Assembly (NCBI GenBank): GCA_013151735.1 | Contig: JAADHR010000146.1 | Span: 19,595-73,322, forward strand | Direction: 5' to 3' | DNA: 53,728 nucleotides | DNA from: Calditrichota bacterium | Lineage (GTDB): Bacteria > Zhuqueibacterota > JdFR-76 > BMS3Abin05 | In this document: in pieces, positions 1-53,728 of the stretch | Numbering within the stretch: the stretch's first letter is position 1 | Layout of the letters: each line of letters begins with the position of its first letter | Program-made: the position numbers and the translations under genes | Notes under the pieces: generated by a model | The model's input: the letters and a program-made list of their open reading frames with translations, nothing else | The model's database searches: none | Told to the model about the DNA's origin: nothing

Positions 1-2
1 GG

Positions 3-18
3 TGTAGAATAACCCTCA
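3..18. promoter_or_regulatory. Degenerate copy of the TGYAGAATATTCTRCA palindrome (candidate activator site)
   Basis: The left half TGTAGAAT is identical to the left half of the intact palindromes at 1764 and 42137, but the right half is poorly preserved (about 4 of 8). Its centre lies about 82 bp upstream of the -24 GG of the putative sigma-54 promoter at 92, the same distance as for the site at 42137. It is only credible because of that spacing; the window edge may hide a further copy. Confidence 0.35.
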
Positions 19-91
19 ATCGGGGGAGTCTTTCTCATATCTGTAATTTCTGATGGGTTGTTTTTTCTGGAATTGTCAATCGCGAGGCTTT

Positions 92-107
92 TGGCACAAT
101 AATTGAG
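92..107 (+). promoter_or_regulatory. Putative sigma-54 (-24/-12) promoter for the Spy-like gene
   Basis: TGGCAC-AATAA-TTGAG matches the -24 element of the sigma-54 consensus (TGGCAC-N5-TTGC) exactly and the -12 element in TTG, with A in place of the usual C. The predicted start of transcription is near 117-119, giving a leader of roughly 37 nt before the ATG at 155. The degenerate palindrome at 3-18 lies at enhancer distance. Confidence 0.5.
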
Positions 108-154
108 CCTTACCATCGTGAACGTTAAAAATAACCAAAACGAGGAGGTTTAAA

Positions 155-781
155 ATGAGACAAAAAATGATTATGACATTCGCAATTGTGCTGGGACTTT
201 TGACATTCGGCGAGTGGGCCATGGCTCAATCAGCCGGGCAGAGCAACACTCCCATGCCAATGAAAAACAGCATGATGCAAATGCGTCAAAAGGCCATGGG
301 CAATACCGCAAGTGCCCAGGCAAAACCCGGTATGATGCAGGGCGGCATGATGGGCATGATGAGTATGATGAAGGGGAATGGCATGATGGGCATGCACGAT
401 CCGCTGTTTAAAACCCTCTACGCTTATGGGTGTCCGGGATATTTATTGAAAGTATCCACTCCCCTGGGTCTTTCCCAGGAACAAGTCCAAAAACTGGAAA
501 ACCTGAAGCTGAACTTTAAGAAGGTGGCTGTTCAGAATAAGGCCGACCGTCAGGTTGCAACCATCGAGCTCAAACAAATTCTAAATGCAAATAATCCGGA
601 TTTTAAAAAGGCCCGGGCAAAGGTTAATCAAATCAATGCGTTGGAAGGAAAGCTGCGCGTAACATTCCTGAGCACAATTGAACAGGGACGTCGGGTATTG
701 ACGCCGGATCAATTGCAAAAACTAAAAGCACTTTCAGCCCAAGCGCCTATGACAAAATGTAAAACAGGCATGATGAAATAG
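155..781 (+). CDS. Methionine-rich periplasmic Spy/CpxP-like protein
   Basis: 208 aa. Residues 1-24 form a signal peptide ending AMAQ. Residues 35-80 are extremely Met-rich (clusters such as MMQGGMMGMMSMMKG), the kind of thioether-rich segment that binds Cu(I) or Ag(I). The C-terminal half is helical and carries LTxxQ-like motifs typical of Spy/CpxP/ZraP periplasmic chaperones: LSQEQVQKL near 106-114 and LTPDQLQKL at 182-190. A strong ribosome site (GAGGAGG at 142-148) sets the start. A terminator follows directly. I infer a periplasmic metal-binding or stress chaperone. Family members such as ZraP are controlled by sigma-54 in enterobacteria, which fits the promoter proposed here. The exact metal is not shown by sequence. 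Confidence 0.8.
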   Translation: MRQKMIMTFAIVLGLLTFGEWAMAQSAGQSNTPMPMKNSMMQMRQKAMGNTASAQAKPGMMQGGMMGMMSMMKGNGMMGMHDPLFKTLYAYGCPGYLLKVSTPLGLSQEQVQKLENLKLNFKKVAVQNKADRQVATIELKQILNANNPDFKKARAKVNQINALEGKLRVTFLSTIEQGRRVLTPDQLQKLKALSAQAPMTKCKTGMMK

Positions 782-800
782 ATCAGACCCAAAAGCTGAC

Positions 801-833
801 GGGGCAGGGCTGAAAACTCTGCCCCATTTTTTT
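801..833 (+). terminator. Rho-independent terminator after the Spy-like gene
   Basis: A 7-bp GC stem (GGGGCAG at 801-807 paired with CTGCCCC at 819-825), an 11-nt loop and a run of seven T at 827-833. It lies 20 nt after the stop of the upstream gene and 31 nt before the next start, so the following SHOCT gene is either fed by read-through or has its own promoter. Confidence 0.8.
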
Positions 834-863
834 AGGATAACTTAAATAAGGAGGAAAAAAGAA

Positions 864-1097
864 ATGATGCACGGATTTGGCTGGGGCGGTATGTGGTTTG
901 GATCCATTTTTTGGCTCTTGTTTCTGGGAGTCATTATATGGGGCATTCTTTCCTTTACCCATAACCAAAAGAGAGAAAATCGCGAGATAACCACTCCAAG
1001 AGATGAAACACCGCTTGAAATTTTGAAAAAGCGTTACGCAAAGGGAGAACTGACTCAAAATGAATTTGATGCCATGAGGAAAAAATTAATTGAATAA
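864..1097 (+). CDS. Small membrane protein with C-terminal SHOCT domain
   Basis: 77 aa. A His/Trp/Gly-rich N-terminus (MMHGFGWGGMWFG) leads into one transmembrane helix at about 12-32. A basic/acidic linker follows, then a SHOCT motif (LEILKKRYAKGELTQNEFDAM) in the last 28 residues. SHOCT domains are short modules found at the ends of membrane and envelope proteins, probably for oligomerisation. The ribosome site AGGAGG at 850-855 lies 8 nt before the ATG. A paralogue is encoded at 1962. Such proteins are common next to copper genes, but the function is unknown. Confidence 0.8.
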   Translation: MMHGFGWGGMWFGSIFWLLFLGVIIWGILSFTHNQKRENREITTPRDETPLEILKKRYAKGELTQNEFDAMRKKLIE

Positions 1098-1291
1098 GAC
1101 ATCATTTTTTGAGTATATTAACGAGTGTGTTTCAAAATTATTTTTTGGAGCAATTGTGGCGGGGTGCCTTTGCGACTAAAAACAGGGCCCGGACTGCCAG
1201 CATATTTAACCATTGCAAATAACAAAAATACCCTTAGTTTGGGTTTGGAACACAGACAGACCCAAATCTCACAACGAATACGGGAGGAAAA

Positions 1292-1609
1292 ATGAGCACC
1301 GATTTAAGCGTTCACACCCTGGTTGATTTAGTCAGCTATCAAGCGGACTCCGTGGTCAGCAAAACGCTCCTGAAGAAGGATGCCGGGTCTGTAACACTCT
1401 TTGCTTTTGATCAAAATCAGGCTTTGAGTGAGCATACGGCTCCCTACGATGCCCTTGTCTACATTATGGATGGTGAGGCTGAAATCACCATTTCCGGGAA
1501 ACCGTTTATTTTAAGAACGGGAGAAAGCATCATCATGCCGGCCAATGATCCCCACGGCCTAAAAGCAACCCAAAAATTTAAGATGATGCTGGTCATGATC
1601 AAATCCTGA
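1292..1609 (+). CDS. Small single-domain cupin protein
   Basis: 105 aa, one cupin_2 barrel with no signal peptide, so cytoplasmic. Cupin motif 1 is partly kept (EHTAPYDALVYIMDGE: one His, with Tyr-Asp where the second His usually sits, and the closing Gly-Glu). Motif 2 is GESIIMPANDPHGL with its His. Metal ligation is therefore reduced to about two His residues plus possible acids. Ribosome site GGGAGG at 1282-1287. Stand-alone cupins of this size often serve as metal-binding or sensor-like proteins; no substrate can be assigned. The 194-bp gap before it holds a weak 7-bp inverted repeat (TTTGGGT at 1238, ACCCAAA at 1260). Confidence 0.8.
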   Translation: MSTDLSVHTLVDLVSYQADSVVSKTLLKKDAGSVTLFAFDQNQALSEHTAPYDALVYIMDGEAEITISGKPFILRTGESIIMPANDPHGLKATQKFKMMLVMIKS

Positions 1610-1759
1610 AAGGGTTTTTTATCAGAAACAGGGCTCAACCTTTTTACCCCGAAAGCGCAAATTAAAGAGAACGAATAAAAACAGCCATCCAAATAATAAC
1701 AGTACGATATTGCCTTTTCGTCCCTGTTTTCATCCAAAAAACTAATGAATCCTTATAAA

Positions 1760-1783
1760 ATTGTGTAGAATATTCTGCACAAT
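1760..1783. promoter_or_regulatory. 24-bp palindrome, best copy of the shared activator site
   Basis: Two 12-bp half sites, ATTGTGTAGAAT and the complement of ATTGTGCAGAAT, differ at a single base. The 16-bp core TGTAGAATATTCTGCA (1764-1779) recurs at 18184 and 42137. The centre lies about 117 bp upstream of the -24 GG at 1889. A symmetric site of this size suits a dimeric regulator with a helix-turn-helix such as Fis-type NtrC-family activators. Confidence 0.65.
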
Positions 1784-1794
1784 TCCAGATAAAG

Positions 1795-1810
1795 TAAAGA
1801 ATATTGTCTA
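1795..1810. promoter_or_regulatory. Weak second copy of the palindrome
   Basis: TAAAGAATATTGTCTA keeps the AGAAT/ATT core but has a poor right arm. Its centre is 31 bp (about three helical turns) from the strong site and about 86 bp from the -24 element, so it may be a tandem enhancer site. Evidence is suggestive only. Confidence 0.3.
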
Positions 1811-1887
1811 ATGTCTCATTTTAATTTCCTCTGAATAAATCCAGCTTATTTCATAAATAACAATACCCTATCGGCGCAATTATTCCA

Positions 1888-1903
1888 TGGCATAGGGTTT
1901 GCG
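1888..1903 (+). promoter_or_regulatory. Putative sigma-54 (-24/-12) promoter of the multicopper-oxidase operon
   Basis: TGGCAT-AGGGT-TTGCG has the GG and GC dinucleotides exactly 12 bp apart and differs from the consensus only in T for C at the end of the -24 element. It is the best of the set. The predicted start near 1913-1915 gives a leader of about 48 nt before the ATG at 1962. Confidence 0.6.
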
Positions 1904-1961
1904 TTTACTATGGACAACAAGAAAACTGAAAAAACACAAATAATACATAAGGAGAAAAATC

Positions 1962-2195
1962 ATGATGGTAGGAATGGGATTTGGATCGGTATTCGGGCTA
2001 CTTGCCCTGTTATTAATTGGTTGGGGTGCGTTTAACCTGTTTAACTCAAATCGAAACAGGGACCACTCTTTTTCACCAGGCAACACACCCGGCCGTTATT
2101 CGGACGCCCTGGATATTCTGAAACAGCGTTATGCCCGGGGCGAAATTTCGCAGATTGAATACGAACGCATGAGACAGGATCTTGGCAATTCATGA
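1962..2195 (+). CDS. Small membrane protein with C-terminal SHOCT domain (paralogue)
   Basis: 77 aa. One transmembrane helix at about 5-27, a polar linker, and a C-terminal SHOCT motif (DALDILKQRYARGEISQIEY). Same length and plan as the protein encoded at 864, with about half of the SHOCT residues shared. The ribosome site AAGGAG at 1949-1954 supports the ATG at 1962, though the ATG at 1965 is also possible. First gene of the unit driven by the promoter at 1888, ahead of the DUF2231 and multicopper-oxidase genes. Function unknown; envelope copper handling is inferred from context. Confidence 0.78.
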   Translation: MMVGMGFGSVFGLLALLLIGWGAFNLFNSNRNRDHSFSPGNTPGRYSDALDILKQRYARGEISQIEYERMRQDLGNS

Positions 2196-2259
2196 ATTTG
2201 CGCACGTATCTGATCCGCAAATTCCCCAATTCTTTAAACCAGTATAAAGGACGGCCATA

Positions 2260-3363
2260 ATGACACTTATTCCTGATTGGATGTCCAATGTGCATCCGCT
2301 CATCGTTCACTTTCCCATTGCCCTTCTGGTAATTGCCGTTGCGGCTGATTTTGTGGGACTTATTCTGCGACGCCAAACGTGGCTAAAACCGGCCGCATTG
2401 TGGCTTTATGTTTTTGGCGCACTGGGAACCATCGGCGCCTATCTTTCCGGTAAGCAGGCTGCAGACATTGTTAAATTTCCGCCCCCGGCTTTTCCGGTTA
2501 TCAGTACACACGCCGATCTGGCTCTTTTTACGATGTTGTTTTTCAGCATCTATGCTCTGTTACGGTTTCTAATTTATTGGAAAAAATGGGATCATCGTCC
2601 GGTTGTGGCTGTCCTTTTGTTTGTTGTGGCAGCGGCCGGACTTGGCCTGATACAGCAAACCGCTGAGCGGGGCGGTGAGCTGGTTTTTCGCTACGGTGTG
2701 GGCACCAAGACACAGGCCGTTCCTGCAGCAGCATCCGAAAATAAAACCCCCGCAGCAGCCATTGTCGTTGGCGAAAAAGGGTCCTGGCGCTGGAAGGCGG
2801 GTACGGATGCTCCGGCCACATTACGCCAGAATTTTAATCTTCTTCGGGGAAATTGGAAAAACTTGGTTTTGCAGGGTGTTCAGTTCAAAAACGGTACCCC
2901 GGCTTTAGACATTCAATCAAAAAGCAATGAACCCTTTTTATTCGATTTCGGACCAAATCTTGAAAATGTGCAAATTACGGCATGGGTCAATCTTGACGGG
3001 TTTAAAGGGCGTTTTTTTCTGGCACACCACATTTTGGGCCCGGGTGCCTACACATTTTTTGAAGCAGAAAATAACCAGGCCAAACTGGGACAAATGAAAA
3101 ACGGCGTTGTAAAAGTTTTCGACACAGGGGAATTCCCCCAGAAAACCTGGTTGACTTTTAAAGCCGTGAGCAGCAAGGGACATTTCCGCGGCTACATCAA
3201 TGACAAATTGGTCGCTCACGGTCACGGCTCCGATCCGGAAGCCGGGGCCGCAGGCTTTGGCTTTTCCGGCACGGGCAACATTCAGATTGCTGAAATCGAT
3301 GTGATTTCGCTGGACGAGGCAGTACCTATGATGAATATGGAACACCAGAATATGCCTCACTAA
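2260..3363 (+). CDS. DUF2231-type membrane protein with C-terminal jelly-roll-like domain
   Basis: 367 aa in two parts. Residues 1-135 form a four-helix membrane domain opening with NVHPLIVHFPIALL, the hallmark of the DUF2231/COG4244 family; its conserved His residues (HP, HF) could bind haem or metal. Residues about 165-350 form a soluble beta-rich region (ITAWVNLDGFKGRFFLAHH, AEIDVISL) resembling LamG/concanavalin-type folds and probably periplasmic. The C-terminus is Met/His-rich (MMNMEHQNMPH). DUF2231 proteins often occur in copper and cytochrome clusters. It sits 38 nt before the multicopper oxidase. The fusion of this membrane domain with a jelly roll is uncommon in my experience; the role is not known. 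Confidence 0.7.
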   Translation: MTLIPDWMSNVHPLIVHFPIALLVIAVAADFVGLILRRQTWLKPAALWLYVFGALGTIGAYLSGKQAADIVKFPPPAFPVISTHADLALFTMLFFSIYALLRFLIYWKKWDHRPVVAVLLFVVAAAGLGLIQQTAERGGELVFRYGVGTKTQAVPAAASENKTPAAAIVVGEKGSWRWKAGTDAPATLRQNFNLLRGNWKNLVLQGVQFKNGTPALDIQSKSNEPFLFDFGPNLENVQITAWVNLDGFKGRFFLAHHILGPGAYTFFEAENNQAKLGQMKNGVVKVFDTGEFPQKTWLTFKAVSSKGHFRGYINDKLVAHGHGSDPEAGAAGFGFSGTGNIQIAEIDVISLDEAVPMMNMEHQNMPH

Positions 3364-3401
3364 TCTTCAAATTCTATACGTAACTTTTGAGGGAGCTTTT
3401 T

Positions 3402-4595
3402 ATGAAACGAAGAAATTTTATGCAAACATCTACCATTTTAACCGCGGCTGCGGCCCTTTTGCCGACCCATTTGCTCAGTAAGCCGGTCATGGCCGCCAAC
3501 GCCCAAAAATTTCCGGCCCCGCTGAAACCCGTCATGGACGGCGATGTGAAGGAGTTCCACCTTTTTATCGATATCCATCAACAGGAATTCGTGCCCGGTT
3601 TTAAAATCCACACGCTGGCCTTTAACAATCAGGTGCCAGGACCGGAAATTCGTGTTAAACGCGGGGATAAGGTACGGGTTATTTTCAAAAACAAAACCGA
3701 GCTGAACCACACTATCCATTGGCACGGGATGCATGTTCCCTGGCGCATGGACGGTGTGCCTTATGTGACCCAAATGCCGGTGATGCCCGGGCAGGAGTTT
3801 GTGTACGAATTTACCGCCGAACCGCAGGGCACCCATTTTTACCACTGTCACTGGGGAACGTTATTACACATGCAGGCCGGTATGTACGGCAGCCTGATTG
3901 TAGAGGAAGACGACGATCCTATTCGCAAGCGCTTTCCTTATGAGCGCGAATACACCTTACTGTATTCGGCGCACGATGTGAACTTTTTGCGTGAAGAGAT
4001 GAACAGCATGCTGGAACGCATGAAAGAACGCATGTATCTGATGAAAACCGGACGGTTTAACAAAGAGCGTTTTGCCGTATTCAATACCAAAGAAGAATTT
4101 GTGCAGGCCGTTAAAAACGGCTATCAGCCGCCTTACGTGGTAAACCGCCGGGCGCCTGCCGACTTGCCGGTCGCCAACTGGTTTACGGTCAACGGAAAAT
4201 CGTATCCCATGACGCCCAATTTGTACATCAGAGAAGGTGAGAACATCCGCGTCCGTTTGATCAATGCCGGCATGGAAGAGCACTACCTGCATTTACACGG
4301 GCACGATTTTTGGCAGGTGGCCGATGACGGTCTGCCGGTGCCGCAGCCCTGGCAGCGCAATACCTTACGATTGAGTCCGGGTAAAACGCTGGACATTATT
4401 ATCGAGGGCAAAAACCGCGGCATTTGGACATTTCACGATCACGATACACGGCGGGTAACCAATAACGGGCTGTACCCGGGCGGCAACCTTTTGGCACTGG
4501 TGTACGAAGATCTGCCCGCCAAAGAGACGGAACTGAACATGATGGCTAAAAAAATGGGACTGAAAAACCTTCCCGTTGTGGCTTTAGATGAATAA
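3402..4595 (+). CDS. Two-domain multicopper oxidase with type 1 copper site in domain 1
   Basis: 397 aa. MKRRNFMQTS opens with a twin-arginine motif, so Tat export with copper loaded in the cytoplasm is likely. The ATG at 3402 with GAGGGA at 3389-3394 is preferred to the TTG at 3387. Domain 1 has HWHG (106-109) and HCHWGTLLHMQAGM (148-161), which provides both the trinuclear His pair and the type 1 set Cys149, His156, Met161. Domain 2 has HLHGHD (297-302) and HDHD (345-348), where Asp346 replaces the Cys of the usual C-terminal HCH motif. The type 1 site therefore lies in domain 1 only, the pattern of type C two-domain oxidases. A Met-rich stretch (199-214) may bind substrate Cu(I). Probable periplasmic cuprous oxidase. 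Confidence 0.85.
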   Translation: MKRRNFMQTSTILTAAAALLPTHLLSKPVMAANAQKFPAPLKPVMDGDVKEFHLFIDIHQQEFVPGFKIHTLAFNNQVPGPEIRVKRGDKVRVIFKNKTELNHTIHWHGMHVPWRMDGVPYVTQMPVMPGQEFVYEFTAEPQGTHFYHCHWGTLLHMQAGMYGSLIVEEDDDPIRKRFPYEREYTLLYSAHDVNFLREEMNSMLERMKERMYLMKTGRFNKERFAVFNTKEEFVQAVKNGYQPPYVVNRRAPADLPVANWFTVNGKSYPMTPNLYIREGENIRVRLINAGMEEHYLHLHGHDFWQVADDGLPVPQPWQRNTLRLSPGKTLDIIIEGKNRGIWTFHDHDTRRVTNNGLYPGGNLLALVYEDLPAKETELNMMAKKMGLKNLPVVALDE

Positions 4596-4636
4596 CCCCC
4601 CGGTTAGAGGGATGAACAGAAATTCTGGAGATTAAA

Positions 4637-5824
4637 ATGTACTTTATAAAAAACATATTCTTGCTTGCATTTCTGGCGGCTTTATTGCAAGGCGCCTCGG
4701 CCCAGGTCAGGCCGGAAACCCAACTGGGCGCCCGCGGAGTCATGTCTTTTAATACCGATATTCGCGGCAGCCAAAAAGCCACCAGCGTAAACGACTTTTC
4801 CGATACCGGAATTTTATTGGGCTTCCGGCAAAAATTGTACAGCAATTTTCGAGGCCAACTGGTTATTGGACTCCAATTTCCGGATGCCGATTCCGATTTG
4901 GGTCAGGTGTTTTTTCATCAGACCTTTTTAAGAATCGAAGATCAGAAGAACATTCTTAAAATGGGGCGTTCGCGCGTGCTCAGCGCTTTGATTGAATTTC
5001 CCACGTTACGCGATGACGACGCCCTGCCGCTGACCGACGCGCTGAATCCTTTCTCTTCCGGAGAAAACACGGAAGACAATCAATACGGGAATGTCATCGA
5101 AGCGGCGCATGTGTTCGCCCAGCGTTACTGGCTGCGCCTGCATGGCGAACATTTTACCCAAACCCCTCAGCCTCCGGCCACTTCCGAAACCGATTTCAGT
5201 TTAAATGCCGCGGGACTGGCTTTGGAATACCGGGTACCGGAAACGCAGATCTGGAACCGGCCGCGTATTCAGCAACTGGGAATCAGTTTGAACAATTTTT
5301 TAACGGACCGGCAGGGCTATTCCAACCAATTCGACCAAACATTGAAAAATATTCTGGTATCGGGCATCTTTAACATCAAGCCCGATCCCGTTTATTTTGT
5401 GGACGCTCGTTTTCAGGTGGTGTACAATTTGGGATTTAACGAAATCAAAACCATCGCCAATTATTACGATTTAACACGAGCCACAGCGGCGGCGCATTTT
5501 TTCTCTTTGCGTTTTTTGTATCGTAAATTAGAACGTCCAACCCTGCAACTGGCTCTTTCCGGCGGATTTAAAGTCTTTCCGAATTTAACGCGCCAAACCA
5601 AACAGTGGCAAATGGTGGCCAATGCTTTTTATCGCCTGGGCGAGAATTTTGATCTGGCAGTTCAGGTGCAGCATGCGCGTTTTAACGGCGATTTACAAGC
5701 TTTGTACGGGAAAAGCGAAACGCGCTTTCAGGCGGGTTTCGTTTATTCTATCGATCAGCGCTGGAACAAACAATTTGACGACCGCAATTCGCTGTTGAAT
5801 TTAGAACACGGTTATATTCCGTAG
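4637..5824 (+). CDS. Outer-membrane beta-barrel protein of unknown specificity
   Basis: 395 aa with a signal peptide (cleavage near GASAQ, 20-24) and then alternating amphipathic strands throughout, typical of a porin-like barrel. It starts 41 nt after the multicopper oxidase with GGAG at 4627-4630, so it belongs to the same transcription unit. The position after a cuprous oxidase recalls CopB/PcoB-type outer-membrane copper proteins, but I see no Met-rich N-terminus, so this is positional analogy only. The C-terminus lacks a clear terminal Phe/Tyr signature. Confidence 0.65.
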   Translation: MYFIKNIFLLAFLAALLQGASAQVRPETQLGARGVMSFNTDIRGSQKATSVNDFSDTGILLGFRQKLYSNFRGQLVIGLQFPDADSDLGQVFFHQTFLRIEDQKNILKMGRSRVLSALIEFPTLRDDDALPLTDALNPFSSGENTEDNQYGNVIEAAHVFAQRYWLRLHGEHFTQTPQPPATSETDFSLNAAGLALEYRVPETQIWNRPRIQQLGISLNNFLTDRQGYSNQFDQTLKNILVSGIFNIKPDPVYFVDARFQVVYNLGFNEIKTIANYYDLTRATAAAHFFSLRFLYRKLERPTLQLALSGGFKVFPNLTRQTKQWQMVANAFYRLGENFDLAVQVQHARFNGDLQALYGKSETRFQAGFVYSIDQRWNKQFDDRNSLLNLEHGYIP

Positions 5825-5843
5825 GCTTAAAAAGGCAAAAAAA

Positions 5844-6461
5844 ATGAAAGATGAAACAGAAAAAATCAAGAAACGTTATAATCGCACATCGGTGGTATTT
5901 GATCTGCTGGAAAAACCCATGGAGGGGTTTTCCGCCGGATGGCGGGAAGACATCATCAGCGAGGTATCGGGCACCGTGCTGGAAGTTGGTGTGGGTACCG
6001 GTCGAAATATTCCCTATTATCCGGAAACGGTAAACGTGATTGCCATTGATTTCAGCAAAAAAATGCTCGACAAGGCACGGGAAAAATATGAGAACACTCA
6101 CAAAAATGTCACATTTATCGAGATGGACGTTCAAAAAATGGACTTTAGCGATAACCGCTTCGATTGTGTGCTGACCTCCTGTGTTTTTTGTTCAGTACCG
6201 ATTCCTGTATTGGGTCTGAAAGAAATACGCCGCGTGTGCAAACCAGGCGGAAAAATTGTCATGCTGGAGCATGTGCGCAGTACCCACAAAGTAATTGGCC
6301 CGCTGATGGATGCACTCAATCCGTTTCCATTGTTCTTATACGGTGCCAATATCAACCGGGATACTGTTGGGAATCTGAAAAAAGCCGGTTTCACCACCAT
6401 TCATGTTACAGATTTGTGGGGAGATATCTTCAAAAAAATCGTTGTCATCAACGACAAATAG
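5844..6461 (+). CDS. Class I SAM-dependent methyltransferase (UbiE/PmtA-like)
   Basis: 205 aa, cytoplasmic. SAM motif I VLEVGVGTGRNIPYY (about 46-60) and acidic motif AIDFSKKMLDKA (about 69-80) are intact, followed by the DVQKMDF and post-motif strands of a Rossmann methyltransferase. Downstream features (LKEIRRVCKPGGKIVMLEHV) match ubiquinone/menaquinone C-methyltransferases and phospholipid N-methyltransferases. It starts 19 nt after the outer-membrane protein. Lipid head-group or quinone methylation is likely; the acceptor cannot be chosen from sequence. A CVFCSV stretch is the only Cys pair and is probably not a metal site. Confidence 0.75.
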   Translation: MKDETEKIKKRYNRTSVVFDLLEKPMEGFSAGWREDIISEVSGTVLEVGVGTGRNIPYYPETVNVIAIDFSKKMLDKAREKYENTHKNVTFIEMDVQKMDFSDNRFDCVLTSCVFCSVPIPVLGLKEIRRVCKPGGKIVMLEHVRSTHKVIGPLMDALNPFPLFLYGANINRDTVGNLKKAGFTTIHVTDLWGDIFKKIVVINDK

Positions 6462-6518
6462 TGTGCAAAATTGCCGCCGGGTGGTTTGCATGAATGACCC
6501 CAAAAATGAGAAAATGTA

Positions 6519-8927
6519 ATGAAAAATGAAAATCAACAGTCTTACTTCCGCGCGGTTGCTTTTGCAATCCCGTTGATCTCGTTCAGTGTTTTGGGGTTCG
6601 AGATTATTCTGACAAGAATTTTTTCCGTCATGCTTTCGTATCATTTTGTCTTTATGGTTGTTTCCTTTTCCTTACTGGGTCTGGGGCTTGGAGGAATGTC
6701 CTTGCGCCTGTGGCAGAAGCTATCACCGCGGGCGGAGATCGGCGGATCGGCAGCGCTCTTTGCATTATTTATCTCCGTTTCCGTCTTTGCCATTATCAAT
6801 TTGCCAATCTACGAAAACAGCTTTTTTGTCGATTTCCGATTATGGATTTACATTGCCCTGTCGACCCTGCCCTTTTTTTTCGCGGGTCTGGCGTTTGCAG
6901 CCATCTTTCAAAAATTTGCGGGCAGGAGTTCTATTTTATACGGCCTGGATTTGGTGGGCGCGACCCTTGGTGCGCTGGCGGCGGTGCTTTTGCTGGACAC
7001 GTTTGGCGGTATCCGAGCGGCTTTTATTATCGCAATCGTGGCCGCCCTTGGAGCAATCCTTATCGGCCTGGCAGAAAATATAAAATTTCTTTTAAGGTAC
7101 ATTGGCGTTATCGTCATCCTCTTTCTCTTTCTTTTCTCTGCCAGCCTGTTTTCACCTAAGGTTCCGGTAGCGATGGATTTTAATAAGGATATGTATCGGA
7201 TATTGAATAACCCCGGTGAAAATGCCAAAATTATTGACACCAGATGGAGTGCTTTTGGGCGAACGGATTTGGTGCAAAGCTCGGTTACACCCAATGAAAT
7301 GGTTTTGTTTGTTGACGGCGCGGCCGGGACGGTGATGTACAACCTGGATTTTCTTCTGAATAACAAGCAGGAGCAAATGCAGCTTCGCAGCCATTTCGGT
7401 CTGTTTTTCCCCTTTTATTTTTTAAAAGATAACGAAAAGGACAATGCTCTGATCATTGGAGCCGGAGGGGGCCGCGATGTGGTTGTGGCACTACTTGGCG
7501 GCGTTAAACAGATTACAGCCGTTGAGGTTAACCCGGACCTTGTGGCGCTGGTCAAAAAATACGAAACCTTTGACGGCGGTATTTACACCCGCATACCCAA
7601 TGTCAAAGTGGTTGTGCAGGAAGGCCGGAACTATCTGCGCACCGTTCACAAAAAATATGATCTCATCATGCTCTCCGTTCCTATTACCAAAAGCAGTCGC
7701 AGCCTGGAAGGGTTTGCACTAACCGAAAACTTTCTGTTCACGGTTGAAGCCCTCCGGGATTACCTGGATCACCTTACCCCGGAAGGCCGAATTGTAATTG
7801 TGGCACACAACAGCGCAGAAATCTACCGCCTCGTTTCGCTGGCCCTAACGGCATTCGGAGAAAAAAATATCTCACAACCTGAGGCTATGAAACACATTTA
7901 TACTATCGGCTCAACAATGATGCCGACAATCGTCATTAAAAATCAAGCTTTTACAAAAGAGGCTGTCGGTCCCCGGCATGTTGTCAGCCACCGGCTGGGG
8001 TTCGATCGGGGCAATCTGTTTTTTCCTTACATCCCGCAGCAGACGATCAGACTCTCCGAACGACTGGGGGCAGATTCCCAGTTACAAATGTTCGACCAGG
8101 TTTTAGTTTATATTTCGAAAGGCAAGGTAACCCTGAATCAGCTTATCCGGAGCGCATCCATAGACATCAGTCCTACAACTGATGACAGTCCATTTTTTTA
8201 CAAGCAGGAACTGGGGCTGCCAAAACCCTTCGGGTTTTTTTCCGTATTTGTTTTCCTGGTACTGATCCTCCTGGCGATTCCGCTTGCGGCAACCAAAAGC
8301 CGTTCTGCGGTTTTAAAACCGTTCGTTCGTTTTCCGCAGATGAAAATTTTCCTGCTGCTGTTCTTCACCATGGGTACCGGATTTATGATGATAGAAATAG
8401 CTCTCTTTCAGAAATTAACCCTATATATCGGACAGCCCGTTTTCACGTTAACGATATTGCTGACGTCTCTTTTACTCGGCACCGGAATCGGCAGTTTAAC
8501 CAGCTCGCTGATAAAAAAACGGCTGGCAACAGCCCTGTCGTTTGCTGCCCTGTCGACCTTTTTGGTGCTTTTGGTCTATAGTATTTTCCTGAACCATATA
8601 TTTTCGGCTGTTGCGTCCGCTCCGCAAATCGTGGCGGCGGTAATTCTCTTTCCACTGGGTTTCCTTTTGGGTTATCCGTTTCCACTCTCGATTCGGCTTA
8701 TGAAACAGTATCATCTGGAAAAATACGTGGGCTGGATGTGGGGCGTTAACGGGATCGCTTCGGTCACAGGTTCTATCCTTGCCATGATAATCGGCATCCG
8801 GGCGGGGTTTACCTACGCCCTGCTGACGGGCGCATTTCTTTACACGGGAATTGCGGCGTTCTCTTTCATTTTGATCCAAAAAGAGAGGGCCATACCTGAT
8901 ACATCTGCCGGAATGGATCATCAATGA
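6519..8927 (+). CDS. Polytopic membrane protein with spermidine-synthase-like domain
   Basis: 802 aa. About seven helices (15-235), a soluble Rossmann domain (about 245-560) and about six more helices (570-795). The soluble part has the SAM-type glycine motif IIGAGGGRDVVVALL and acidic partner VEVNPDL of polyamine aminopropyltransferases. At the catalytic position, where those enzymes have a DxxDP-type motif, it reads DLIMLSVPITKSSRS (about 380-394), so the catalytic Asp is absent and a true aminopropyl transfer is doubtful. Membrane-embedded homologues of this type are widespread and uncharacterised. The gene lies 57 nt after the methyltransferase. Confidence 0.7.
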   Translation: MKNENQQSYFRAVAFAIPLISFSVLGFEIILTRIFSVMLSYHFVFMVVSFSLLGLGLGGMSLRLWQKLSPRAEIGGSAALFALFISVSVFAIINLPIYENSFFVDFRLWIYIALSTLPFFFAGLAFAAIFQKFAGRSSILYGLDLVGATLGALAAVLLLDTFGGIRAAFIIAIVAALGAILIGLAENIKFLLRYIGVIVILFLFLFSASLFSPKVPVAMDFNKDMYRILNNPGENAKIIDTRWSAFGRTDLVQSSVTPNEMVLFVDGAAGTVMYNLDFLLNNKQEQMQLRSHFGLFFPFYFLKDNEKDNALIIGAGGGRDVVVALLGGVKQITAVEVNPDLVALVKKYETFDGGIYTRIPNVKVVVQEGRNYLRTVHKKYDLIMLSVPITKSSRSLEGFALTENFLFTVEALRDYLDHLTPEGRIVIVAHNSAEIYRLVSLALTAFGEKNISQPEAMKHIYTIGSTMMPTIVIKNQAFTKEAVGPRHVVSHRLGFDRGNLFFPYIPQQTIRLSERLGADSQLQMFDQVLVYISKGKVTLNQLIRSASIDISPTTDDSPFFYKQELGLPKPFGFFSVFVFLVLILLAIPLAATKSRSAVLKPFVRFPQMKIFLLLFFTMGTGFMMIEIALFQKLTLYIGQPVFTLTILLTSLLLGTGIGSLTSSLIKKRLATALSFAALSTFLVLLVYSIFLNHIFSAVASAPQIVAAVILFPLGFLLGYPFPLSIRLMKQYHLEKYVGWMWGVNGIASVTGSILAMIIGIRAGFTYALLTGAFLYTGIAAFSFILIQKERAIPDTSAGMDHQ

Positions 8928-9001
8928 TCCGATTCTCCGGCATTTTTATGCCCGGACATTTGTGTGAATGCTACGGGAAAAAAACCAAAAGGAGGTTCAA
9001 A

Positions 9002-9178
9002 ATGACTAAAGACCCTGTTTGCGGAATGCAGGTGGATGAAAAAACCGCCGCCGAAAAAAGCGAGTACCAGGGCAAAACATTTTACTTTTGCTCACCGGGC
9101 TGCAAGGCGACTTTCGACAAAGAACCCCAAAAGTTCGCTGCCGAAAATTCCGGCCACTCTGGTCACCACCACCATTAG
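9002..9178 (+). CDS. YHS-domain metal-binding protein with His-rich tail
   Basis: 58 aa. KDPVCGMQVD opens the YHS domain, followed by FYFCSPGCKATF, giving three Cys residues able to bind a soft metal. The protein ends GHSGHHHH. The start at 9002, with a strong AGGAGG at 8990-8995, is preferred over the in-frame ATG at 8924, which overlaps the previous gene's stop and has no ribosome site. YHS domains occur in copper ATPases and as stand-alone copper-resistance proteins, so a cytoplasmic copper-binding or chaperone role is likely. It is the last gene before a hairpin, probably closing the operon. Confidence 0.85.
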   Translation: MTKDPVCGMQVDEKTAAEKSEYQGKTFYFCSPGCKATFDKEPQKFAAENSGHSGHHHH

Positions 9179-9192
9179 CAGGACTTGTGCGG

Positions 9193-9233
9193 GAGCCCGG
9201 CTGATTTGGTCTCCACTCAAATCGGCCGGGCTC
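9193..9233 (+). terminator. Long hairpin, probable terminator
   Basis: A 16-bp stem with one mismatch: GAGCCCGGCTGATTTG at 9193-9208 pairs with CAAATCGGCCGGGCTC at 9218-9233, with a 9-nt loop. The following sequence is only moderately T-rich (ATTTATG), so it may be inefficient as an intrinsic terminator or act on RNA stability. Confidence 0.5.
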
Positions 9234-9352
9234 ATTTATGCGGCTGAAGCGGGGTTCTTCAGCGTCCTGGTACATTTTTATCCCTATTTACTTTATTTCA
9301 GGTTATTTAATGCGTCAAAATTATTTTTTTAAAAATAAATTTATGGCCGAAA

Positions 9353-10528
9353 ATGAAAGATAAAACAGTACATATTATCGGTGCAGGCCCCGCCGGCCTG
9401 ATTGCCGCCATTACCCTTGCAAAAGCAAATTATCAGGCAATTGTGCACGAAAAAAACAGTGAGGTTGGCAGCCGCTTCAATGGGGATTTTCAGGGACTTG
9501 AAAATTGGACGTCGAAAGAAGACGCCCTCTCTTTTCTGAAAAATATGGGCATTGCTGTAAATTTTCGCTGTGTACCCTATCAGACCGGCCATTTTTATGG
9601 TCCGAACCAAAAAGAGATTAAAATAAAGGTGGGCAGACCGCTCTTTTATCTCATTGAGCGTGGCAGCGGCAGCGGATCTTTTGATCAGGGATTGAAACAA
9701 CAGGCCCTGGCCGCTGGCGTACAATTCGTATGGAACGACAATGTGCAAAAGTTTCCCGGGGAAAAAACAATCGTTGGTACCGGACCCAAAGCGGCCGATG
9801 TGATTGCCAAGGGCATTCTGTTCAAAACCTCCCATCCGGATGCGTACTATGGTTTTGTTGATGACCGCCTTGCCCCAAAGGGGTACGTCTATTTACTGGT
9901 AAACAATGGGAAAGCGACCTTCGCCACCTGTATTTTTGAAGATTTCCGCCACTCTCAGGATTATTTTGACCGCTCCCTTGAAAGCTTGAAAAAGACCCTG
10001 GACATCGATATTCGGGAGCCTGTTTCTTTTGGCGGATTCGGAAACTTTTTTCTGTCCGATTCAAGACACAAAAACGATAAGGCACTGTACGTGGGCGAAT
10101 CGGCAGGTTTCCAGGACGCCTTGTGGGGATTTGGCATCCGTTACGCATTGCTATCCGGATATCTTGCCGCCGCAAGTATTATCATCGGCGGGGATTATGA
10201 GAAACTCATCCGCCAGTACATCCTCCCCGCACAAAAAGCGTCTTTAGCCAACCGACTGCTCTTTGATCTTTTTGGAAATTGGGGTCATCAACACCTGTTG
10301 AACCGGCTGAGCCGATCGGACAACGTCATTCATGTCCTGCAGAAATATTATCAGTTGTCTCTTTCAAAACGATTACTCTTCGGAATGGCAAAGCGTTGGT
10401 ATCACACCCGTTTGATCGACAAACAATGCATGCACAAAGACTGTGACTGCGTCTGGTGCCGCTGCGGTAGAAACGAAAATGCCGGGGCAGTCGATCTGGA
10501 AAAACCATTATTTCTTCATAATATTTAA
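9353..10528 (+). CDS. FAD-dependent oxidoreductase, geranylgeranyl-reductase-like, with Cys-rich tail
   Basis: 391 aa. The FAD-binding GxGPAG motif (VHIIGAGPAGLIAAITLAKA, 6-25) and a late VGESAGFQDALWGFGIRYAL segment match the geranylgeranyl reductase/monooxygenase-like flavoprotein family. The C-terminus has a compact cysteine cluster, CMHKDCDCVWCRCG (Cys 359, 364, 366, 369, 371), able to hold a metal or an Fe-S centre and not standard for the family. No clear ribosome site precedes the ATG at 9353. It begins a tight co-directional run to 18097. Reduction of isoprenoid chains or lipids is a reasonable inference; the substrate is unknown. Confidence 0.72.
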   Translation: MKDKTVHIIGAGPAGLIAAITLAKANYQAIVHEKNSEVGSRFNGDFQGLENWTSKEDALSFLKNMGIAVNFRCVPYQTGHFYGPNQKEIKIKVGRPLFYLIERGSGSGSFDQGLKQQALAAGVQFVWNDNVQKFPGEKTIVGTGPKAADVIAKGILFKTSHPDAYYGFVDDRLAPKGYVYLLVNNGKATFATCIFEDFRHSQDYFDRSLESLKKTLDIDIREPVSFGGFGNFFLSDSRHKNDKALYVGESAGFQDALWGFGIRYALLSGYLAAASIIIGGDYEKLIRQYILPAQKASLANRLLFDLFGNWGHQHLLNRLSRSDNVIHVLQKYYQLSLSKRLLFGMAKRWYHTRLIDKQCMHKDCDCVWCRCGRNENAGAVDLEKPLFLHNI

Positions 10529-10541
10529 AGAGAATTACATA

Positions 10542-12251
10542 ATGAAAGACACCGTATTAAATGCGCGCATTGTTTCGCCGGGCATTGCGATTGGAAAAAC
10601 ATTTTTGGTTCCGGAGCCCTCGTCGGTACTCACCGATAAACAGGACATCGATGTGGAAATGGAATTGCAACGATTTGACAAACAGGTCAAGCATATTGCT
10701 TCCGATTTATCGGAATTATTCCTGAGCATTTCCAAAGAAATTGATAAAAAGGATGCAGAAATCATTCAAACCCATCAGATGATTTTGGCCGATGAAGGGT
10801 TTAAGAAAAAGGTCATCAATCTCATTTCGGAAGAGTTTATCCCGGTTGAGGCAGCGGTGGAACGCGTGATGAACAATTTTTCCCGCCGGTTGGCAGCCTC
10901 TTCCAACGAACTCATGCGGGAACGCGCCATTGACTTCATCGATCTGGCCAGGTACTTTAAAAACCAATCGATCGAAAAACTGGGGATCCCGGAGGAAAAA
11001 ATAGATAAAGAAACCATTTTGATTGTCGGAGAACTTTTTCCGTCAATTATTCTGGCGGGCAAGCGGCTGGCAACGAAGGGGGTTCTGGTTGAAAGTGCTG
11101 CCCCCACGTCTCATGCAGCCATTCTGGCGCGGTCGTTTGGTATTCCCGTACTGGTTGGCCCGCCCGATGTGTCAAAAACCATCCGTACGGGTACACCCAT
11201 CATTATCGACGCCTACGATGGAAAGATCATACTCAATCCCTCCGCTCAAACACTGGATCGATACAAGAAACGCCTTAAGGAAATTCGCCAAATTACCAAA
11301 GCTTATCAAAAGATCCGGACTCTTCCGGCAAAAACACTGGATGGGACAAGAATTTCCCTGGGGGTCAATATTGAGCGGCTGGATGAGCTGCACCTCTTTT
11401 CACCGGATGAAATTGATAATGTCGGCCTTTTTCGCACCGAATTTTTATTTATGTACGATCAGACCAATTTCCCTTCCTTTGAACAGCAGGTCAGGTGGTA
11501 CGAAAAAATCGTTAAACACATGAATGGCAAACCGGTTACCTTTCGGGTGCTGGATGTTGGAGGCGATAAATTTCTGCCCTATTTTTCCATGGGTAAACAG
11601 AACAACCCCTATCTGGGTCTGCGGGGGCACCGCGTGTTTCAATATCATCCGGAAATTCTGGAAACGCAATTACTGGCCATTCTTCGGGCAGCCGCGCACG
11701 GCCCCGTCAGAATTCTCTATCCCATGATCAACAATCTGGAAGAGGTAGATTATTTGAATGGAATTCTGAACCGAATTAAGACGGAAAACTCCAATTTTCA
11801 ATTTGGCATCATGGTTGAAACTCCCGCCTCTGTTTTCATGATCCGGGAACTCATCCCCCACGTGGATTTCGTCAGTATTGGTACCAACGACCTGGTACAA
11901 TATACTCTGACCGTCGACCGCAACAATGAAAACGTTATGCCCTTTTACCAGCCGTTTCATCCGCTTATTTTGCGTATGTTGAAACAGGTTGTGGATGCTG
12001 CGGGGGATTTCGGCAAACCGGTATCCGTATGTGGCGAAATCGCCTCTGATCCGCGCTGGACGCCGTTGCTGCTGGGATTGGGAATTCGCTCCCTGAGCAT
12101 GGCCCCGCTGTTGATCCCGCCCATCAAGAAACAAATCCTTTCTTTGGAGATGGGGCCATGCCGGAAACTGGCAGAAAGAAGCCTGGCAACAAATTATGAA
12201 GCGGATGTTCAACGATTCTTAAATGATTTTTTCACAAAGACAGGGAAATAA
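10542..12251 (+). CDS. ptsI: PTS enzyme I (phosphoenolpyruvate-protein phosphotransferase) homologue
   Basis: 569 aa from the ATG at 10542, preceded by AAAGAGAA; the longer in-frame start at 10443 would overlap the previous gene by 86 bp. All EI parts are present: N-terminal HPr-interacting domain (1-140), phosphohistidine domain with PTSHAAILARSFGIP (phospho-His about 191), and a PEP-binding TIM barrel with GLFRTEFLF, VSIGTNDLVQYT and VCGEIASDP (catalytic Cys). The residue before the phosphohistidine loop reads SAAPTSH rather than the usual GGxTSH. No HPr or EII gene is in the window, and the gene sits 13 nt after a flavoprotein and 2 nt before an RND exporter, unusual for EI. Regulation rather than sugar uptake is possible. 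Confidence 0.85.
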   Translation: MKDTVLNARIVSPGIAIGKTFLVPEPSSVLTDKQDIDVEMELQRFDKQVKHIASDLSELFLSISKEIDKKDAEIIQTHQMILADEGFKKKVINLISEEFIPVEAAVERVMNNFSRRLAASSNELMRERAIDFIDLARYFKNQSIEKLGIPEEKIDKETILIVGELFPSIILAGKRLATKGVLVESAAPTSHAAILARSFGIPVLVGPPDVSKTIRTGTPIIIDAYDGKIILNPSAQTLDRYKKRLKEIRQITKAYQKIRTLPAKTLDGTRISLGVNIERLDELHLFSPDEIDNVGLFRTEFLFMYDQTNFPSFEQQVRWYEKIVKHMNGKPVTFRVLDVGGDKFLPYFSMGKQNNPYLGLRGHRVFQYHPEILETQLLAILRAAAHGPVRILYPMINNLEEVDYLNGILNRIKTENSNFQFGIMVETPASVFMIRELIPHVDFVSIGTNDLVQYTLTVDRNNENVMPFYQPFHPLILRMLKQVVDAAGDFGKPVSVCGEIASDPRWTPLLLGLGIRSLSMAPLLIPPIKKQILSLEMGPCRKLAERSLATNYEADVQRFLNDFFTKTGK

Positions 12252-12253
12252 AC

Positions 12254-15169
12254 ATGCTGAAAATAGCCAATTTTGTCATTCGTCACCGTCTTGTGGTCAT
12301 TCTTGTTATTCTGGTAATAACGATTCTGCTGGGCTGGCAGGCTCTTCGGGTAGGCCTGAATGCGGATTTTTCAAGCTATCTGCGAGAGGATGATCCTCTT
12401 GTCCAACAATACAACCGCATCGGCAAGGTTTTTGGAGGCAATTCCATCGGCATCGCCCTGATCACCGCGGATGATGTTTTTTCGAAACCAAGTTTTGAGC
12501 TCATCAAAAAATTAACAGATGCGTATGGCAACATGGAAGGCATTAGTTATGCGACCAGCCTGACCAATGTGGTGGATTTCCGAAAAACGGAGTGGGGACT
12601 GCAGGTGGGCGCCCTGCTGGATAAAAGTAAAATCCCTGAAACACCTCCAGAGTTTTCCTCTCTGAAATCCTATGTGATGAGCAAAGACCGCTATGTGGGA
12701 ACCCTGGTCAGCCAGGATGCAAAGGCAACGGCGATTATTTTGCGCTTTGGAGATACCGGAAACAAAACCATCTCACATTTCACAACCTCGCTTAAAGTCA
12801 AACAGGTAACGGATTCAATTATTGGACCGGGACAACTTTCCAAAGAAAAGATGAAGATTTATTTTGGCGGCATGCCTTTCCTCATTTTCAATATGACCAT
12901 GCTCATCACCCATAATCTGGAGGTGCTGGTTCCCTTAATGGTCTTGATTCTGATGCTCATACTTTACATCGGATTTCGCAGTTGGGCAGGAGTTGTATTT
13001 CCATTATTAGTGGTCACAATAACGGTTACCTGGGTTGTGGGATTGATGGGTATTTTCAATTTGCAATTCGATCTGCTCACCGGCATTATGCCGGTTGTTC
13101 TGCTGGCGTTGGGCAGTGCCGATGGCATTCATCTTTTGAAGCGCTATTTTGAACGGCGCAGGAAGGGCGAGTCTGCCCGTGACGCAGCCCATCTCGTTTA
13201 CAAAGAGATGGGCACACCCATCGCCTTGACAACGATTACCACCATGGTTGGATTCTCTTCACTGGCCATTTCTGACTTCACCGTTATCCGTCAATTTGGT
13301 TTACTCACGGCGCTGGGCGTATTGTTGGCTCTGGTCATTACCCTTACGCTCCTGCCGGCACTTCTGTCCTACAATATCCGCGTTAAACCGGGCAAAACCA
13401 AGAAGTCTTCCCATTCAACAATAATGGACCATCTGGCTCTGTTTATTGTTCATCGCAAAATCGGCATCCTCCTTGCAAGCCTGGTCGTGGTGATAGTTTC
13501 TCTTGCGGCCATTCCACGAATTGTCAAAGATGTGGATTGGTCCCTTTGCCTGGCAAAGGGCAGTTCCGCTTATCATGCCGAAATGATTCTGAGAAATGAG
13601 TTTGGCGGCTCGCTTCCCATTCAGATTCTTATCAACGGCGACCTTAAAGATCCGGCCGTATTGAAAACCATGCGCGTGATTGAGCGTAAGCTGGAAACCA
13701 TTCCCATGGTAAGTAAGTCCACTTCTGTTGCCTCCGTCATCGCCGAAATGAACGCTGCTATGAATGACCGCTATGTTATCCCCGAAACCCGGCGGGGCGT
13801 AGCCAACTTGTGGTTTCTGATCGGAGACAAAGACATGATGAAGCAGATGGTTGCCGAAGACGATAAGGAGGCACTCCTGCAGGCGAGGCTGGACACCTGG
13901 CGAACCACGGCACTGGTAGCGGCAGTGGACAGCATCAATACTTTCCTGACCGGGCTGCCGTCTGAGCTTGCCGTCGTGGATTTGTCCACCGCACCACAAT
14001 CTTTGCTGCCTGCCCTGCTGCAGATCAGGAAACAAACCCTGATGAAAAATCTGCGCCGCGATATGGAAAAATATGGACTAAGTCCATCCACCGACGAGCT
14101 GCGGCAAGTTGTTGCTTCCGCGATGAATGCACGACCGGATAAACCGGCCCTGCAAGATATCGGCCGGGCGGTTACACGTTATTTGCAGAGTCCTGAAGCA
14201 GAACTTGCATTGCCTGCTTTTTCCGTCCGCCGGATCACCCGTGCTGTCATCAGCCGTTTGCAACAGGGGGAAATTCCCAAAAAGGACGCCCTGACGCAAA
14301 TTATCGTCCGTCAGGCTCCCGGTGCGGACCCTGCCGACACCGGCATGCTGGCCGAATCTCTGGTACAGGTTGTGCGGGTGGCTGCCGGCGAAAGTCGAAT
14401 TTCCCCCGCTCTCGAAATCATTAAAAATCGCTTTAAAGGCTCTCTGGCCGAAAAAAAGAACCTTCTGCGGGATGTGAAAGGCAGTTTGTGGGAAGTTAAT
14501 GAAAATGACCTGGTGATGGGTGCACAACAGGCGAAGCGCTTGTTCGCCGGCGAAAAAACGGGATCGTACCGTGAGGTGTCCTGGCGTTTTGCGCAAACGG
14601 GCCTTGCGCCTGTACTGAACCGCATGGAGGAGGAATTGACCCCAACACAGACCGAAAGCCTTTTGATCACCCTGATTGTCATCATCGTGCTGCTGTCCTT
14701 GATTTTTCGCTCACCTCTGGGAGGTGTGCTGGCTGTGGTGCCCATTACGATCACAATCCTCGTCAATTTTGCGGTTATGGGCTACACCGGCATCGGACTG
14801 GATTCCTTCACGGCCATGATTGCCTCTATTGCTATTGGGCTGGGTATCGATTACGCCATTCATTTCATCTCCAGATTCCGCGATGAGTTAAAAAAAGACG
14901 GCAATGAAGTGGCCGCGCTGCAACGCACGCTTGGAACAACCGGTATTTCCATTCTTATCAATACCCTTTCCGTGGGTCTGGGCTTTTCAGTACTTCTGGC
15001 GGCAGGCGGACAGCACATTCGCCGATTCGGGGGTCTAACGGCTCTGACCATGATTGTGAGTGCCATTTTCACCTTGATGCTGCTGCCCTCTTTATTCTTA
15101 TGGGTCAGACCTAAATTCATGAGGCAGGCTATCCAGCACTCAGAAGAGACCAAAACAAAGAAAATCTGA
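12254..15169 (+). CDS. MMPL/RND-superfamily exporter
   Basis: 971 aa, with the two-fold RND plan: a first helix at 12-30, a large extracytoplasmic domain, a bundle of five helices (about 215-375), a further helix near 400, a second extracytoplasmic region (about 430-800) and a final bundle (about 805-955). Characteristic segments are LGSADGIHLLKRY and IGLGIDYAIHFISRFRDEL, the Gly-Asp-His signature of the COG1033/MMPL subgroup that exports lipids and hydrophobic molecules (HpnN, MmpL). It starts 2 nt after ptsI and is followed by a LolA-like gene, a standard pairing. Inner-membrane extraction or export of a lipid is the probable role. Confidence 0.85.
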   Translation: MLKIANFVIRHRLVVILVILVITILLGWQALRVGLNADFSSYLREDDPLVQQYNRIGKVFGGNSIGIALITADDVFSKPSFELIKKLTDAYGNMEGISYATSLTNVVDFRKTEWGLQVGALLDKSKIPETPPEFSSLKSYVMSKDRYVGTLVSQDAKATAIILRFGDTGNKTISHFTTSLKVKQVTDSIIGPGQLSKEKMKIYFGGMPFLIFNMTMLITHNLEVLVPLMVLILMLILYIGFRSWAGVVFPLLVVTITVTWVVGLMGIFNLQFDLLTGIMPVVLLALGSADGIHLLKRYFERRRKGESARDAAHLVYKEMGTPIALTTITTMVGFSSLAISDFTVIRQFGLLTALGVLLALVITLTLLPALLSYNIRVKPGKTKKSSHSTIMDHLALFIVHRKIGILLASLVVVIVSLAAIPRIVKDVDWSLCLAKGSSAYHAEMILRNEFGGSLPIQILINGDLKDPAVLKTMRVIERKLETIPMVSKSTSVASVIAEMNAAMNDRYVIPETRRGVANLWFLIGDKDMMKQMVAEDDKEALLQARLDTWRTTALVAAVDSINTFLTGLPSELAVVDLSTAPQSLLPALLQIRKQTLMKNLRRDMEKYGLSPSTDELRQVVASAMNARPDKPALQDIGRAVTRYLQSPEAELALPAFSVRRITRAVISRLQQGEIPKKDALTQIIVRQAPGADPADTGMLAESLVQVVRVAAGESRISPALEIIKNRFKGSLAEKKNLLRDVKGSLWEVNENDLVMGAQQAKRLFAGEKTGSYREVSWRFAQTGLAPVLNRMEEELTPTQTESLLITLIVIIVLLSLIFRSPLGGVLAVVPITITILVNFAVMGYTGIGLDSFTAMIASIAIGLGIDYAIHFISRFRDELKKDGNEVAALQRTLGTTGISILINTLSVGLGFSVLLAAGGQHIRRFGGLTALTMIVSAIFTLMLLPSLFLWVRPKFMRQAIQHSEETKTKKI

Positions 15170-15212
15170 CACGGATTGCGCCACCCAAAACCGGAGCAAA
15201 TAAGGAGTAACC

Positions 15213-15956
15213 ATGAAATCGCCTAAAAATTATTTATTGATGAGTTTCTTTCTTCTGATCGCAGGCAGCGCCTACACGCAATCTGGCCAAACCGTCCTTG
15301 CCAGAATTGATTCAGTGCTCAGTGCGCCCAAAGACATGATCGCTGCAGAAAATATGACGTTGATCGACAAAAATGGTACGCAAAAAGTCCGCAAGATTAA
15401 GATTTACCAAAAAGGCAGCCAAAAGCGCCTGGTGCGTTTTCTTTCGCCGGCCGATGTTCGCGGCGTGGGATTCCTGCGCCTGTCAAAAAACCGCCTCTAT
15501 CTCTACCTCCCCGCCTTTCGCCGTGTACGGCGGATCGCCTCATCCGTGAGAAACGAGAATTTTATGGGCACCGACTTCAGTTATGAAGATATGTCACAAA
15601 GCAGTTACGGGAAGGACTACACCGTAAAATCGATGCAGCAAACGGCAAAGCAGGTCATTCTGGAACTCATTCCCAGGCCGAACGCCGATGTGAGTTACGG
15701 CAAACTGGTATTGTTTGCGGACAAATCCAATAATGTGGTTCGAAAAGTTGAATATTACACTCCGGCCGGCACGTTGCAAAAGATTATGAAAATCGACGAT
15801 ATCCAGAAAATAGACGGCTATTGGTTTGGCATGCGCATGGAAATGCAGACCGTCAAAAACGGTCATCGAACGGTTCTGAAACAGTCCAGGATTCAATTCG
15901 ATCAGGGTTTGAAGGACAGTTTTTTCAGCGAGAGAAATCTAAAAAGGGTCAAATGA
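15213..15956 (+). CDS. LolA-like outer-membrane lipoprotein-sorting family protein
   Basis: 247 aa with a signal peptide (1-22, ending AYTQ) and a beta-rich LolA/LolB-like fold. The segment KIYQKGSQKRLVRFLSP followed by RGVGFLRL and GTDFSYEDM is the signature of the periplasmic LolA-like family (Pfam LolA_like) encoded next to MMPL/RND exporters. Ribosome site AAGGAG at 15202-15207. It ends in an ATGA overlap with the next gene. I infer a periplasmic carrier taking a hydrophobic cargo from the RND pump to the outer membrane; it is not the canonical LolA. Confidence 0.82.
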   Translation: MKSPKNYLLMSFFLLIAGSAYTQSGQTVLARIDSVLSAPKDMIAAENMTLIDKNGTQKVRKIKIYQKGSQKRLVRFLSPADVRGVGFLRLSKNRLYLYLPAFRRVRRIASSVRNENFMGTDFSYEDMSQSSYGKDYTVKSMQQTAKQVILELIPRPNADVSYGKLVLFADKSNNVVRKVEYYTPAGTLQKIMKIDDIQKIDGYWFGMRMEMQTVKNGHRTVLKQSRIQFDQGLKDSFFSERNLKRVK

Positions 15957-17296
15957 TGACTGATTTACAAAGAAAATCGAAGCGCCCCATCCTTGCGCCG
16001 CCTGTCAAAACCCTGAAATGGCTGTTTGTTATTTTCGCTATTTTTGCGGCCTCTTCGGTTTCGGCTCAGAAACTTCAGTTGAGTGGTTTTTTGCAACTGG
16101 ACAAGAGAGTGACCATCAGAGGCGATAGCGCAGCCATAGCCGACTTCTACAACCGTTTTCGTCTGGAACTATCGGCCCCCATGAGCGAGCGGCTGTCCGC
16201 TTTTACCAGTCTGGACTTCCGTTTTTACGATTTATCACGAGTGGGTACACTCTCCCAACTGGAGGATTTAAGCCGAAATTCACCTGCCGATTGGTCCATT
16301 TGGGAAGCCTACGTAGATATTTACGGATTTCTCACGAAAAACTTTGATCTGCGCATGGGCAAACAGCGTCTGGCATGGGGAACCGCAGACAAGCTCAATC
16401 CCACCGATAATCTGAATCCGGATGACTTTTCTGACCTTGTGAATTTTGCCGAAAAAATCCCCACCTGGGCTCTGACCGGAAAGTATTACGCGGGAAACTT
16501 GACGCTGACCGGGGTGTGGCTGCCGTCTCTGACACCTGTGCTCCTGCCGCGGCACGGCGCCGATCTGTTTCTGGGCAGCCAGATGTCCGGATTCCAGGAT
16601 ACACTGATGCGGCCGACCCCCCGGCTAAACCACAGCATGTTCGCCTTCAAAATCAGTGGGAATTGGGGTAAGTGGGATTATTCTTTAAGTTATTTCAACG
16701 GGTATGATGACATTCCAATTCTATCGGGGGTGGACATAAAAGGTGTGGCCAACACCCTGCTCGATCTGAAATTCCCGAAAATGCAGGTGGCCGGCGGGGA
16801 TTTTGCCACGGAGCTTTTTGGCCTGGGGCTTTGGGGAGAAGGTGCCCTGTTTTTCCCGGAGAAGGTAATCACCCGAACGGTTCTTGGCCCATTTTCAAGC
16901 AGCACGGTAGCGCTGGACAGTAAGCCCTATTTCAAATTCACCCTTGGCGGGGATTATACGTTCCCCAGAGGCTTGTATTTTAATGCCCAGTGGATGCACG
17001 GATTTTTCACTGAGCGGGGCAGTCCGTTCTTACATGATTATCTTATTCTGCTAATGGAAAAGCAATTATTTCAAAACCGGATCAAATTTTCACTCGGCGG
17101 CGGTCTGGAAATTGCCGAATGGCAGAAAGTAAAAAACTTTTATGGTTTTGGACTTTTTCCGGAGTTGACTTACCAGGCCATCGATAATCTGCAGTTTTCT
17201 GTGGGAAGTTTTAGTACCGGCGGGAAGCCTTCAACCCTTTTCGGAAGCTGGAAAAATGCCCGTCAAATTTACTTGCGGGCCAAAATTAACTTTTAA
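15953..17296 (+). CDS. Outer-membrane beta-barrel of the RND/LolA-like cluster
   Basis: 447 aa from the ATG at 15953, which overlaps the upstream stop as ATGA; longer in-frame starts lie inside the previous gene. A rather long basic N-region (residues 1-22) precedes the hydrophobic signal core and a cleavage site near SVSAQ (41-45). The rest is beta-barrel in character (repeated amphipathic strands; RMGKQRLAWGTADKLNPTD resembles DUF1302-like barrels) and ends RAKINF with a terminal Phe, as expected for an outer-membrane protein. Translational coupling suggests it is the outer-membrane end of the exporter pathway. Confidence 0.75.
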   Translation: MMTDLQRKSKRPILAPPVKTLKWLFVIFAIFAASSVSAQKLQLSGFLQLDKRVTIRGDSAAIADFYNRFRLELSAPMSERLSAFTSLDFRFYDLSRVGTLSQLEDLSRNSPADWSIWEAYVDIYGFLTKNFDLRMGKQRLAWGTADKLNPTDNLNPDDFSDLVNFAEKIPTWALTGKYYAGNLTLTGVWLPSLTPVLLPRHGADLFLGSQMSGFQDTLMRPTPRLNHSMFAFKISGNWGKWDYSLSYFNGYDDIPILSGVDIKGVANTLLDLKFPKMQVAGGDFATELFGLGLWGEGALFFPEKVITRTVLGPFSSSTVALDSKPYFKFTLGGDYTFPRGLYFNAQWMHGFFTERGSPFLHDYLILLMEKQLFQNRIKFSLGGGLEIAEWQKVKNFYGFGLFPELTYQAIDNLQFSVGSFSTGGKPSTLFGSWKNARQIYLRAKINF

Positions 17297-17356
17297 AATT
17301 CAGTAAATTGTATTAAATTAAAAAGTAGGACAGAAACCAACCAAATTGGGAGAAAA

Positions 17357-18097
17357 ATGCCTGAAAATTTAATCTGGTTTGTGTGGTCGCTGGGCCTTAT
17401 ACTGGTCTGGATTGGTGTTTTTGTCGCTTACCGGGATGGGCGGAAGCGAATGCTGTGGGCCAGTTTACTGACGGCCCCATTCGGATTAACAGAACCCATC
17501 TTTGTGCCGGAATATTGGAATCCACCCTCTCTTTTTAATCTGGCACAGACGACCGGATTTGACATTGAGAGCCTGATTTTCTCATTCGGTATTGGGGGAC
17601 TCGGGATCGTTCTTTATGATGCTGTCTTCAAAATCAAACATGAAAAAATGAGTCCGTCTGAAAAACATCACAAGCATCATCGCTTCCATATCTGGACCCT
17701 TTTATCACCGATCATCCTGTTTCCCCTGCTCTATTTTTTAACCGATTGGAATCCCATTTACAGCGCAACCGCCACCATGTTTCTGGCCGGGCTGGCAGCA
17801 CTGTGGTGCAGGCCGGATTTGAAAATCAAAATATGGGTTAGTGGGCTTATTTTTTTACTTTTTTATACCATTTATTTTTTATCCCTGGATCTGACTTTCC
17901 CCGGCTATGTGGAAAAGGTCTGGACATTGTCCAATATGTCTAATATTTTTATCTTTGGAATTCCGATTGAAGAACTGCTTTTCGCCTTTACCTTTGGAAT
18001 GTTATGGTCAAGCTACTATGAGCACATCTTGTGGTTAAAAATTGTTCCGAAAAAAACGCCCTTTGAGAATAACCAAAACCCACACCATCCGGAATAG
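17357..18097 (+). CDS. Lycopene-cyclase-domain membrane protein
   Basis: 246 aa, about seven hydrophobic helices. The segment FGIPIEELLFAFTFGMLWSS near the C-terminus is the PxEE(x)LF motif of CrtYc/CrtYd-type lycopene cyclase domains, and LTEPIFVPEYWNPPSLF in the N-terminal half matches another conserved stretch. CrtYc/d enzymes are usually two short halves of about 100 aa; this single protein of about 250 aa matches the uncharacterised lycopene-cyclase-domain family. A cytoplasmic loop is His-rich (EKHHKHHRFHIW). It lies 60 nt after the barrel gene. No phytoene synthase or desaturase is nearby, so the substrate is unlikely to be settled by context. Confidence 0.72.
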   Translation: MPENLIWFVWSLGLILVWIGVFVAYRDGRKRMLWASLLTAPFGLTEPIFVPEYWNPPSLFNLAQTTGFDIESLIFSFGIGGLGIVLYDAVFKIKHEKMSPSEKHHKHHRFHIWTLLSPIILFPLLYFLTDWNPIYSATATMFLAGLAALWCRPDLKIKIWVSGLIFLLFYTIYFLSLDLTFPGYVEKVWTLSNMSNIFIFGIPIEELLFAFTFGMLWSSYYEHILWLKIVPKKTPFENNQNPHHPE

Positions 18098-18183
18098 CGC
18101 ATTTTACACGTTTTTACAGAATAAACCGCTTGGACGATTTTTATCTTTCTTCATCATTGTTAGATAATACTCAACACTCTGAC

Positions 18184-18199
18184 TGCAGAATATTCTACA
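18184..18199. promoter_or_regulatory. Shared activator palindrome upstream of the copper ATPase
   Basis: TGCAGAATATTCTACA is a palindrome with a single mismatched pair and is almost the exact reverse-complement match of the core at 1764. Its centre is about 94 bp upstream of the -24 GG at 18286. Confidence 0.62.
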
Positions 18200-18284
18200 A
18201 AATGATAAAAACACCCGACTCATTTTCATTTTGTCCTGCAGTTATCTATATGTTATTATAATACTTACTCCAACAAGAATACGC

Positions 18285-18300
18285 TGGCATAGAAGTTGAA
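18285..18300 (+). promoter_or_regulatory. Putative sigma-54 (-24/-12) promoter of the copper ATPase gene
   Basis: TGGCAT-AGAAG-TTGAA keeps the -24 element and the TTG of the -12 element with correct spacing; A replaces the C of the consensus GC. The same first eight bases TGGCATAG occur in the promoters at 1888 and 42226. Confidence 0.5.
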
Positions 18301-18500
18301 GTATTGTTAAAAAAATACCATTAAAATAAAGGGATAAACTATGACCTAACTGTTACCAAATTAATTTCAGGCGTTATTTTTTTGCCCAATACCCGAGGCC
18401 GTAACTCCTGAAGATCATGTTTGCATCGCTGGAAAAAAAGGCCGATTCATTATCGTCTGTGGCAACTTTTTTATGAACCAAAACTAAGAGGGATTAACAA

Positions 18501-20690
18501 ATGAAAGACCACAATCACTCAAATCACTCGGACCATCATGATGAGCCCGAACACCATCATCATGACATGAATGACGAGCATAAGGAGCATGCGGATCATC
18601 AAGAAATGGAACACATGCACGACGAGCATGGCGATCACGAGGACCACCATCCTGCTGAACACGACAAACACGCCGAACACCAGCAAATGGAACATAGCCA
18701 TGCCGGACATCAGGACCATGCAGAACACAAGGGGCATCACGACCACCACGCCCACATGGTAGCCGATTTTCGCAAGCGGTTCTGGATTTCAACCCTGCTC
18801 ACACTTCCCATTCTGCTGCTTTCACCCATGGTTCAAAAATTTCTGGGACTGGGTGTCTCGTTGCAGTTTCCCGGATACACCTATCTTTTGTTCATCCTGT
18901 CATCTACCGTGTTCTTTTATGGGGGGTATCCATTTCTAAAGGGCCTGTTCGATGAACTTAAGAAGGCTACACCGGGCATGATGACATTGATTGCCCTGGC
19001 TATTTCCGTGGCCTATTTTTACAGCAGCTTTGTTGTCTTTGGCCTGAGCGGAAAATTTTTCTTCTGGGAACTGGCCACTTTAATCGACATCATGCTTGTG
19101 GGACACTGGATTGAAATGAAATCGGTAATGGGGGCGTCGCGGGCGCTGGAAGAGCTGGCCAAACTGATGCCTGCCGATGCCCATAAACTCATGCCTGACG
19201 GCTCCGTTATGGATGTCCCCCTGGACCAATTGAAAGCAGGGGATCGTGTACTGGTTAAACCCGGTGAAAAGGTCCCGGCCGACGGCATGGTTGTGGACGG
19301 TGAATCATCGGTAAACGAGGCCATGTTGACGGGTGAATCCAACCCGGTACATAAAACGGCCGGAAAGCCTGTCATCGGCGGGGCCATCAACGGCGAAGGA
19401 TCAATTACCGTCGAGGTGCAGCGAACGGGAAAGGATTCATTCCTGTCGCAGGTGATTGATTTGGTGCGCGAAGCCCAACAAAGCAAATCGAAAACACAAG
19501 ATTTGGCTAATCGCGCGGCATTCTGGCTGACGATTATCGCCATAACCGGTGGAGCGGTTACCCTATTCGTGTGGCTGGCCATCATGCACAAGGATTTCGC
19601 CTTTGCGCTGGAACGCACGGTAACGGTGATGGTTATTACCTGTCCGCATGCGCTGGGCCTGGCCGTGCCGCTGGTGGTTGCCGTATCAACGGCCATCTCG
19701 GCCAGCAACGGCCTGCTCATTCGAAATCGCATGGCTTTTGAATCCGCCAGAAAGATTCAGGCAATTATTTTTGACAAAACCGGAACACTGACGGAAGGAA
19801 AGTTCGGCGTTACGGATACCGTTTTACTGAATGGAAAATTGAATGAAGAAGAACTTCTGGCCTACGCTGCTTCTGTCGAAGCCCACTCCGAGCATCCTAT
19901 TGCTCAGGGCATCGTTAATTCCGTAAAGAAGGCCTGGGATGTGAAAGCCTTCAAAGCTATCCCCGGGAAAGGAGCACAGGGCGTTGTTAAGGGCAAAAAG
20001 GTAATGGTAGTCAGCCCGGGTTACCTGCGCGAGGAAAAAATTGATATTCAAAACAAAGCCATCGAAACCCTGAATAGTCAAGGCAAAACGGTCGTTTATG
20101 TTTTGATTGATGGTATGGCAGTGGGCGCCATTGCACTGGCCGATATTATTCGACCCGAATCCAAGGAAGCCGTGAAGCGGCTGAAAGAAATGGGCATCCG
20201 TACCATGATGCTCACCGGTGATAATAAACAGGTAGCAAAATGGGTTGCCGACGAATTGGATCTGGATGAGTATTTTGCGGAAGTTTTGCCGCATGAAAAA
20301 GCTGCTAAACTCAAAGATGTGCAGTCGCGAGGCCTGACCGTGGCGATGACCGGTGACGGCGTCAACGACGCCCCGGCTCTGGCACAGGCTGATGTGGGAA
20401 TCGCTATTGGCGCCGGAACGGATGTGGCCGTTGAGACGGCAGATATTATACTGGTGCGCAGTAATCCGCTGGACGTGGTGGCCATTATTGGCCTGGCCAA
20501 AGCCACATACAGAAAGATGGTGCAAAACCTGGCCTGGGCAACCGGCTACAATGCCTTTGCCATCCCTCTGGCTGCTGGTGTTTTATACAGCTACGGAGTC
20601 TTGTTAACCCCTGCCATGGGTGCCGTGCTGATGTCTTTAAGCACAGTCATCGTGGCCATTAACGCACGTTTTTTAAAACTAAAAAAATAA
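18501..20690 (+). CDS. copB: CopB-type copper-exporting P1B-3 ATPase with His-rich N-terminus
   Basis: 729 aa. Residues 1-90 are a His/Met/Asp-rich segment (many HH and HxH pairs) replacing the usual HMA domain, as in CopB. The membrane motif VITCPHALGL (CPH, 381-383) defines the P1B-3 class that moves copper (Cu+/Cu2+) or silver. The phosphorylation site is DKTGTLTEG (Asp 425), the SEHPIAQGI motif contains the nucleotide-binding HP, and the hinge is GDGVNDAPAL. Length and eight-helix layout are normal. Ribosome site AGAGGGA at 18487-18493. It sits behind the activator palindrome and sigma-54 promoter and 29 nt before a DUF302 gene. Export from the cytoplasm to the periplasm is expected. Confidence 0.93.
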   Translation: MKDHNHSNHSDHHDEPEHHHHDMNDEHKEHADHQEMEHMHDEHGDHEDHHPAEHDKHAEHQQMEHSHAGHQDHAEHKGHHDHHAHMVADFRKRFWISTLLTLPILLLSPMVQKFLGLGVSLQFPGYTYLLFILSSTVFFYGGYPFLKGLFDELKKATPGMMTLIALAISVAYFYSSFVVFGLSGKFFFWELATLIDIMLVGHWIEMKSVMGASRALEELAKLMPADAHKLMPDGSVMDVPLDQLKAGDRVLVKPGEKVPADGMVVDGESSVNEAMLTGESNPVHKTAGKPVIGGAINGEGSITVEVQRTGKDSFLSQVIDLVREAQQSKSKTQDLANRAAFWLTIIAITGGAVTLFVWLAIMHKDFAFALERTVTVMVITCPHALGLAVPLVVAVSTAISASNGLLIRNRMAFESARKIQAIIFDKTGTLTEGKFGVTDTVLLNGKLNEEELLAYAASVEAHSEHPIAQGIVNSVKKAWDVKAFKAIPGKGAQGVVKGKKVMVVSPGYLREEKIDIQNKAIETLNSQGKTVVYVLIDGMAVGAIALADIIRPESKEAVKRLKEMGIRTMMLTGDNKQVAKWVADELDLDEYFAEVLPHEKAAKLKDVQSRGLTVAMTGDGVNDAPALAQADVGIAIGAGTDVAVETADIILVRSNPLDVVAIIGLAKATYRKMVQNLAWATGYNAFAIPLAAGVLYSYGVLLTPAMGAVLMSLSTVIVAINARFLKLKK

Positions 20691-20719
20691 AATAAACCCC
20701 CAAGAACGGAGAAGAAATC

Positions 20720-21115
20720 ATGAAACAGACCGAATATGCATTTACAAAAAAAGTGAACCTGAGTTACGACGAAGCCATTGCAAAAGTGACGGAAGAGCTC
20801 AAAAAAAGAGGGTTCGGTATCCTGACAGAGGCAGACGTCAGGGAAACGCTGAAAAAGAAACTGGATGTGGATTTCAAACCCTATAAAATCCTGGGCGCCT
20901 GTAATCCCCCCAACGCGTATAAGGCGCTCCAAGCAGAAGAACAAATTGGGTTGATGCTGCCCTGCAATGTGATTGTTTATGTGAATGACAATGATGAAAC
21001 GATCGTCGCAGCCATCGATCCGGTGGCTTCCATGCAGGCTGTGAATAATCCGGAAGTGAAAAAAGTAGCTCAGACCATTCAGGAAGAATTAAAATCGGTT
21101 ATGGAATCCGTGTAG
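20720..21115 (+). CDS. DUF302-family protein
   Basis: 131 aa, no signal peptide. YEAI-type start (NLSYDEAIAKVTEELKKRGFGIL), FKPYKILGACNPPNAYKAL and GLMLPCNVIVYV are the conserved blocks of DUF302. The two Cys residues in GACNP and LPCNV are typical of the family and could bind a soft metal. It is directly behind the copper ATPase with GGAGAAG as ribosome site. DUF302 proteins are common in copper and sulfur-metabolism clusters, but their biochemical role is not established. Confidence 0.88.
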   Translation: MKQTEYAFTKKVNLSYDEAIAKVTEELKKRGFGILTEADVRETLKKKLDVDFKPYKILGACNPPNAYKALQAEEQIGLMLPCNVIVYVNDNDETIVAAIDPVASMQAVNNPEVKKVAQTIQEELKSVMESV

Positions 21116-21151
21116 AAAAACCCGGAACCGGTGAGGTTCAGAATTAAAGCC

Positions 21152-21184
21152 CATACCCCGAAGTTTTTATGGCTCCGGGGTATG
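21152..21184. repeat. Inverted repeat downstream of the DUF302 gene
   Basis: CATACCCCG at 21152-21160 pairs with CGGGGTATG at 21176-21184 around a 15-nt spacer. No T-run follows on the + strand, so it is not a standard intrinsic terminator. It may protect the 3' end of the message or separate the ATPase unit from the cytochrome unit. Confidence 0.4.
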
Positions 21185-21352
21185 CAGGCATAATACGGAA
21201 GGGTGGCCATCAGGCCGAACAAAACAGACCAAGGCTCACCATTGCCATCGATACGGCCGGATGAAAGAACGTGTTTTTTTCACCAGCCGCGCTGTGAAGG
21301 GATTTTGGATCACGCGGGTTAAACGGGGCAGATACGTATTAAGGAGACAACA

Positions 21353-21946
21353 ATGAAAATTATTTCAATGGCTTTTTCAACAGCTTTACTGGTTCTAATT
21401 TGGGTACTGAACCTGACTGCCGGAGAAATTACCGGAACGGTCACCGTTAAAGGGGCGGCGGATAATGGGGGTGCCGTCGTGTTTATTGTAAAAAATAAGG
21501 GCATGACATTCCCGGCCCCGAAACAAGAACCGGCTATGAATCAGAAAAACCTGAAATTTACACCCCATGTACTGGCGGTAATGGTGGGCACCACGGTAAA
21601 ATTTAAAAATAACGACAAGGTTGCCCACAATATTTTCACGCCTTCCCCGGCCGGTGACCGGTTCAACCTGGGAACGTGGAAAGGCAATCAGGTTAAGACC
21701 CACACGTTCACTAAAAGCGGTGAAGTGGTGCTGCTGTGCAACCTTCACCCCGAAATGGAGGGCTTCATTTATGTGGCACCCACGCCGTATTTCGCCAAGA
21801 CCGATGCAGCGGGGCGCTACAAAATCGAGAATGTGCCGGCGGGCTCCTACACGCTCAAAGTGTGGTCGGAATACGGAAATGCCCGGCCGCAAAAAGTGAC
21901 GGTTCCGGAAAAGGGAACGGTCACTGCAAATTTTATGGTAAAATGA
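21353..21946 (+). CDS. Exported blue-copper (cupredoxin) protein with C-terminal Ig-like domain
   Basis: 197 aa. Signal peptide 1-23. The cupredoxin domain (about 24-142) has a complete type 1 copper site: His92 in VAHNIF, then Cys129, His132 and Met135 in LLCNLHPEMEG. Residues 143-197 (FAKTDAAGRYKIENVPAGSYTLKVW) form a carboxypeptidase-regulatory-like beta sandwich. Strong ribosome site AAGGAG at 21341-21346. It heads a run of lipoprotein, pentaheme cytochrome and cytochrome-porin genes, so a periplasmic electron carrier is the favoured role, with copper storage or sensing as an alternative. Confidence 0.88.
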   Translation: MKIISMAFSTALLVLIWVLNLTAGEITGTVTVKGAADNGGAVVFIVKNKGMTFPAPKQEPAMNQKNLKFTPHVLAVMVGTTVKFKNNDKVAHNIFTPSPAGDRFNLGTWKGNQVKTHTFTKSGEVVLLCNLHPEMEGFIYVAPTPYFAKTDAAGRYKIENVPAGSYTLKVWSEYGNARPQKVTVPEKGTVTANFMVK

Positions 21947-21959
21947 GGGAAGACTAAGC

Positions 21960-22388
21960 ATGCAACAGCTGAAAGGAAAAATAGTCTGGGGGTTGGTCCT
22001 TGCTCTCTTACTCATTTTGGCTGCCTGCGGACAAAATTCAAATGAAAACAGGCGCGGCGGAATGATGAGTGGAGGAAATATGATGGAAGGCAGGCAGAAT
22101 AGAGTGGAGGACAGCACCGTTTCCGGAAAGGGTGGAATGATGGGGTCTTTTCAAAGCGGCCAGCGGACCGAAACATCCCGTAATTTTCAACAGAATATTA
22201 ACGAAAAAAAGGCCTATGAATTCGCGCAGGCGTATCTGCAATCCACCGGCAACACGGACTACAAAATCGGTAAAAGCCGGGAACGGGATGGCGGGTTTGA
22301 ATTTCCGTTGATTCGTAAATCGGATGGCATCCGCGTCGCCAGCCTTTTCGTGGACAAGAAAACCGGTAACGTGCGCTCAGTAAAATAA
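21960..22388 (+). CDS. Met/Gly-rich lipoprotein with PepSY-like C-terminus
   Basis: 142 aa. A lipobox LILAAC places the acylated Cys at residue 23. Residues 30-65 contain repeated GGMM/NMM groups, a possible Cu(I)-binding segment. The C-terminal part (EKKAYEFAQAYLQSTGNTDYKIGK ... SLFVDKKTGNVRSVK, described by its ends) resembles a single PepSY unit. It starts 13 nt after the blue-copper gene. Envelope copper binding is inferred from composition and place. Confidence 0.72.
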   Translation: MQQLKGKIVWGLVLALLLILAACGQNSNENRRGGMMSGGNMMEGRQNRVEDSTVSGKGGMMGSFQSGQRTETSRNFQQNINEKKAYEFAQAYLQSTGNTDYKIGKSRERDGGFEFPLIRKSDGIRVASLFVDKKTGNVRSVK

Positions 22389-22413
22389 ATAGTCGACATG
22401 AGGAGGAATGGCA

Positions 22414-24111
22414 ATGAAAAAATTGCACCTGCTGTCTCTTTTTTTGATGTTCGGTATAAGCGTTCCCCTGGTTCTGGCTCAATCCAATACCGTGATTACG
22501 GGTCGGGTGAGCGACGGCGTGCTGCCGATTTCCGGCGCAAGAGTCATGATTCAGGCCGATACGAGCTGGGTTACAACAGACAGCCGGGGTCGTTTCCGTC
22601 TTCCGGTGGATCGGTACCGGGGAAATCCGGTACCGGTTCTGGTGGGAAGAAAAGGCTGGTTTAATGGCGGTTGGGAGCTTAAGAAAGGCGAGCAAAATGC
22701 AGAACTGATCCTGTCGCCGGTTCCGCAGGGAGATAATCCCGATTACCGTTGGATTGATCCGGTACCCTCTTCCGGTGGAATGATGGGCGCAATGATGGGG
22801 GGCGGAAGTCCTACCTGCGGTAGTTGTCACGCAAACTATTACGACTGGTGGAAAGAATCTTCCATGGCAAAGACAACCCGCAATCCACGTGTAATGGATC
22901 AATATAAAGATGCCGGCGCTGCCCGAAAAATTTGTGCGGACTGCCACGCTCCGGCCGCCGCCGTTCAGGCGCCGGGTCAAACCGATTTACGAAAAGTTGT
23001 CCGCCGGGGGGGCGTTGAAGCGGAGGGTGTATCCTGTGATTTTTGCCATAAAATTAAAGACGTGGAAGTGAGCTTCAAGCCCGGGGTTCAAACCCTGAAA
23101 TTTAGCCGGATTGAACAACCCTCCCGCCGGATGGGAATGATGAGCACGCGGCCGGTAATGGCTTACGGCAGTCTGGCCGATGTCGTCACACCGCCCATGG
23201 CGGCCAGCTTTAATCCCGCATTGAGTCAGAGTGAGTTCTGTTCATCCTGCCACCTGAACGGCCGGGAACTGCCGGCCAAAAAAACCTGGGATTATAAAAC
23301 CGTTTATCCGAATGCTTCGCCGGAAGAGTTTCAGAACGGCCGAATCGTGCCCAATCAGTGGACCTACCAGGAGTGGAAAAACTGGCAGGAGAGCCTGCCT
23401 GCGGATGATCCCAATAAGGGACAGCAATGCCAGGACTGCCACATGAACTGGACACAGGATATGCTGCCGTATGACACCTACATTGTTCAGGCCGCAGGCG
23501 GCGGTATGACAAATAGGATGATTCGCCGTTTGAGAGTCCGCCGGGATCCGTCCACGATCCACCCCCATAAATTTGAAGGAGCAGCGGTTAAACGATTGCA
23601 AAACACGGCTTTCTTGTTGGTGCGACCCCGTTTACAGGGTAACCGGCTGTCGGTGATGGTCAGCGTCACAAATACCAATGCCGGTCACCGCCTTCCAACC
23701 GGGGTTACTTTCCGCAATATGCTTTTGCTGGTGCAGGCAGCCGATTCCACCGGAAAAATCTTATCCCAGACTGCGGGGCCCAAGATTCCCGAATGGGCTG
23801 GAAAGGGCAGCCCGGAGAAAGGAAATTATGCAGGCCTTCCCGGTGTGGGCTATGCCCGTATCACCGCAGATGATCGTGGAAATATCAATGTCCCGTTTTG
23901 GAAGGCCACAAAAATTGTTCAGGACAACCGGCTGGTCCCCCGGAAACCGGATGTGCAAAATTTTGTTTTTGATGCTGCGAACACCCGGAATTATATCACG
24001 GTGAAGGTGACACTTATTTACCGCAAAGCCTTTAAGCCGCTGGCTGACCAATATGGCTGGGAGACCGGTGACGTGGTGATGGAAGAAAAATCAAAGGTCG
24101 TTTATAAATAA
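22414..24111 (+). CDS. Exported pentaheme c-type cytochrome
   Basis: 565 aa from the ATG at 22414, 7 nt after AGGAGG (the ATG at 22408 is too close). Signal peptide 1-22. Residues 25-115 form a carboxypeptidase-regulatory-like beta sandwich. Five CxxCH haem sites follow: CGSCH 135, CADCH 174, CDFCH 208, CSSCH 276 and CQDCH 339. Extra His residues could serve as distal ligands. Residues 375-565 are beta-rich (NTNAGHRLPTGVTFRNMLLL), as in cytochrome c554-family proteins. Position between a blue-copper protein and a haem-porin suggests a periplasmic or surface electron-transfer role; multihaem reductase activity is an alternative. Confidence 0.9.
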   Translation: MKKLHLLSLFLMFGISVPLVLAQSNTVITGRVSDGVLPISGARVMIQADTSWVTTDSRGRFRLPVDRYRGNPVPVLVGRKGWFNGGWELKKGEQNAELILSPVPQGDNPDYRWIDPVPSSGGMMGAMMGGGSPTCGSCHANYYDWWKESSMAKTTRNPRVMDQYKDAGAARKICADCHAPAAAVQAPGQTDLRKVVRRGGVEAEGVSCDFCHKIKDVEVSFKPGVQTLKFSRIEQPSRRMGMMSTRPVMAYGSLADVVTPPMAASFNPALSQSEFCSSCHLNGRELPAKKTWDYKTVYPNASPEEFQNGRIVPNQWTYQEWKNWQESLPADDPNKGQQCQDCHMNWTQDMLPYDTYIVQAAGGGMTNRMIRRLRVRRDPSTIHPHKFEGAAVKRLQNTAFLLVRPRLQGNRLSVMVSVTNTNAGHRLPTGVTFRNMLLLVQAADSTGKILSQTAGPKIPEWAGKGSPEKGNYAGLPGVGYARITADDRGNINVPFWKATKIVQDNRLVPRKPDVQNFVFDAANTRNYITVKVTLIYRKAFKPLADQYGWETGDVVMEEKSKVVYK

Positions 24112-24168
24112 TTTCAAGGTGTTACAAAATTTAATTGGGACCGGGCAACCAAAACCGAGGACGTAAAA

Positions 24169-25437
24169 ATGAAACGCTTTATTGCTTCTCTTGGCGTATT
24201 TATTTTCAGTTTTATGTTTTTTCTGGCAGTCGATAAACCCGCTCAAGCCATTCCGGCATTCGCCCGGAAATATCGGACCAGCTGCGCCACCTGTCATGCG
24301 GCCTTCCCCAAACTGAACGCTTTCGGGCAGGCGTTCCGGCGTCTGGGATATCATTTCCCTCAGGGCCAGGATGCGCAGATGGTCAAGGAGAAACCTATCA
24401 GCATGGGAGCAAACGCCTACAAGAGGCTCTGGCCCAATGCGGTCTGGCCGTCCACCATTCCGGGAACGGCGCCTATCGGGGTGATGCTGGAGAGTGAAAT
24501 CGGTGTTAACACCGAAGCAGACCGTACGAATGTGGATTTTTCGCAACTGATGAGTGAAATGGAAATATTAACCGGCGGAAATATCGGCGACGATATCAAT
24601 TTTTTAACCTCACTGTCCATTGGTGAAGAGGGCGTCGAACTGGAGATGGGCTATGTGGGATTTTACAATATTATAAAGGACGCCCGGCTCAATCTGAAGG
24701 TCGGAAAACTGCCTCCCGAGGTGCTCTTTGTGACCAACCACCGGCGTTTTGGACCGCCTTACTGGATAACCACCCGCACAATGGGAGACAATGAATGGTC
24801 TTTGGAAAACAGCCAGAAAGGGCTGGAAGCCAGCGGTATTTTGGCCTCCGGCAGGCTGGGCTACAATGTCGGTTTGGTGGAAGGACGGGGAAATCTTCAG
24901 AATCCTTTCAAAGAACCCTATTTTCACATCGCCTATAAATTTGGCGGACTCCCTTACAATGGGGTCAGTCCCGGAACACAACATAACGGCCGGCAGAGCT
25001 GGGGGGATAATGCACTGCAAATCGGTGTTTTTGCCTATATCGGCAAAGCCCAACTGACGGTGAACCAGGAAGATGCTTTCCGAATGCTGGGCGGCGACTT
25101 TGATGCCAATTACCGGCATTTGAAACTTGCGGGCGGATTTTCTTACCGGACGGATGACAGTCCTTACAAAAATCTTTCCACCGGCACAACAAATCGGATT
25201 TACTACCTGGAAGGGTATTACATGCTGTACCCCTGGCTGATCCCCTTCCTTCGCTGGGAAGCGTGGCAATTTAAACGGGCTGACCACGGAACAGCCACTT
25301 CGGACAGCCGGTTTGTGCCGGCACTGCAGGTCCTGCTTCGGGCTAATGTTCGTACTTACGTCAGCGCGGAAATTAAAAAATCAGACGGATCATACGATAT
25401 GGGCCATGTTAACTTTGGATTGCTGCTGGGATTTTGA
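24169..25437 (+). CDS. Monoheme cytochrome-porin fusion, Cyc2-like outer-membrane protein
   Basis: 422 aa. Signal peptide ends AQA at residue 27. The mature N-terminus IPAFARKYRTSCATCHAAFP places one haem site (CATCH, 39-43) in the PxFAR...CxxCHxxFPxLNxFGxxFR context, followed by KLNAFGQAFRRLGYHF. This arrangement is the hallmark of Cyc2-like fused cytochrome-porins, where a small haem domain plugs a 16-strand barrel; the remaining 350 residues are barrel-like. Length fits (Cyc2 proteins run about 400-500 aa). Ribosome site GAGGA about 10 nt upstream. Cyc2 of iron oxidisers takes electrons from Fe(II) outside the cell; whether this homologue does so, or handles another metal, is inference. 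Confidence 0.8.
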   Translation: MKRFIASLGVFIFSFMFFLAVDKPAQAIPAFARKYRTSCATCHAAFPKLNAFGQAFRRLGYHFPQGQDAQMVKEKPISMGANAYKRLWPNAVWPSTIPGTAPIGVMLESEIGVNTEADRTNVDFSQLMSEMEILTGGNIGDDINFLTSLSIGEEGVELEMGYVGFYNIIKDARLNLKVGKLPPEVLFVTNHRRFGPPYWITTRTMGDNEWSLENSQKGLEASGILASGRLGYNVGLVEGRGNLQNPFKEPYFHIAYKFGGLPYNGVSPGTQHNGRQSWGDNALQIGVFAYIGKAQLTVNQEDAFRMLGGDFDANYRHLKLAGGFSYRTDDSPYKNLSTGTTNRIYYLEGYYMLYPWLIPFLRWEAWQFKRADHGTATSDSRFVPALQVLLRANVRTYVSAEIKKSDGSYDMGHVNFGLLLGF

Positions 25438-25508
25438 CCCCTGCACAATTTTGGGCACCGGCAATCCGCCTTTTGCTTTGAGCTTTGCGATTGAATTAAT
25501 GGCCATTA

Positions 25509-25526
25509 ATTAAACGAATGTTTAAT
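25509..25526. promoter_or_regulatory. ArsR-type operator candidate
   Basis: ATTAAAC-GAAT-GTTTAAT is a perfect 7-bp inverted repeat with a 4-bp spacer, 28 bp before the proposed start of the ArsR gene, the usual place for autoregulation. The stretch GTTTAATCGTC beginning at 25520 recurs, inverted, in the palindrome at 31938 ahead of the efflux operon. Confidence 0.55.
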
Positions 25527-25553
25527 CGTCTAATTCAGTTGAGGAATCTGACT

Positions 25554-25910
25554 ATGGATTCAAGCGGCAACAGCTGTGATATTTTTTATGTCGATGAGCA
25601 AAAAGTTAAGTCCGTATCACAATACCTGAAAACCAACAACAGGGCCGGTGATATGGCAGAAATTTTTAAGGCACTCTGCGATCCCATGCGCCTCAAAATC
25701 ATTATGGCCCTGGACCGCGAAGAACTATGTGTCTGCGATCTGGCCACTCTTCTTGGTACAAGCCGACCCGCCGTATCGCACCACCTGCGAATACTCCGGT
25801 ATTTACGGCTGGTAAGGTATCGCCGCGACGGGAAAATTGCTTATTACTCACTAAACGACAGCCACATCAGCGAATTGATTCGTACCGTTCAGGAACATCT
25901 CGATGAATAG
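25554..25910 (+). CDS. ArsR/SmtB-family metal-sensing repressor
   Basis: 118 aa from the ATG at 25554 (GAGG at 25541); the in-frame ATG at 25518 would put the palindromic operator inside the coding region and has no ribosome site. A winged helix-turn-helix has the recognition segment TSRPAVSHHLRILRYL. Cys59 and Cys61 in ELCVCDLA form the alpha-3 motif of cadmium/lead/zinc sensors of the CadC/SmtB type, and Cys8 in the N-terminal arm could complete the site as in CadC; Cys42 (LCDP) may be a fourth ligand. Equal in length and closely related to the protein at 30844. It probably represses its own gene and metal-transport genes. Confidence 0.88.
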   Translation: MDSSGNSCDIFYVDEQKVKSVSQYLKTNNRAGDMAEIFKALCDPMRLKIIMALDREELCVCDLATLLGTSRPAVSHHLRILRYLRLVRYRRDGKIAYYSLNDSHISELIRTVQEHLDE

Positions 25911-26056
25911 GACGGACAAATTGTCCTTGAAATTAAAGCGGTAAGGCACAGGAAAGAACCCTGGAAATGATAATTGGAACAAAGTTAGGCCTTTCAGATG
26001 GATCACCCGTTTAAGTTTGGCGTGCATGGGGACAGAACCGTTGGGGGGAGATTACT

Positions 26057-27277
26057 GTGAAACGTCGTAATATTCTGGGATTTTTAACCGTGTTCGGACC
26101 GGGTCTCGTCGTCATGTTCGCTGATACCGATGCGGGAAGTGTCATTACGGCTGCGCAGAGCGGCGCGGTGTGGGGGTACAAACTGCTTTTGCTCCAGATT
26201 GTCCTGATCCCGATTGTTTACATGGTGCAGGATCTGGCGGTACGGCTGGGGTTAGTCACAGGCAAGGGACACGGCGAGCTGATCCGTGAACACTTCGGCA
26301 AAGGCTGGGCGTGGTTTTCGGTTTCCACGCTGATGGTCGCCTGTCTGGGAGCTTTGGTTACGGAGTTTGCAGGGGTGGCCGGTGCCGGGCTGTTGTTTGG
26401 CATTCCCCCCTGGCTAAGCGTTGGCATGGCCGTGTTGCTGCTTTCGATTGTAGCCTGGACCGGTTCGTACCTCTCCGTCGAGCGCATTGCTATTCTTATT
26501 GGCAGTTTTGAATTGATCTTCCTGGTTGTGGCCTGGTGGGCCCGTCCCAGCCCTGAGGCCATGTTGAGCGGCTTAATCCAGATTCCCTGGCGGGAGTCCG
26601 GATATCGGTACCTCGCCATAGCCAATATCGGCGCTGTGATTATGCCCTGGATGGTCTTTTACCATCAGTCTGCTGTCGTGGATAAAGGCCTGACAAGCAA
26701 GGATCTGCCGGCAGCCCGGCGGGATACGGCCATTGGAGCGATTATTACCCAGCTTATTATGATCGCAATACTGGTGACCGTCGCCGCGACCATTGGTGTG
26801 GAGAAACCCGGCGCATCGCTGAATACGGTACAACAGATCGCAGACGCATTGACCCCATTTTTAGGGAAAACCGTGGGCACAATTCTGTTTGCAATGGGCA
26901 TGATTGGGGCATCACTGGTTGCGGCAATTGTGGTCTCTCTTGCCACCGCCTGGGGACTGGGTGAGGTGAGCGGGTACAAGCGGTCCCTCGAGCATCAGCC
27001 CCATCAAGCGCCTTGGTTTTATATGATCTATACCGCCATGCTGATAGCAGGAGGCGTCATGGTGCTTTCGGGAGTTAACCTGGTCAACCTGAGTGTGGGG
27101 GTCCAGGTGATGAACGCGGCATTGCTGCCAATTGTGCTTGGATTTCTTTATCTGCTGGCAGTTAAGGCGTTGCCAAAACCGTACCGCTTGCATGGAAGCT
27201 ACTCTGTTGCGGTCGGTGTGATCGTAGCAATGACCAGTATTTTAGGTCTGTATGCGGCAGCCAGCCCGTTTTTTTAG
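26057..27277 (+). CDS. NRAMP-family divalent-metal transporter with altered binding motifs
   Basis: 406 aa with about eleven transmembrane helices. The family segment GPGLVVMFADTDAGSVITAA (14-33) carries DTDAGS where classical Mn/Fe carriers have DPGN: Asp25 and Gly27 are kept, Pro and Asn are changed. On helix 6 the canonical MPH is MPW (196-198): Met is kept, His is lost. Such NRAMP-related proteins may prefer other cations. GTG start at 26057 behind GGGGGGAG at 26043-26050. It lies 146 bp after the ArsR gene, which may control it. A short palindrome (GGACAA-A-TTGTCC, 25914-25926) lies in between. Confidence 0.85.
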   Translation: MKRRNILGFLTVFGPGLVVMFADTDAGSVITAAQSGAVWGYKLLLLQIVLIPIVYMVQDLAVRLGLVTGKGHGELIREHFGKGWAWFSVSTLMVACLGALVTEFAGVAGAGLLFGIPPWLSVGMAVLLLSIVAWTGSYLSVERIAILIGSFELIFLVVAWWARPSPEAMLSGLIQIPWRESGYRYLAIANIGAVIMPWMVFYHQSAVVDKGLTSKDLPAARRDTAIGAIITQLIMIAILVTVAATIGVEKPGASLNTVQQIADALTPFLGKTVGTILFAMGMIGASLVAAIVVSLATAWGLGEVSGYKRSLEHQPHQAPWFYMIYTAMLIAGGVMVLSGVNLVNLSVGVQVMNAALLPIVLGFLYLLAVKALPKPYRLHGSYSVAVGVIVAMTSILGLYAAASPFF

Positions 27278-27320
27278 GGGTGCAAGAACAGGCTTTTTTC
27301 TAGGTTTTCTAACCTATCTC

Positions 27321-27557
27321 AATGATTTACGATTGCAGAAGTTTCAATCACTTCGCCGATCAAAAATCGCTAATCACCATTCGTAAATCATCTTTTTAAG
27401 ATCTTGATTTAAGAACAAGGAATAATGATTTACGATTGCAGAAGTTTCAATCACTTCGCCGATCAAAAATCGTTAATCATCATTCGTAGATCATCTTTTT
27501 AAGATCTTGATTTAAGAACAAGGAATAACGATTTACGATTGCAGAAGTTTCAATCAC
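27321..27557. repeat. 103-bp tandem repeat, 2.3 copies
   Basis: Copies start at 27321, 27424 and 27527; the first two are 103 bp and differ at only a few positions, the third is cut after 31 bp. Each full unit is itself an inverted repeat: TGATTTACGA near its start pairs with TCGTAAATCA about 58 bp on (27323/27381 in copy 1), so it could fold as a cruciform or long hairpin. Not a CRISPR, as there are no unique spacers. It marks the left edge of a disturbed segment. Confidence 0.85.
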
Positions 27558-27665
27558 CTGAGTAGGTAGGGCGAGATGCGGCCGATAATTAAGCATGCAA
27601 GTCCGGGAAAAAAGCTTGACCAAAATTCATTATTTTCGTACATTAACCTATTATTAATTATTTAT

Positions 27666-27938
27666 ATGTTAATGAAGCGATTGAATATCATGAAAATTTA
27701 CTACAAACAGATTGCCGGGCTCTCCCAGCCGTTGGTTTCGCATCATTTGAAGGAACTGAAACATATTCACGTCGCAGTTACGGGGCGCGAAGGTTCCTTT
27801 GTTTTCTGCCAGCTTACCGAGCCTGGCATCCCGGCCGTTATTCGAACAACGCGAGGGAGCAGACAAAATGACAAAAAAGATAACACTCGTAATATTTATC
27901 CTATTCAGTTCAATCGGTATCAGTCTGGCTCAGAATAG
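27666..27938 (+). pseudogene. Remnant of a third ArsR-family regulator
   Basis: The reading frame gives YYKQIAGLSQPLVSHHLKEL and then a wing-like GREGSFVFCQLTEPG, the second half of an ArsR winged helix. The N-terminal half (helices before the recognition helix, with any metal-binding ELCxC motif) is missing, and the frame runs 71 bp into the TonB receptor gene, so the last 25 residues are not genuine. Upstream lie TTGACC-17-TACATT (27616-27644) and a CATTAAC/GTTAATG inverted repeat (27641/27668) that may be the old promoter and operator. Probably decayed; a functional DNA-binding fragment is less likely. Confidence 0.6.
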
Positions 27939-30048
27939 CTTTACGGCATTGGTCAAGGACGAGGAGTCAAAAGAACCGCTCATCGGCGTTAACGTTGTTG
28001 TGGAAGGAACAACAAAGGGCGGCAGTTCCGATTCAAACGGCAAGGTGACGATTACCAATATCCCCAATGGAAAACAAACGCTTGTATTTTCGTATATCGG
28101 CTATAAAACGGTTGAAAAATCGTATCTCTTTCCACGGCATGCGGCTGAAACGATCGTCATTTATATGGAAGCTTCGCCGCTGAATCTGGGAGAGGTAATC
28201 GCCTATTCCACACGCACCAACAACAGAGTGGAAGAGGTTCCGACGCGTATCGAGGTGATCGGTCAAAGAGAGGTCCGCGAGGGAATCACCATTAATCCGG
28301 CCGACATCACCCGAATGCTCGGTGAGAATTCCGGCATTCAAATTCAAAATACCTCCGCTGTGTCCGGCAATGTAACGCTGCGAATTCTGGGACTGCCCGG
28401 GAAATACACGCAATTGCTGCAGGACGGATTTCCGATGTACGGCGGTTTTTCTTCGGGGTTGAGTCTGCTGCAAATTCCGCCGCTCGATCTGAGGCAGGTC
28501 GAAATCATCAAGGGCTCATCATCCACGCTTTACGGCGGCGACGCCATTGCCGGAATTGTGAATCTGATAACGAAGACGCCATCCGATGAACCCGAGTTCT
28601 CGATGCTGTTCAATCAAACGCACAAAGGCGAAACGGATGTAAGCTCGTACTATTCCGGAAGGCGCGGAAAACTTGGCTTCACCGTACTGGCCTCTTTTAA
28701 TGCACAGAGGGCACGGGATGTCAGCGGAAACCGCTTCGCGGACATCCCCAAATATGACCGGACGGTTATTTCGCCCAAATTGTTTTACGATTTTGAAGAC
28801 AATCACCTTTTTATCGGTTTGTCCTTAGTAACCGAAAACAGAATCGGCGGAAACATGAAAGCGATTGCCGATAAAGCCGCCAATCCCGATGCCTTTTTCG
28901 AAGAGAACAAGACAGCGCGGCGAAACGGCTATTTAAAATACGAACACGTTTCGAAGAGCGGCAACATTCTGACGTTAAAAAGCAGCATAGGAAGTTTCGA
29001 AAGAAATCTGATTACCAATGTAAATGTGTTCAAAGGCTTGCAGACCACCGCGTTTTCGGAGTTGTCCTATCTGCTGAATGCCGGAAAACACAAATTCGTA
29101 AGCGGTGTGAATTATTACTATGACGATTTCAATCAAAAAGGAATCTCAGCAGAGCACGCTGCGCTCGATTACACACACACAACGGTCGGCGTTTTTCTGC
29201 AGGATAACTGGGCATTTGCCAAGAAATTATCGCTGGAACCCGGCCTGCGATTCGATTCCAATCAGAAATACGGGACATTTCTTCTTCCAAGATTAGCCGT
29301 AAAATATCAGTTTACCGGTAATTTTTTCACCCGCCTGAGCAGCGGCCTGGGCTACAAAATTCCAACACCTTTTACCGACGAGGCCGAGAGAACGCGCTAC
29401 CAGGACGTGAAGCCTTTGAGCGGCCTGAAAGCGGAAAGATCAACCGGGACCACCTGGGACCTGAACTATAAGAAACTGCTTTGGGGCGAATTATTTTTGT
29501 CGGTCAATCACTCGTTCTTTCTGACGAAAATTAACAGTCCGGTCATTGCGGACCCCTATTTATTGCGGAATCAAACGGTGTCCTATCTCAATGCCAACGG
29601 CGATATTGAAAGCAAAGGATTGAGCACGATTTTCAACCTATCTCTTGACGAATTTTCGTTTTACGTGGATTACACCTATCTGGATGCGCGCAAAACGTAT
29701 GACGCCAACAAACCTCTCGAACTGGCGCCGCAAAACAGACTGTCGACCATGCTTATTTACGAAAACGAGGAAACGGGCTGGAAAACCGGTATCGAGGCCT
29801 TTTACTTTGCAGACCAATATCTGGAAGACGGAACGAAAACGCCCAATTATTGGCGTATTGATGTCATGGCGCAAAAAGAAATCGGCCATTTCACAATCGC
29901 CCTGAACGTCGAAAACCTTCTCGACGTCCGGCAAACAAGATATGAAAATATTGTTCATCCGCCGTTAAGCAATCCGGTTTTCAATGAAATATATGCTCCG
30001 TTGGAAGGAAGGGTGGGAAATATCGTCGTGAAATATGATTTATTTTAA
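27868..30048 (+). CDS. TonB-dependent outer-membrane receptor
   Basis: 726 aa from the ATG at 27868, 9 nt after GAGGGA; the in-frame start at 27799 has no ribosome site. Signal peptide 1-22 (ISLAQ). Residues 23-110 are a carboxypeptidase-D regulatory-like domain (EEPLIGVNVVVEG-type strand pattern), common in Bacteroidota-type receptors. The plug (about 120-235) contains LRILGLPGKYTQLLQDGFPM and RQVEIIKGSSSTLYGGDAI, and a 22-strand barrel ends EGRVGNIVVKYDLF with a terminal Phe. No SusD partner follows. With metal genes on both sides, uptake of a metal or metal chelate is likely; the substrate is not shown by sequence. Confidence 0.9.
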   Translation: MTKKITLVIFILFSSIGISLAQNSFTALVKDEESKEPLIGVNVVVEGTTKGGSSDSNGKVTITNIPNGKQTLVFSYIGYKTVEKSYLFPRHAAETIVIYMEASPLNLGEVIAYSTRTNNRVEEVPTRIEVIGQREVREGITINPADITRMLGENSGIQIQNTSAVSGNVTLRILGLPGKYTQLLQDGFPMYGGFSSGLSLLQIPPLDLRQVEIIKGSSSTLYGGDAIAGIVNLITKTPSDEPEFSMLFNQTHKGETDVSSYYSGRRGKLGFTVLASFNAQRARDVSGNRFADIPKYDRTVISPKLFYDFEDNHLFIGLSLVTENRIGGNMKAIADKAANPDAFFEENKTARRNGYLKYEHVSKSGNILTLKSSIGSFERNLITNVNVFKGLQTTAFSELSYLLNAGKHKFVSGVNYYYDDFNQKGISAEHAALDYTHTTVGVFLQDNWAFAKKLSLEPGLRFDSNQKYGTFLLPRLAVKYQFTGNFFTRLSSGLGYKIPTPFTDEAERTRYQDVKPLSGLKAERSTGTTWDLNYKKLLWGELFLSVNHSFFLTKINSPVIADPYLLRNQTVSYLNANGDIESKGLSTIFNLSLDEFSFYVDYTYLDARKTYDANKPLELAPQNRLSTMLIYENEETGWKTGIEAFYFADQYLEDGTKTPNYWRIDVMAQKEIGHFTIALNVENLLDVRQTRYENIVHPPLSNPVFNEIYAPLEGRVGNIVVKYDLF

Positions 30049-30062
30049 AGGGATTTTTAACA

Positions 30063-30137
30063 ATGAAAAAGATAAATACCATAAATAGACTGCACTTGGG
30101 TGCTGTCGGCGGCACATTCAGGTATTCTGATGCATAA
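30063..30137 (+). pseudogene. Truncated start of a gene after the receptor
   Basis: A normal ribosome site (AAAGGGA, 30047-30053) and ATG start a 24-codon frame, MKKINTINRLHLGAVGGTF..., that stops after YSDA. It looks like the first part of a gene that has lost its remainder, joined to the sequence encoding the membrane protein at 30130. A real 24-aa peptide cannot be ruled out. Confidence 0.35.
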
Positions 30138-30576
30138 ACGCACCTGGTTCGGTATGACGGCGGTTATTGAAATCCGCAACCGCACCTTGCATCGGGCAGG
30201 CTTTGGGCGTTTGCTTATTCCGCATCCCCCGGCTGTAAACTGGCTGCTGCGTTTTGGAATGCAGGATGATTCTTATCACAAATTGAGTATCATCCACGAG
30301 TTCGGGCATTTCCAGACATTACCCGTCATCACAGCCTATACCCTGGCCGTTGTGTGGTGGATTCTGTCGGCCCATGCTACGGGTTTTGTCGGAATCCTTG
30401 CCATGTTAGTGGGTATCCACGCCACGTGGGAAATGTTGGCGGAACTGTATGTCCGCTCTCACACCGGCTCACAATACTCCTTTTACTACAGGGGCCTTTC
30501 GGTTCTCCCGAGAGCCCTTTTCTGGGGCATCATGGCGGCCATTTCCGCAGGCGGCTGGGTCATCCTTTTGCGCTGA
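30130..30576 (+). CDS. Small membrane protein with HEFGH motif
   Basis: 148 aa from the ATG at 30130; a GTG start at 30100 gives 158 aa, and neither has a strong ribosome site, so the protein may be 5'-truncated. IIHEFGHFQTLP (about 57-68) matches the HExxH signature of zinc metallopeptidases and precedes hydrophobic helices at about 65-105 and 128-146. A third ligand could be His in VGIHATWEMLAELYVR. I do not recognise a named family. It overlaps the truncated frame at 30063, which supports a recombination event here. Confidence 0.5.
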   Translation: MHKRTWFGMTAVIEIRNRTLHRAGFGRLLIPHPPAVNWLLRFGMQDDSYHKLSIIHEFGHFQTLPVITAYTLAVVWWILSAHATGFVGILAMLVGIHATWEMLAELYVRSHTGSQYSFYYRGLSVLPRALFWGIMAAISAGGWVILLR

Positions 30577-30785
30577 TTCCATCCATAACGGCTGAAAAAT
30601 CACCGGGCCGCACAAGTCGAAGCGGAAAGCGAAAATCCTGCCGGTCCCTGAAGATTACACCGGGGGGCTTCTCCATCCCCATCACTATTTGAAGCCGAAG
30701 ACTCAAGGCATGTTGCAGAAGTGCCGGGTACTGGCATGATAGCCTCAATTTGTACATAAGAATCACTAAGAATTGAAAAAAATAT

Positions 30786-30814
30786 TTGACATCACCGCAT
30801 TTTTTCCTTATATT
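30786..30814 (+). promoter_or_regulatory. Sigma-70 promoter of the second ArsR gene
   Basis: TTGACA at 30786-30791 and TATATT at 30809-30814 are separated by exactly 17 bp, a near-consensus promoter. The -10 element overlaps the left arm of the operator at 30812, so repressor binding would block polymerase. Confidence 0.7.
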
Positions 30815-30831
30815 TGAATAGTTGTTCAAAT
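30812..30831. promoter_or_regulatory. ArsR-type operator overlapping the -10 element
   Basis: ATTTGAA (30812-30818) and TTCAAAT (30825-30831) form a perfect inverted repeat around TAGTTG. Position over the -10/start region and 13 bp before the ArsR ATG is typical for SmtB/CadC-type autoregulation. Confidence 0.65.
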
Positions 30832-30843
30832 GTAAAGGCGACT

Positions 30844-31200
30844 ATGAACTTGTCTCAAGACATCTGTTCAGTAGAAATTATCAATCGGGAAAAGGTAAAT
30901 CGGGTCAATCGAAACCTGACCAGCCTGAAAGAAACCCGTGACATGGCCGGTCTTTTGAAATCTCTGGCCGACCCCACACGGCTGCGCATCGTGCAGGCCC
31001 TGCTGCTGGAAGAACTCTGTGTATGCGATATTTCGGCAATTGTAAATGTTTCGATTTCCGCTATTTCGCATCAATTACGACTGTTGCGCAACATGCGGAT
31101 TGTCAAGTTTCGTAAACAGGGCAAACAGGTTTTCTACTCGCTGGATGATGAACACATTGCACAATTGGTACAAACAGCGCTGGAGCACGTCTCCGAATAG
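30844..31200 (+). CDS. ArsR/SmtB-family metal-sensing repressor (second copy)
   Basis: 118 aa from the ATG at 30844 (AAAGG at 30834); the upstream in-frame TTG at 30814 lies inside the operator. Cys59 and Cys61 in ELCVCDIS and Cys8 in the N-terminal arm give the same Cys set as the protein at 25554. The recognition helix reads VSISAISHQLRLLRNM, different enough to expect a different operator. It is followed by a terminator and then the tripartite efflux operon, which it probably regulates together with itself. Cadmium, lead or zinc is the likely inducer. Confidence 0.88.
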   Translation: MNLSQDICSVEIINREKVNRVNRNLTSLKETRDMAGLLKSLADPTRLRIVQALLLEELCVCDISAIVNVSISAISHQLRLLRNMRIVKFRKQGKQVFYSLDDEHIAQLVQTALEHVSE

Positions 31201-31253
31201 CCGCTTCCCGGCAGCAAACGGCCAATCTCAAATGGATTGATTTGATTTTGGCC

Positions 31254-31273
31254 GGCCCTAAAGAGGGCCTTTT
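31254..31273 (+). terminator. Rho-independent terminator after the ArsR gene
   Basis: GGCCCT-AAAG-AGGGCC forms a 6-bp GC stem with a tetraloop at 31254-31269, followed by four T. The short T-run lowers confidence somewhat. Confidence 0.6.
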
Positions 31274-31403
31274 GGCGCCCCTGGTTACCAGCGGGAAAGG
31301 CCTCTTAATCCGGAAGGGATCTGGATTCTGAATTCAGGTTCAGCGCGATACAGAGGAAAAAAAATCTTATGGGAGCCCATTCAGGATTAAAACGGGACAA
31401 ATT

Positions 31404-31835
31404 ATGATCATTCCAAAAATTGGGTTTTTGTTTAAGAAAACAGCGTATCTTTTTGCGATTCTTTTATTCCTGAGCCAAATATTCATATTACCGGTCTCTC
31501 TGCCCAGCCTGGTGTTGTGTGTGGGAGATGACCACGTGGCCCTTGAACTGAAAAGCAGTCAGACCCGTTCCGTGGCCAATTCAAATGCAATCACTGCTCA
31601 GGAAAATGCCCGGACCGGATTTCACAACGACGCCTGTATTGATATTTCGCTATTTCAATATTCTCAGGACCTCTTTGCCAACAGATACCCATTGGCCGTT
31701 CAATCTGTGCGTCTTGTCCAAAAGAGCAGTACCGCACCTCCTGTTCGGCCCCCGCAACTCTTTGCCGGACTTCATCTTTTACGTCCATCTTTTTCTCTGC
31801 AAAACGCTGAAAACCATGTTGTCCTGCTGATTTGA
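31404..31835 (+). CDS. Small exported protein preceding the efflux operon
   Basis: 143 aa. A hydrophobic segment at about 14-40 acts as a signal or anchor. Then comes LVLCVGDDHVALEL, later NDACIDISLF, and a proline-rich region (STAPPVRPPQLF). Small proteins of this plan, with CxGxDxHVALE and a second Cys block, are often encoded just ahead of czcC/cusC in many phyla; the family has no known function. The ATG at 31404 has a weak ribosome site. A 138-bp gap with an ArsR-like palindrome separates it from the outer-membrane component. Confidence 0.6.
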   Translation: MIIPKIGFLFKKTAYLFAILLFLSQIFILPVSLPSLVLCVGDDHVALELKSSQTRSVANSNAITAQENARTGFHNDACIDISLFQYSQDLFANRYPLAVQSVRLVQKSSTAPPVRPPQLFAGLHLLRPSFSLQNAENHVVLLI

Positions 31836-31937
31836 TTTTTTCTCCTTTTTTTGCCATTCCTCATCAATAGATTTACGGATGTCTTTCATCGCCTTGTGAA
31901 ATAAAGTGTTTTTGGTCAGTACCCATTGAACCGGGTC

Positions 31938-31955
31938 GTTTAATGACGATTAAAC
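31938..31955. promoter_or_regulatory. Palindrome ahead of the efflux operon, ArsR-operator candidate
   Basis: GTTTAAT-GACG-ATTAAAC is a perfect 7-bp inverted repeat 18 bp before the ATG at 31974. Its complement begins GTTTAATCGTC, identical over 11 bp to the sequence at 25520-25530 in front of the first ArsR gene, pointing to shared control by that regulator. Confidence 0.5.
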
Positions 31956-31973
31956 AAAATTTACGGAGTACAC

Positions 31974-33305
31974 ATGAAATTCATTTTATCCCTCAGTTTG
32001 ATAGTTCTTTGCCTTGGCAGCTGGTTGACGAGAAGTGCTTGGTCTCAGGAGGGAAAATCCCCGGCTTCTGTAGATTTTCAAAAGACAACGCCGACCCCTG
32101 TAAAACCAAATACATTGGAAACGAAGGACGGGCTCACCCTGTCCCGGGCCCTATCGTTGGCTCTGAAGCACAGCCCTCAGCTTGCCGTCTTTTCCCTGGA
32201 AATCCGTGCCCGGGAAGCCGCCGCTTTGCAAGCGGCCCTGCGTCCCAATCCTGAACTAAATGTGGAGGCAGAGAACGTTGCGGGCAGCGGATTGCTTTCA
32301 GGCTTCAGATCAACGGAAACCACCGTATCCATCGGTCAGCTCATCGAGTTGGCGGGCAAGCGGCAAAAACGGGCGAACGCAGCTGTTTTTGAACGCAAAC
32401 TGGCTGAATGGGACTACAAATCGAAAAAACTGGACGTGTTTGCACGGGTTGTGGCGGCGTTTAACCATGTGCTGGCCGTTCAGGAACAGATCAAACTGGA
32501 CAAGGAAATTCTGGCTTTGGCCGAAGAATTTAAAACCACGATTGCCCATCGGGTACAAGCCGGGCGTCTTTCACCGGCCGAATTATCACGGGCTGAAGTG
32601 GAAACCGCCAATGCCCGTATTGCGCTGCAGCGCGGTCAAAAGGAGCTGACCGCCGCCAAACTGGATTTGGCAGCTACCTGGGGTGCGTCTCAAATCACCT
32701 TTGGGCAGGCTGTGGGAAGTCTGGATCAGGTGACACCCTTGCCGGATCTGGACAAGCTGCTTCAATTAACCAGGCAAAATCCGGACCTGGCACGGTGGCA
32801 AACAGAAAAGAACCGGCGCAGGGCTGTACAGGCCCTGGCACGGGCACAGGCCATCCCGGATCCGGCACTGAGCATTGGGTGGCGGTGGTTCAACGAAAGA
32901 GGAGATCGGGCTTTCGTGGCGGGACTGAGTATTCCGCTGCCTGTTTTCGACCGCAAACAGGGTGCGATACAAGAAGCCGCGCGGCGCACAGAACAGGCGG
33001 AATGGCAGGAGCGTTCCAGTCGTATTGAGCTGCATGCTTTACTGAGCAGCCGGTATCAGATGCTGGCGGCCGCCCGGCAATCCTTGAAGTCCCTGAAAGA
33101 TGACATCATTCCAAAAGCTCAACAGGCCTTCGAGACCATAAACCGGGGATATCGACAGGGCAAATTTGGCTTTTTGGACGTTCTGGATGCGCGGCGCACC
33201 CTGTTTTCATCCCGAAAAGCCTATTTAAAGAACCTGGCTGATTATCAACAGATACGAACCCAGATCGAGCGTTTGATCGGACAGTCGTTGGAAAATCTAA
33301 AATAG
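31974..33305 (+). CDS. czcC: Outer-membrane channel of heavy-metal efflux (CzcC/CusC family)
   Basis: 443 aa, TolC-like. Signal peptide 1-25. Two outer-membrane-efflux repeats follow; TLSRALSLALKHSPQL opens the first, and long helical stretches with LNHVLAVQEQIKLDKE and FGFLDVLDARRTLFSS-type endings are standard for CzcC/CusC proteins. First of the three structural genes of a tripartite pump, followed by the periplasmic adaptor and the RND protein. No lipobox is present. Confidence 0.88.
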   Translation: MKFILSLSLIVLCLGSWLTRSAWSQEGKSPASVDFQKTTPTPVKPNTLETKDGLTLSRALSLALKHSPQLAVFSLEIRAREAAALQAALRPNPELNVEAENVAGSGLLSGFRSTETTVSIGQLIELAGKRQKRANAAVFERKLAEWDYKSKKLDVFARVVAAFNHVLAVQEQIKLDKEILALAEEFKTTIAHRVQAGRLSPAELSRAEVETANARIALQRGQKELTAAKLDLAATWGASQITFGQAVGSLDQVTPLPDLDKLLQLTRQNPDLARWQTEKNRRRAVQALARAQAIPDPALSIGWRWFNERGDRAFVAGLSIPLPVFDRKQGAIQEAARRTEQAEWQERSSRIELHALLSSRYQMLAAARQSLKSLKDDIIPKAQQAFETINRGYRQGKFGFLDVLDARRTLFSSRKAYLKNLADYQQIRTQIERLIGQSLENLK

Positions 33306-33394
33306 GTCGTGGAGAGTGCAGAGAATTTGGGAAACCCGGAAACGTCTGGGGCACCCCAATTGATTCTTGATGATTAAACAATAAGGAAAATACC

Positions 33395-34345
33395 ATGAAT
33401 AGAAAGAAGCTATTCCTCACCCTGATATTCATCGCCGCTGTTTCCACCGGATTATGGCAATGCGGTTCCTCGGAAAAACCAGTGATCGAAACACAGGACA
33501 TACAGGATCACCGCGATGAGGAACGCCGTGTTACAATGACGCCTGACGAAATGAAAGAATTTGATGTGGAAACGGCCACGGCCGGTCCGGCCAAATTGCA
33601 GATCCACATCATGCTCCCTGGAGAAGTGATCATTCCGCCGGATAATCTGGCACATATTCATCCCCGCTTTCCGGGAATTGTTAAGGAAGTGCGAAAGACC
33701 ATCGGTGACAAGGTTAGAAAGGGAGATGTGTTGGCCATTATCGAGAGCAACGAAAGCATGTCCGATTATGCCATTAAATCCCTGATCAGCGGCACCGTGA
33801 TCGAGATGCATCTTACGCGGGGTGAAATGATTGACGACAGTGAGCACGGTTTTGTGATTGCTGATCTGAGTACCGTGTGGATCTACCTGCAAGTGTATCA
33901 AAAGGATTTGCCCTATATTAAAAAGGGCCAGAAGGTGATCATTTCCGCAGGGAAAGGTCTTCCCGATGTACAGGGTACGATCAGTTACATTTCGCCCATT
34001 ATTGACGAAGCCACGCGCACGGCGGAGGCCCGCGTTGTGCTGCGCAACAGCAACGGCATCTGGAAACCGGGCCTATTTGTTACCGGACGCATCGTAACGA
34101 ATGACATTTATGTGGATGTGGCCGTGCCCAAAACCGCACTGGAAACGCTGGACGGGGAAACGGTTGTTTTTGTTAAAGACGATGCGGGATTCAAACCCCA
34201 GCCGGTGCACATCAACCGGGAAAACGACACGCTGGTGGAAATTGTGCACGGACTAAAAGCCGGTGAAGTCTATGTGAGCAATAACGGCTTTATTCTGAAA
34301 GCCGAGCTAATGAAAAGCGAATTTGAAAACGGACACGGGCATTAG
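33395..34345 (+). CDS. czcB: Periplasmic adaptor (membrane fusion protein) of heavy-metal efflux
   Basis: 316 aa. A lipobox-like TGLWQC puts a lipidated Cys near residue 23. The barrel-sandwich/lipoyl half motifs are AHIHPRFPGIVKEVRKTIGD with KVRKGDVLAIIES and the return SGTVIEMHLTRGEMID, followed by beta-barrel (VWIYLQVYQKDLPYIK) and membrane-proximal domains. It lacks a long helical hairpin, so it is a short adaptor. Ribosome site AAGGA at 33383. It ends GHGH. It lies between the channel and pump genes and is separated from the pump gene by an inverted-repeat element. Confidence 0.87.
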   Translation: MNRKKLFLTLIFIAAVSTGLWQCGSSEKPVIETQDIQDHRDEERRVTMTPDEMKEFDVETATAGPAKLQIHIMLPGEVIIPPDNLAHIHPRFPGIVKEVRKTIGDKVRKGDVLAIIESNESMSDYAIKSLISGTVIEMHLTRGEMIDDSEHGFVIADLSTVWIYLQVYQKDLPYIKKGQKVIISAGKGLPDVQGTISYISPIIDEATRTAEARVVLRNSNGIWKPGLFVTGRIVTNDIYVDVAVPKTALETLDGETVVFVKDDAGFKPQPVHINRENDTLVEIVHGLKAGEVYVSNNGFILKAELMKSEFENGHGH

Positions 34346-34389
34346 AATTGAAGGGCACGGGGGAAAATGCAGGGGATCCGGGGAATTAA

Positions 34390-34510
34390 AACGTCAAATT
34401 CCAAAATACAAATCCCAAATCAATTCCAAATACGAGAATTGCAATGACTGAAGCGGAATGATTGGGAGGTCGGGAGTTTGAGGATTGTATTTTGGAGCTT
34501 ATTTGTAATT
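34390..34510. repeat. Imperfect stem-loop element between adaptor and pump genes
   Basis: TCCAAAATACAAATCC at 34400-34415 pairs with GGATTGTATTTTGGA at 34482-34496, flanked by further CAAATT/AATTTG complementarity. The A/T-rich, word-repeating style (CAAATCCCAAATC) is that of miniature intergenic repeats. It lies inside an otherwise compact operon and could tune pump expression or be neutral. Confidence 0.6.
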
Positions 34511-34583
34511 TGGTGCCCGGGATTTGTGATTTCCCTGGCCCTTAGGCCTTCATTAAAACTGACAACAACGGAGACCATCACAT

Positions 34584-37500
34584 ATGAACAAAATCATAGA
34601 ATTCTCTTTACGCAATCGCCTGTTGATGCTGTCACTTGCCGTGCTTATCATTGCCGGGGGCTGGTTTAGCTACAAACGACTGCCCATTGATGCCTTTCCT
34701 GACGTTTCACCTTCACTGGTGCAGGTTTTTACCGAGACCGAGGGATTGGCGCCGGAAGAAATTGAGAAATACGTAACTTTTCCTGTGGAAGCCGCCATGA
34801 ATGGTCTGCCTGATCTGGAAACCATTCGATCCGTTTCCAATTTCGGCCTGTCCGTGGTGAATATCTATTTTAAGGATGGAACGGACATCTACTTTGCCCG
34901 CCAGGTGGTTAACGAACGCCTGCAGGAAGCCCGCGAACAGATTCCCGAAGGGTTCGGGGATCCGCAGATGGGGCCCATTTCCACAGGCATGGGATTGATC
35001 CTCTTCTACTATCTGGATGACACCACCGGTCAATATTCACTCACGGAGCTGCGCACCATTCAGGACTGGCTGATCAAGTACCAATTACAAACCGTTCCCG
35101 GCGTGACAGAGGTGTTGGGTATCGGAGGCTGGGAAAAGCAGTTTCAGGTGAACGTGGATCCAAATGCCCTTTTGCGCTACGATGTCACCATTCAAAATAT
35201 TATCCAAAAGGTAAGGGCCAACAATTTGAATGTGGGGGCTCAATTCATTGAAAAGAACGATGAGGAGTTTATTGTTCGTTCGGTGGGCCTGGTATCCAAC
35301 ATAGAAGATATCCAGAACATTGTTATCAAAACGGTCGACGGAACGCCGGTTTATCTGAAGCAGCTGGCCGATGTAAATATTGGCGGGGCCGTACGGCGGG
35401 GCGTTCAGACCCGGGACGGCATTGAGGAGGTTGTAGCCGGGATGGTTGTTAAGCTGTACGGCAGCAATTCTTCTACGGTCATCGGCAAGGTGGAACAGAA
35501 ATTGGCCGAAATTAATAAAATGCTGCCCGAAGGCATTCGTATTGTTCCCTACTACCAGCAGAAGTCACTGGTGGAAGCGGCCGTAAATACGGTAACGGAC
35601 GCCCTGCTGCAAGGCATTCTTTTGGTAGCACTCGTCCTGATTATTTTCATGGGATCGATCCGGCCCAGCATTGTCGTGGCGTTGTCCATTCCCTTTTCGA
35701 TTTTGTTTGCGTTCATCGGCATGCGATATCTGGGACTGTCGGTCAATCTGATGTCCTTTGGCGGGCTGGCCATTGCCATTGGCATGATGGTGGATGGAAC
35801 CATTGTGATGGTTGAAAATGTGGATCGGATGCTGCGGAGCGCGCGCCGGGATGAGCCGCGTATCCATGTCGTGGCCCGCGCGGCCCGGGAAGTAGCCCGG
35901 CCCATTTTATTTGCGATTACGATCATTATTGTAGTTTTTCTGCCCCTGTTCACATTACAGGGTGTGGAAGGCAAAACCTTTAAGCCGCTGGCCTACACGG
36001 TTTCACTGGCCATGCTGGGGTCCCTGATTTTTGCATTGCTTCTTTCACCATTATTTTCACATCTGCTCATGCGCCGCCCCAAAACACCACCCAAAGAGGG
36101 CGAGGCCGGAAAAGACATAATGATGGTTCGTTTTATGCACAAACTCTATCGGCCGGTGATACGCTTTTTCATAAAGCGCCGCAGTTTGGCCATTCTTCTG
36201 GCTGTTTTGCTTCTTATGGCCGGCGGATTGATTTACCCCCGACTGGGGTCGGAATTTACGCCCACCCTCCAGGAGGGAACCATTGTGCTTCGCCTCACCA
36301 TGGCACCGTCTATTTCACTCACCGAAAGCACTCGTCTGACACAAATTGTTGAACGGCGGGTTATGAAGGTGCCGGAAGTAAAACATGTGGTGACGCGCAT
36401 TGGCCGCGGCGAAGTGGGCGCCCACACCGATCCTATCAACAGCGCCGAGATGTACATCCTGCTAAAGCCAAAGGATACCTGGCGCACGGCCAAAACGCAA
36501 CAGCAGCTGCAAGAGGTCATTCGTCAGGAAGTGGGCGAAATTCCGGGCGTCCTGTCCAATTTTACTCAGCCCATTCAGATGACCGTGGATGAACTGTTGG
36601 AAGGCGTACGGGCAGAACTGGCCATCAAGCTTTTTGGAGACGATTTGGAGGTACTCAAGGAAAAGGCTGACGAAATCGCCCGTGTCGTGCAGCGCGTACC
36701 CGGGGCGGCTGATGTGCAGCCGGATCAGGTCAGCGGAACACCTCAGCTTTTAATCAAGGTAGACCGCCATGCCATTGCCCGGTACGGTCTGAATATGGAG
36801 GATGTGCAAGAGGTGATTCGGGCGGCAGTCGGCGGGGAAACGGCCGGCCAGGTTTTTGAAGGCGTGCGACGGTTTGATATTTTGGTACGGCTGGCACCGG
36901 AATTTCGAAAAACAGCCCGGGATATTGCCCAAATTCTCATTGAAACGCCCGATGGAACCCATATTCCCCTCCAGCAAGTGGCGGATATCCGCGAGATGGT
37001 CGGTCCCCGACAGATTACTCGTCAGAACAGTCAACGCTTTATCACCATCCAGAGCAACGTGGTCGGGCGCGATATTGGCTCATTTGTAAAGGAAGCGCAA
37101 CTGGCCATCGATAAAAATGTCTCGCTGCCGCCGGGGTACCTGGTCACCTGGGGCGGCCAGTTCCGCCTGCAGCAGGAAGCCAACAAGCGGCTTGCCGTGG
37201 TTATTCCGGTCACGCTGATGATTATCTTCATCTTGCTCTTTTCCAGTTTCGGGTCACTCAAAAATACACTGCTTATCCTGTTAAATATCCCTCTGGCACT
37301 GGTGGGCGGCATTGCCGCGTTGTGGATTTCCGGGCAGAATCTCTCCGTGCCGTCCTCCGTGGGATTTATTGCCCTGTTTGGCATCGCCCTGGAAAACGGT
37401 ATGGTGCTGGTGACGTATCTCAATCAACTGCTGAAGGACGGCGTGCCTATGGACGAGGCATCGGTTAAGGGCGCCCTGCTGCGTCTGCGCCCCGTTCTGA

Positions 37501-37694
37501 TGACTGCCGTAACCACGGCCCTGGGGCTGATCCCCCTGCTGCTGGCAACCGGTGTGGGCAGCGAGGTGCAGCGCCCCCTGGCCACCGTAGTCATTGGGGG
37601 GCTGGTCACATCGACTCTGCTGACACTGCTGGTTATCCCGGCCATTTACAAGTGGTTCGCCATTGACACCGAGAGTGAAGTGCAGATGGATTGA
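34584..37694 (+). CDS. czcA: Heavy-metal efflux RND pump (CzcA/CusA family)
   Basis: 1036 aa, full length, with the twelve-helix RND plan and two large periplasmic loops. The helix 4 segment reads LAIAIGMMVDGTIVMVENVD. In metal RND pumps a DFG...DGA pattern marks divalent-cation pumps and AIG.MVDAAI.M.EN marks Cu/Ag pumps; this protein has AIG and MVD with DGT, closer to the monovalent-type helix but not identical. The first residues MNKIIEFSLRNRLLMLSLAV are typical of the family. Ribosome site CGGAG before the ATG at 34584. It works with the channel and adaptor encoded upstream. Specificity (Cu/Ag against Zn/Cd/Co) is open: the helix suggests the former, the ArsR gene the latter. Confidence 0.92.
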   Translation: MNKIIEFSLRNRLLMLSLAVLIIAGGWFSYKRLPIDAFPDVSPSLVQVFTETEGLAPEEIEKYVTFPVEAAMNGLPDLETIRSVSNFGLSVVNIYFKDGTDIYFARQVVNERLQEAREQIPEGFGDPQMGPISTGMGLILFYYLDDTTGQYSLTELRTIQDWLIKYQLQTVPGVTEVLGIGGWEKQFQVNVDPNALLRYDVTIQNIIQKVRANNLNVGAQFIEKNDEEFIVRSVGLVSNIEDIQNIVIKTVDGTPVYLKQLADVNIGGAVRRGVQTRDGIEEVVAGMVVKLYGSNSSTVIGKVEQKLAEINKMLPEGIRIVPYYQQKSLVEAAVNTVTDALLQGILLVALVLIIFMGSIRPSIVVALSIPFSILFAFIGMRYLGLSVNLMSFGGLAIAIGMMVDGTIVMVENVDRMLRSARRDEPRIHVVARAAREVARPILFAITIIIVVFLPLFTLQGVEGKTFKPLAYTVSLAMLGSLIFALLLSPLFSHLLMRRPKTPPKEGEAGKDIMMVRFMHKLYRPVIRFFIKRRSLAILLAVLLLMAGGLIYPRLGSEFTPTLQEGTIVLRLTMAPSISLTESTRLTQIVERRVMKVPEVKHVVTRIGRGEVGAHTDPINSAEMYILLKPKDTWRTAKTQQQLQEVIRQEVGEIPGVLSNFTQPIQMTVDELLEGVRAELAIKLFGDDLEVLKEKADEIARVVQRVPGAADVQPDQVSGTPQLLIKVDRHAIARYGLNMEDVQEVIRAAVGGETAGQVFEGVRRFDILVRLAPEFRKTARDIAQILIETPDGTHIPLQQVADIREMVGPRQITRQNSQRFITIQSNVVGRDIGSFVKEAQLAIDKNVSLPPGYLVTWGGQFRLQQEANKRLAVVIPVTLMIIFILLFSSFGSLKNTLLILLNIPLALVGGIAALWISGQNLSVPSSVGFIALFGIALENGMVLVTYLNQLLKDGVPMDEASVKGALLRLRPVLMTAVTTALGLIPLLLATGVGSEVQRPLATVVIGGLVTSTLLTLLVIPAIYKWFAIDTESEVQMD

Positions 37695-37788
37695 GAATGA
37701 AGAACGGATAGGAGGTGTCCAGCAAGAACGCGGTGTATGGTCGTTCTGCAAAGGATACCGGACATTAAAACCAAAAAGGGACAATACC

Positions 37789-38124
37789 ATGAAACACATT
37801 ATCGCCTACATCAAACCACACAAATTGGACGCCGTCACTCAGGCACTGCATCAAATTGATGGGCTGACCGGACTGACGGTTCTGGACGTAAAGGGTTTTG
37901 GCCGGGGCCGGAAAAAAAAGCCGCTGACAGAAGAACAACTCAGCGATTTTGTCCGTCACCTTAAAATAGAAATCTTTTGTACAAATGAATTGACAGAGGA
38001 AATTATCGGGGCCATCGAGCGCGCCGCCCACACCGGGTTGCGGGGTGACGGGAAAATCTACGTGTGCGAAGCGATGAACGCCGTCCGTATTAGCAGCGGC
38101 GAACGAGGTTTGGCCGCCGTGTAA
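37789..38124 (+). CDS. PII-like protein associated with the efflux pump
   Basis: 111 aa from the ATG at 37789; the longer in-frame start at 37663 would overlap the pump gene. The fold is PII: MKHIIAYIKPHKLDAVTQAL, a T-loop-like GFGRGRKKKPL without the modified Tyr of GlnB, and the nucleotide-binding B-loop AAHTGLRGDGKIYV. Cys residues at IFCTNE and YVCEAM are possible metal ligands. PII-like proteins encoded next to metal RND pumps form a recognised but little-studied group. Probably senses a nucleotide or metal and binds the pump. Confidence 0.85.
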   Translation: MKHIIAYIKPHKLDAVTQALHQIDGLTGLTVLDVKGFGRGRKKKPLTEEQLSDFVRHLKIEIFCTNELTEEIIGAIERAAHTGLRGDGKIYVCEAMNAVRISSGERGLAAV

Positions 38125-38240
38125 TTTTAGACAGGATGAACAGAATTTCCCGGATGAACCTGTTTCGTCATTCGTAAGACGATTAGATCGGGAAGATCCG
38201 TTTTGTCCGGTAAACCTGTTTGACTGAAAGGGAACACAAA

Positions 38241-40145
38241 ATGAACAAGAAAAATGAACCGGTCGGTTTCGACGGAAAATGGTACAGCCATCCGCCTCTG
38301 CGCAATGCACTCATTGCCGGCGCTATTGCTGTAACCGCCTTTCTGCTGACCCGCAGCGGATTTTTGAGCAGGCCCGTTGAAATTGCGCTATTTGTTACCG
38401 CCATTGTGATTGGCGGGTATCACTGGACACGAGAGGGGATTGAAGATCTGATCAAAGAACATGAAATCGGCATCGAAATGCTGATGATTTTTGCCACGAT
38501 GGGCTCCGCCATTTTGGGCATGTGGGACGAAGCAGCCTTTCTGGTTTTTCTGTACGGGGCCGCTGAAGGACTGGAGGAATACACCTACGCCAAAACACGG
38601 GCCTCCATTCGTAAACTGCTGGACCTGGCGCCCAAAGAAGCACATGTCCTTCGCGATGGCAAAGAGATTACCCTTCCGGCAGTGGACCTGAAAGTGGGCG
38701 ACGTGTTCATCGTGCGCCCGGGAGAATCTATTCCCACTGATGGCGTCATCATTAAGGGCCGCTCCAACATCAACGAAGCGCCCGTTACCGGTGAATCCGT
38801 TCCGGTACACAAGAAAGAAGGCATGCGGGTATTTGCTGCCACCATGAATCAGGATGGCGCGCTGGAGATAAAAACCACCGCCACTTTTGAAGACAACACT
38901 CTGTCCAAGATGATTCATCTGGTGGAGGAAGCGCAAGACCAAAAGGGAAAAGCCCAGGCATTTATCGAACGCTTCGGGCGCAAGTATTCTCCGCTGGTCT
39001 TGTTGAGTGCATTCTTAATGATCGTCATTCCCTGGGCATTGGGGTTGTCCGTGGCGTTTTGGGCCTCGCGGGCCGTGGTTTTGCTGGTGGCGGCAGCACC
39101 CTGTGCGCTGATCATGTCCATGCCGGTGGCCATGGCAGCCGGCATCGGTAAAGCCGGGCGCAGCGGCGTGTTGATTAAAGGCGGTGTACATCTGGAAAAT
39201 CTGGGAAAAATAAAGGCGATTGCATTGGATAAAACCGGTACCCTGACCAAAGGCGAACCGGTTGTTACGGACATCCTGGCTGTGGATGGTACGGAAACAG
39301 ACATTCTGCAACTCGCCTATAGCATTGAAAAACTGTCTGAACATCCCCTGGCGCGGGCCATTGTGCGTAAAGCTGAAGAATTGAAGCTGCACGCCCGGGA
39401 GGTTTCGGATTTCCGTTCCATTGCCGGATACGGCGCACAGGGGCAAATCAACGGACAAAAGATCGTCGTGGGCCGGCAGGAACTGATCGGCAGCGGGGCG
39501 GCAAAGGAATCCCTGGAGCACCCGATTCAAAAACTGCGCGGCGAAGGAAAGACCGTTGTTGTGGTGGGTAATGAAAATGGCCTTCAGGGTGTGATTGCCA
39601 TCCGTGATGAAATCCGCCCCGACGCCAAGGCCGTGATCGATCGTCTGCACCGCATGGGCATTAAAGTGGCCATGCTTACCGGTGATAACGCGCGTACGGC
39701 CGATGCCTTTGCCCGGGAATTGGGCATTGATGACGTGCGGGCCGGTTTAAAGCCGGAAGATAAAATCAATGCCATCCTCGAGATTGAGCAAAAATACGGC
39801 CCCGCCATCATGATTGGCGACGGCATCAACGATGCCCCGGCCCTGGCGCGGGCCACTGTCGGGTTGGCTATGGGCGTTGCCGGAACGGATGCGGCCATCG
39901 AGGCAGCCGACATTGCGCTGATGGGTGACGATCTGAACAAGGTACCCTTTGCACTGACTCTGGGCAAAAAAGCGCGCCGGATCAGCCTTCAAAATATTGT
40001 TTTTTCATTGATTGTCCTTGCCGGCTTAATTCCCACAGCGGTTGCGGGTTTTTTGACCGTCGCCGGGGCCGTATTTTTTCACGAAGCATCAGAACTGTTG
40101 GCCGTGGCCAACGGCCTGCGGGCAGGCAAGGTGGCAGAAAACTAA
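38241..40145 (+). CDS. P1B-4-like heavy-metal ATPase
   Basis: 634 aa from the ATG at 38241; a TTG at 38220 gives a 7-residue extension without support. No N-terminal HMA domain. The helix 6 motif is VAAAPCALIMSMPVA, so APC (286-288) in place of the SPC of P1B-4 or CPC of P1B-1/2 ATPases. Asp330 in DKTGTLTKG, SEHPLARAI and GDGINDAPAL are intact. The last helix has VFFHEASELLAVANGLR, equivalent to the HEGG(T/S) motif of P1B-4 Co/Zn/Cd exporters. With the adjacent pump it could supply cytosolic Zn, Cd or Co to the periplasm, as CzcP does with CzcCBA. Confidence 0.85.
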   Translation: MNKKNEPVGFDGKWYSHPPLRNALIAGAIAVTAFLLTRSGFLSRPVEIALFVTAIVIGGYHWTREGIEDLIKEHEIGIEMLMIFATMGSAILGMWDEAAFLVFLYGAAEGLEEYTYAKTRASIRKLLDLAPKEAHVLRDGKEITLPAVDLKVGDVFIVRPGESIPTDGVIIKGRSNINEAPVTGESVPVHKKEGMRVFAATMNQDGALEIKTTATFEDNTLSKMIHLVEEAQDQKGKAQAFIERFGRKYSPLVLLSAFLMIVIPWALGLSVAFWASRAVVLLVAAAPCALIMSMPVAMAAGIGKAGRSGVLIKGGVHLENLGKIKAIALDKTGTLTKGEPVVTDILAVDGTETDILQLAYSIEKLSEHPLARAIVRKAEELKLHAREVSDFRSIAGYGAQGQINGQKIVVGRQELIGSGAAKESLEHPIQKLRGEGKTVVVVGNENGLQGVIAIRDEIRPDAKAVIDRLHRMGIKVAMLTGDNARTADAFARELGIDDVRAGLKPEDKINAILEIEQKYGPAIMIGDGINDAPALARATVGLAMGVAGTDAAIEAADIALMGDDLNKVPFALTLGKKARRISLQNIVFSLIVLAGLIPTAVAGFLTVAGAVFFHEASELLAVANGLRAGKVAEN

Positions 40146-40236
40146 AACTCCCTGTCCTTGCAAAATCCGTAACCCTTTCCGGTTACTCGTTGAATTACGG
40201 TTGGAATGGGGTTTCGTCTGGGGGGCGTCCGATTTC

Positions 40237-40265
40237 AAATTCCGGGTCCTTCCCGGAATTTTTTT
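40237..40265. terminator. Strong terminator between convergent genes
   Basis: AAATTCCGGG-TCCTT-CCCGGAATTT is a perfect 10-bp stem with a 5-nt loop, continued by TTTT on the + strand; the last Ts overlap the stop codon of the minus-strand gene. The A-run on the left side is short, so it serves mainly the + strand ATPase transcript but may act in both directions. Confidence 0.85.
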
Positions 40266-40962
40266 ATTGAAATAATTTTTCACTTTCATTGATCAAATAC
40301 TGAAGAAGCTCGTCTTCGCCGGTCAAATTCATCAGGGATTGGCGCTGCTGGGGAGTCGTGCAATAGGTGCAGTATTCGGCCGTTCGATGGTTTTGATAAA
40401 ACCGAAAGAAGGATAAACAGATATTTTGTACATCGATTCCTTTGAATCGCGGATTGAGCTGGATGGCCTTGCTAAATCCAATCATTCCATAGCGGGTTTT
40501 GCAATAGGCCTCTGTTTCCCTGTCCGGTGCCCGTGTGCCAAGTGCCAGGTTCATCCATAATTTGGGATATCCCTGGCTGAATTGGTTCAAGAGATGATTA
40601 ATAAATGCAAAACGCTGCTGAACCTCATTCTGGAAATCAATAGACCATTCTTCTTCGCGGCCGGTTGTTTTCATTTTTAAAAAATCCTTGTCGGCACAAT
40701 AAAGAACAATGGGTACGGACAAGAGGTTCGTCTTTGCCTCGGCAGTCAAATTGTCCCAGGAGCGGCCGGTTGAGGAATCCAGGCTGATCGTGGCAACACG
40801 TTTCTCTGAGTCCCCAAAATGGGATTGCAATTTGTCTTCAAACAGAACGGCCGATACGGAGAAATTGTTTTCGGCAAAGAGCCTGACTATTTGTGCACAC
40901 AGGTCATTGTGCGGAAAAAGGATTAAAATTGATTTTCTGATAGGGTGTTTTCTATTTTCCAT
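40264..40962 (-). CDS. Degenerate SDR-like (Rossmann) protein
   Basis: 232 aa. Overall layout is that of short-chain dehydrogenases (strand ILILFPHND, later WMNLALGTRAP, then AYCKTRYGMIGFSKAI and GIDVQNICLSFF). The glycine-rich cofactor loop is absent (FPHNDLCAQ at its place) and the catalytic YxxxK has become YCKTR, so no dehydrogenase activity is expected. A Cys pair lies near the C-terminus (EYCTYCTT). Its start overlaps the stop of the reductase gene by 11 bp, so the two are translationally linked. A binding or regulatory role for the reductase product is possible; the function is unknown. Confidence 0.6.
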   Translation of the reverse strand: MENRKHPIRKSILILFPHNDLCAQIVRLFAENNFSVSAVLFEDKLQSHFGDSEKRVATISLDSSTGRSWDNLTAEAKTNLLSVPIVLYCADKDFLKMKTTGREEEWSIDFQNEVQQRFAFINHLLNQFSQGYPKLWMNLALGTRAPDRETEAYCKTRYGMIGFSKAIQLNPRFKGIDVQNICLSFFRFYQNHRTAEYCTYCTTPQQRQSLMNLTGEDELLQYLINESEKLFQ

Positions 40963-41938
40963 GAATCAGCTCACCTTCCCTTACTGGATGCGGAAGTGAT
41001 TTCAAATACCTTTGCAGAGCATTCACAGCCGTGGCCGCTTCTCCCAAAGCCGTCACAATCAGTCGAACCTTGCCGGGATACGAAACGGCGTCGCCACATC
41101 CGAAAATGCCTGGCATGGAGGTCTGCATTTCTGTATTCACCAAAATTTGTTTGTTCTTTTTGTCCACCTCAAGCTTTTCCAAAAACGCTATATTCGGTTT
41201 TAATCCTATATTAACCAAGACTTTATCGATCTTAAGAAAAATCTTCTGGCCCGCCTTTTCAATCTCCAGAATAATCTGCCCTTCATTGGACTGTTTGAAT
41301 CGCCCCGTTTTCCAGCCGAGATAAAATTGGACACCATTCTGCTGCAGTTTTTTAATGCTTTTGGGTTCAGCCCTGAGTTTATCCGTTCGATGAATCAAGA
41401 TCACCTGCGCATTTTGTTCAAGCAACAGCATGGCATTATCAATTGCACTGTTTCCCCCGCCGATTATGCTCACATTCTTTCCCGCCCATTCGGAAACATT
41501 CTTTATGCTGAATTCAACTCCCTTTCCTTCTAACTCCTTTTCTCCGGCGACATCCAGTCGCCTCGGCTCGGAGAGTCCCAATCCGCTTGCCAAAATTACA
41601 CTTCGTGAAAAAACAACAAAATTCTTACCGGAGATTTTAAAAATAATTTTATCGGATTTTCTGATTTCCTCTACCGCGCGATTTTCAAGCAGGGGGATAT
41701 TAAGAGTCTTGACCTGTTCAATCATACGATCTGCCAAATTGCCAGCGGGAATGTTTGAGTAACCCGGGTAATTGTAAACAGGCTTGTACGGATAGAGACT
41801 TTTCAATTGTCCCCCGGCTTCAGCCCCTTCCAGAATAACTACATTCAGGCCCTTTGCCTGAGCAAAAATAGCGGCCGTCATGCCGGCAGGCCCTGCCCCG
41901 AGAATCACACAGTCATAAATAATTGGTTGGGTTGTCAT
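40952..41938 (-). CDS. Thioredoxin-reductase-like flavoprotein (ferredoxin/NADPH reductase type)
   Basis: 328 aa from the ATG at 41938. The FAD motif CVILGAGPAGMTAAIFAQAK and the NAD(P)H motif VSIIGGGNSAIDNAMLLL are intact, as is the C-terminal FAD motif GIFGCGDAV. The redox CxxC of thioredoxin reductase is missing from the NADPH domain, placing it with ferredoxin-NADP+ reductase (type 2) or bacillithiol-disulfide-reductase-like proteins. In-frame starts at 41962 and 42013 exist; none has a clear ribosome site. It heads a two-gene minus-strand operon and is divergent from the PII-like gene at 42308, sharing its regulatory region. Confidence 0.8.
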   Translation of the reverse strand: MTTQPIIYDCVILGAGPAGMTAAIFAQAKGLNVVILEGAEAGGQLKSLYPYKPVYNYPGYSNIPAGNLADRMIEQVKTLNIPLLENRAVEEIRKSDKIIFKISGKNFVVFSRSVILASGLGLSEPRRLDVAGEKELEGKGVEFSIKNVSEWAGKNVSIIGGGNSAIDNAMLLLEQNAQVILIHRTDKLRAEPKSIKKLQQNGVQFYLGWKTGRFKQSNEGQIILEIEKAGQKIFLKIDKVLVNIGLKPNIAFLEKLEVDKKNKQILVNTEMQTSMPGIFGCGDAVSYPGKVRLIVTALGEAATAVNALQRYLKSLPHPVREGELIHGK

Positions 41939-41991
41939 AAGTATTCGGCGGTTAGAATTCATTCCGAAAATCTGTCTATTGCTTTGAATCT

Positions 41992-42007
41992 TACAACAAC
42001 TGTACCA
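41992..42007 (-). promoter_or_regulatory. Possible minus-strand sigma-54 promoter
   Basis: Read on the minus strand, TGGTAC-AGTTG-TTGTA matches the -24/-12 pattern with one mismatch in each element and correct 12-bp spacing. Predicted start is near 41981, about 43 nt before the ATG at 41938. The palindromes at 42115 and 42137 would lie about 116 and 138 bp upstream. Confidence 0.35.
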
Positions 42008-42114
42008 TTTCACCTATCCTGACCCCCAAAAAATTCTTTGCATAAATATCAAGTGGTTATCACATTCATTTTCGAAAAGTTAAACAATTTTTCACCCGCC
42101 TTTCCACCGGGAAT

Positions 42115-42130
42115 TGCATATTATTGCACA
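42115..42130. promoter_or_regulatory. Second, weaker copy of the activator palindrome
   Basis: TGCATATTATTGCACA matches 12 of 16 positions of TGYAGAATATTCTRCA. Its centre is 22 bp, two helical turns, from the stronger site at 42137, so both could be bound on one face of the DNA. Confidence 0.4.
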
Positions 42131-42136
42131 CTTTAA

Positions 42137-42152
42137 TGTAGAATATTCTTCA
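42137..42152. promoter_or_regulatory. Shared activator palindrome between divergent genes
   Basis: TGTAGAATATTCTTCA differs from the consensus core at one position. Its centre is about 82 bp upstream of the -24 GG at 42227 on the + strand, the same distance as for the site at 3-18 and its promoter. Confidence 0.62.
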
Positions 42153-42225
42153 ATAAAAAAAGAGGCGTCCTCTTCTTCTTTCTCCAACCGCTTGATATTC
42201 TGGACATTATTGTTTTCTGTTTTTT

Positions 42226-42241
42226 TGGCATAGGATTTGTG
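42226..42241 (+). promoter_or_regulatory. Putative sigma-54 (-24/-12) promoter of the PII-like gene
   Basis: TGGCAT-AGGAT-TTGTG has GG and GT 12 bp apart, one base away from the consensus GC at -12. The predicted start near 42252 leaves a leader of about 56 nt before the ATG at 42308. Confidence 0.52.
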
Positions 42242-42307
42242 AGAGATAGTAGTGAGCAAACAGATTTCATGAAATAATCGTGCACAAAATGAGAAATGAG
42301 GGAAAAA

Positions 42308-42640
42308 ATGAAAGAGATTAAGGCTTACATCAAAACCAATCGGGTGGAAGATGTTGTCCAGGCTCTTCAGAAAGAAAATGTACCCGGGATCACGGTCGTT
42401 GAGGTTCATCCCGTCGGGTATGGATTTGACGCCAATTATTTCTCTCAGGCGCATGAAACGGCAAAGAGGTATTTCAAAATCACAAAGCTGGAAGTCGTGG
42501 CCAATGATGAAGACGTTTCCACGTACATTGATATTATTCAGGATCGCGCTCATACGGGACTAAAAGGGGATGGAATCATTTTTGTTACCCCTATTGAAAT
42601 GGCCGTAAAGATAAGAACCGGTGAAATTAATGCGTTGTAA
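42308..42640 (+). CDS. PII-like protein of the copper-regulon unit
   Basis: 110 aa from the ATG at 42308, 4 nt after GAGGGA; the ATG at 42296 is less well placed. PII fold with the B-loop RAHTGLKGDGIIFV. The T-loop region differs from GlnB and from the paralogue at 37789 (PVGYGFDANYFSQAHETAKR) and lacks the uridylylated Tyr context. The two PII-like proteins share the end motifs but only moderate identity otherwise. It lies directly behind a sigma-54-type promoter and palindrome and before a sorted Met/His-containing protein. A role in sensing nucleotides or metals for an envelope pump is inferred. Confidence 0.82.
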   Translation: MKEIKAYIKTNRVEDVVQALQKENVPGITVVEVHPVGYGFDANYFSQAHETAKRYFKITKLEVVANDEDVSTYIDIIQDRAHTGLKGDGIIFVTPIEMAVKIRTGEINAL

Positions 42641-42783
42641 CCGAATGAATACATTCGCTTTTCAAAGCCAAATCTGCCATAAACGATATTCAACTAAATC
42701 AATTGCTGAAAATTCCTGAAAAGAGCGGATTGACGCACCTTACGGCAGACTCATCCACAAAAAACTACAGAAAGGAACATGAA

Positions 42784-44343
42784 ATGAGAATTAAGACGAT
42801 AATATGGAGCGCAGCATTTATTTTGCTGGTATCGCAAATTCCGATAAATGCCCAAAACATGGGCCACCATAATGGCGAGTGGGGTGCTGACCCGGACTCT
42901 CTTGTCACCACAACGTTCAGCGGAATTGTTACGATTGATTCTTCCCAAATGATGCCGTTGTATTTTTTGGATACAAACCACGACGGGAACCCCGACTATT
43001 TCTTGATCTTCGGCCCCCTATGGTATCAACCCGCCAATAGTGCCGCCACCCGGCCTGCGGACGGCGATTCAATCACGATTACCGGCGGTGAGCACGAATC
43101 TATGACCGGACAATGGCCTGTTGTTATTGTCTATTCGATCGACGGGCAATTCTGGCGGGAACCGTACGAACCCACGTGGAACCATATGCAGGGGGAAAAT
43201 GATCATGAGATGGGCGGGGAAGGAATGTGCGGAAATCACATTTTCGGCATGGATCATGACTCTTTACAAACGGTTAGTCTCAATGGAACGGCACTCATCG
43301 ATTCAACATTTATGCATGAGCAGGTTTATCTGGATACAAATGGCGACGGGACCCCCGATTACTTCCTCAATTTCGGACCGCCCTGGTACACCCCATCCAG
43401 CGGAGCCACCCGTCCCGCTTCAGGAGATTCCCTTTCCATCGTGGGCGGACTCCTTTCGGATTCGACCATGTCCATTTTGGTCGTATATGAAATAAATGGT
43501 CTGGCCTGGCGGGATTCCTCGCAAGCCATGTCCCATTTTGGCGGACGCTGGATAAGCCGGACTATGAATCATTCTCAAAGGGTTTATGCCCCATTCGACA
43601 CCGCCAGCTGGATGCAGATCAATCCGGGCTGGGGCGGTTCAGGCCAATGGCATCATGGTGGAATGATGATGCCCGATTCTATGTATGCGCAGATGATGGA
43701 GGTCTACCCCCAGAATATCCCAAACACGGATGGACAAAACGCTTTTGCAGCGTATGAAATTGCTTTTCGGACATCCGGCGGATCGGGAAATATGTGGCAG
43801 GGAAATGGCTGCGGAGGACACATGACATTCGCATCCAATTTTCAAATGCAGTTGCACTATACGGATCAGCAGCTTCAAAACAACCACCTGTCCGAGACAA
43901 ATATTCAGGCACGATATTGGGATGATGATCAGAATCACTGGGTCACTCTTCACAGCGCCGTAGTAGACAGCCAGACAAACACGGTCAGCATTGCAGGTCA
44001 GGAAATCGGTGGTTTCGTGATCTTAACGGCCGAATCCGTCCCCACGGGCGTTTCCGAAAATGATCCGGCAATTGCGGCTGAATTTGCACTTCAACAGAAT
44101 TATCCAAATCCCTTCAATCCGGAAACAACCATCGAATTTTCCACGCCCAAAAGGGCGGATGTAAAATTGACCATTTACAATATGCTGGGAAAAGTGGTTG
44201 CGACACCTTTTAATCGGGTCACGGATGCAGGTGTACACCGCGTTCAGTTTCAGGCGGCGTCCCTTCCCTCGGGAATTTATTTTTATGAAATTAGGATCAA
44301 CAACCGGATCGTGGGAATCCGAAAAATGACTCTGGCAAAATAA
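42784..44343 (+). CDS. Secreted two-repeat protein with type IX-like sorting tail
   Basis: 519 aa. Signal peptide 1-24 (PINAQ). Two homologous units of about 85 residues lie at about 43-128 and 162-245; each has YFLDTNxDGxPDYFLxFGP-type strands with a DxNxDGxPD calcium-loop-like motif, WYxP, ATRPAxGDS, and VVY.I.G..WR at its end. Between and after them are Met/His/Gly-rich stretches (EMGGEGMCGNH, GQWHHGGMMM, GNGCGGHM). The C-terminal 85 residues carry QNYPNPFNPETTIEF and end GIRKMTLAK, a type A sorting domain of the FCB group. I infer surface display; metal capture is suggested by composition. I do not recognise the repeat family. Confidence 0.78.
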   Translation: MRIKTIIWSAAFILLVSQIPINAQNMGHHNGEWGADPDSLVTTTFSGIVTIDSSQMMPLYFLDTNHDGNPDYFLIFGPLWYQPANSAATRPADGDSITITGGEHESMTGQWPVVIVYSIDGQFWREPYEPTWNHMQGENDHEMGGEGMCGNHIFGMDHDSLQTVSLNGTALIDSTFMHEQVYLDTNGDGTPDYFLNFGPPWYTPSSGATRPASGDSLSIVGGLLSDSTMSILVVYEINGLAWRDSSQAMSHFGGRWISRTMNHSQRVYAPFDTASWMQINPGWGGSGQWHHGGMMMPDSMYAQMMEVYPQNIPNTDGQNAFAAYEIAFRTSGGSGNMWQGNGCGGHMTFASNFQMQLHYTDQQLQNNHLSETNIQARYWDDDQNHWVTLHSAVVDSQTNTVSIAGQEIGGFVILTAESVPTGVSENDPAIAAEFALQQNYPNPFNPETTIEFSTPKRADVKLTIYNMLGKVVATPFNRVTDAGVHRVQFQAASLPSGIYFYEIRINNRIVGIRKMTLAK

Positions 44344-44548
44344 GCACTATCCACACACGGACTGACTCTATCCAAGCGCAGCTGTCGATGCAAGGGGCAA
44401 AATAACAATATGACGTCTAAACATATCAAAAGGCGGGATGTTAACCTGTCCCTTGCAGCGGCAGTATAATTCATACGTTTTTGTACAGTAATCATTCAAC
44501 CCTTGTTTAAAGTGCCCGGAGATCAGGTTCACATAAAGGAGACATAAA

Positions 44549-44923
44549 ATGTCTATTATTAAACATCGATGTATCAAATTTAAGGCACCAATTGACTCCT
44601 CCGAGTTGGAGGAGCTCCGGGAACTGCTGAATCGCCAATCCGGAATTATTGATGTAACATTCAATCCCAGAAAACGGTTTATGCGGGTTTTTTACAATCT
44701 CGAAATGATGAATCTCTCCAAAATCGAAAAATTCCTCCAGCAGCACCGTGTTCGACTTTGCAGTTCATTCTGGGAACGGTGTAAAAGAAGTTATGTTAAC
44801 TTTACGGAACAGAGTGAATGGGAAAACGCCCGTGCGTCAAATAAACATCACCAAACCAAATCCAATCAGACTTCAAAAAATGATCCGGAAAATCACAATT
44901 CCAAAAACAGAACCCAGGACTGA
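44549..44923 (+). CDS. HMA-like ferredoxin-fold protein lacking the CxxC site
   Basis: 124 aa. Residues 1-70 have the beta-alpha-beta-beta-alpha pattern of heavy-metal-associated domains (HRCIKFKAPIDSSELEELRE ... GIIDVTFNPRKRFMRVFY), but the metal-binding GMxCxxC loop is absent; Cys8 and Cys74 are the only candidates in the folded part. LCSSFWERCKRSYVNFTEQSE resembles a tail often seen in uncharacterised HMA-like proteins. The last 35 residues are polar and low in complexity. Ribosome site AAGGAG at 44537-44542. It lies 205 bp after the sorted protein and may be the last gene of the metal island. Confidence 0.62.
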   Translation: MSIIKHRCIKFKAPIDSSELEELRELLNRQSGIIDVTFNPRKRFMRVFYNLEMMNLSKIEKFLQQHRVRLCSSFWERCKRSYVNFTEQSEWENARASNKHHQTKSNQTSKNDPENHNSKNRTQD

Positions 44924-46689
<1,766 letters not shown>

Positions 46690-46727
46690 ACCTGCTTCTG
46701 AATCGGAATCGCTAAAGGAACTTGCAA

Positions 46728-48083
46728 ATGGAACAGTCACGACAAACACTCTCTGTTGTTGAAAAGGTTGGTTACGGATTAGGCGACACGGCCACCAATT
46801 TGGTCTGGCGAACACTCATGGTTTTTCTACCCATTTTCTACACGGATGTCTTCGGCATTACCGCTGCGGCCGTCGGCACCCTCTTGCTGACCTGCCGTTT
46901 TCTGGACGGCATTACAGATTTCATTATGGGCATGATCGCCGATCGCACGGAAACCCGCTGGGGGAAATTCCGCCCCTGGGTTTTGTGGATGGCCCTTCCC
47001 TTTGGGATCTTCACCGTTTTGACCTTCACCACACCCCACCTGGGCCCCGTCGGAAAACTGATTTATGCTTACGTGACCTATATCGGACTCATTCTGGTTT
47101 ACACGGCCAGCAATGTCCCCTATTCCGCCCTGATGGGCGTGATGTCGCCCAACCCCGACGACCGAACCAGTCTCTCTTCCTACCGCTTCTTTTTTGCATT
47201 TCTGGGTGCCCTGATTGTCCAGGGCTTCAGCATTTATCTGGTTCAATTTTTCGGGCACGGCAACCAGATGCTGGGCTACAAATACACCATGATGCTTTTC
47301 GCCGGGATGAGCGTCGTCTTTTTCTTGATCACCTTTTTTACAACGCGTGAACGCGTAAAACCCATCAAAGGCAAACACTCTGCGCTCAAGGATGATTTAA
47401 AAGATCTCTTCCACAACGGTCCCTGGATTATATTGTTTTTTATAGGCGTTTTTTTTGTTTCGATGACCACCCTCAAGCAGGGTTCCACGATGTTTTATTT
47501 CAAATACTACCTGGGGAGAGTGAACCTGGCAACGGCATTTATGGTTATTAATGTGATTGCAGCGATGATTGGCGCGGCCCTTACCGGGCCCTTTACGCGC
47601 GTGCTGGGAAAACGAGGTACCATGAAAGCCAGTCTGCTGCTGGCGCTCATCAGCAGCGCACTTTTATTTTTCGCCGGAACCCAAAACATCACGGCCATTT
47701 TTATTCTGGGCACCCTGATGGAATTTTCAACCGGTCCGGGAATCACGTTGTTTTTCGCCATGCTGGCCGATACCGCTGATTACTCCGAATGGAAAAACAA
47801 CCGCCGCGCCACAGGATTGGTTTTTTCGGCAGGAACGCTTTCCATAAAATTCGGTTCCGGTGTGGCTGGCGCCCTCACCGGAGGCGTTCTGGCCTTTTTT
47901 GGCTACGTCGCTAATGCCGCTCAGTCCGCCCATGCCCTGCTGGGCATCCGACTGCTGATGAGTTTTCTCCCGGCCGCTGCCGCTTTTTTGGCCCTGGTCA
48001 TCTTTTCATTTTATAAGATTGATAAGAATCTACTGATCCGGATTCAAAACGATTTGGCCATTCGAAAAGAAAACGCGCGGTAG
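46728..48083 (+). CDS. GPH-family sugar:cation symporter
   Basis: 451 aa, twelve transmembrane helices. KVGYGLGDTATNLVW near the start, then RFLDGITDFIMGMIADRTET and RWGKFRPWVLW, are the signature of the glycoside-pentoside-hexuronide (MelB/XylP-like) family, including the conserved Asp residues of helix 2 that bind Na+ or H+. ATG at 46728 with AAAGGA at 46714. Its gene follows the GH1 enzyme; together they form a beta-glucoside uptake and hydrolysis unit. Confidence 0.9.
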   Translation: MEQSRQTLSVVEKVGYGLGDTATNLVWRTLMVFLPIFYTDVFGITAAAVGTLLLTCRFLDGITDFIMGMIADRTETRWGKFRPWVLWMALPFGIFTVLTFTTPHLGPVGKLIYAYVTYIGLILVYTASNVPYSALMGVMSPNPDDRTSLSSYRFFFAFLGALIVQGFSIYLVQFFGHGNQMLGYKYTMMLFAGMSVVFFLITFFTTRERVKPIKGKHSALKDDLKDLFHNGPWIILFFIGVFFVSMTTLKQGSTMFYFKYYLGRVNLATAFMVINVIAAMIGAALTGPFTRVLGKRGTMKASLLLALISSALLFFAGTQNITAIFILGTLMEFSTGPGITLFFAMLADTADYSEWKNNRRATGLVFSAGTLSIKFGSGVAGALTGGVLAFFGYVANAAQSAHALLGIRLLMSFLPAAAAFLALVIFSFYKIDKNLLIRIQNDLAIRKENAR

Positions 48084-48398
48084 TGGGGTGGCAATGAAAC
48101 CAGAGCAGAATGATTATTTTTTGCTGGTTTTTTACAAATGAATTCTTTAAATTCTCATAAAAATCAAACTTTCCCAATCTGCTTGCCAATAAAGGTTTGA
48201 CATACATTAGCATTTTATGCGCCCGGATTTTGGGAGATTGTTGAAACAGCCAAAATTCTTTCCGCGTGAAAAAGTAGCCCTTTGAGATAAAAAGTGGTTT
48301 GATTGACCCTGTCCTTTTTTGGGAGAAGTGAAATTCTCTTTGAATACCCAATTTGGAGATTTTCACTAATTCCATTTCTTGAAAGAAGGAGAAACACA
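48084..48398. other. 315-bp intergenic region
   Basis: No gene or terminator is apparent. TTGACA at 48197-48202 has no matching -10 element at 16-18 bp, so no promoter can be named with confidence. The GAAAGAAGGAG stretch just before 48399 is the ribosome site of the next gene. Confidence 0.45.
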
Positions 48399-50006
48399 AT
48401 GCCGAAAAATCCGGAAGAAAATACGTCGGCCTCGAAATCCGAAAAGGATTCCTGGCAAAAAGAAGTGGAAGAAATTGAGGCTCGCAAAAATCTGGCCTAC
48501 CGGATGGGAGGCCAGAAAAATGTTCAGCGTCAGCACGATGAGGGCAAAATGACGGTTCGGGAGCGGATTGATGCCCTGGTCGATAAAAATTCGTTTCAGG
48601 AAACCGGTGTGCAGGCTGGAGTGGCCAGGTACGAAAAGAACACCCTCACTGAATTTATCCCCTGTCCGATTGTAATGGGGCTGGCAAAAATCAACGGGCA
48701 GCGAGTGGCGGTGCACGGAGACGATTTTACCATCAAGGGGGCTTCTGTAGGACGACTTTACAAGTCGAAGCTGGCGTACATCACAAAAATGGCCCGCGAA
48801 TTGCGCCTGCCGGTTGTGCGATTGCTGGACGGTGCCGGTGGCACCATCAAGGAGATCGCAGAAATCGGTTACACAGAACTACCCACCGTAAACGATGTGG
48901 CCGCTCAGCACATGGCCGAGCTGCTCTCCATGGTACCGGTGGCGTCCATCGGACTGGGACCTGTGTCGGGAATTGGTGCACTTTTGATGGTTAATTCCCA
49001 TTTTTCAGTCATGGTAAAAGAGAAAAGCCATGTGTTTGTGGGAGGGCCGCCTCTGGTCAAATGGGCTTTTGGCGAAACCATTTCCAAAGAAGATTTGGGA
49101 GGCTATCGGATTCACACGCGAGGCAGCGGTGTGGTGGACAATGAGGCCGATTCGGAAAAGGATGCGTTTGAACAGACCAAACGATTTTTAAGCTATTTGC
49201 CTGCCAATGTCTGGGAAATGCCGCAAAGGCGGGAAATGGCAGGGGATTCATGCGACAGGCGGGATGAGGAGCTCCTTTCAATTGTACCAAGAAACGGCAA
49301 AAAACCTTACGACATGCGAAAAATCATTCGCCTGATTTTTGATAAGGATTCGGTTTTTGAAATCGGAAAGTACCAGGGGCGTTCTCAGATTACCGCACTG
49401 GCACGGTTGAATGGGTATTCGGTGGGTGTACTGGCAAACGATCCCCGTTTCCGGGCCGGTTCCTTTGCCTGGGATGTGGGGGAAAAATTCCAGCGTTTCG
49501 TGGACATGTGCGACACCTTTCACATTCCGATTGTTAATCTGGTAGATCAGCCGGGGTTTTTTATTGGCAGGGAGGCCGAACTGAACGGCACGATTCGCAA
49601 AGGAGTGCGGGCCAGTTTTGCTGTGCTTCAGGCGACTATCCCCTGGGCCACAGTGTACATTCGGAAGTGCTTTGGCGTGGCCGGAGCAGCGCAATCCAAT
49701 CCTAATCAGCTTAACTGGCGGTATGCCTGGCCCTCGGCCGTGTGGGGAAATATTCCGGTGGAAGGCGGGGTTTACGCCGCGCACCGAAAGGAAATCGAAT
49801 CAGCGCCGAACCCGATGGCTTATGTAAACGAGCTGATGGAAATGTATCGTGGATTTGCCTCTCCGTTTCGCACGGCCGAAGCGTTTGGTATTCCCGATAT
49901 CATCGATCCCCGGAATACACGGAAGCTCTTGTGTGACTGGATTGAGATGGTTTATCCCATTGAAAAGACACGATTGGGAATCAAAACCCGCGGCATGCGG
50001 TGCTAA
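48399..50006 (+). CDS. Acyl-CoA carboxyltransferase subunit (propionyl/acetyl-CoA carboxylase beta family)
   Basis: 535 aa from the ATG at 48399 (AGAAGGAG upstream). Two crotonase-like halves: an N-terminal one with KMTVRERIDALVD, GDDFTIKGASVG and the oxyanion-hole region DGAGGTIKE, and a C-terminal one with NLVDQPGFFIGREAE, RKCFGVAGAAQ and WPSAVWGNIPVEGGV. The family transfers carboxyl groups between biotin and an acyl-CoA (carboxylases) or acts in Na+-pumping decarboxylases. The partner biotin carrier follows 81 nt later, but no biotin carboxylase or membrane decarboxylase is nearby, so the direction of reaction is open. Confidence 0.9.
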   Translation: MPKNPEENTSASKSEKDSWQKEVEEIEARKNLAYRMGGQKNVQRQHDEGKMTVRERIDALVDKNSFQETGVQAGVARYEKNTLTEFIPCPIVMGLAKINGQRVAVHGDDFTIKGASVGRLYKSKLAYITKMARELRLPVVRLLDGAGGTIKEIAEIGYTELPTVNDVAAQHMAELLSMVPVASIGLGPVSGIGALLMVNSHFSVMVKEKSHVFVGGPPLVKWAFGETISKEDLGGYRIHTRGSGVVDNEADSEKDAFEQTKRFLSYLPANVWEMPQRREMAGDSCDRRDEELLSIVPRNGKKPYDMRKIIRLIFDKDSVFEIGKYQGRSQITALARLNGYSVGVLANDPRFRAGSFAWDVGEKFQRFVDMCDTFHIPIVNLVDQPGFFIGREAELNGTIRKGVRASFAVLQATIPWATVYIRKCFGVAGAAQSNPNQLNWRYAWPSAVWGNIPVEGGVYAAHRKEIESAPNPMAYVNELMEMYRGFASPFRTAEAFGIPDIIDPRNTRKLLCDWIEMVYPIEKTRLGIKTRGMRC

Positions 50007-50087
50007 GAGTTGCCCCCGAAGCAAATTTTTTAGGCAAAATATTTTTTATTTTTACAAACAACCCAAACAAGTCCTTTTGGAGGAAAC

Positions 50088-50309
50088 ATGCAGGGAAATA
50101 GCGAGGTAACAGCTCCAATGCCCGGTTTTATTCGGACAATTCTGGTGCAGGTGGGAGACGTTGTAAATGAAGACGATGAATTAATGATCATTGAAGCGAT
50201 GAAAATGGAAAATCCGATTCTGGCTCCGAAATCCGGGGTGGTAAAGGAGATTCGGGTGAAAGAAAAAGACCAGGTAGACACGTCCACTGTTCTGGCACTT
50301 ATTGAATGA
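50088..50309 (+). CDS. Biotin carrier protein (biotinyl domain)
   Basis: 73 aa, essentially one biotinyl-lipoyl domain: TAPMPGFIRTILVQVGD, then the attachment motif IEAMKMENPI with the modified Lys at residue 39, and a closing strand VLALIE. There is no N-terminal linker, unlike AccB, so it is a minimal carrier. Ribosome site GGAGG at 50079-50083. It serves the carboxyltransferase encoded just upstream. Confidence 0.92.
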   Translation: MQGNSEVTAPMPGFIRTILVQVGDVVNEDDELMIIEAMKMENPILAPKSGVVKEIRVKEKDQVDTSTVLALIE

Positions 50310-50327
50310 ATGCTCGAAACGATAAAA

Positions 50328-50351
50328 CTTCTGCATAGAGGCGTTTTTTTT
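50328..50351 (+). terminator. Weak hairpin with T-run after the biotin carrier gene
   Basis: CTTCT-GCAT-AGAGG gives a 5-bp stem including one G-T pair (50328-50341), followed by CG and eight T (50344-50351). The stem is weak but the T-run and location 18 nt after the stop support termination. Confidence 0.35.
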
Positions 50352-50453
50352 CTTTCAAATCCACATTAAATCCAGATAATGAAAGGAGGTGCCTGATTAA
50401 GGGGAATCGTTAAAAAACAAGAATTTGTTTTTCCCAAAATGGAGGGTACAAAC

Positions 50454-52004
50454 ATGGAAAACTATTTCTGCAAAGTAATTGAAAATTGGGCCAAGCAAAT
50501 ACCTGACCATCCGGCCTACATTTTTATGGATCGGACAATGACCTATGCGCAACTCAATGAAAGCATTCAGCGTATGGCCAATTCATTTCTGCAGCTTGGT
50601 TTGAAAAAAGGGGACAAAATCGCGACTATTTTGCCGCAATCCCCTGCCTTTGTGACGCTTTATATGGCGGCTTCTGCAATCGGTTTAGTGGTGGTGCCTC
50701 TGGATCCCCGTTTTAAACCGGCTGAAATGATTGCCCTCAGCAAGCGCACCCAGCCGAAACTTTTGGTGGCACTGGCCAATCCGGAATCCATCAAACAAAC
50801 CGCTGAAGCGCTTGTCAAGGAATACCCCTTTGAGCATGTTTTTTCCTATTTCGGCGCACTCACTATTGAAAATTCCAAACCTTACGAGGCGTTGCTTCAG
50901 GCCCCGGCCAATCCGATCCCGGATGAACTTCACCCGCAGCCCGACGATCCCCTGATTATTATTTTTACCAGTGGAACCACCGGGAAGCCCAAGGGAGCAG
51001 TGATCACACAAAAAATCACCTATGCCATGGCAAAAGCAACGGTGGAAGCCTGGGAATTGAGCGCCGACGACAAAGTGATTATCAATCTTCCCACCAGCCA
51101 CGTGGGCGGCACACACGATTTGCTCGCTGTACAGCTTTATGCAGGGGCTACGGGAGTGCTCATGCCCACTTTTGATCCCAAACAAATGCTCGAATTTATT
51201 GGGAAATACAAGATCACCTACTTTGGCGGCGTTCCAACTATTTTTCGGCTCATGTTTAAGATGGTCAATGTAAAGGACTTCAACGTTGATTCGGTTAAGT
51301 TAATCATTGTGAGCGGTGAGCCCTCCCAGCCGGAACTGATTGAAAAAATTAAGGAAAGTTTTCCAAACGCCAATATTGCCTCCAGTTGGGGAATGAGTGA
51401 GACAGCCGGATTTTTCACCTTTACGAAACCCTCTGATCCGCTGGAAATCGTCGCGCAAACCGAAGGCGCACCCTGGAAAAACTTCGGGCTTAAAATTAAA
51501 AAGACGACCGGTGAGTGGGCTCAAACCGGCGAGGTTGGTGAACTTCTGGTTAAGGGAGACAGCGTCATTCGGACGTACATGGATCCGGAGGACAATTCGG
51601 GCACGTTTGAGGACGGCTGGCTTAAAACGGGTGACCTGGGCTACCTGGATGAGAACAATTACCTCCATTTTGTGGGACGTTTAAAGGAGATGTACATCAG
51701 TGGCGGTTACAATGTGTACCCACTGGAGATCGAATCGTTCCTCAATGCTCATCCCAAAATCAACACGTCATGTATTATTGAGGTCCCGGACGAAATTTTT
51801 GGGGAAGTGGGATATGCCTTTGTGGTGCCGGAAGAGGGCGAAACCCTCAAACCCGAGGAAATTGCTCACTATTGCGAAGAGGGGCTGGCGGATTACAAAC
51901 GTCCGAAGCGGATTATTATTCGGAAAGACCTGCCCAAAACGCTGATTGGAAAGCTGGCCAAGCAGGAAATTCGAAAGAATCTGGAAAAATACCTCTCGGA
52001 ATAA
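50454..52004 (+). CDS. AMP-forming acyl-CoA synthetase
   Basis: 516 aa from the ATG at 50454, 7 nt after GGAGGG; the in-frame ATG at 50439 lies upstream of that site. ANL-family motifs are complete: phosphate loop FTSGTTGKPKGAV (from 171), SWGMSETAG, GWLKTGDLGYLDENNYLHFV, GRLKEMYISGGYNVYPLEIE and the catalytic Lys500 in LIGKLAKQE. Length fits medium- or long-chain fatty acyl-CoA ligases and related aryl-CoA ligases. With the carboxyltransferase and hotdog protein nearby it probably activates an organic acid; the chain length is not clear. Confidence 0.9.
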   Translation: MENYFCKVIENWAKQIPDHPAYIFMDRTMTYAQLNESIQRMANSFLQLGLKKGDKIATILPQSPAFVTLYMAASAIGLVVVPLDPRFKPAEMIALSKRTQPKLLVALANPESIKQTAEALVKEYPFEHVFSYFGALTIENSKPYEALLQAPANPIPDELHPQPDDPLIIIFTSGTTGKPKGAVITQKITYAMAKATVEAWELSADDKVIINLPTSHVGGTHDLLAVQLYAGATGVLMPTFDPKQMLEFIGKYKITYFGGVPTIFRLMFKMVNVKDFNVDSVKLIIVSGEPSQPELIEKIKESFPNANIASSWGMSETAGFFTFTKPSDPLEIVAQTEGAPWKNFGLKIKKTTGEWAQTGEVGELLVKGDSVIRTYMDPEDNSGTFEDGWLKTGDLGYLDENNYLHFVGRLKEMYISGGYNVYPLEIESFLNAHPKINTSCIIEVPDEIFGEVGYAFVVPEEGETLKPEEIAHYCEEGLADYKRPKRIIIRKDLPKTLIGKLAKQEIRKNLEKYLSE

Positions 52005-52021
52005 ATGAGTTCATTACTAAT

Positions 52022-52093
52022 AACCGCGAATTACACGAATTTTAGGCCTATAAATTCAAAAAATCTATTCATGGAAATCATCGAAATTCGCGG
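52022..52093. repeat. Intergenic inverted-repeat element
   Basis: CCGCGAATT at 52024-52032 pairs with AATTCGCGG at 52085-52093; between them GAATTTTAGGCCTATAAATTC forms an inner palindrome. Words such as CGCGAATTACACGAATTT are typical of dispersed intergenic repeats in environmental genomes of this type. Not a terminator. Confidence 0.55.
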
Positions 52094-52179
52094 CGAAAAC
52101 CTTTTTTATTCAAACTCGTAAGCAGAAAACTTGCAGGGAGTTAAACCTCGCAAGGCCGATTCTTGGGAGAATAGAACGC

Positions 52180-53079
52180 ATGTCTCTTTCAATTCGTTCC
52201 AATTTGTTGCAAGCGCGCTTTCGGCAATATGACGTCACAGTCGGGTGGAGGGAAACCAAAAACTTTGCGGCAGCGCTGCACGATTCCAATCCCTTTTATT
52301 TTGACGATGAAAGGCAGGGAGGGATTTCAGCACCGCCCACTTTTCCGGTGGCTTTGACCTGGCCCATTGTGAAACACTTAAATGAATATCTTCTCGGTGT
52401 GAAATTCCCTGAAAATCTGCTTTCCACGATGGTTCATGCCGCTGAACACCTTATTTTACACCGATTGGTGCGTCCGGGGCAGCACCTTTTGATTCAAACA
52501 GACGTCGCCGCTATTTTGCCTCATAAAAGCGGAACCCAGCTGTCTCTTCGGTTTCGGGCGTTTGACGAACAAAATCAACTGGTTTTTTCGGAAGTAACCG
52601 GTGCCTTGCTGCGGGGCGTATCATGTGAAGGTGCGTGCAAAAGTAAAGATGATCTTCCGCCAGTACCAACTTTTCCGGAAGGCGTACCCCAATTGTGGGA
52701 AAAGACATTATCCATTGATCCCCTGCTGCCTTACATTTACGATGGGTGCACGAACATCGTGTTTCCCATTCACACGTCGAAAAAGTTTGCACACCAGGTG
52801 GGCCTACCGGACATTCTTGTTCAAGGCACGGCCACGTTGGGATTAGTGGTGCGGGAAATTGTGAACACATCTGCCGGTAGAAATCCTGGGAAAATAAGGG
52901 AAATCCGCGCCCGTTTTTCCGGAATGGTTTTTCCAGGATCTGAAATTCAGATTCGATTTTTCGAAGGAATTCGAAAAGAAGATGGACAGGAATATTATTT
53001 TATTGCGCTCAACGGACAAAACCAGGTCGTCGTTAAAGACGGTTTTGTGAAAATTGCGACGGATTCAGTGAATGAATAA
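52180..53079 (+). CDS. MaoC-like double-hotdog protein
   Basis: 299 aa. Two hotdog folds: residues 1-145 with a FAS1-type N-terminal pattern (HDSNPFYFDDERQGGISAPP ... HAAEHLILHRLVRPG) and residues 155-295 with a hydratase-type helix and loop (NIVFPIHTSKKFAHQVGLPD followed by LVQGTATLG). PIHxxxxFA and the G after it match the R-hydratase motif, although the upstream Asp and Asn are spaced unusually. Ribosome site GGGAGA at 52165. Likely an enoyl-CoA hydratase or dehydratase in the same acyl-CoA pathway as the ligase upstream. Confidence 0.78.
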   Translation: MSLSIRSNLLQARFRQYDVTVGWRETKNFAAALHDSNPFYFDDERQGGISAPPTFPVALTWPIVKHLNEYLLGVKFPENLLSTMVHAAEHLILHRLVRPGQHLLIQTDVAAILPHKSGTQLSLRFRAFDEQNQLVFSEVTGALLRGVSCEGACKSKDDLPPVPTFPEGVPQLWEKTLSIDPLLPYIYDGCTNIVFPIHTSKKFAHQVGLPDILVQGTATLGLVVREIVNTSAGRNPGKIREIRARFSGMVFPGSEIQIRFFEGIRKEDGQEYYFIALNGQNQVVVKDGFVKIATDSVNE

Positions 53080-53192
53080 AATTGCCTATGGTGAAAACAA
53101 AAAGATCTACCACAAAAGCATACCGGTTGTTTTCGTGCTCTTTTGAGCCTTTCGCGGGCAATTGCTTTAAGAAACACAAAAAAGGTATTCCA

Positions 53193-53728
53193 ATGAAAAC
53201 AACCCTCTCTTTAATAAGCCTATTTCTTGTTTTCTTTATGTCCTGTCAGGGAAAAATGGAATCCAACCTGCAAAACGGCAAGCAGATCGTTTTACGAATC
53301 GAGCCGTCACTCGATAATCCCCGCAACAGCGAAGGCGATTTTGTTCGCCTGAAAGACGGGCGCATTTTATTTGTGTACACCCACTTCACCGGTGGCACGG
53401 GGGATGAGTCCAGTGCGTATCTGGCGGGTCGTTTTTCGACCGACGACGGCCGCACCTGGACGTCCCGCGACACCCTCATTCTGCCCAACGAGGGGAAGCA
53501 GAATACCATGTCCGTTTCCTTGCTGCATCTGCGCAGCGGCAAAATTGCCCTGTTTTACCTGCGCAAAAATTCGGATACGGACTGTGTGCCGATGATGCGC
53601 CTTTCCACAGATGAAGCCCAAACCTGGAATGACCCCGTGCCGTGCATTCGTGAGCCCGGTTATTACGTGATGAATAACGACCGGGCGCTACAGCTCAAAA
53701 GTGGGCGCCTTCTCCTGCCGCTGGCCCT
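53193..53728 (+). CDS. Sialidase-like (BNR/Asp-box) lipoprotein, cut by the window end
   Basis: The frame is open from the ATG at 53193 to the end (178 codons). A lipobox-like VFFMSC gives a lipidated Cys near residue 18. Asp-box motifs are present: FSTDDGRTWTS (SxDxGxTW) and LSTDEAQTWND, with EGDFVRLKDGRILFVYTHF as a first blade. This is the N-terminal part of a six-blade propeller of the exo-alpha-sialidase family; many such lipoproteins in FCB bacteria act on other glycans or are not enzymes. Ribosome site AAAGG at 53180. Confidence 0.8.
   Translation, partial: MKTTLSLISLFLVFFMSCQGKMESNLQNGKQIVLRIEPSLDNPRNSEGDFVRLKDGRILFVYTHFTGGTGDESSAYLAGRFSTDDGRTWTSRDTLILPNEGKQNTMSVSLLHLRSGKIALFYLRKNSDTDCVPMMRLSTDEAQTWNDPVPCIREPGYYVMNNDRALQLKSGRLLLPLA

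Follow-up and report, generated by a model that had tools for sequence, protein, structure and literature searches.

A Cyc2-like cytochrome-porin clustered with a type 1 copper protein: a candidate outer-membrane electron conduit in a Calditrichota bacterium

The Cyc2 family (Clusters 1 to 3; McAllister 2020; Keffer 2021) consists of monoheme cytochromes fused to a 16-strand porin and carries a haem-region consensus, AXPXFAR[Q/K][T/Y] before a single CXXCH and PXL after it, that is unique to Cyc2 according to Keffer et al. (PMC8406198). OprP and OprO are the folds named in the literature for Cyc2PV-1. The function of Cluster 3 is the most uncertain (Keffer et al., PMC8406198), and the functional difference between Cluster 1 and Cluster 3 Cyc2 is stated as not known (PMC7029218). 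In the rus operon of Acidithiobacillus ferrooxidans, Cyc2 is clustered with Cyc1, CoxBACD, and the blue-copper protein rusticyanin. The MtoAB, PioAB, and MtrAB porin-cytochrome complexes, with their decahaem plug, form a different family.

The locus described here lies in a stretch of 53,728 nucleotides from a Calditrichota bacterium (contig JAADHR010000146.1), referred to below as the window. It resembles the Cyc2 family, with which it shares a monoheme domain fused to a predicted 16-strand porin, the haem consensus, and a similar length; the single haem fused to the barrel, with no decahaem plug, sets it apart from the MtoAB-type complexes. Like the rus operon, it brings together an outer-membrane Cyc2-like protein and a periplasmic blue-copper carrier.

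A four-gene cluster encoding a Cyc2-like cytochrome-porin

Four consecutive genes had been described in the window, and all four open reading frames were found on the + strand in the order cupredoxin, lipoprotein, pentaheme cytochrome, and cytochrome-porin, with intergenic gaps of 13, 19, and 57 bp (Table 1). The same genes occur in identical order in the other genome of the genus that was examined (Bacterium BMS3Bbin03; L031 and L051). Between the two genomes, the cupredoxin, pentaheme, and cytochrome-porin each share 88% amino acid identity with a dN/dS of about 0.15, and the lipoprotein shares 69% with a dN/dS of about 0.3. Purifying selection thus maintains all four genes. The host genome of the window encodes a single homolog each of the cupredoxin and the cytochrome-porin, the two in this one cluster, and the cupredoxin holds the only copy of the copper domain in that genome.

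Table 1. Features of the four-gene cluster (positions are those of the window)
Feature	Position	Strand	Evidence
Exported type 1 copper protein, 197 aa, with C-terminal carboxypeptidase-regulatory-like domain	21353..21946	+	Pfam Copper-bind 1.1e-4, CarboxypepD_reg 3e-8
Copper-binding domain, residues 63-141, ligands H92, C129, H132, M135	21539..21775	+	Alignment of 25 homologs
Lipoprotein, 142 aa, MMSGGNMM stretch, weak PepSY-like C-terminal part	21960..22388	+	Lipobox Cys23; weak YpeB/PepSY match, 0.008
Exported pentaheme c-type cytochrome, 567 aa, resembling CarboxypepD_reg at the N-terminus and cytochrome c554 in the haem region	22408..24111	+	Cytochrome_C554 8e-9
Five CxxCH haem motifs of the pentaheme, residues 137-345	22816..23442	+	Motif positions
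Cyc2-like monoheme cytochrome fused to outer-membrane barrel, 422 aa	24169..25437	+	Keffer consensus, tree, AlphaFold2 model
Haem region AIPAFARKYRTSCATCHAAFPKLN	24247..24318	+	Full agreement with the PMC8406198 Cyc2 motif
Predicted 16-strand beta barrel, residues 103-421	24475..25431	+	AlphaFold2 mean pLDDT 77.9, pTM 0.76

The exported type 1 copper protein proposed in the preliminary description was borne out, with all four assigned ligands in place. Among the 25 aligned homologs, C129, H132, and M135 are invariant and H92 is kept in more than 90%. An AlphaFold2 model built from these homologs (pLDDT 94) predicts a cupredoxin fold carrying the His, Cys, His, and Met ligands, and its Foldseek matches are purple cupredoxin, amicyanin, plastocyanin, and other cupredoxins. 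In two related cupredoxins (L083, 6066-6659; L162, 8896-9579), Asn occupies the position of His92, and the Cys, His, and Met are kept.

The five-haem cytochrome was confirmed by CxxCH motifs at residues 137, 176, 210, 278, and 341. The second gene product is a lipoprotein by its lipobox, although the methionine richness ascribed to it is mild (4.9% Met); among the loci examined, its homolog was found in the same genus only.

The last gene product, referred to as the 24169 protein by its start position, contains a single CxxCH and fits the pattern A.P.FAR[QK][TY]...C..CH...P.L. Its haem region AIPAFARKYRTSCATCHAAFPKL satisfies the consensus residue by residue (AIPAFARKY RTS CATCH AAF PKL). At 422 aa, with the hydrophobic N-terminus MKRFIASLGVFIFSFMFFLAVDKPAQA (predicted helix 2-20) as a putative signal, it has the length given for Cyc2 proteins (at least 365 aa with signal peptide). 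Pfam and NCBIfam searches gave no match for this protein, a PDB sequence search gave no relevant match, and a plasmid search returned haem-domain similarities only. An AlphaFold2 model from 30 relatives predicts 16 long strands, and the best Foldseek matches of this barrel are 16-strand porins, with OprP and OprO among the top 14. The haem domain (24-38) and the linker (66-100) have low pLDDT, so that the plug geometry is tentative. The fusion of a monoheme cytochrome to a barrel in a Cyc2-like context thus holds on both the exact consensus match and the predicted barrel, and the 24169 protein is a Cyc2-family homolog.

Phylogenetic placement and the conserved cupredoxin pair

Phylogenetic analysis of 93 rows, among which the characterised Cyc2 proteins (PV-1, A. 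ferrooxidans, and Leptospirillum Cyt572) are not included, placed the 24169 protein in a clade, clade A, with SH-aLRT support of 95. It falls outside a 14-row clade, C1 (FARQTG/CHFQHFP type), that includes a protein of Chlorobium sp. L304-S-6D (L202), the named genome that anchors the Cluster-1-type label; the label of the "C2-like" rows (L195 and L196) comes from the motif only. A topology joining the window protein with C1 was rejected at a borderline p = 0.048 (AU test), and one joining it with clade B was clearly rejected (p = 7e-7). The 24169 protein, with FARKY instead of FARQTG, accordingly groups outside Cyc2 Cluster 1, the neutrophilic Fe oxidase type, so iron oxidation cannot be assumed. 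Of the earlier claim of a Cyc2-like iron oxidase, membership in the Cyc2 family therefore stands, but the tree sets it apart from the iron oxidases of the Cluster-1 type. Pseudomonadota was considered as the source phylum of the Cluster-1-type sequences and is probably not correct (low UbiG score).

Clade A likely corresponds to Cyc2 Cluster 3, on indirect grounds. It includes a protein of a Gemmatimonadales MAG (L072), and the name of that MAG (Dive96) leads to a study in which most such homologs were put in Cyc2 cluster III, with Gemmatimonadota and Calditrichota listed (PMC9769843).

When GTDB species genomes were scanned for the cytochrome-porin family, 564 relatives and 80 loci were recovered; the scan used haem-region patterns only and was thus blind to neighbouring genes. 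A homologous cupredoxin gene lies within 400 bp of the cytochrome-porin gene, always on the same strand, in 64 of the 79 clade-A loci with enough flank, and it is downstream in 60 of these 64. In the other clade-A loci the cupredoxin is 1.1 to 4.2 kb away, or none is present in the stretch examined. Because the cupredoxin HMM also matches CarboxypepD_reg domains elsewhere, we also give a ligand-motif count that is independent of it, by which the pair is present in 58/79 loci. No pairing was seen in the 40 loci of clades B, C1, C2-like, and other, and none of 12 Cluster-1-type loci has a cupredoxin gene within 400 bp. The suggestion that a blue-copper carrier accompanies the conduit is thereby strengthened: a periplasmic cupredoxin partner is the rule in clade A.

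Loci with the pair are spread over at least 15 phyla by name, including Myxococcota, Acidobacteriota, Bacteroidota, Ignavibacteriota, Chlorobiota, Nitrospirota, Nitrospinota, Gemmatimonadota, Planctomycetota, and Calditrichota. Most of the genomes are MAGs, in which individual phylum labels may be wrong, and the breadth of the spread is not in doubt; the loci are related by descent, so the pair counts are not independent events. No description of the pair was found in the freely accessible literature searched.

In one locus (L101), a tandem pair of Cyc2-like open frames adjoins the cupredoxin, and in a relative from the same phylum (L035:9479-9841) the Cyc2-like gene is open for 120 residues only and is probably truncated or frameshifted. 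In Chlorobium sp. L304-S-6D (L122, L202, and L214), a Cluster-1-type Cyc2 coexists with two paralogs of the FARKY type, of which one has a cupredoxin as its neighbour; this one photosynthetic genome is well suited to comparing Cyc2 types.

Clade B (L036-L048) contains a different conserved pair, a pentaheme and a 390-aa Cyc2-like protein (FARRYKISCSTCHAPFPKLKPYGDEFAGNGFIL) without a cupredoxin, in many genomes of the window's phylum. The window pentaheme is related to these partners (7.5e-13) and the Cyc2-like haem motif is common to both, but clade B is separate and lacks the cupredoxin, while the window has both partners. The cluster is therefore a genus-specific hybrid of a clade-A cupredoxin partner, a clade-B-like pentaheme, and an added lipoprotein. 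A search for the same gene order in other genomes, as had been suggested, recovered the full order in the second genome of the genus; the order is genus specific, and only the cupredoxin/cytochrome-porin pair is ancient. Since the four-gene order recurs in the genus and its core pair recurs across many phyla, the cluster is not a chance arrangement.

Genomic setting and host respiration

A Rieske/cytochrome b complex or alternative complex III (ACIII) is encoded within 10 kb in 27 of the 44 well-flanked clade-A loci, and a sensor kinase or sigma-54 (NtrC-type) response regulator is near 28 of them. One locus (L032) reads two-component system, cytochrome-porin, cupredoxin, oxidoreductase, Rieske, cytochrome b, octaheme, and monoheme; another (L034) has a two-component system, cytochrome-porin, and cupredoxin, followed by ACIII genes. 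CopA, DUF302, or CusA homologs are within 10 kb in only 2/44 loci, and copper resistance was rejected on this count as the general context of the pair. With quinol-oxidising neighbours common and copper genes rare, the cupredoxin looks like an electron carrier. The alternative drawn from the island setting, copper as the redox partner, is thereby disfavoured as far as a general substrate is concerned.

The window copy is unlike most of its relatives, with no quinone-linked complex adjoining it and a location in a metal-resistance island; the adjacent quinol-oxidising genes were either lost or never present in this genus. Directly upstream are a CPH-type copper ATPase gene and a DUF302 gene, and ArsR regulators, a TonB receptor, a CusA-type pump, and a second P-type ATPase are also nearby. 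The N-terminus of the copper P-type ATPase (18501-20690) is very rich in His, and the CPH motif reads TCPHAL; the protein is CopB-like rather than CopA-like, and its gene is followed by the DUF302 gene. The island also encodes a Met-rich exported protein (155-781; 11.5% Met), a multicopper oxidase (3387-4595), and two ArsR-type regulators (25518 and 30814). To judge from the related loci, the copper-island setting is peculiar to this genus.

In the host genome no full haem-copper oxidase was matched, the COX1 search hitting only a small protein of 151 aa; the genome is 95% complete, so gene absences are provisional. Its respiratory genes include those for a bd oxidase and a single NrfD complex, together with two Rieske/cytochrome b loci. 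The first of the two loci lies beside genes for Nap nitrate reductase, an octaheme, and further multihaem proteins. In this region (L228; C179:59000-76000), Nap genes, Rieske, cytochrome b, octaheme, tetraheme, 11-haem, and 9-haem stand in a row, which gives the host a large cluster for periplasmic electron transfer. The second Rieske/cytochrome b locus (L229; C62, 6948-10573) lies between two pentahaem cytochromes. The host genome gave no match to the L032 octaheme but has a different octaheme beside Rieske/cytochrome b.

The analogy drawn with the rus operon survives as an idea, Cyc2 plus blue copper, but not in its parts: neither Cyc1 nor aa3 oxidase (cox) genes accompany the Cyc2-like and cupredoxin genes in the cluster. 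In relatives of the cluster, the linkage is to an NtrC-type two-component system and to Rieske/cytochrome b or ACIII; the window cupredoxin, with its CarboxypepD_reg-like domain, resembles amicyanin, purple cupredoxin, and plastocyanin and does not belong to an acidophile operon.

A proposed electron route and its alternatives

We lean slightly towards reading the cluster as an outer-membrane electron conduit that runs inward, with Fe(II) as the likeliest donor. The 24169 protein would form a 16-strand barrel with its N-terminal haem domain at the periplasmic mouth and would accept single electrons from a donor outside the cell, the likeliest being dissolved Fe(II), which we favour over Cu(I) as the substrate. 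Electrons would then pass to the periplasmic carriers encoded alongside, the cupredoxin as the ancient conserved partner and the pentaheme in this genus, and from these into the respiratory chain at the level of quinone/Rieske-cytochrome b and to periplasmic reductases. We infer the transfer between the proteins, the inward direction, the Fe(II) donor, and the link to the Rieske/cytochrome b and Nap loci of the host; its gene content would allow electrons arriving in the periplasm to be passed on to nitrate or the quinone pool. This reading is based on the Cyc2 motif and length, the predicted barrel, the conserved pair, the linkage to Rieske/ACIII genes, purifying selection, and the Rieske and Nap loci of the host. 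Counted against it are the grouping apart from Cluster 1 in a tree that holds no characterised Cyc2, the poorly modelled haem domain and linker, the cupredoxins of the clade that lack the first His ligand, and the missing quinone-linked neighbour together with the metal-resistance setting of the window copy.

The same conduit might run in reverse, with Rieske/cytochrome b or ACIII oxidising quinol and electrons leaving through the cupredoxin and cytochrome-porin for a high-potential acceptor outside the cell, for example Fe(III) or Mn(IV). Porin-cytochrome conduits can run in both directions (PMC10734462), many carriers of the pair are anaerobe-type MAGs, and the linkage to quinol-oxidising complexes fits a downhill transfer to a carrier of a few hundred mV. 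However, the Cyc2-type monoheme porins tested to date oxidise Fe(II) (PMC8406198), and a clade-A pair occurs in the Chlorobium genome (L122), which needs electron donors and not external acceptors; we regard outward flow as unlikely. It is quite improbable, in our estimation, that the four genes serve copper handling in this genus by oxidising or sequestering periplasmic or surface Cu(I), with the cupredoxin, the Met-containing lipoprotein, and the pentaheme as copper-binding parts of the resistance island. The metal-resistance genes nearby and the MMSGGNMM and MMGAMMGGG stretches in two genus-specific proteins would suit such a role, but sequestration needs neither multihaem nor porin parts, the pair itself is ancient and has respiratory links in other lineages, and the scarcity of copper genes at related loci also speaks against it. 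The similarity of the predicted barrel to solute porins and the poorly resolved haem domain would agree with a redox-gated or haem-anchored transport channel in place of an electron wire. That reading is hard to reconcile with the conserved association of the porin with a single-electron carrier and with complexes that oxidise quinol, or with the oxidase activity measured for Cyc2 relatives (PMC8406198), and we give it very little weight.

Beyond this genus, we hold it about evenly balanced whether the Cyc2-like protein and cupredoxin constitute a respiratory module, widespread across at least 15 phyla and not described before, that leads from the outer membrane to Rieske/cytochrome b or ACIII under an NtrC-type two-component system. 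Such a module would supply the periplasmic partner for the part of the Cyc2 family that is still uncharacterised, and the window would represent a recombination of it with the pentaheme of a second Cyc2-like system. The conserved pairing with a single-copper carrier, often encoded near a quinol-oxidising complex, provides a specific partner amenable to testing and a path into the quinone pool. The presence or absence of the pair may also serve as a genetic marker dividing two kinds of Cyc2 homologs, which reports on MAGs now often treat without distinction as iron-oxidation genes.
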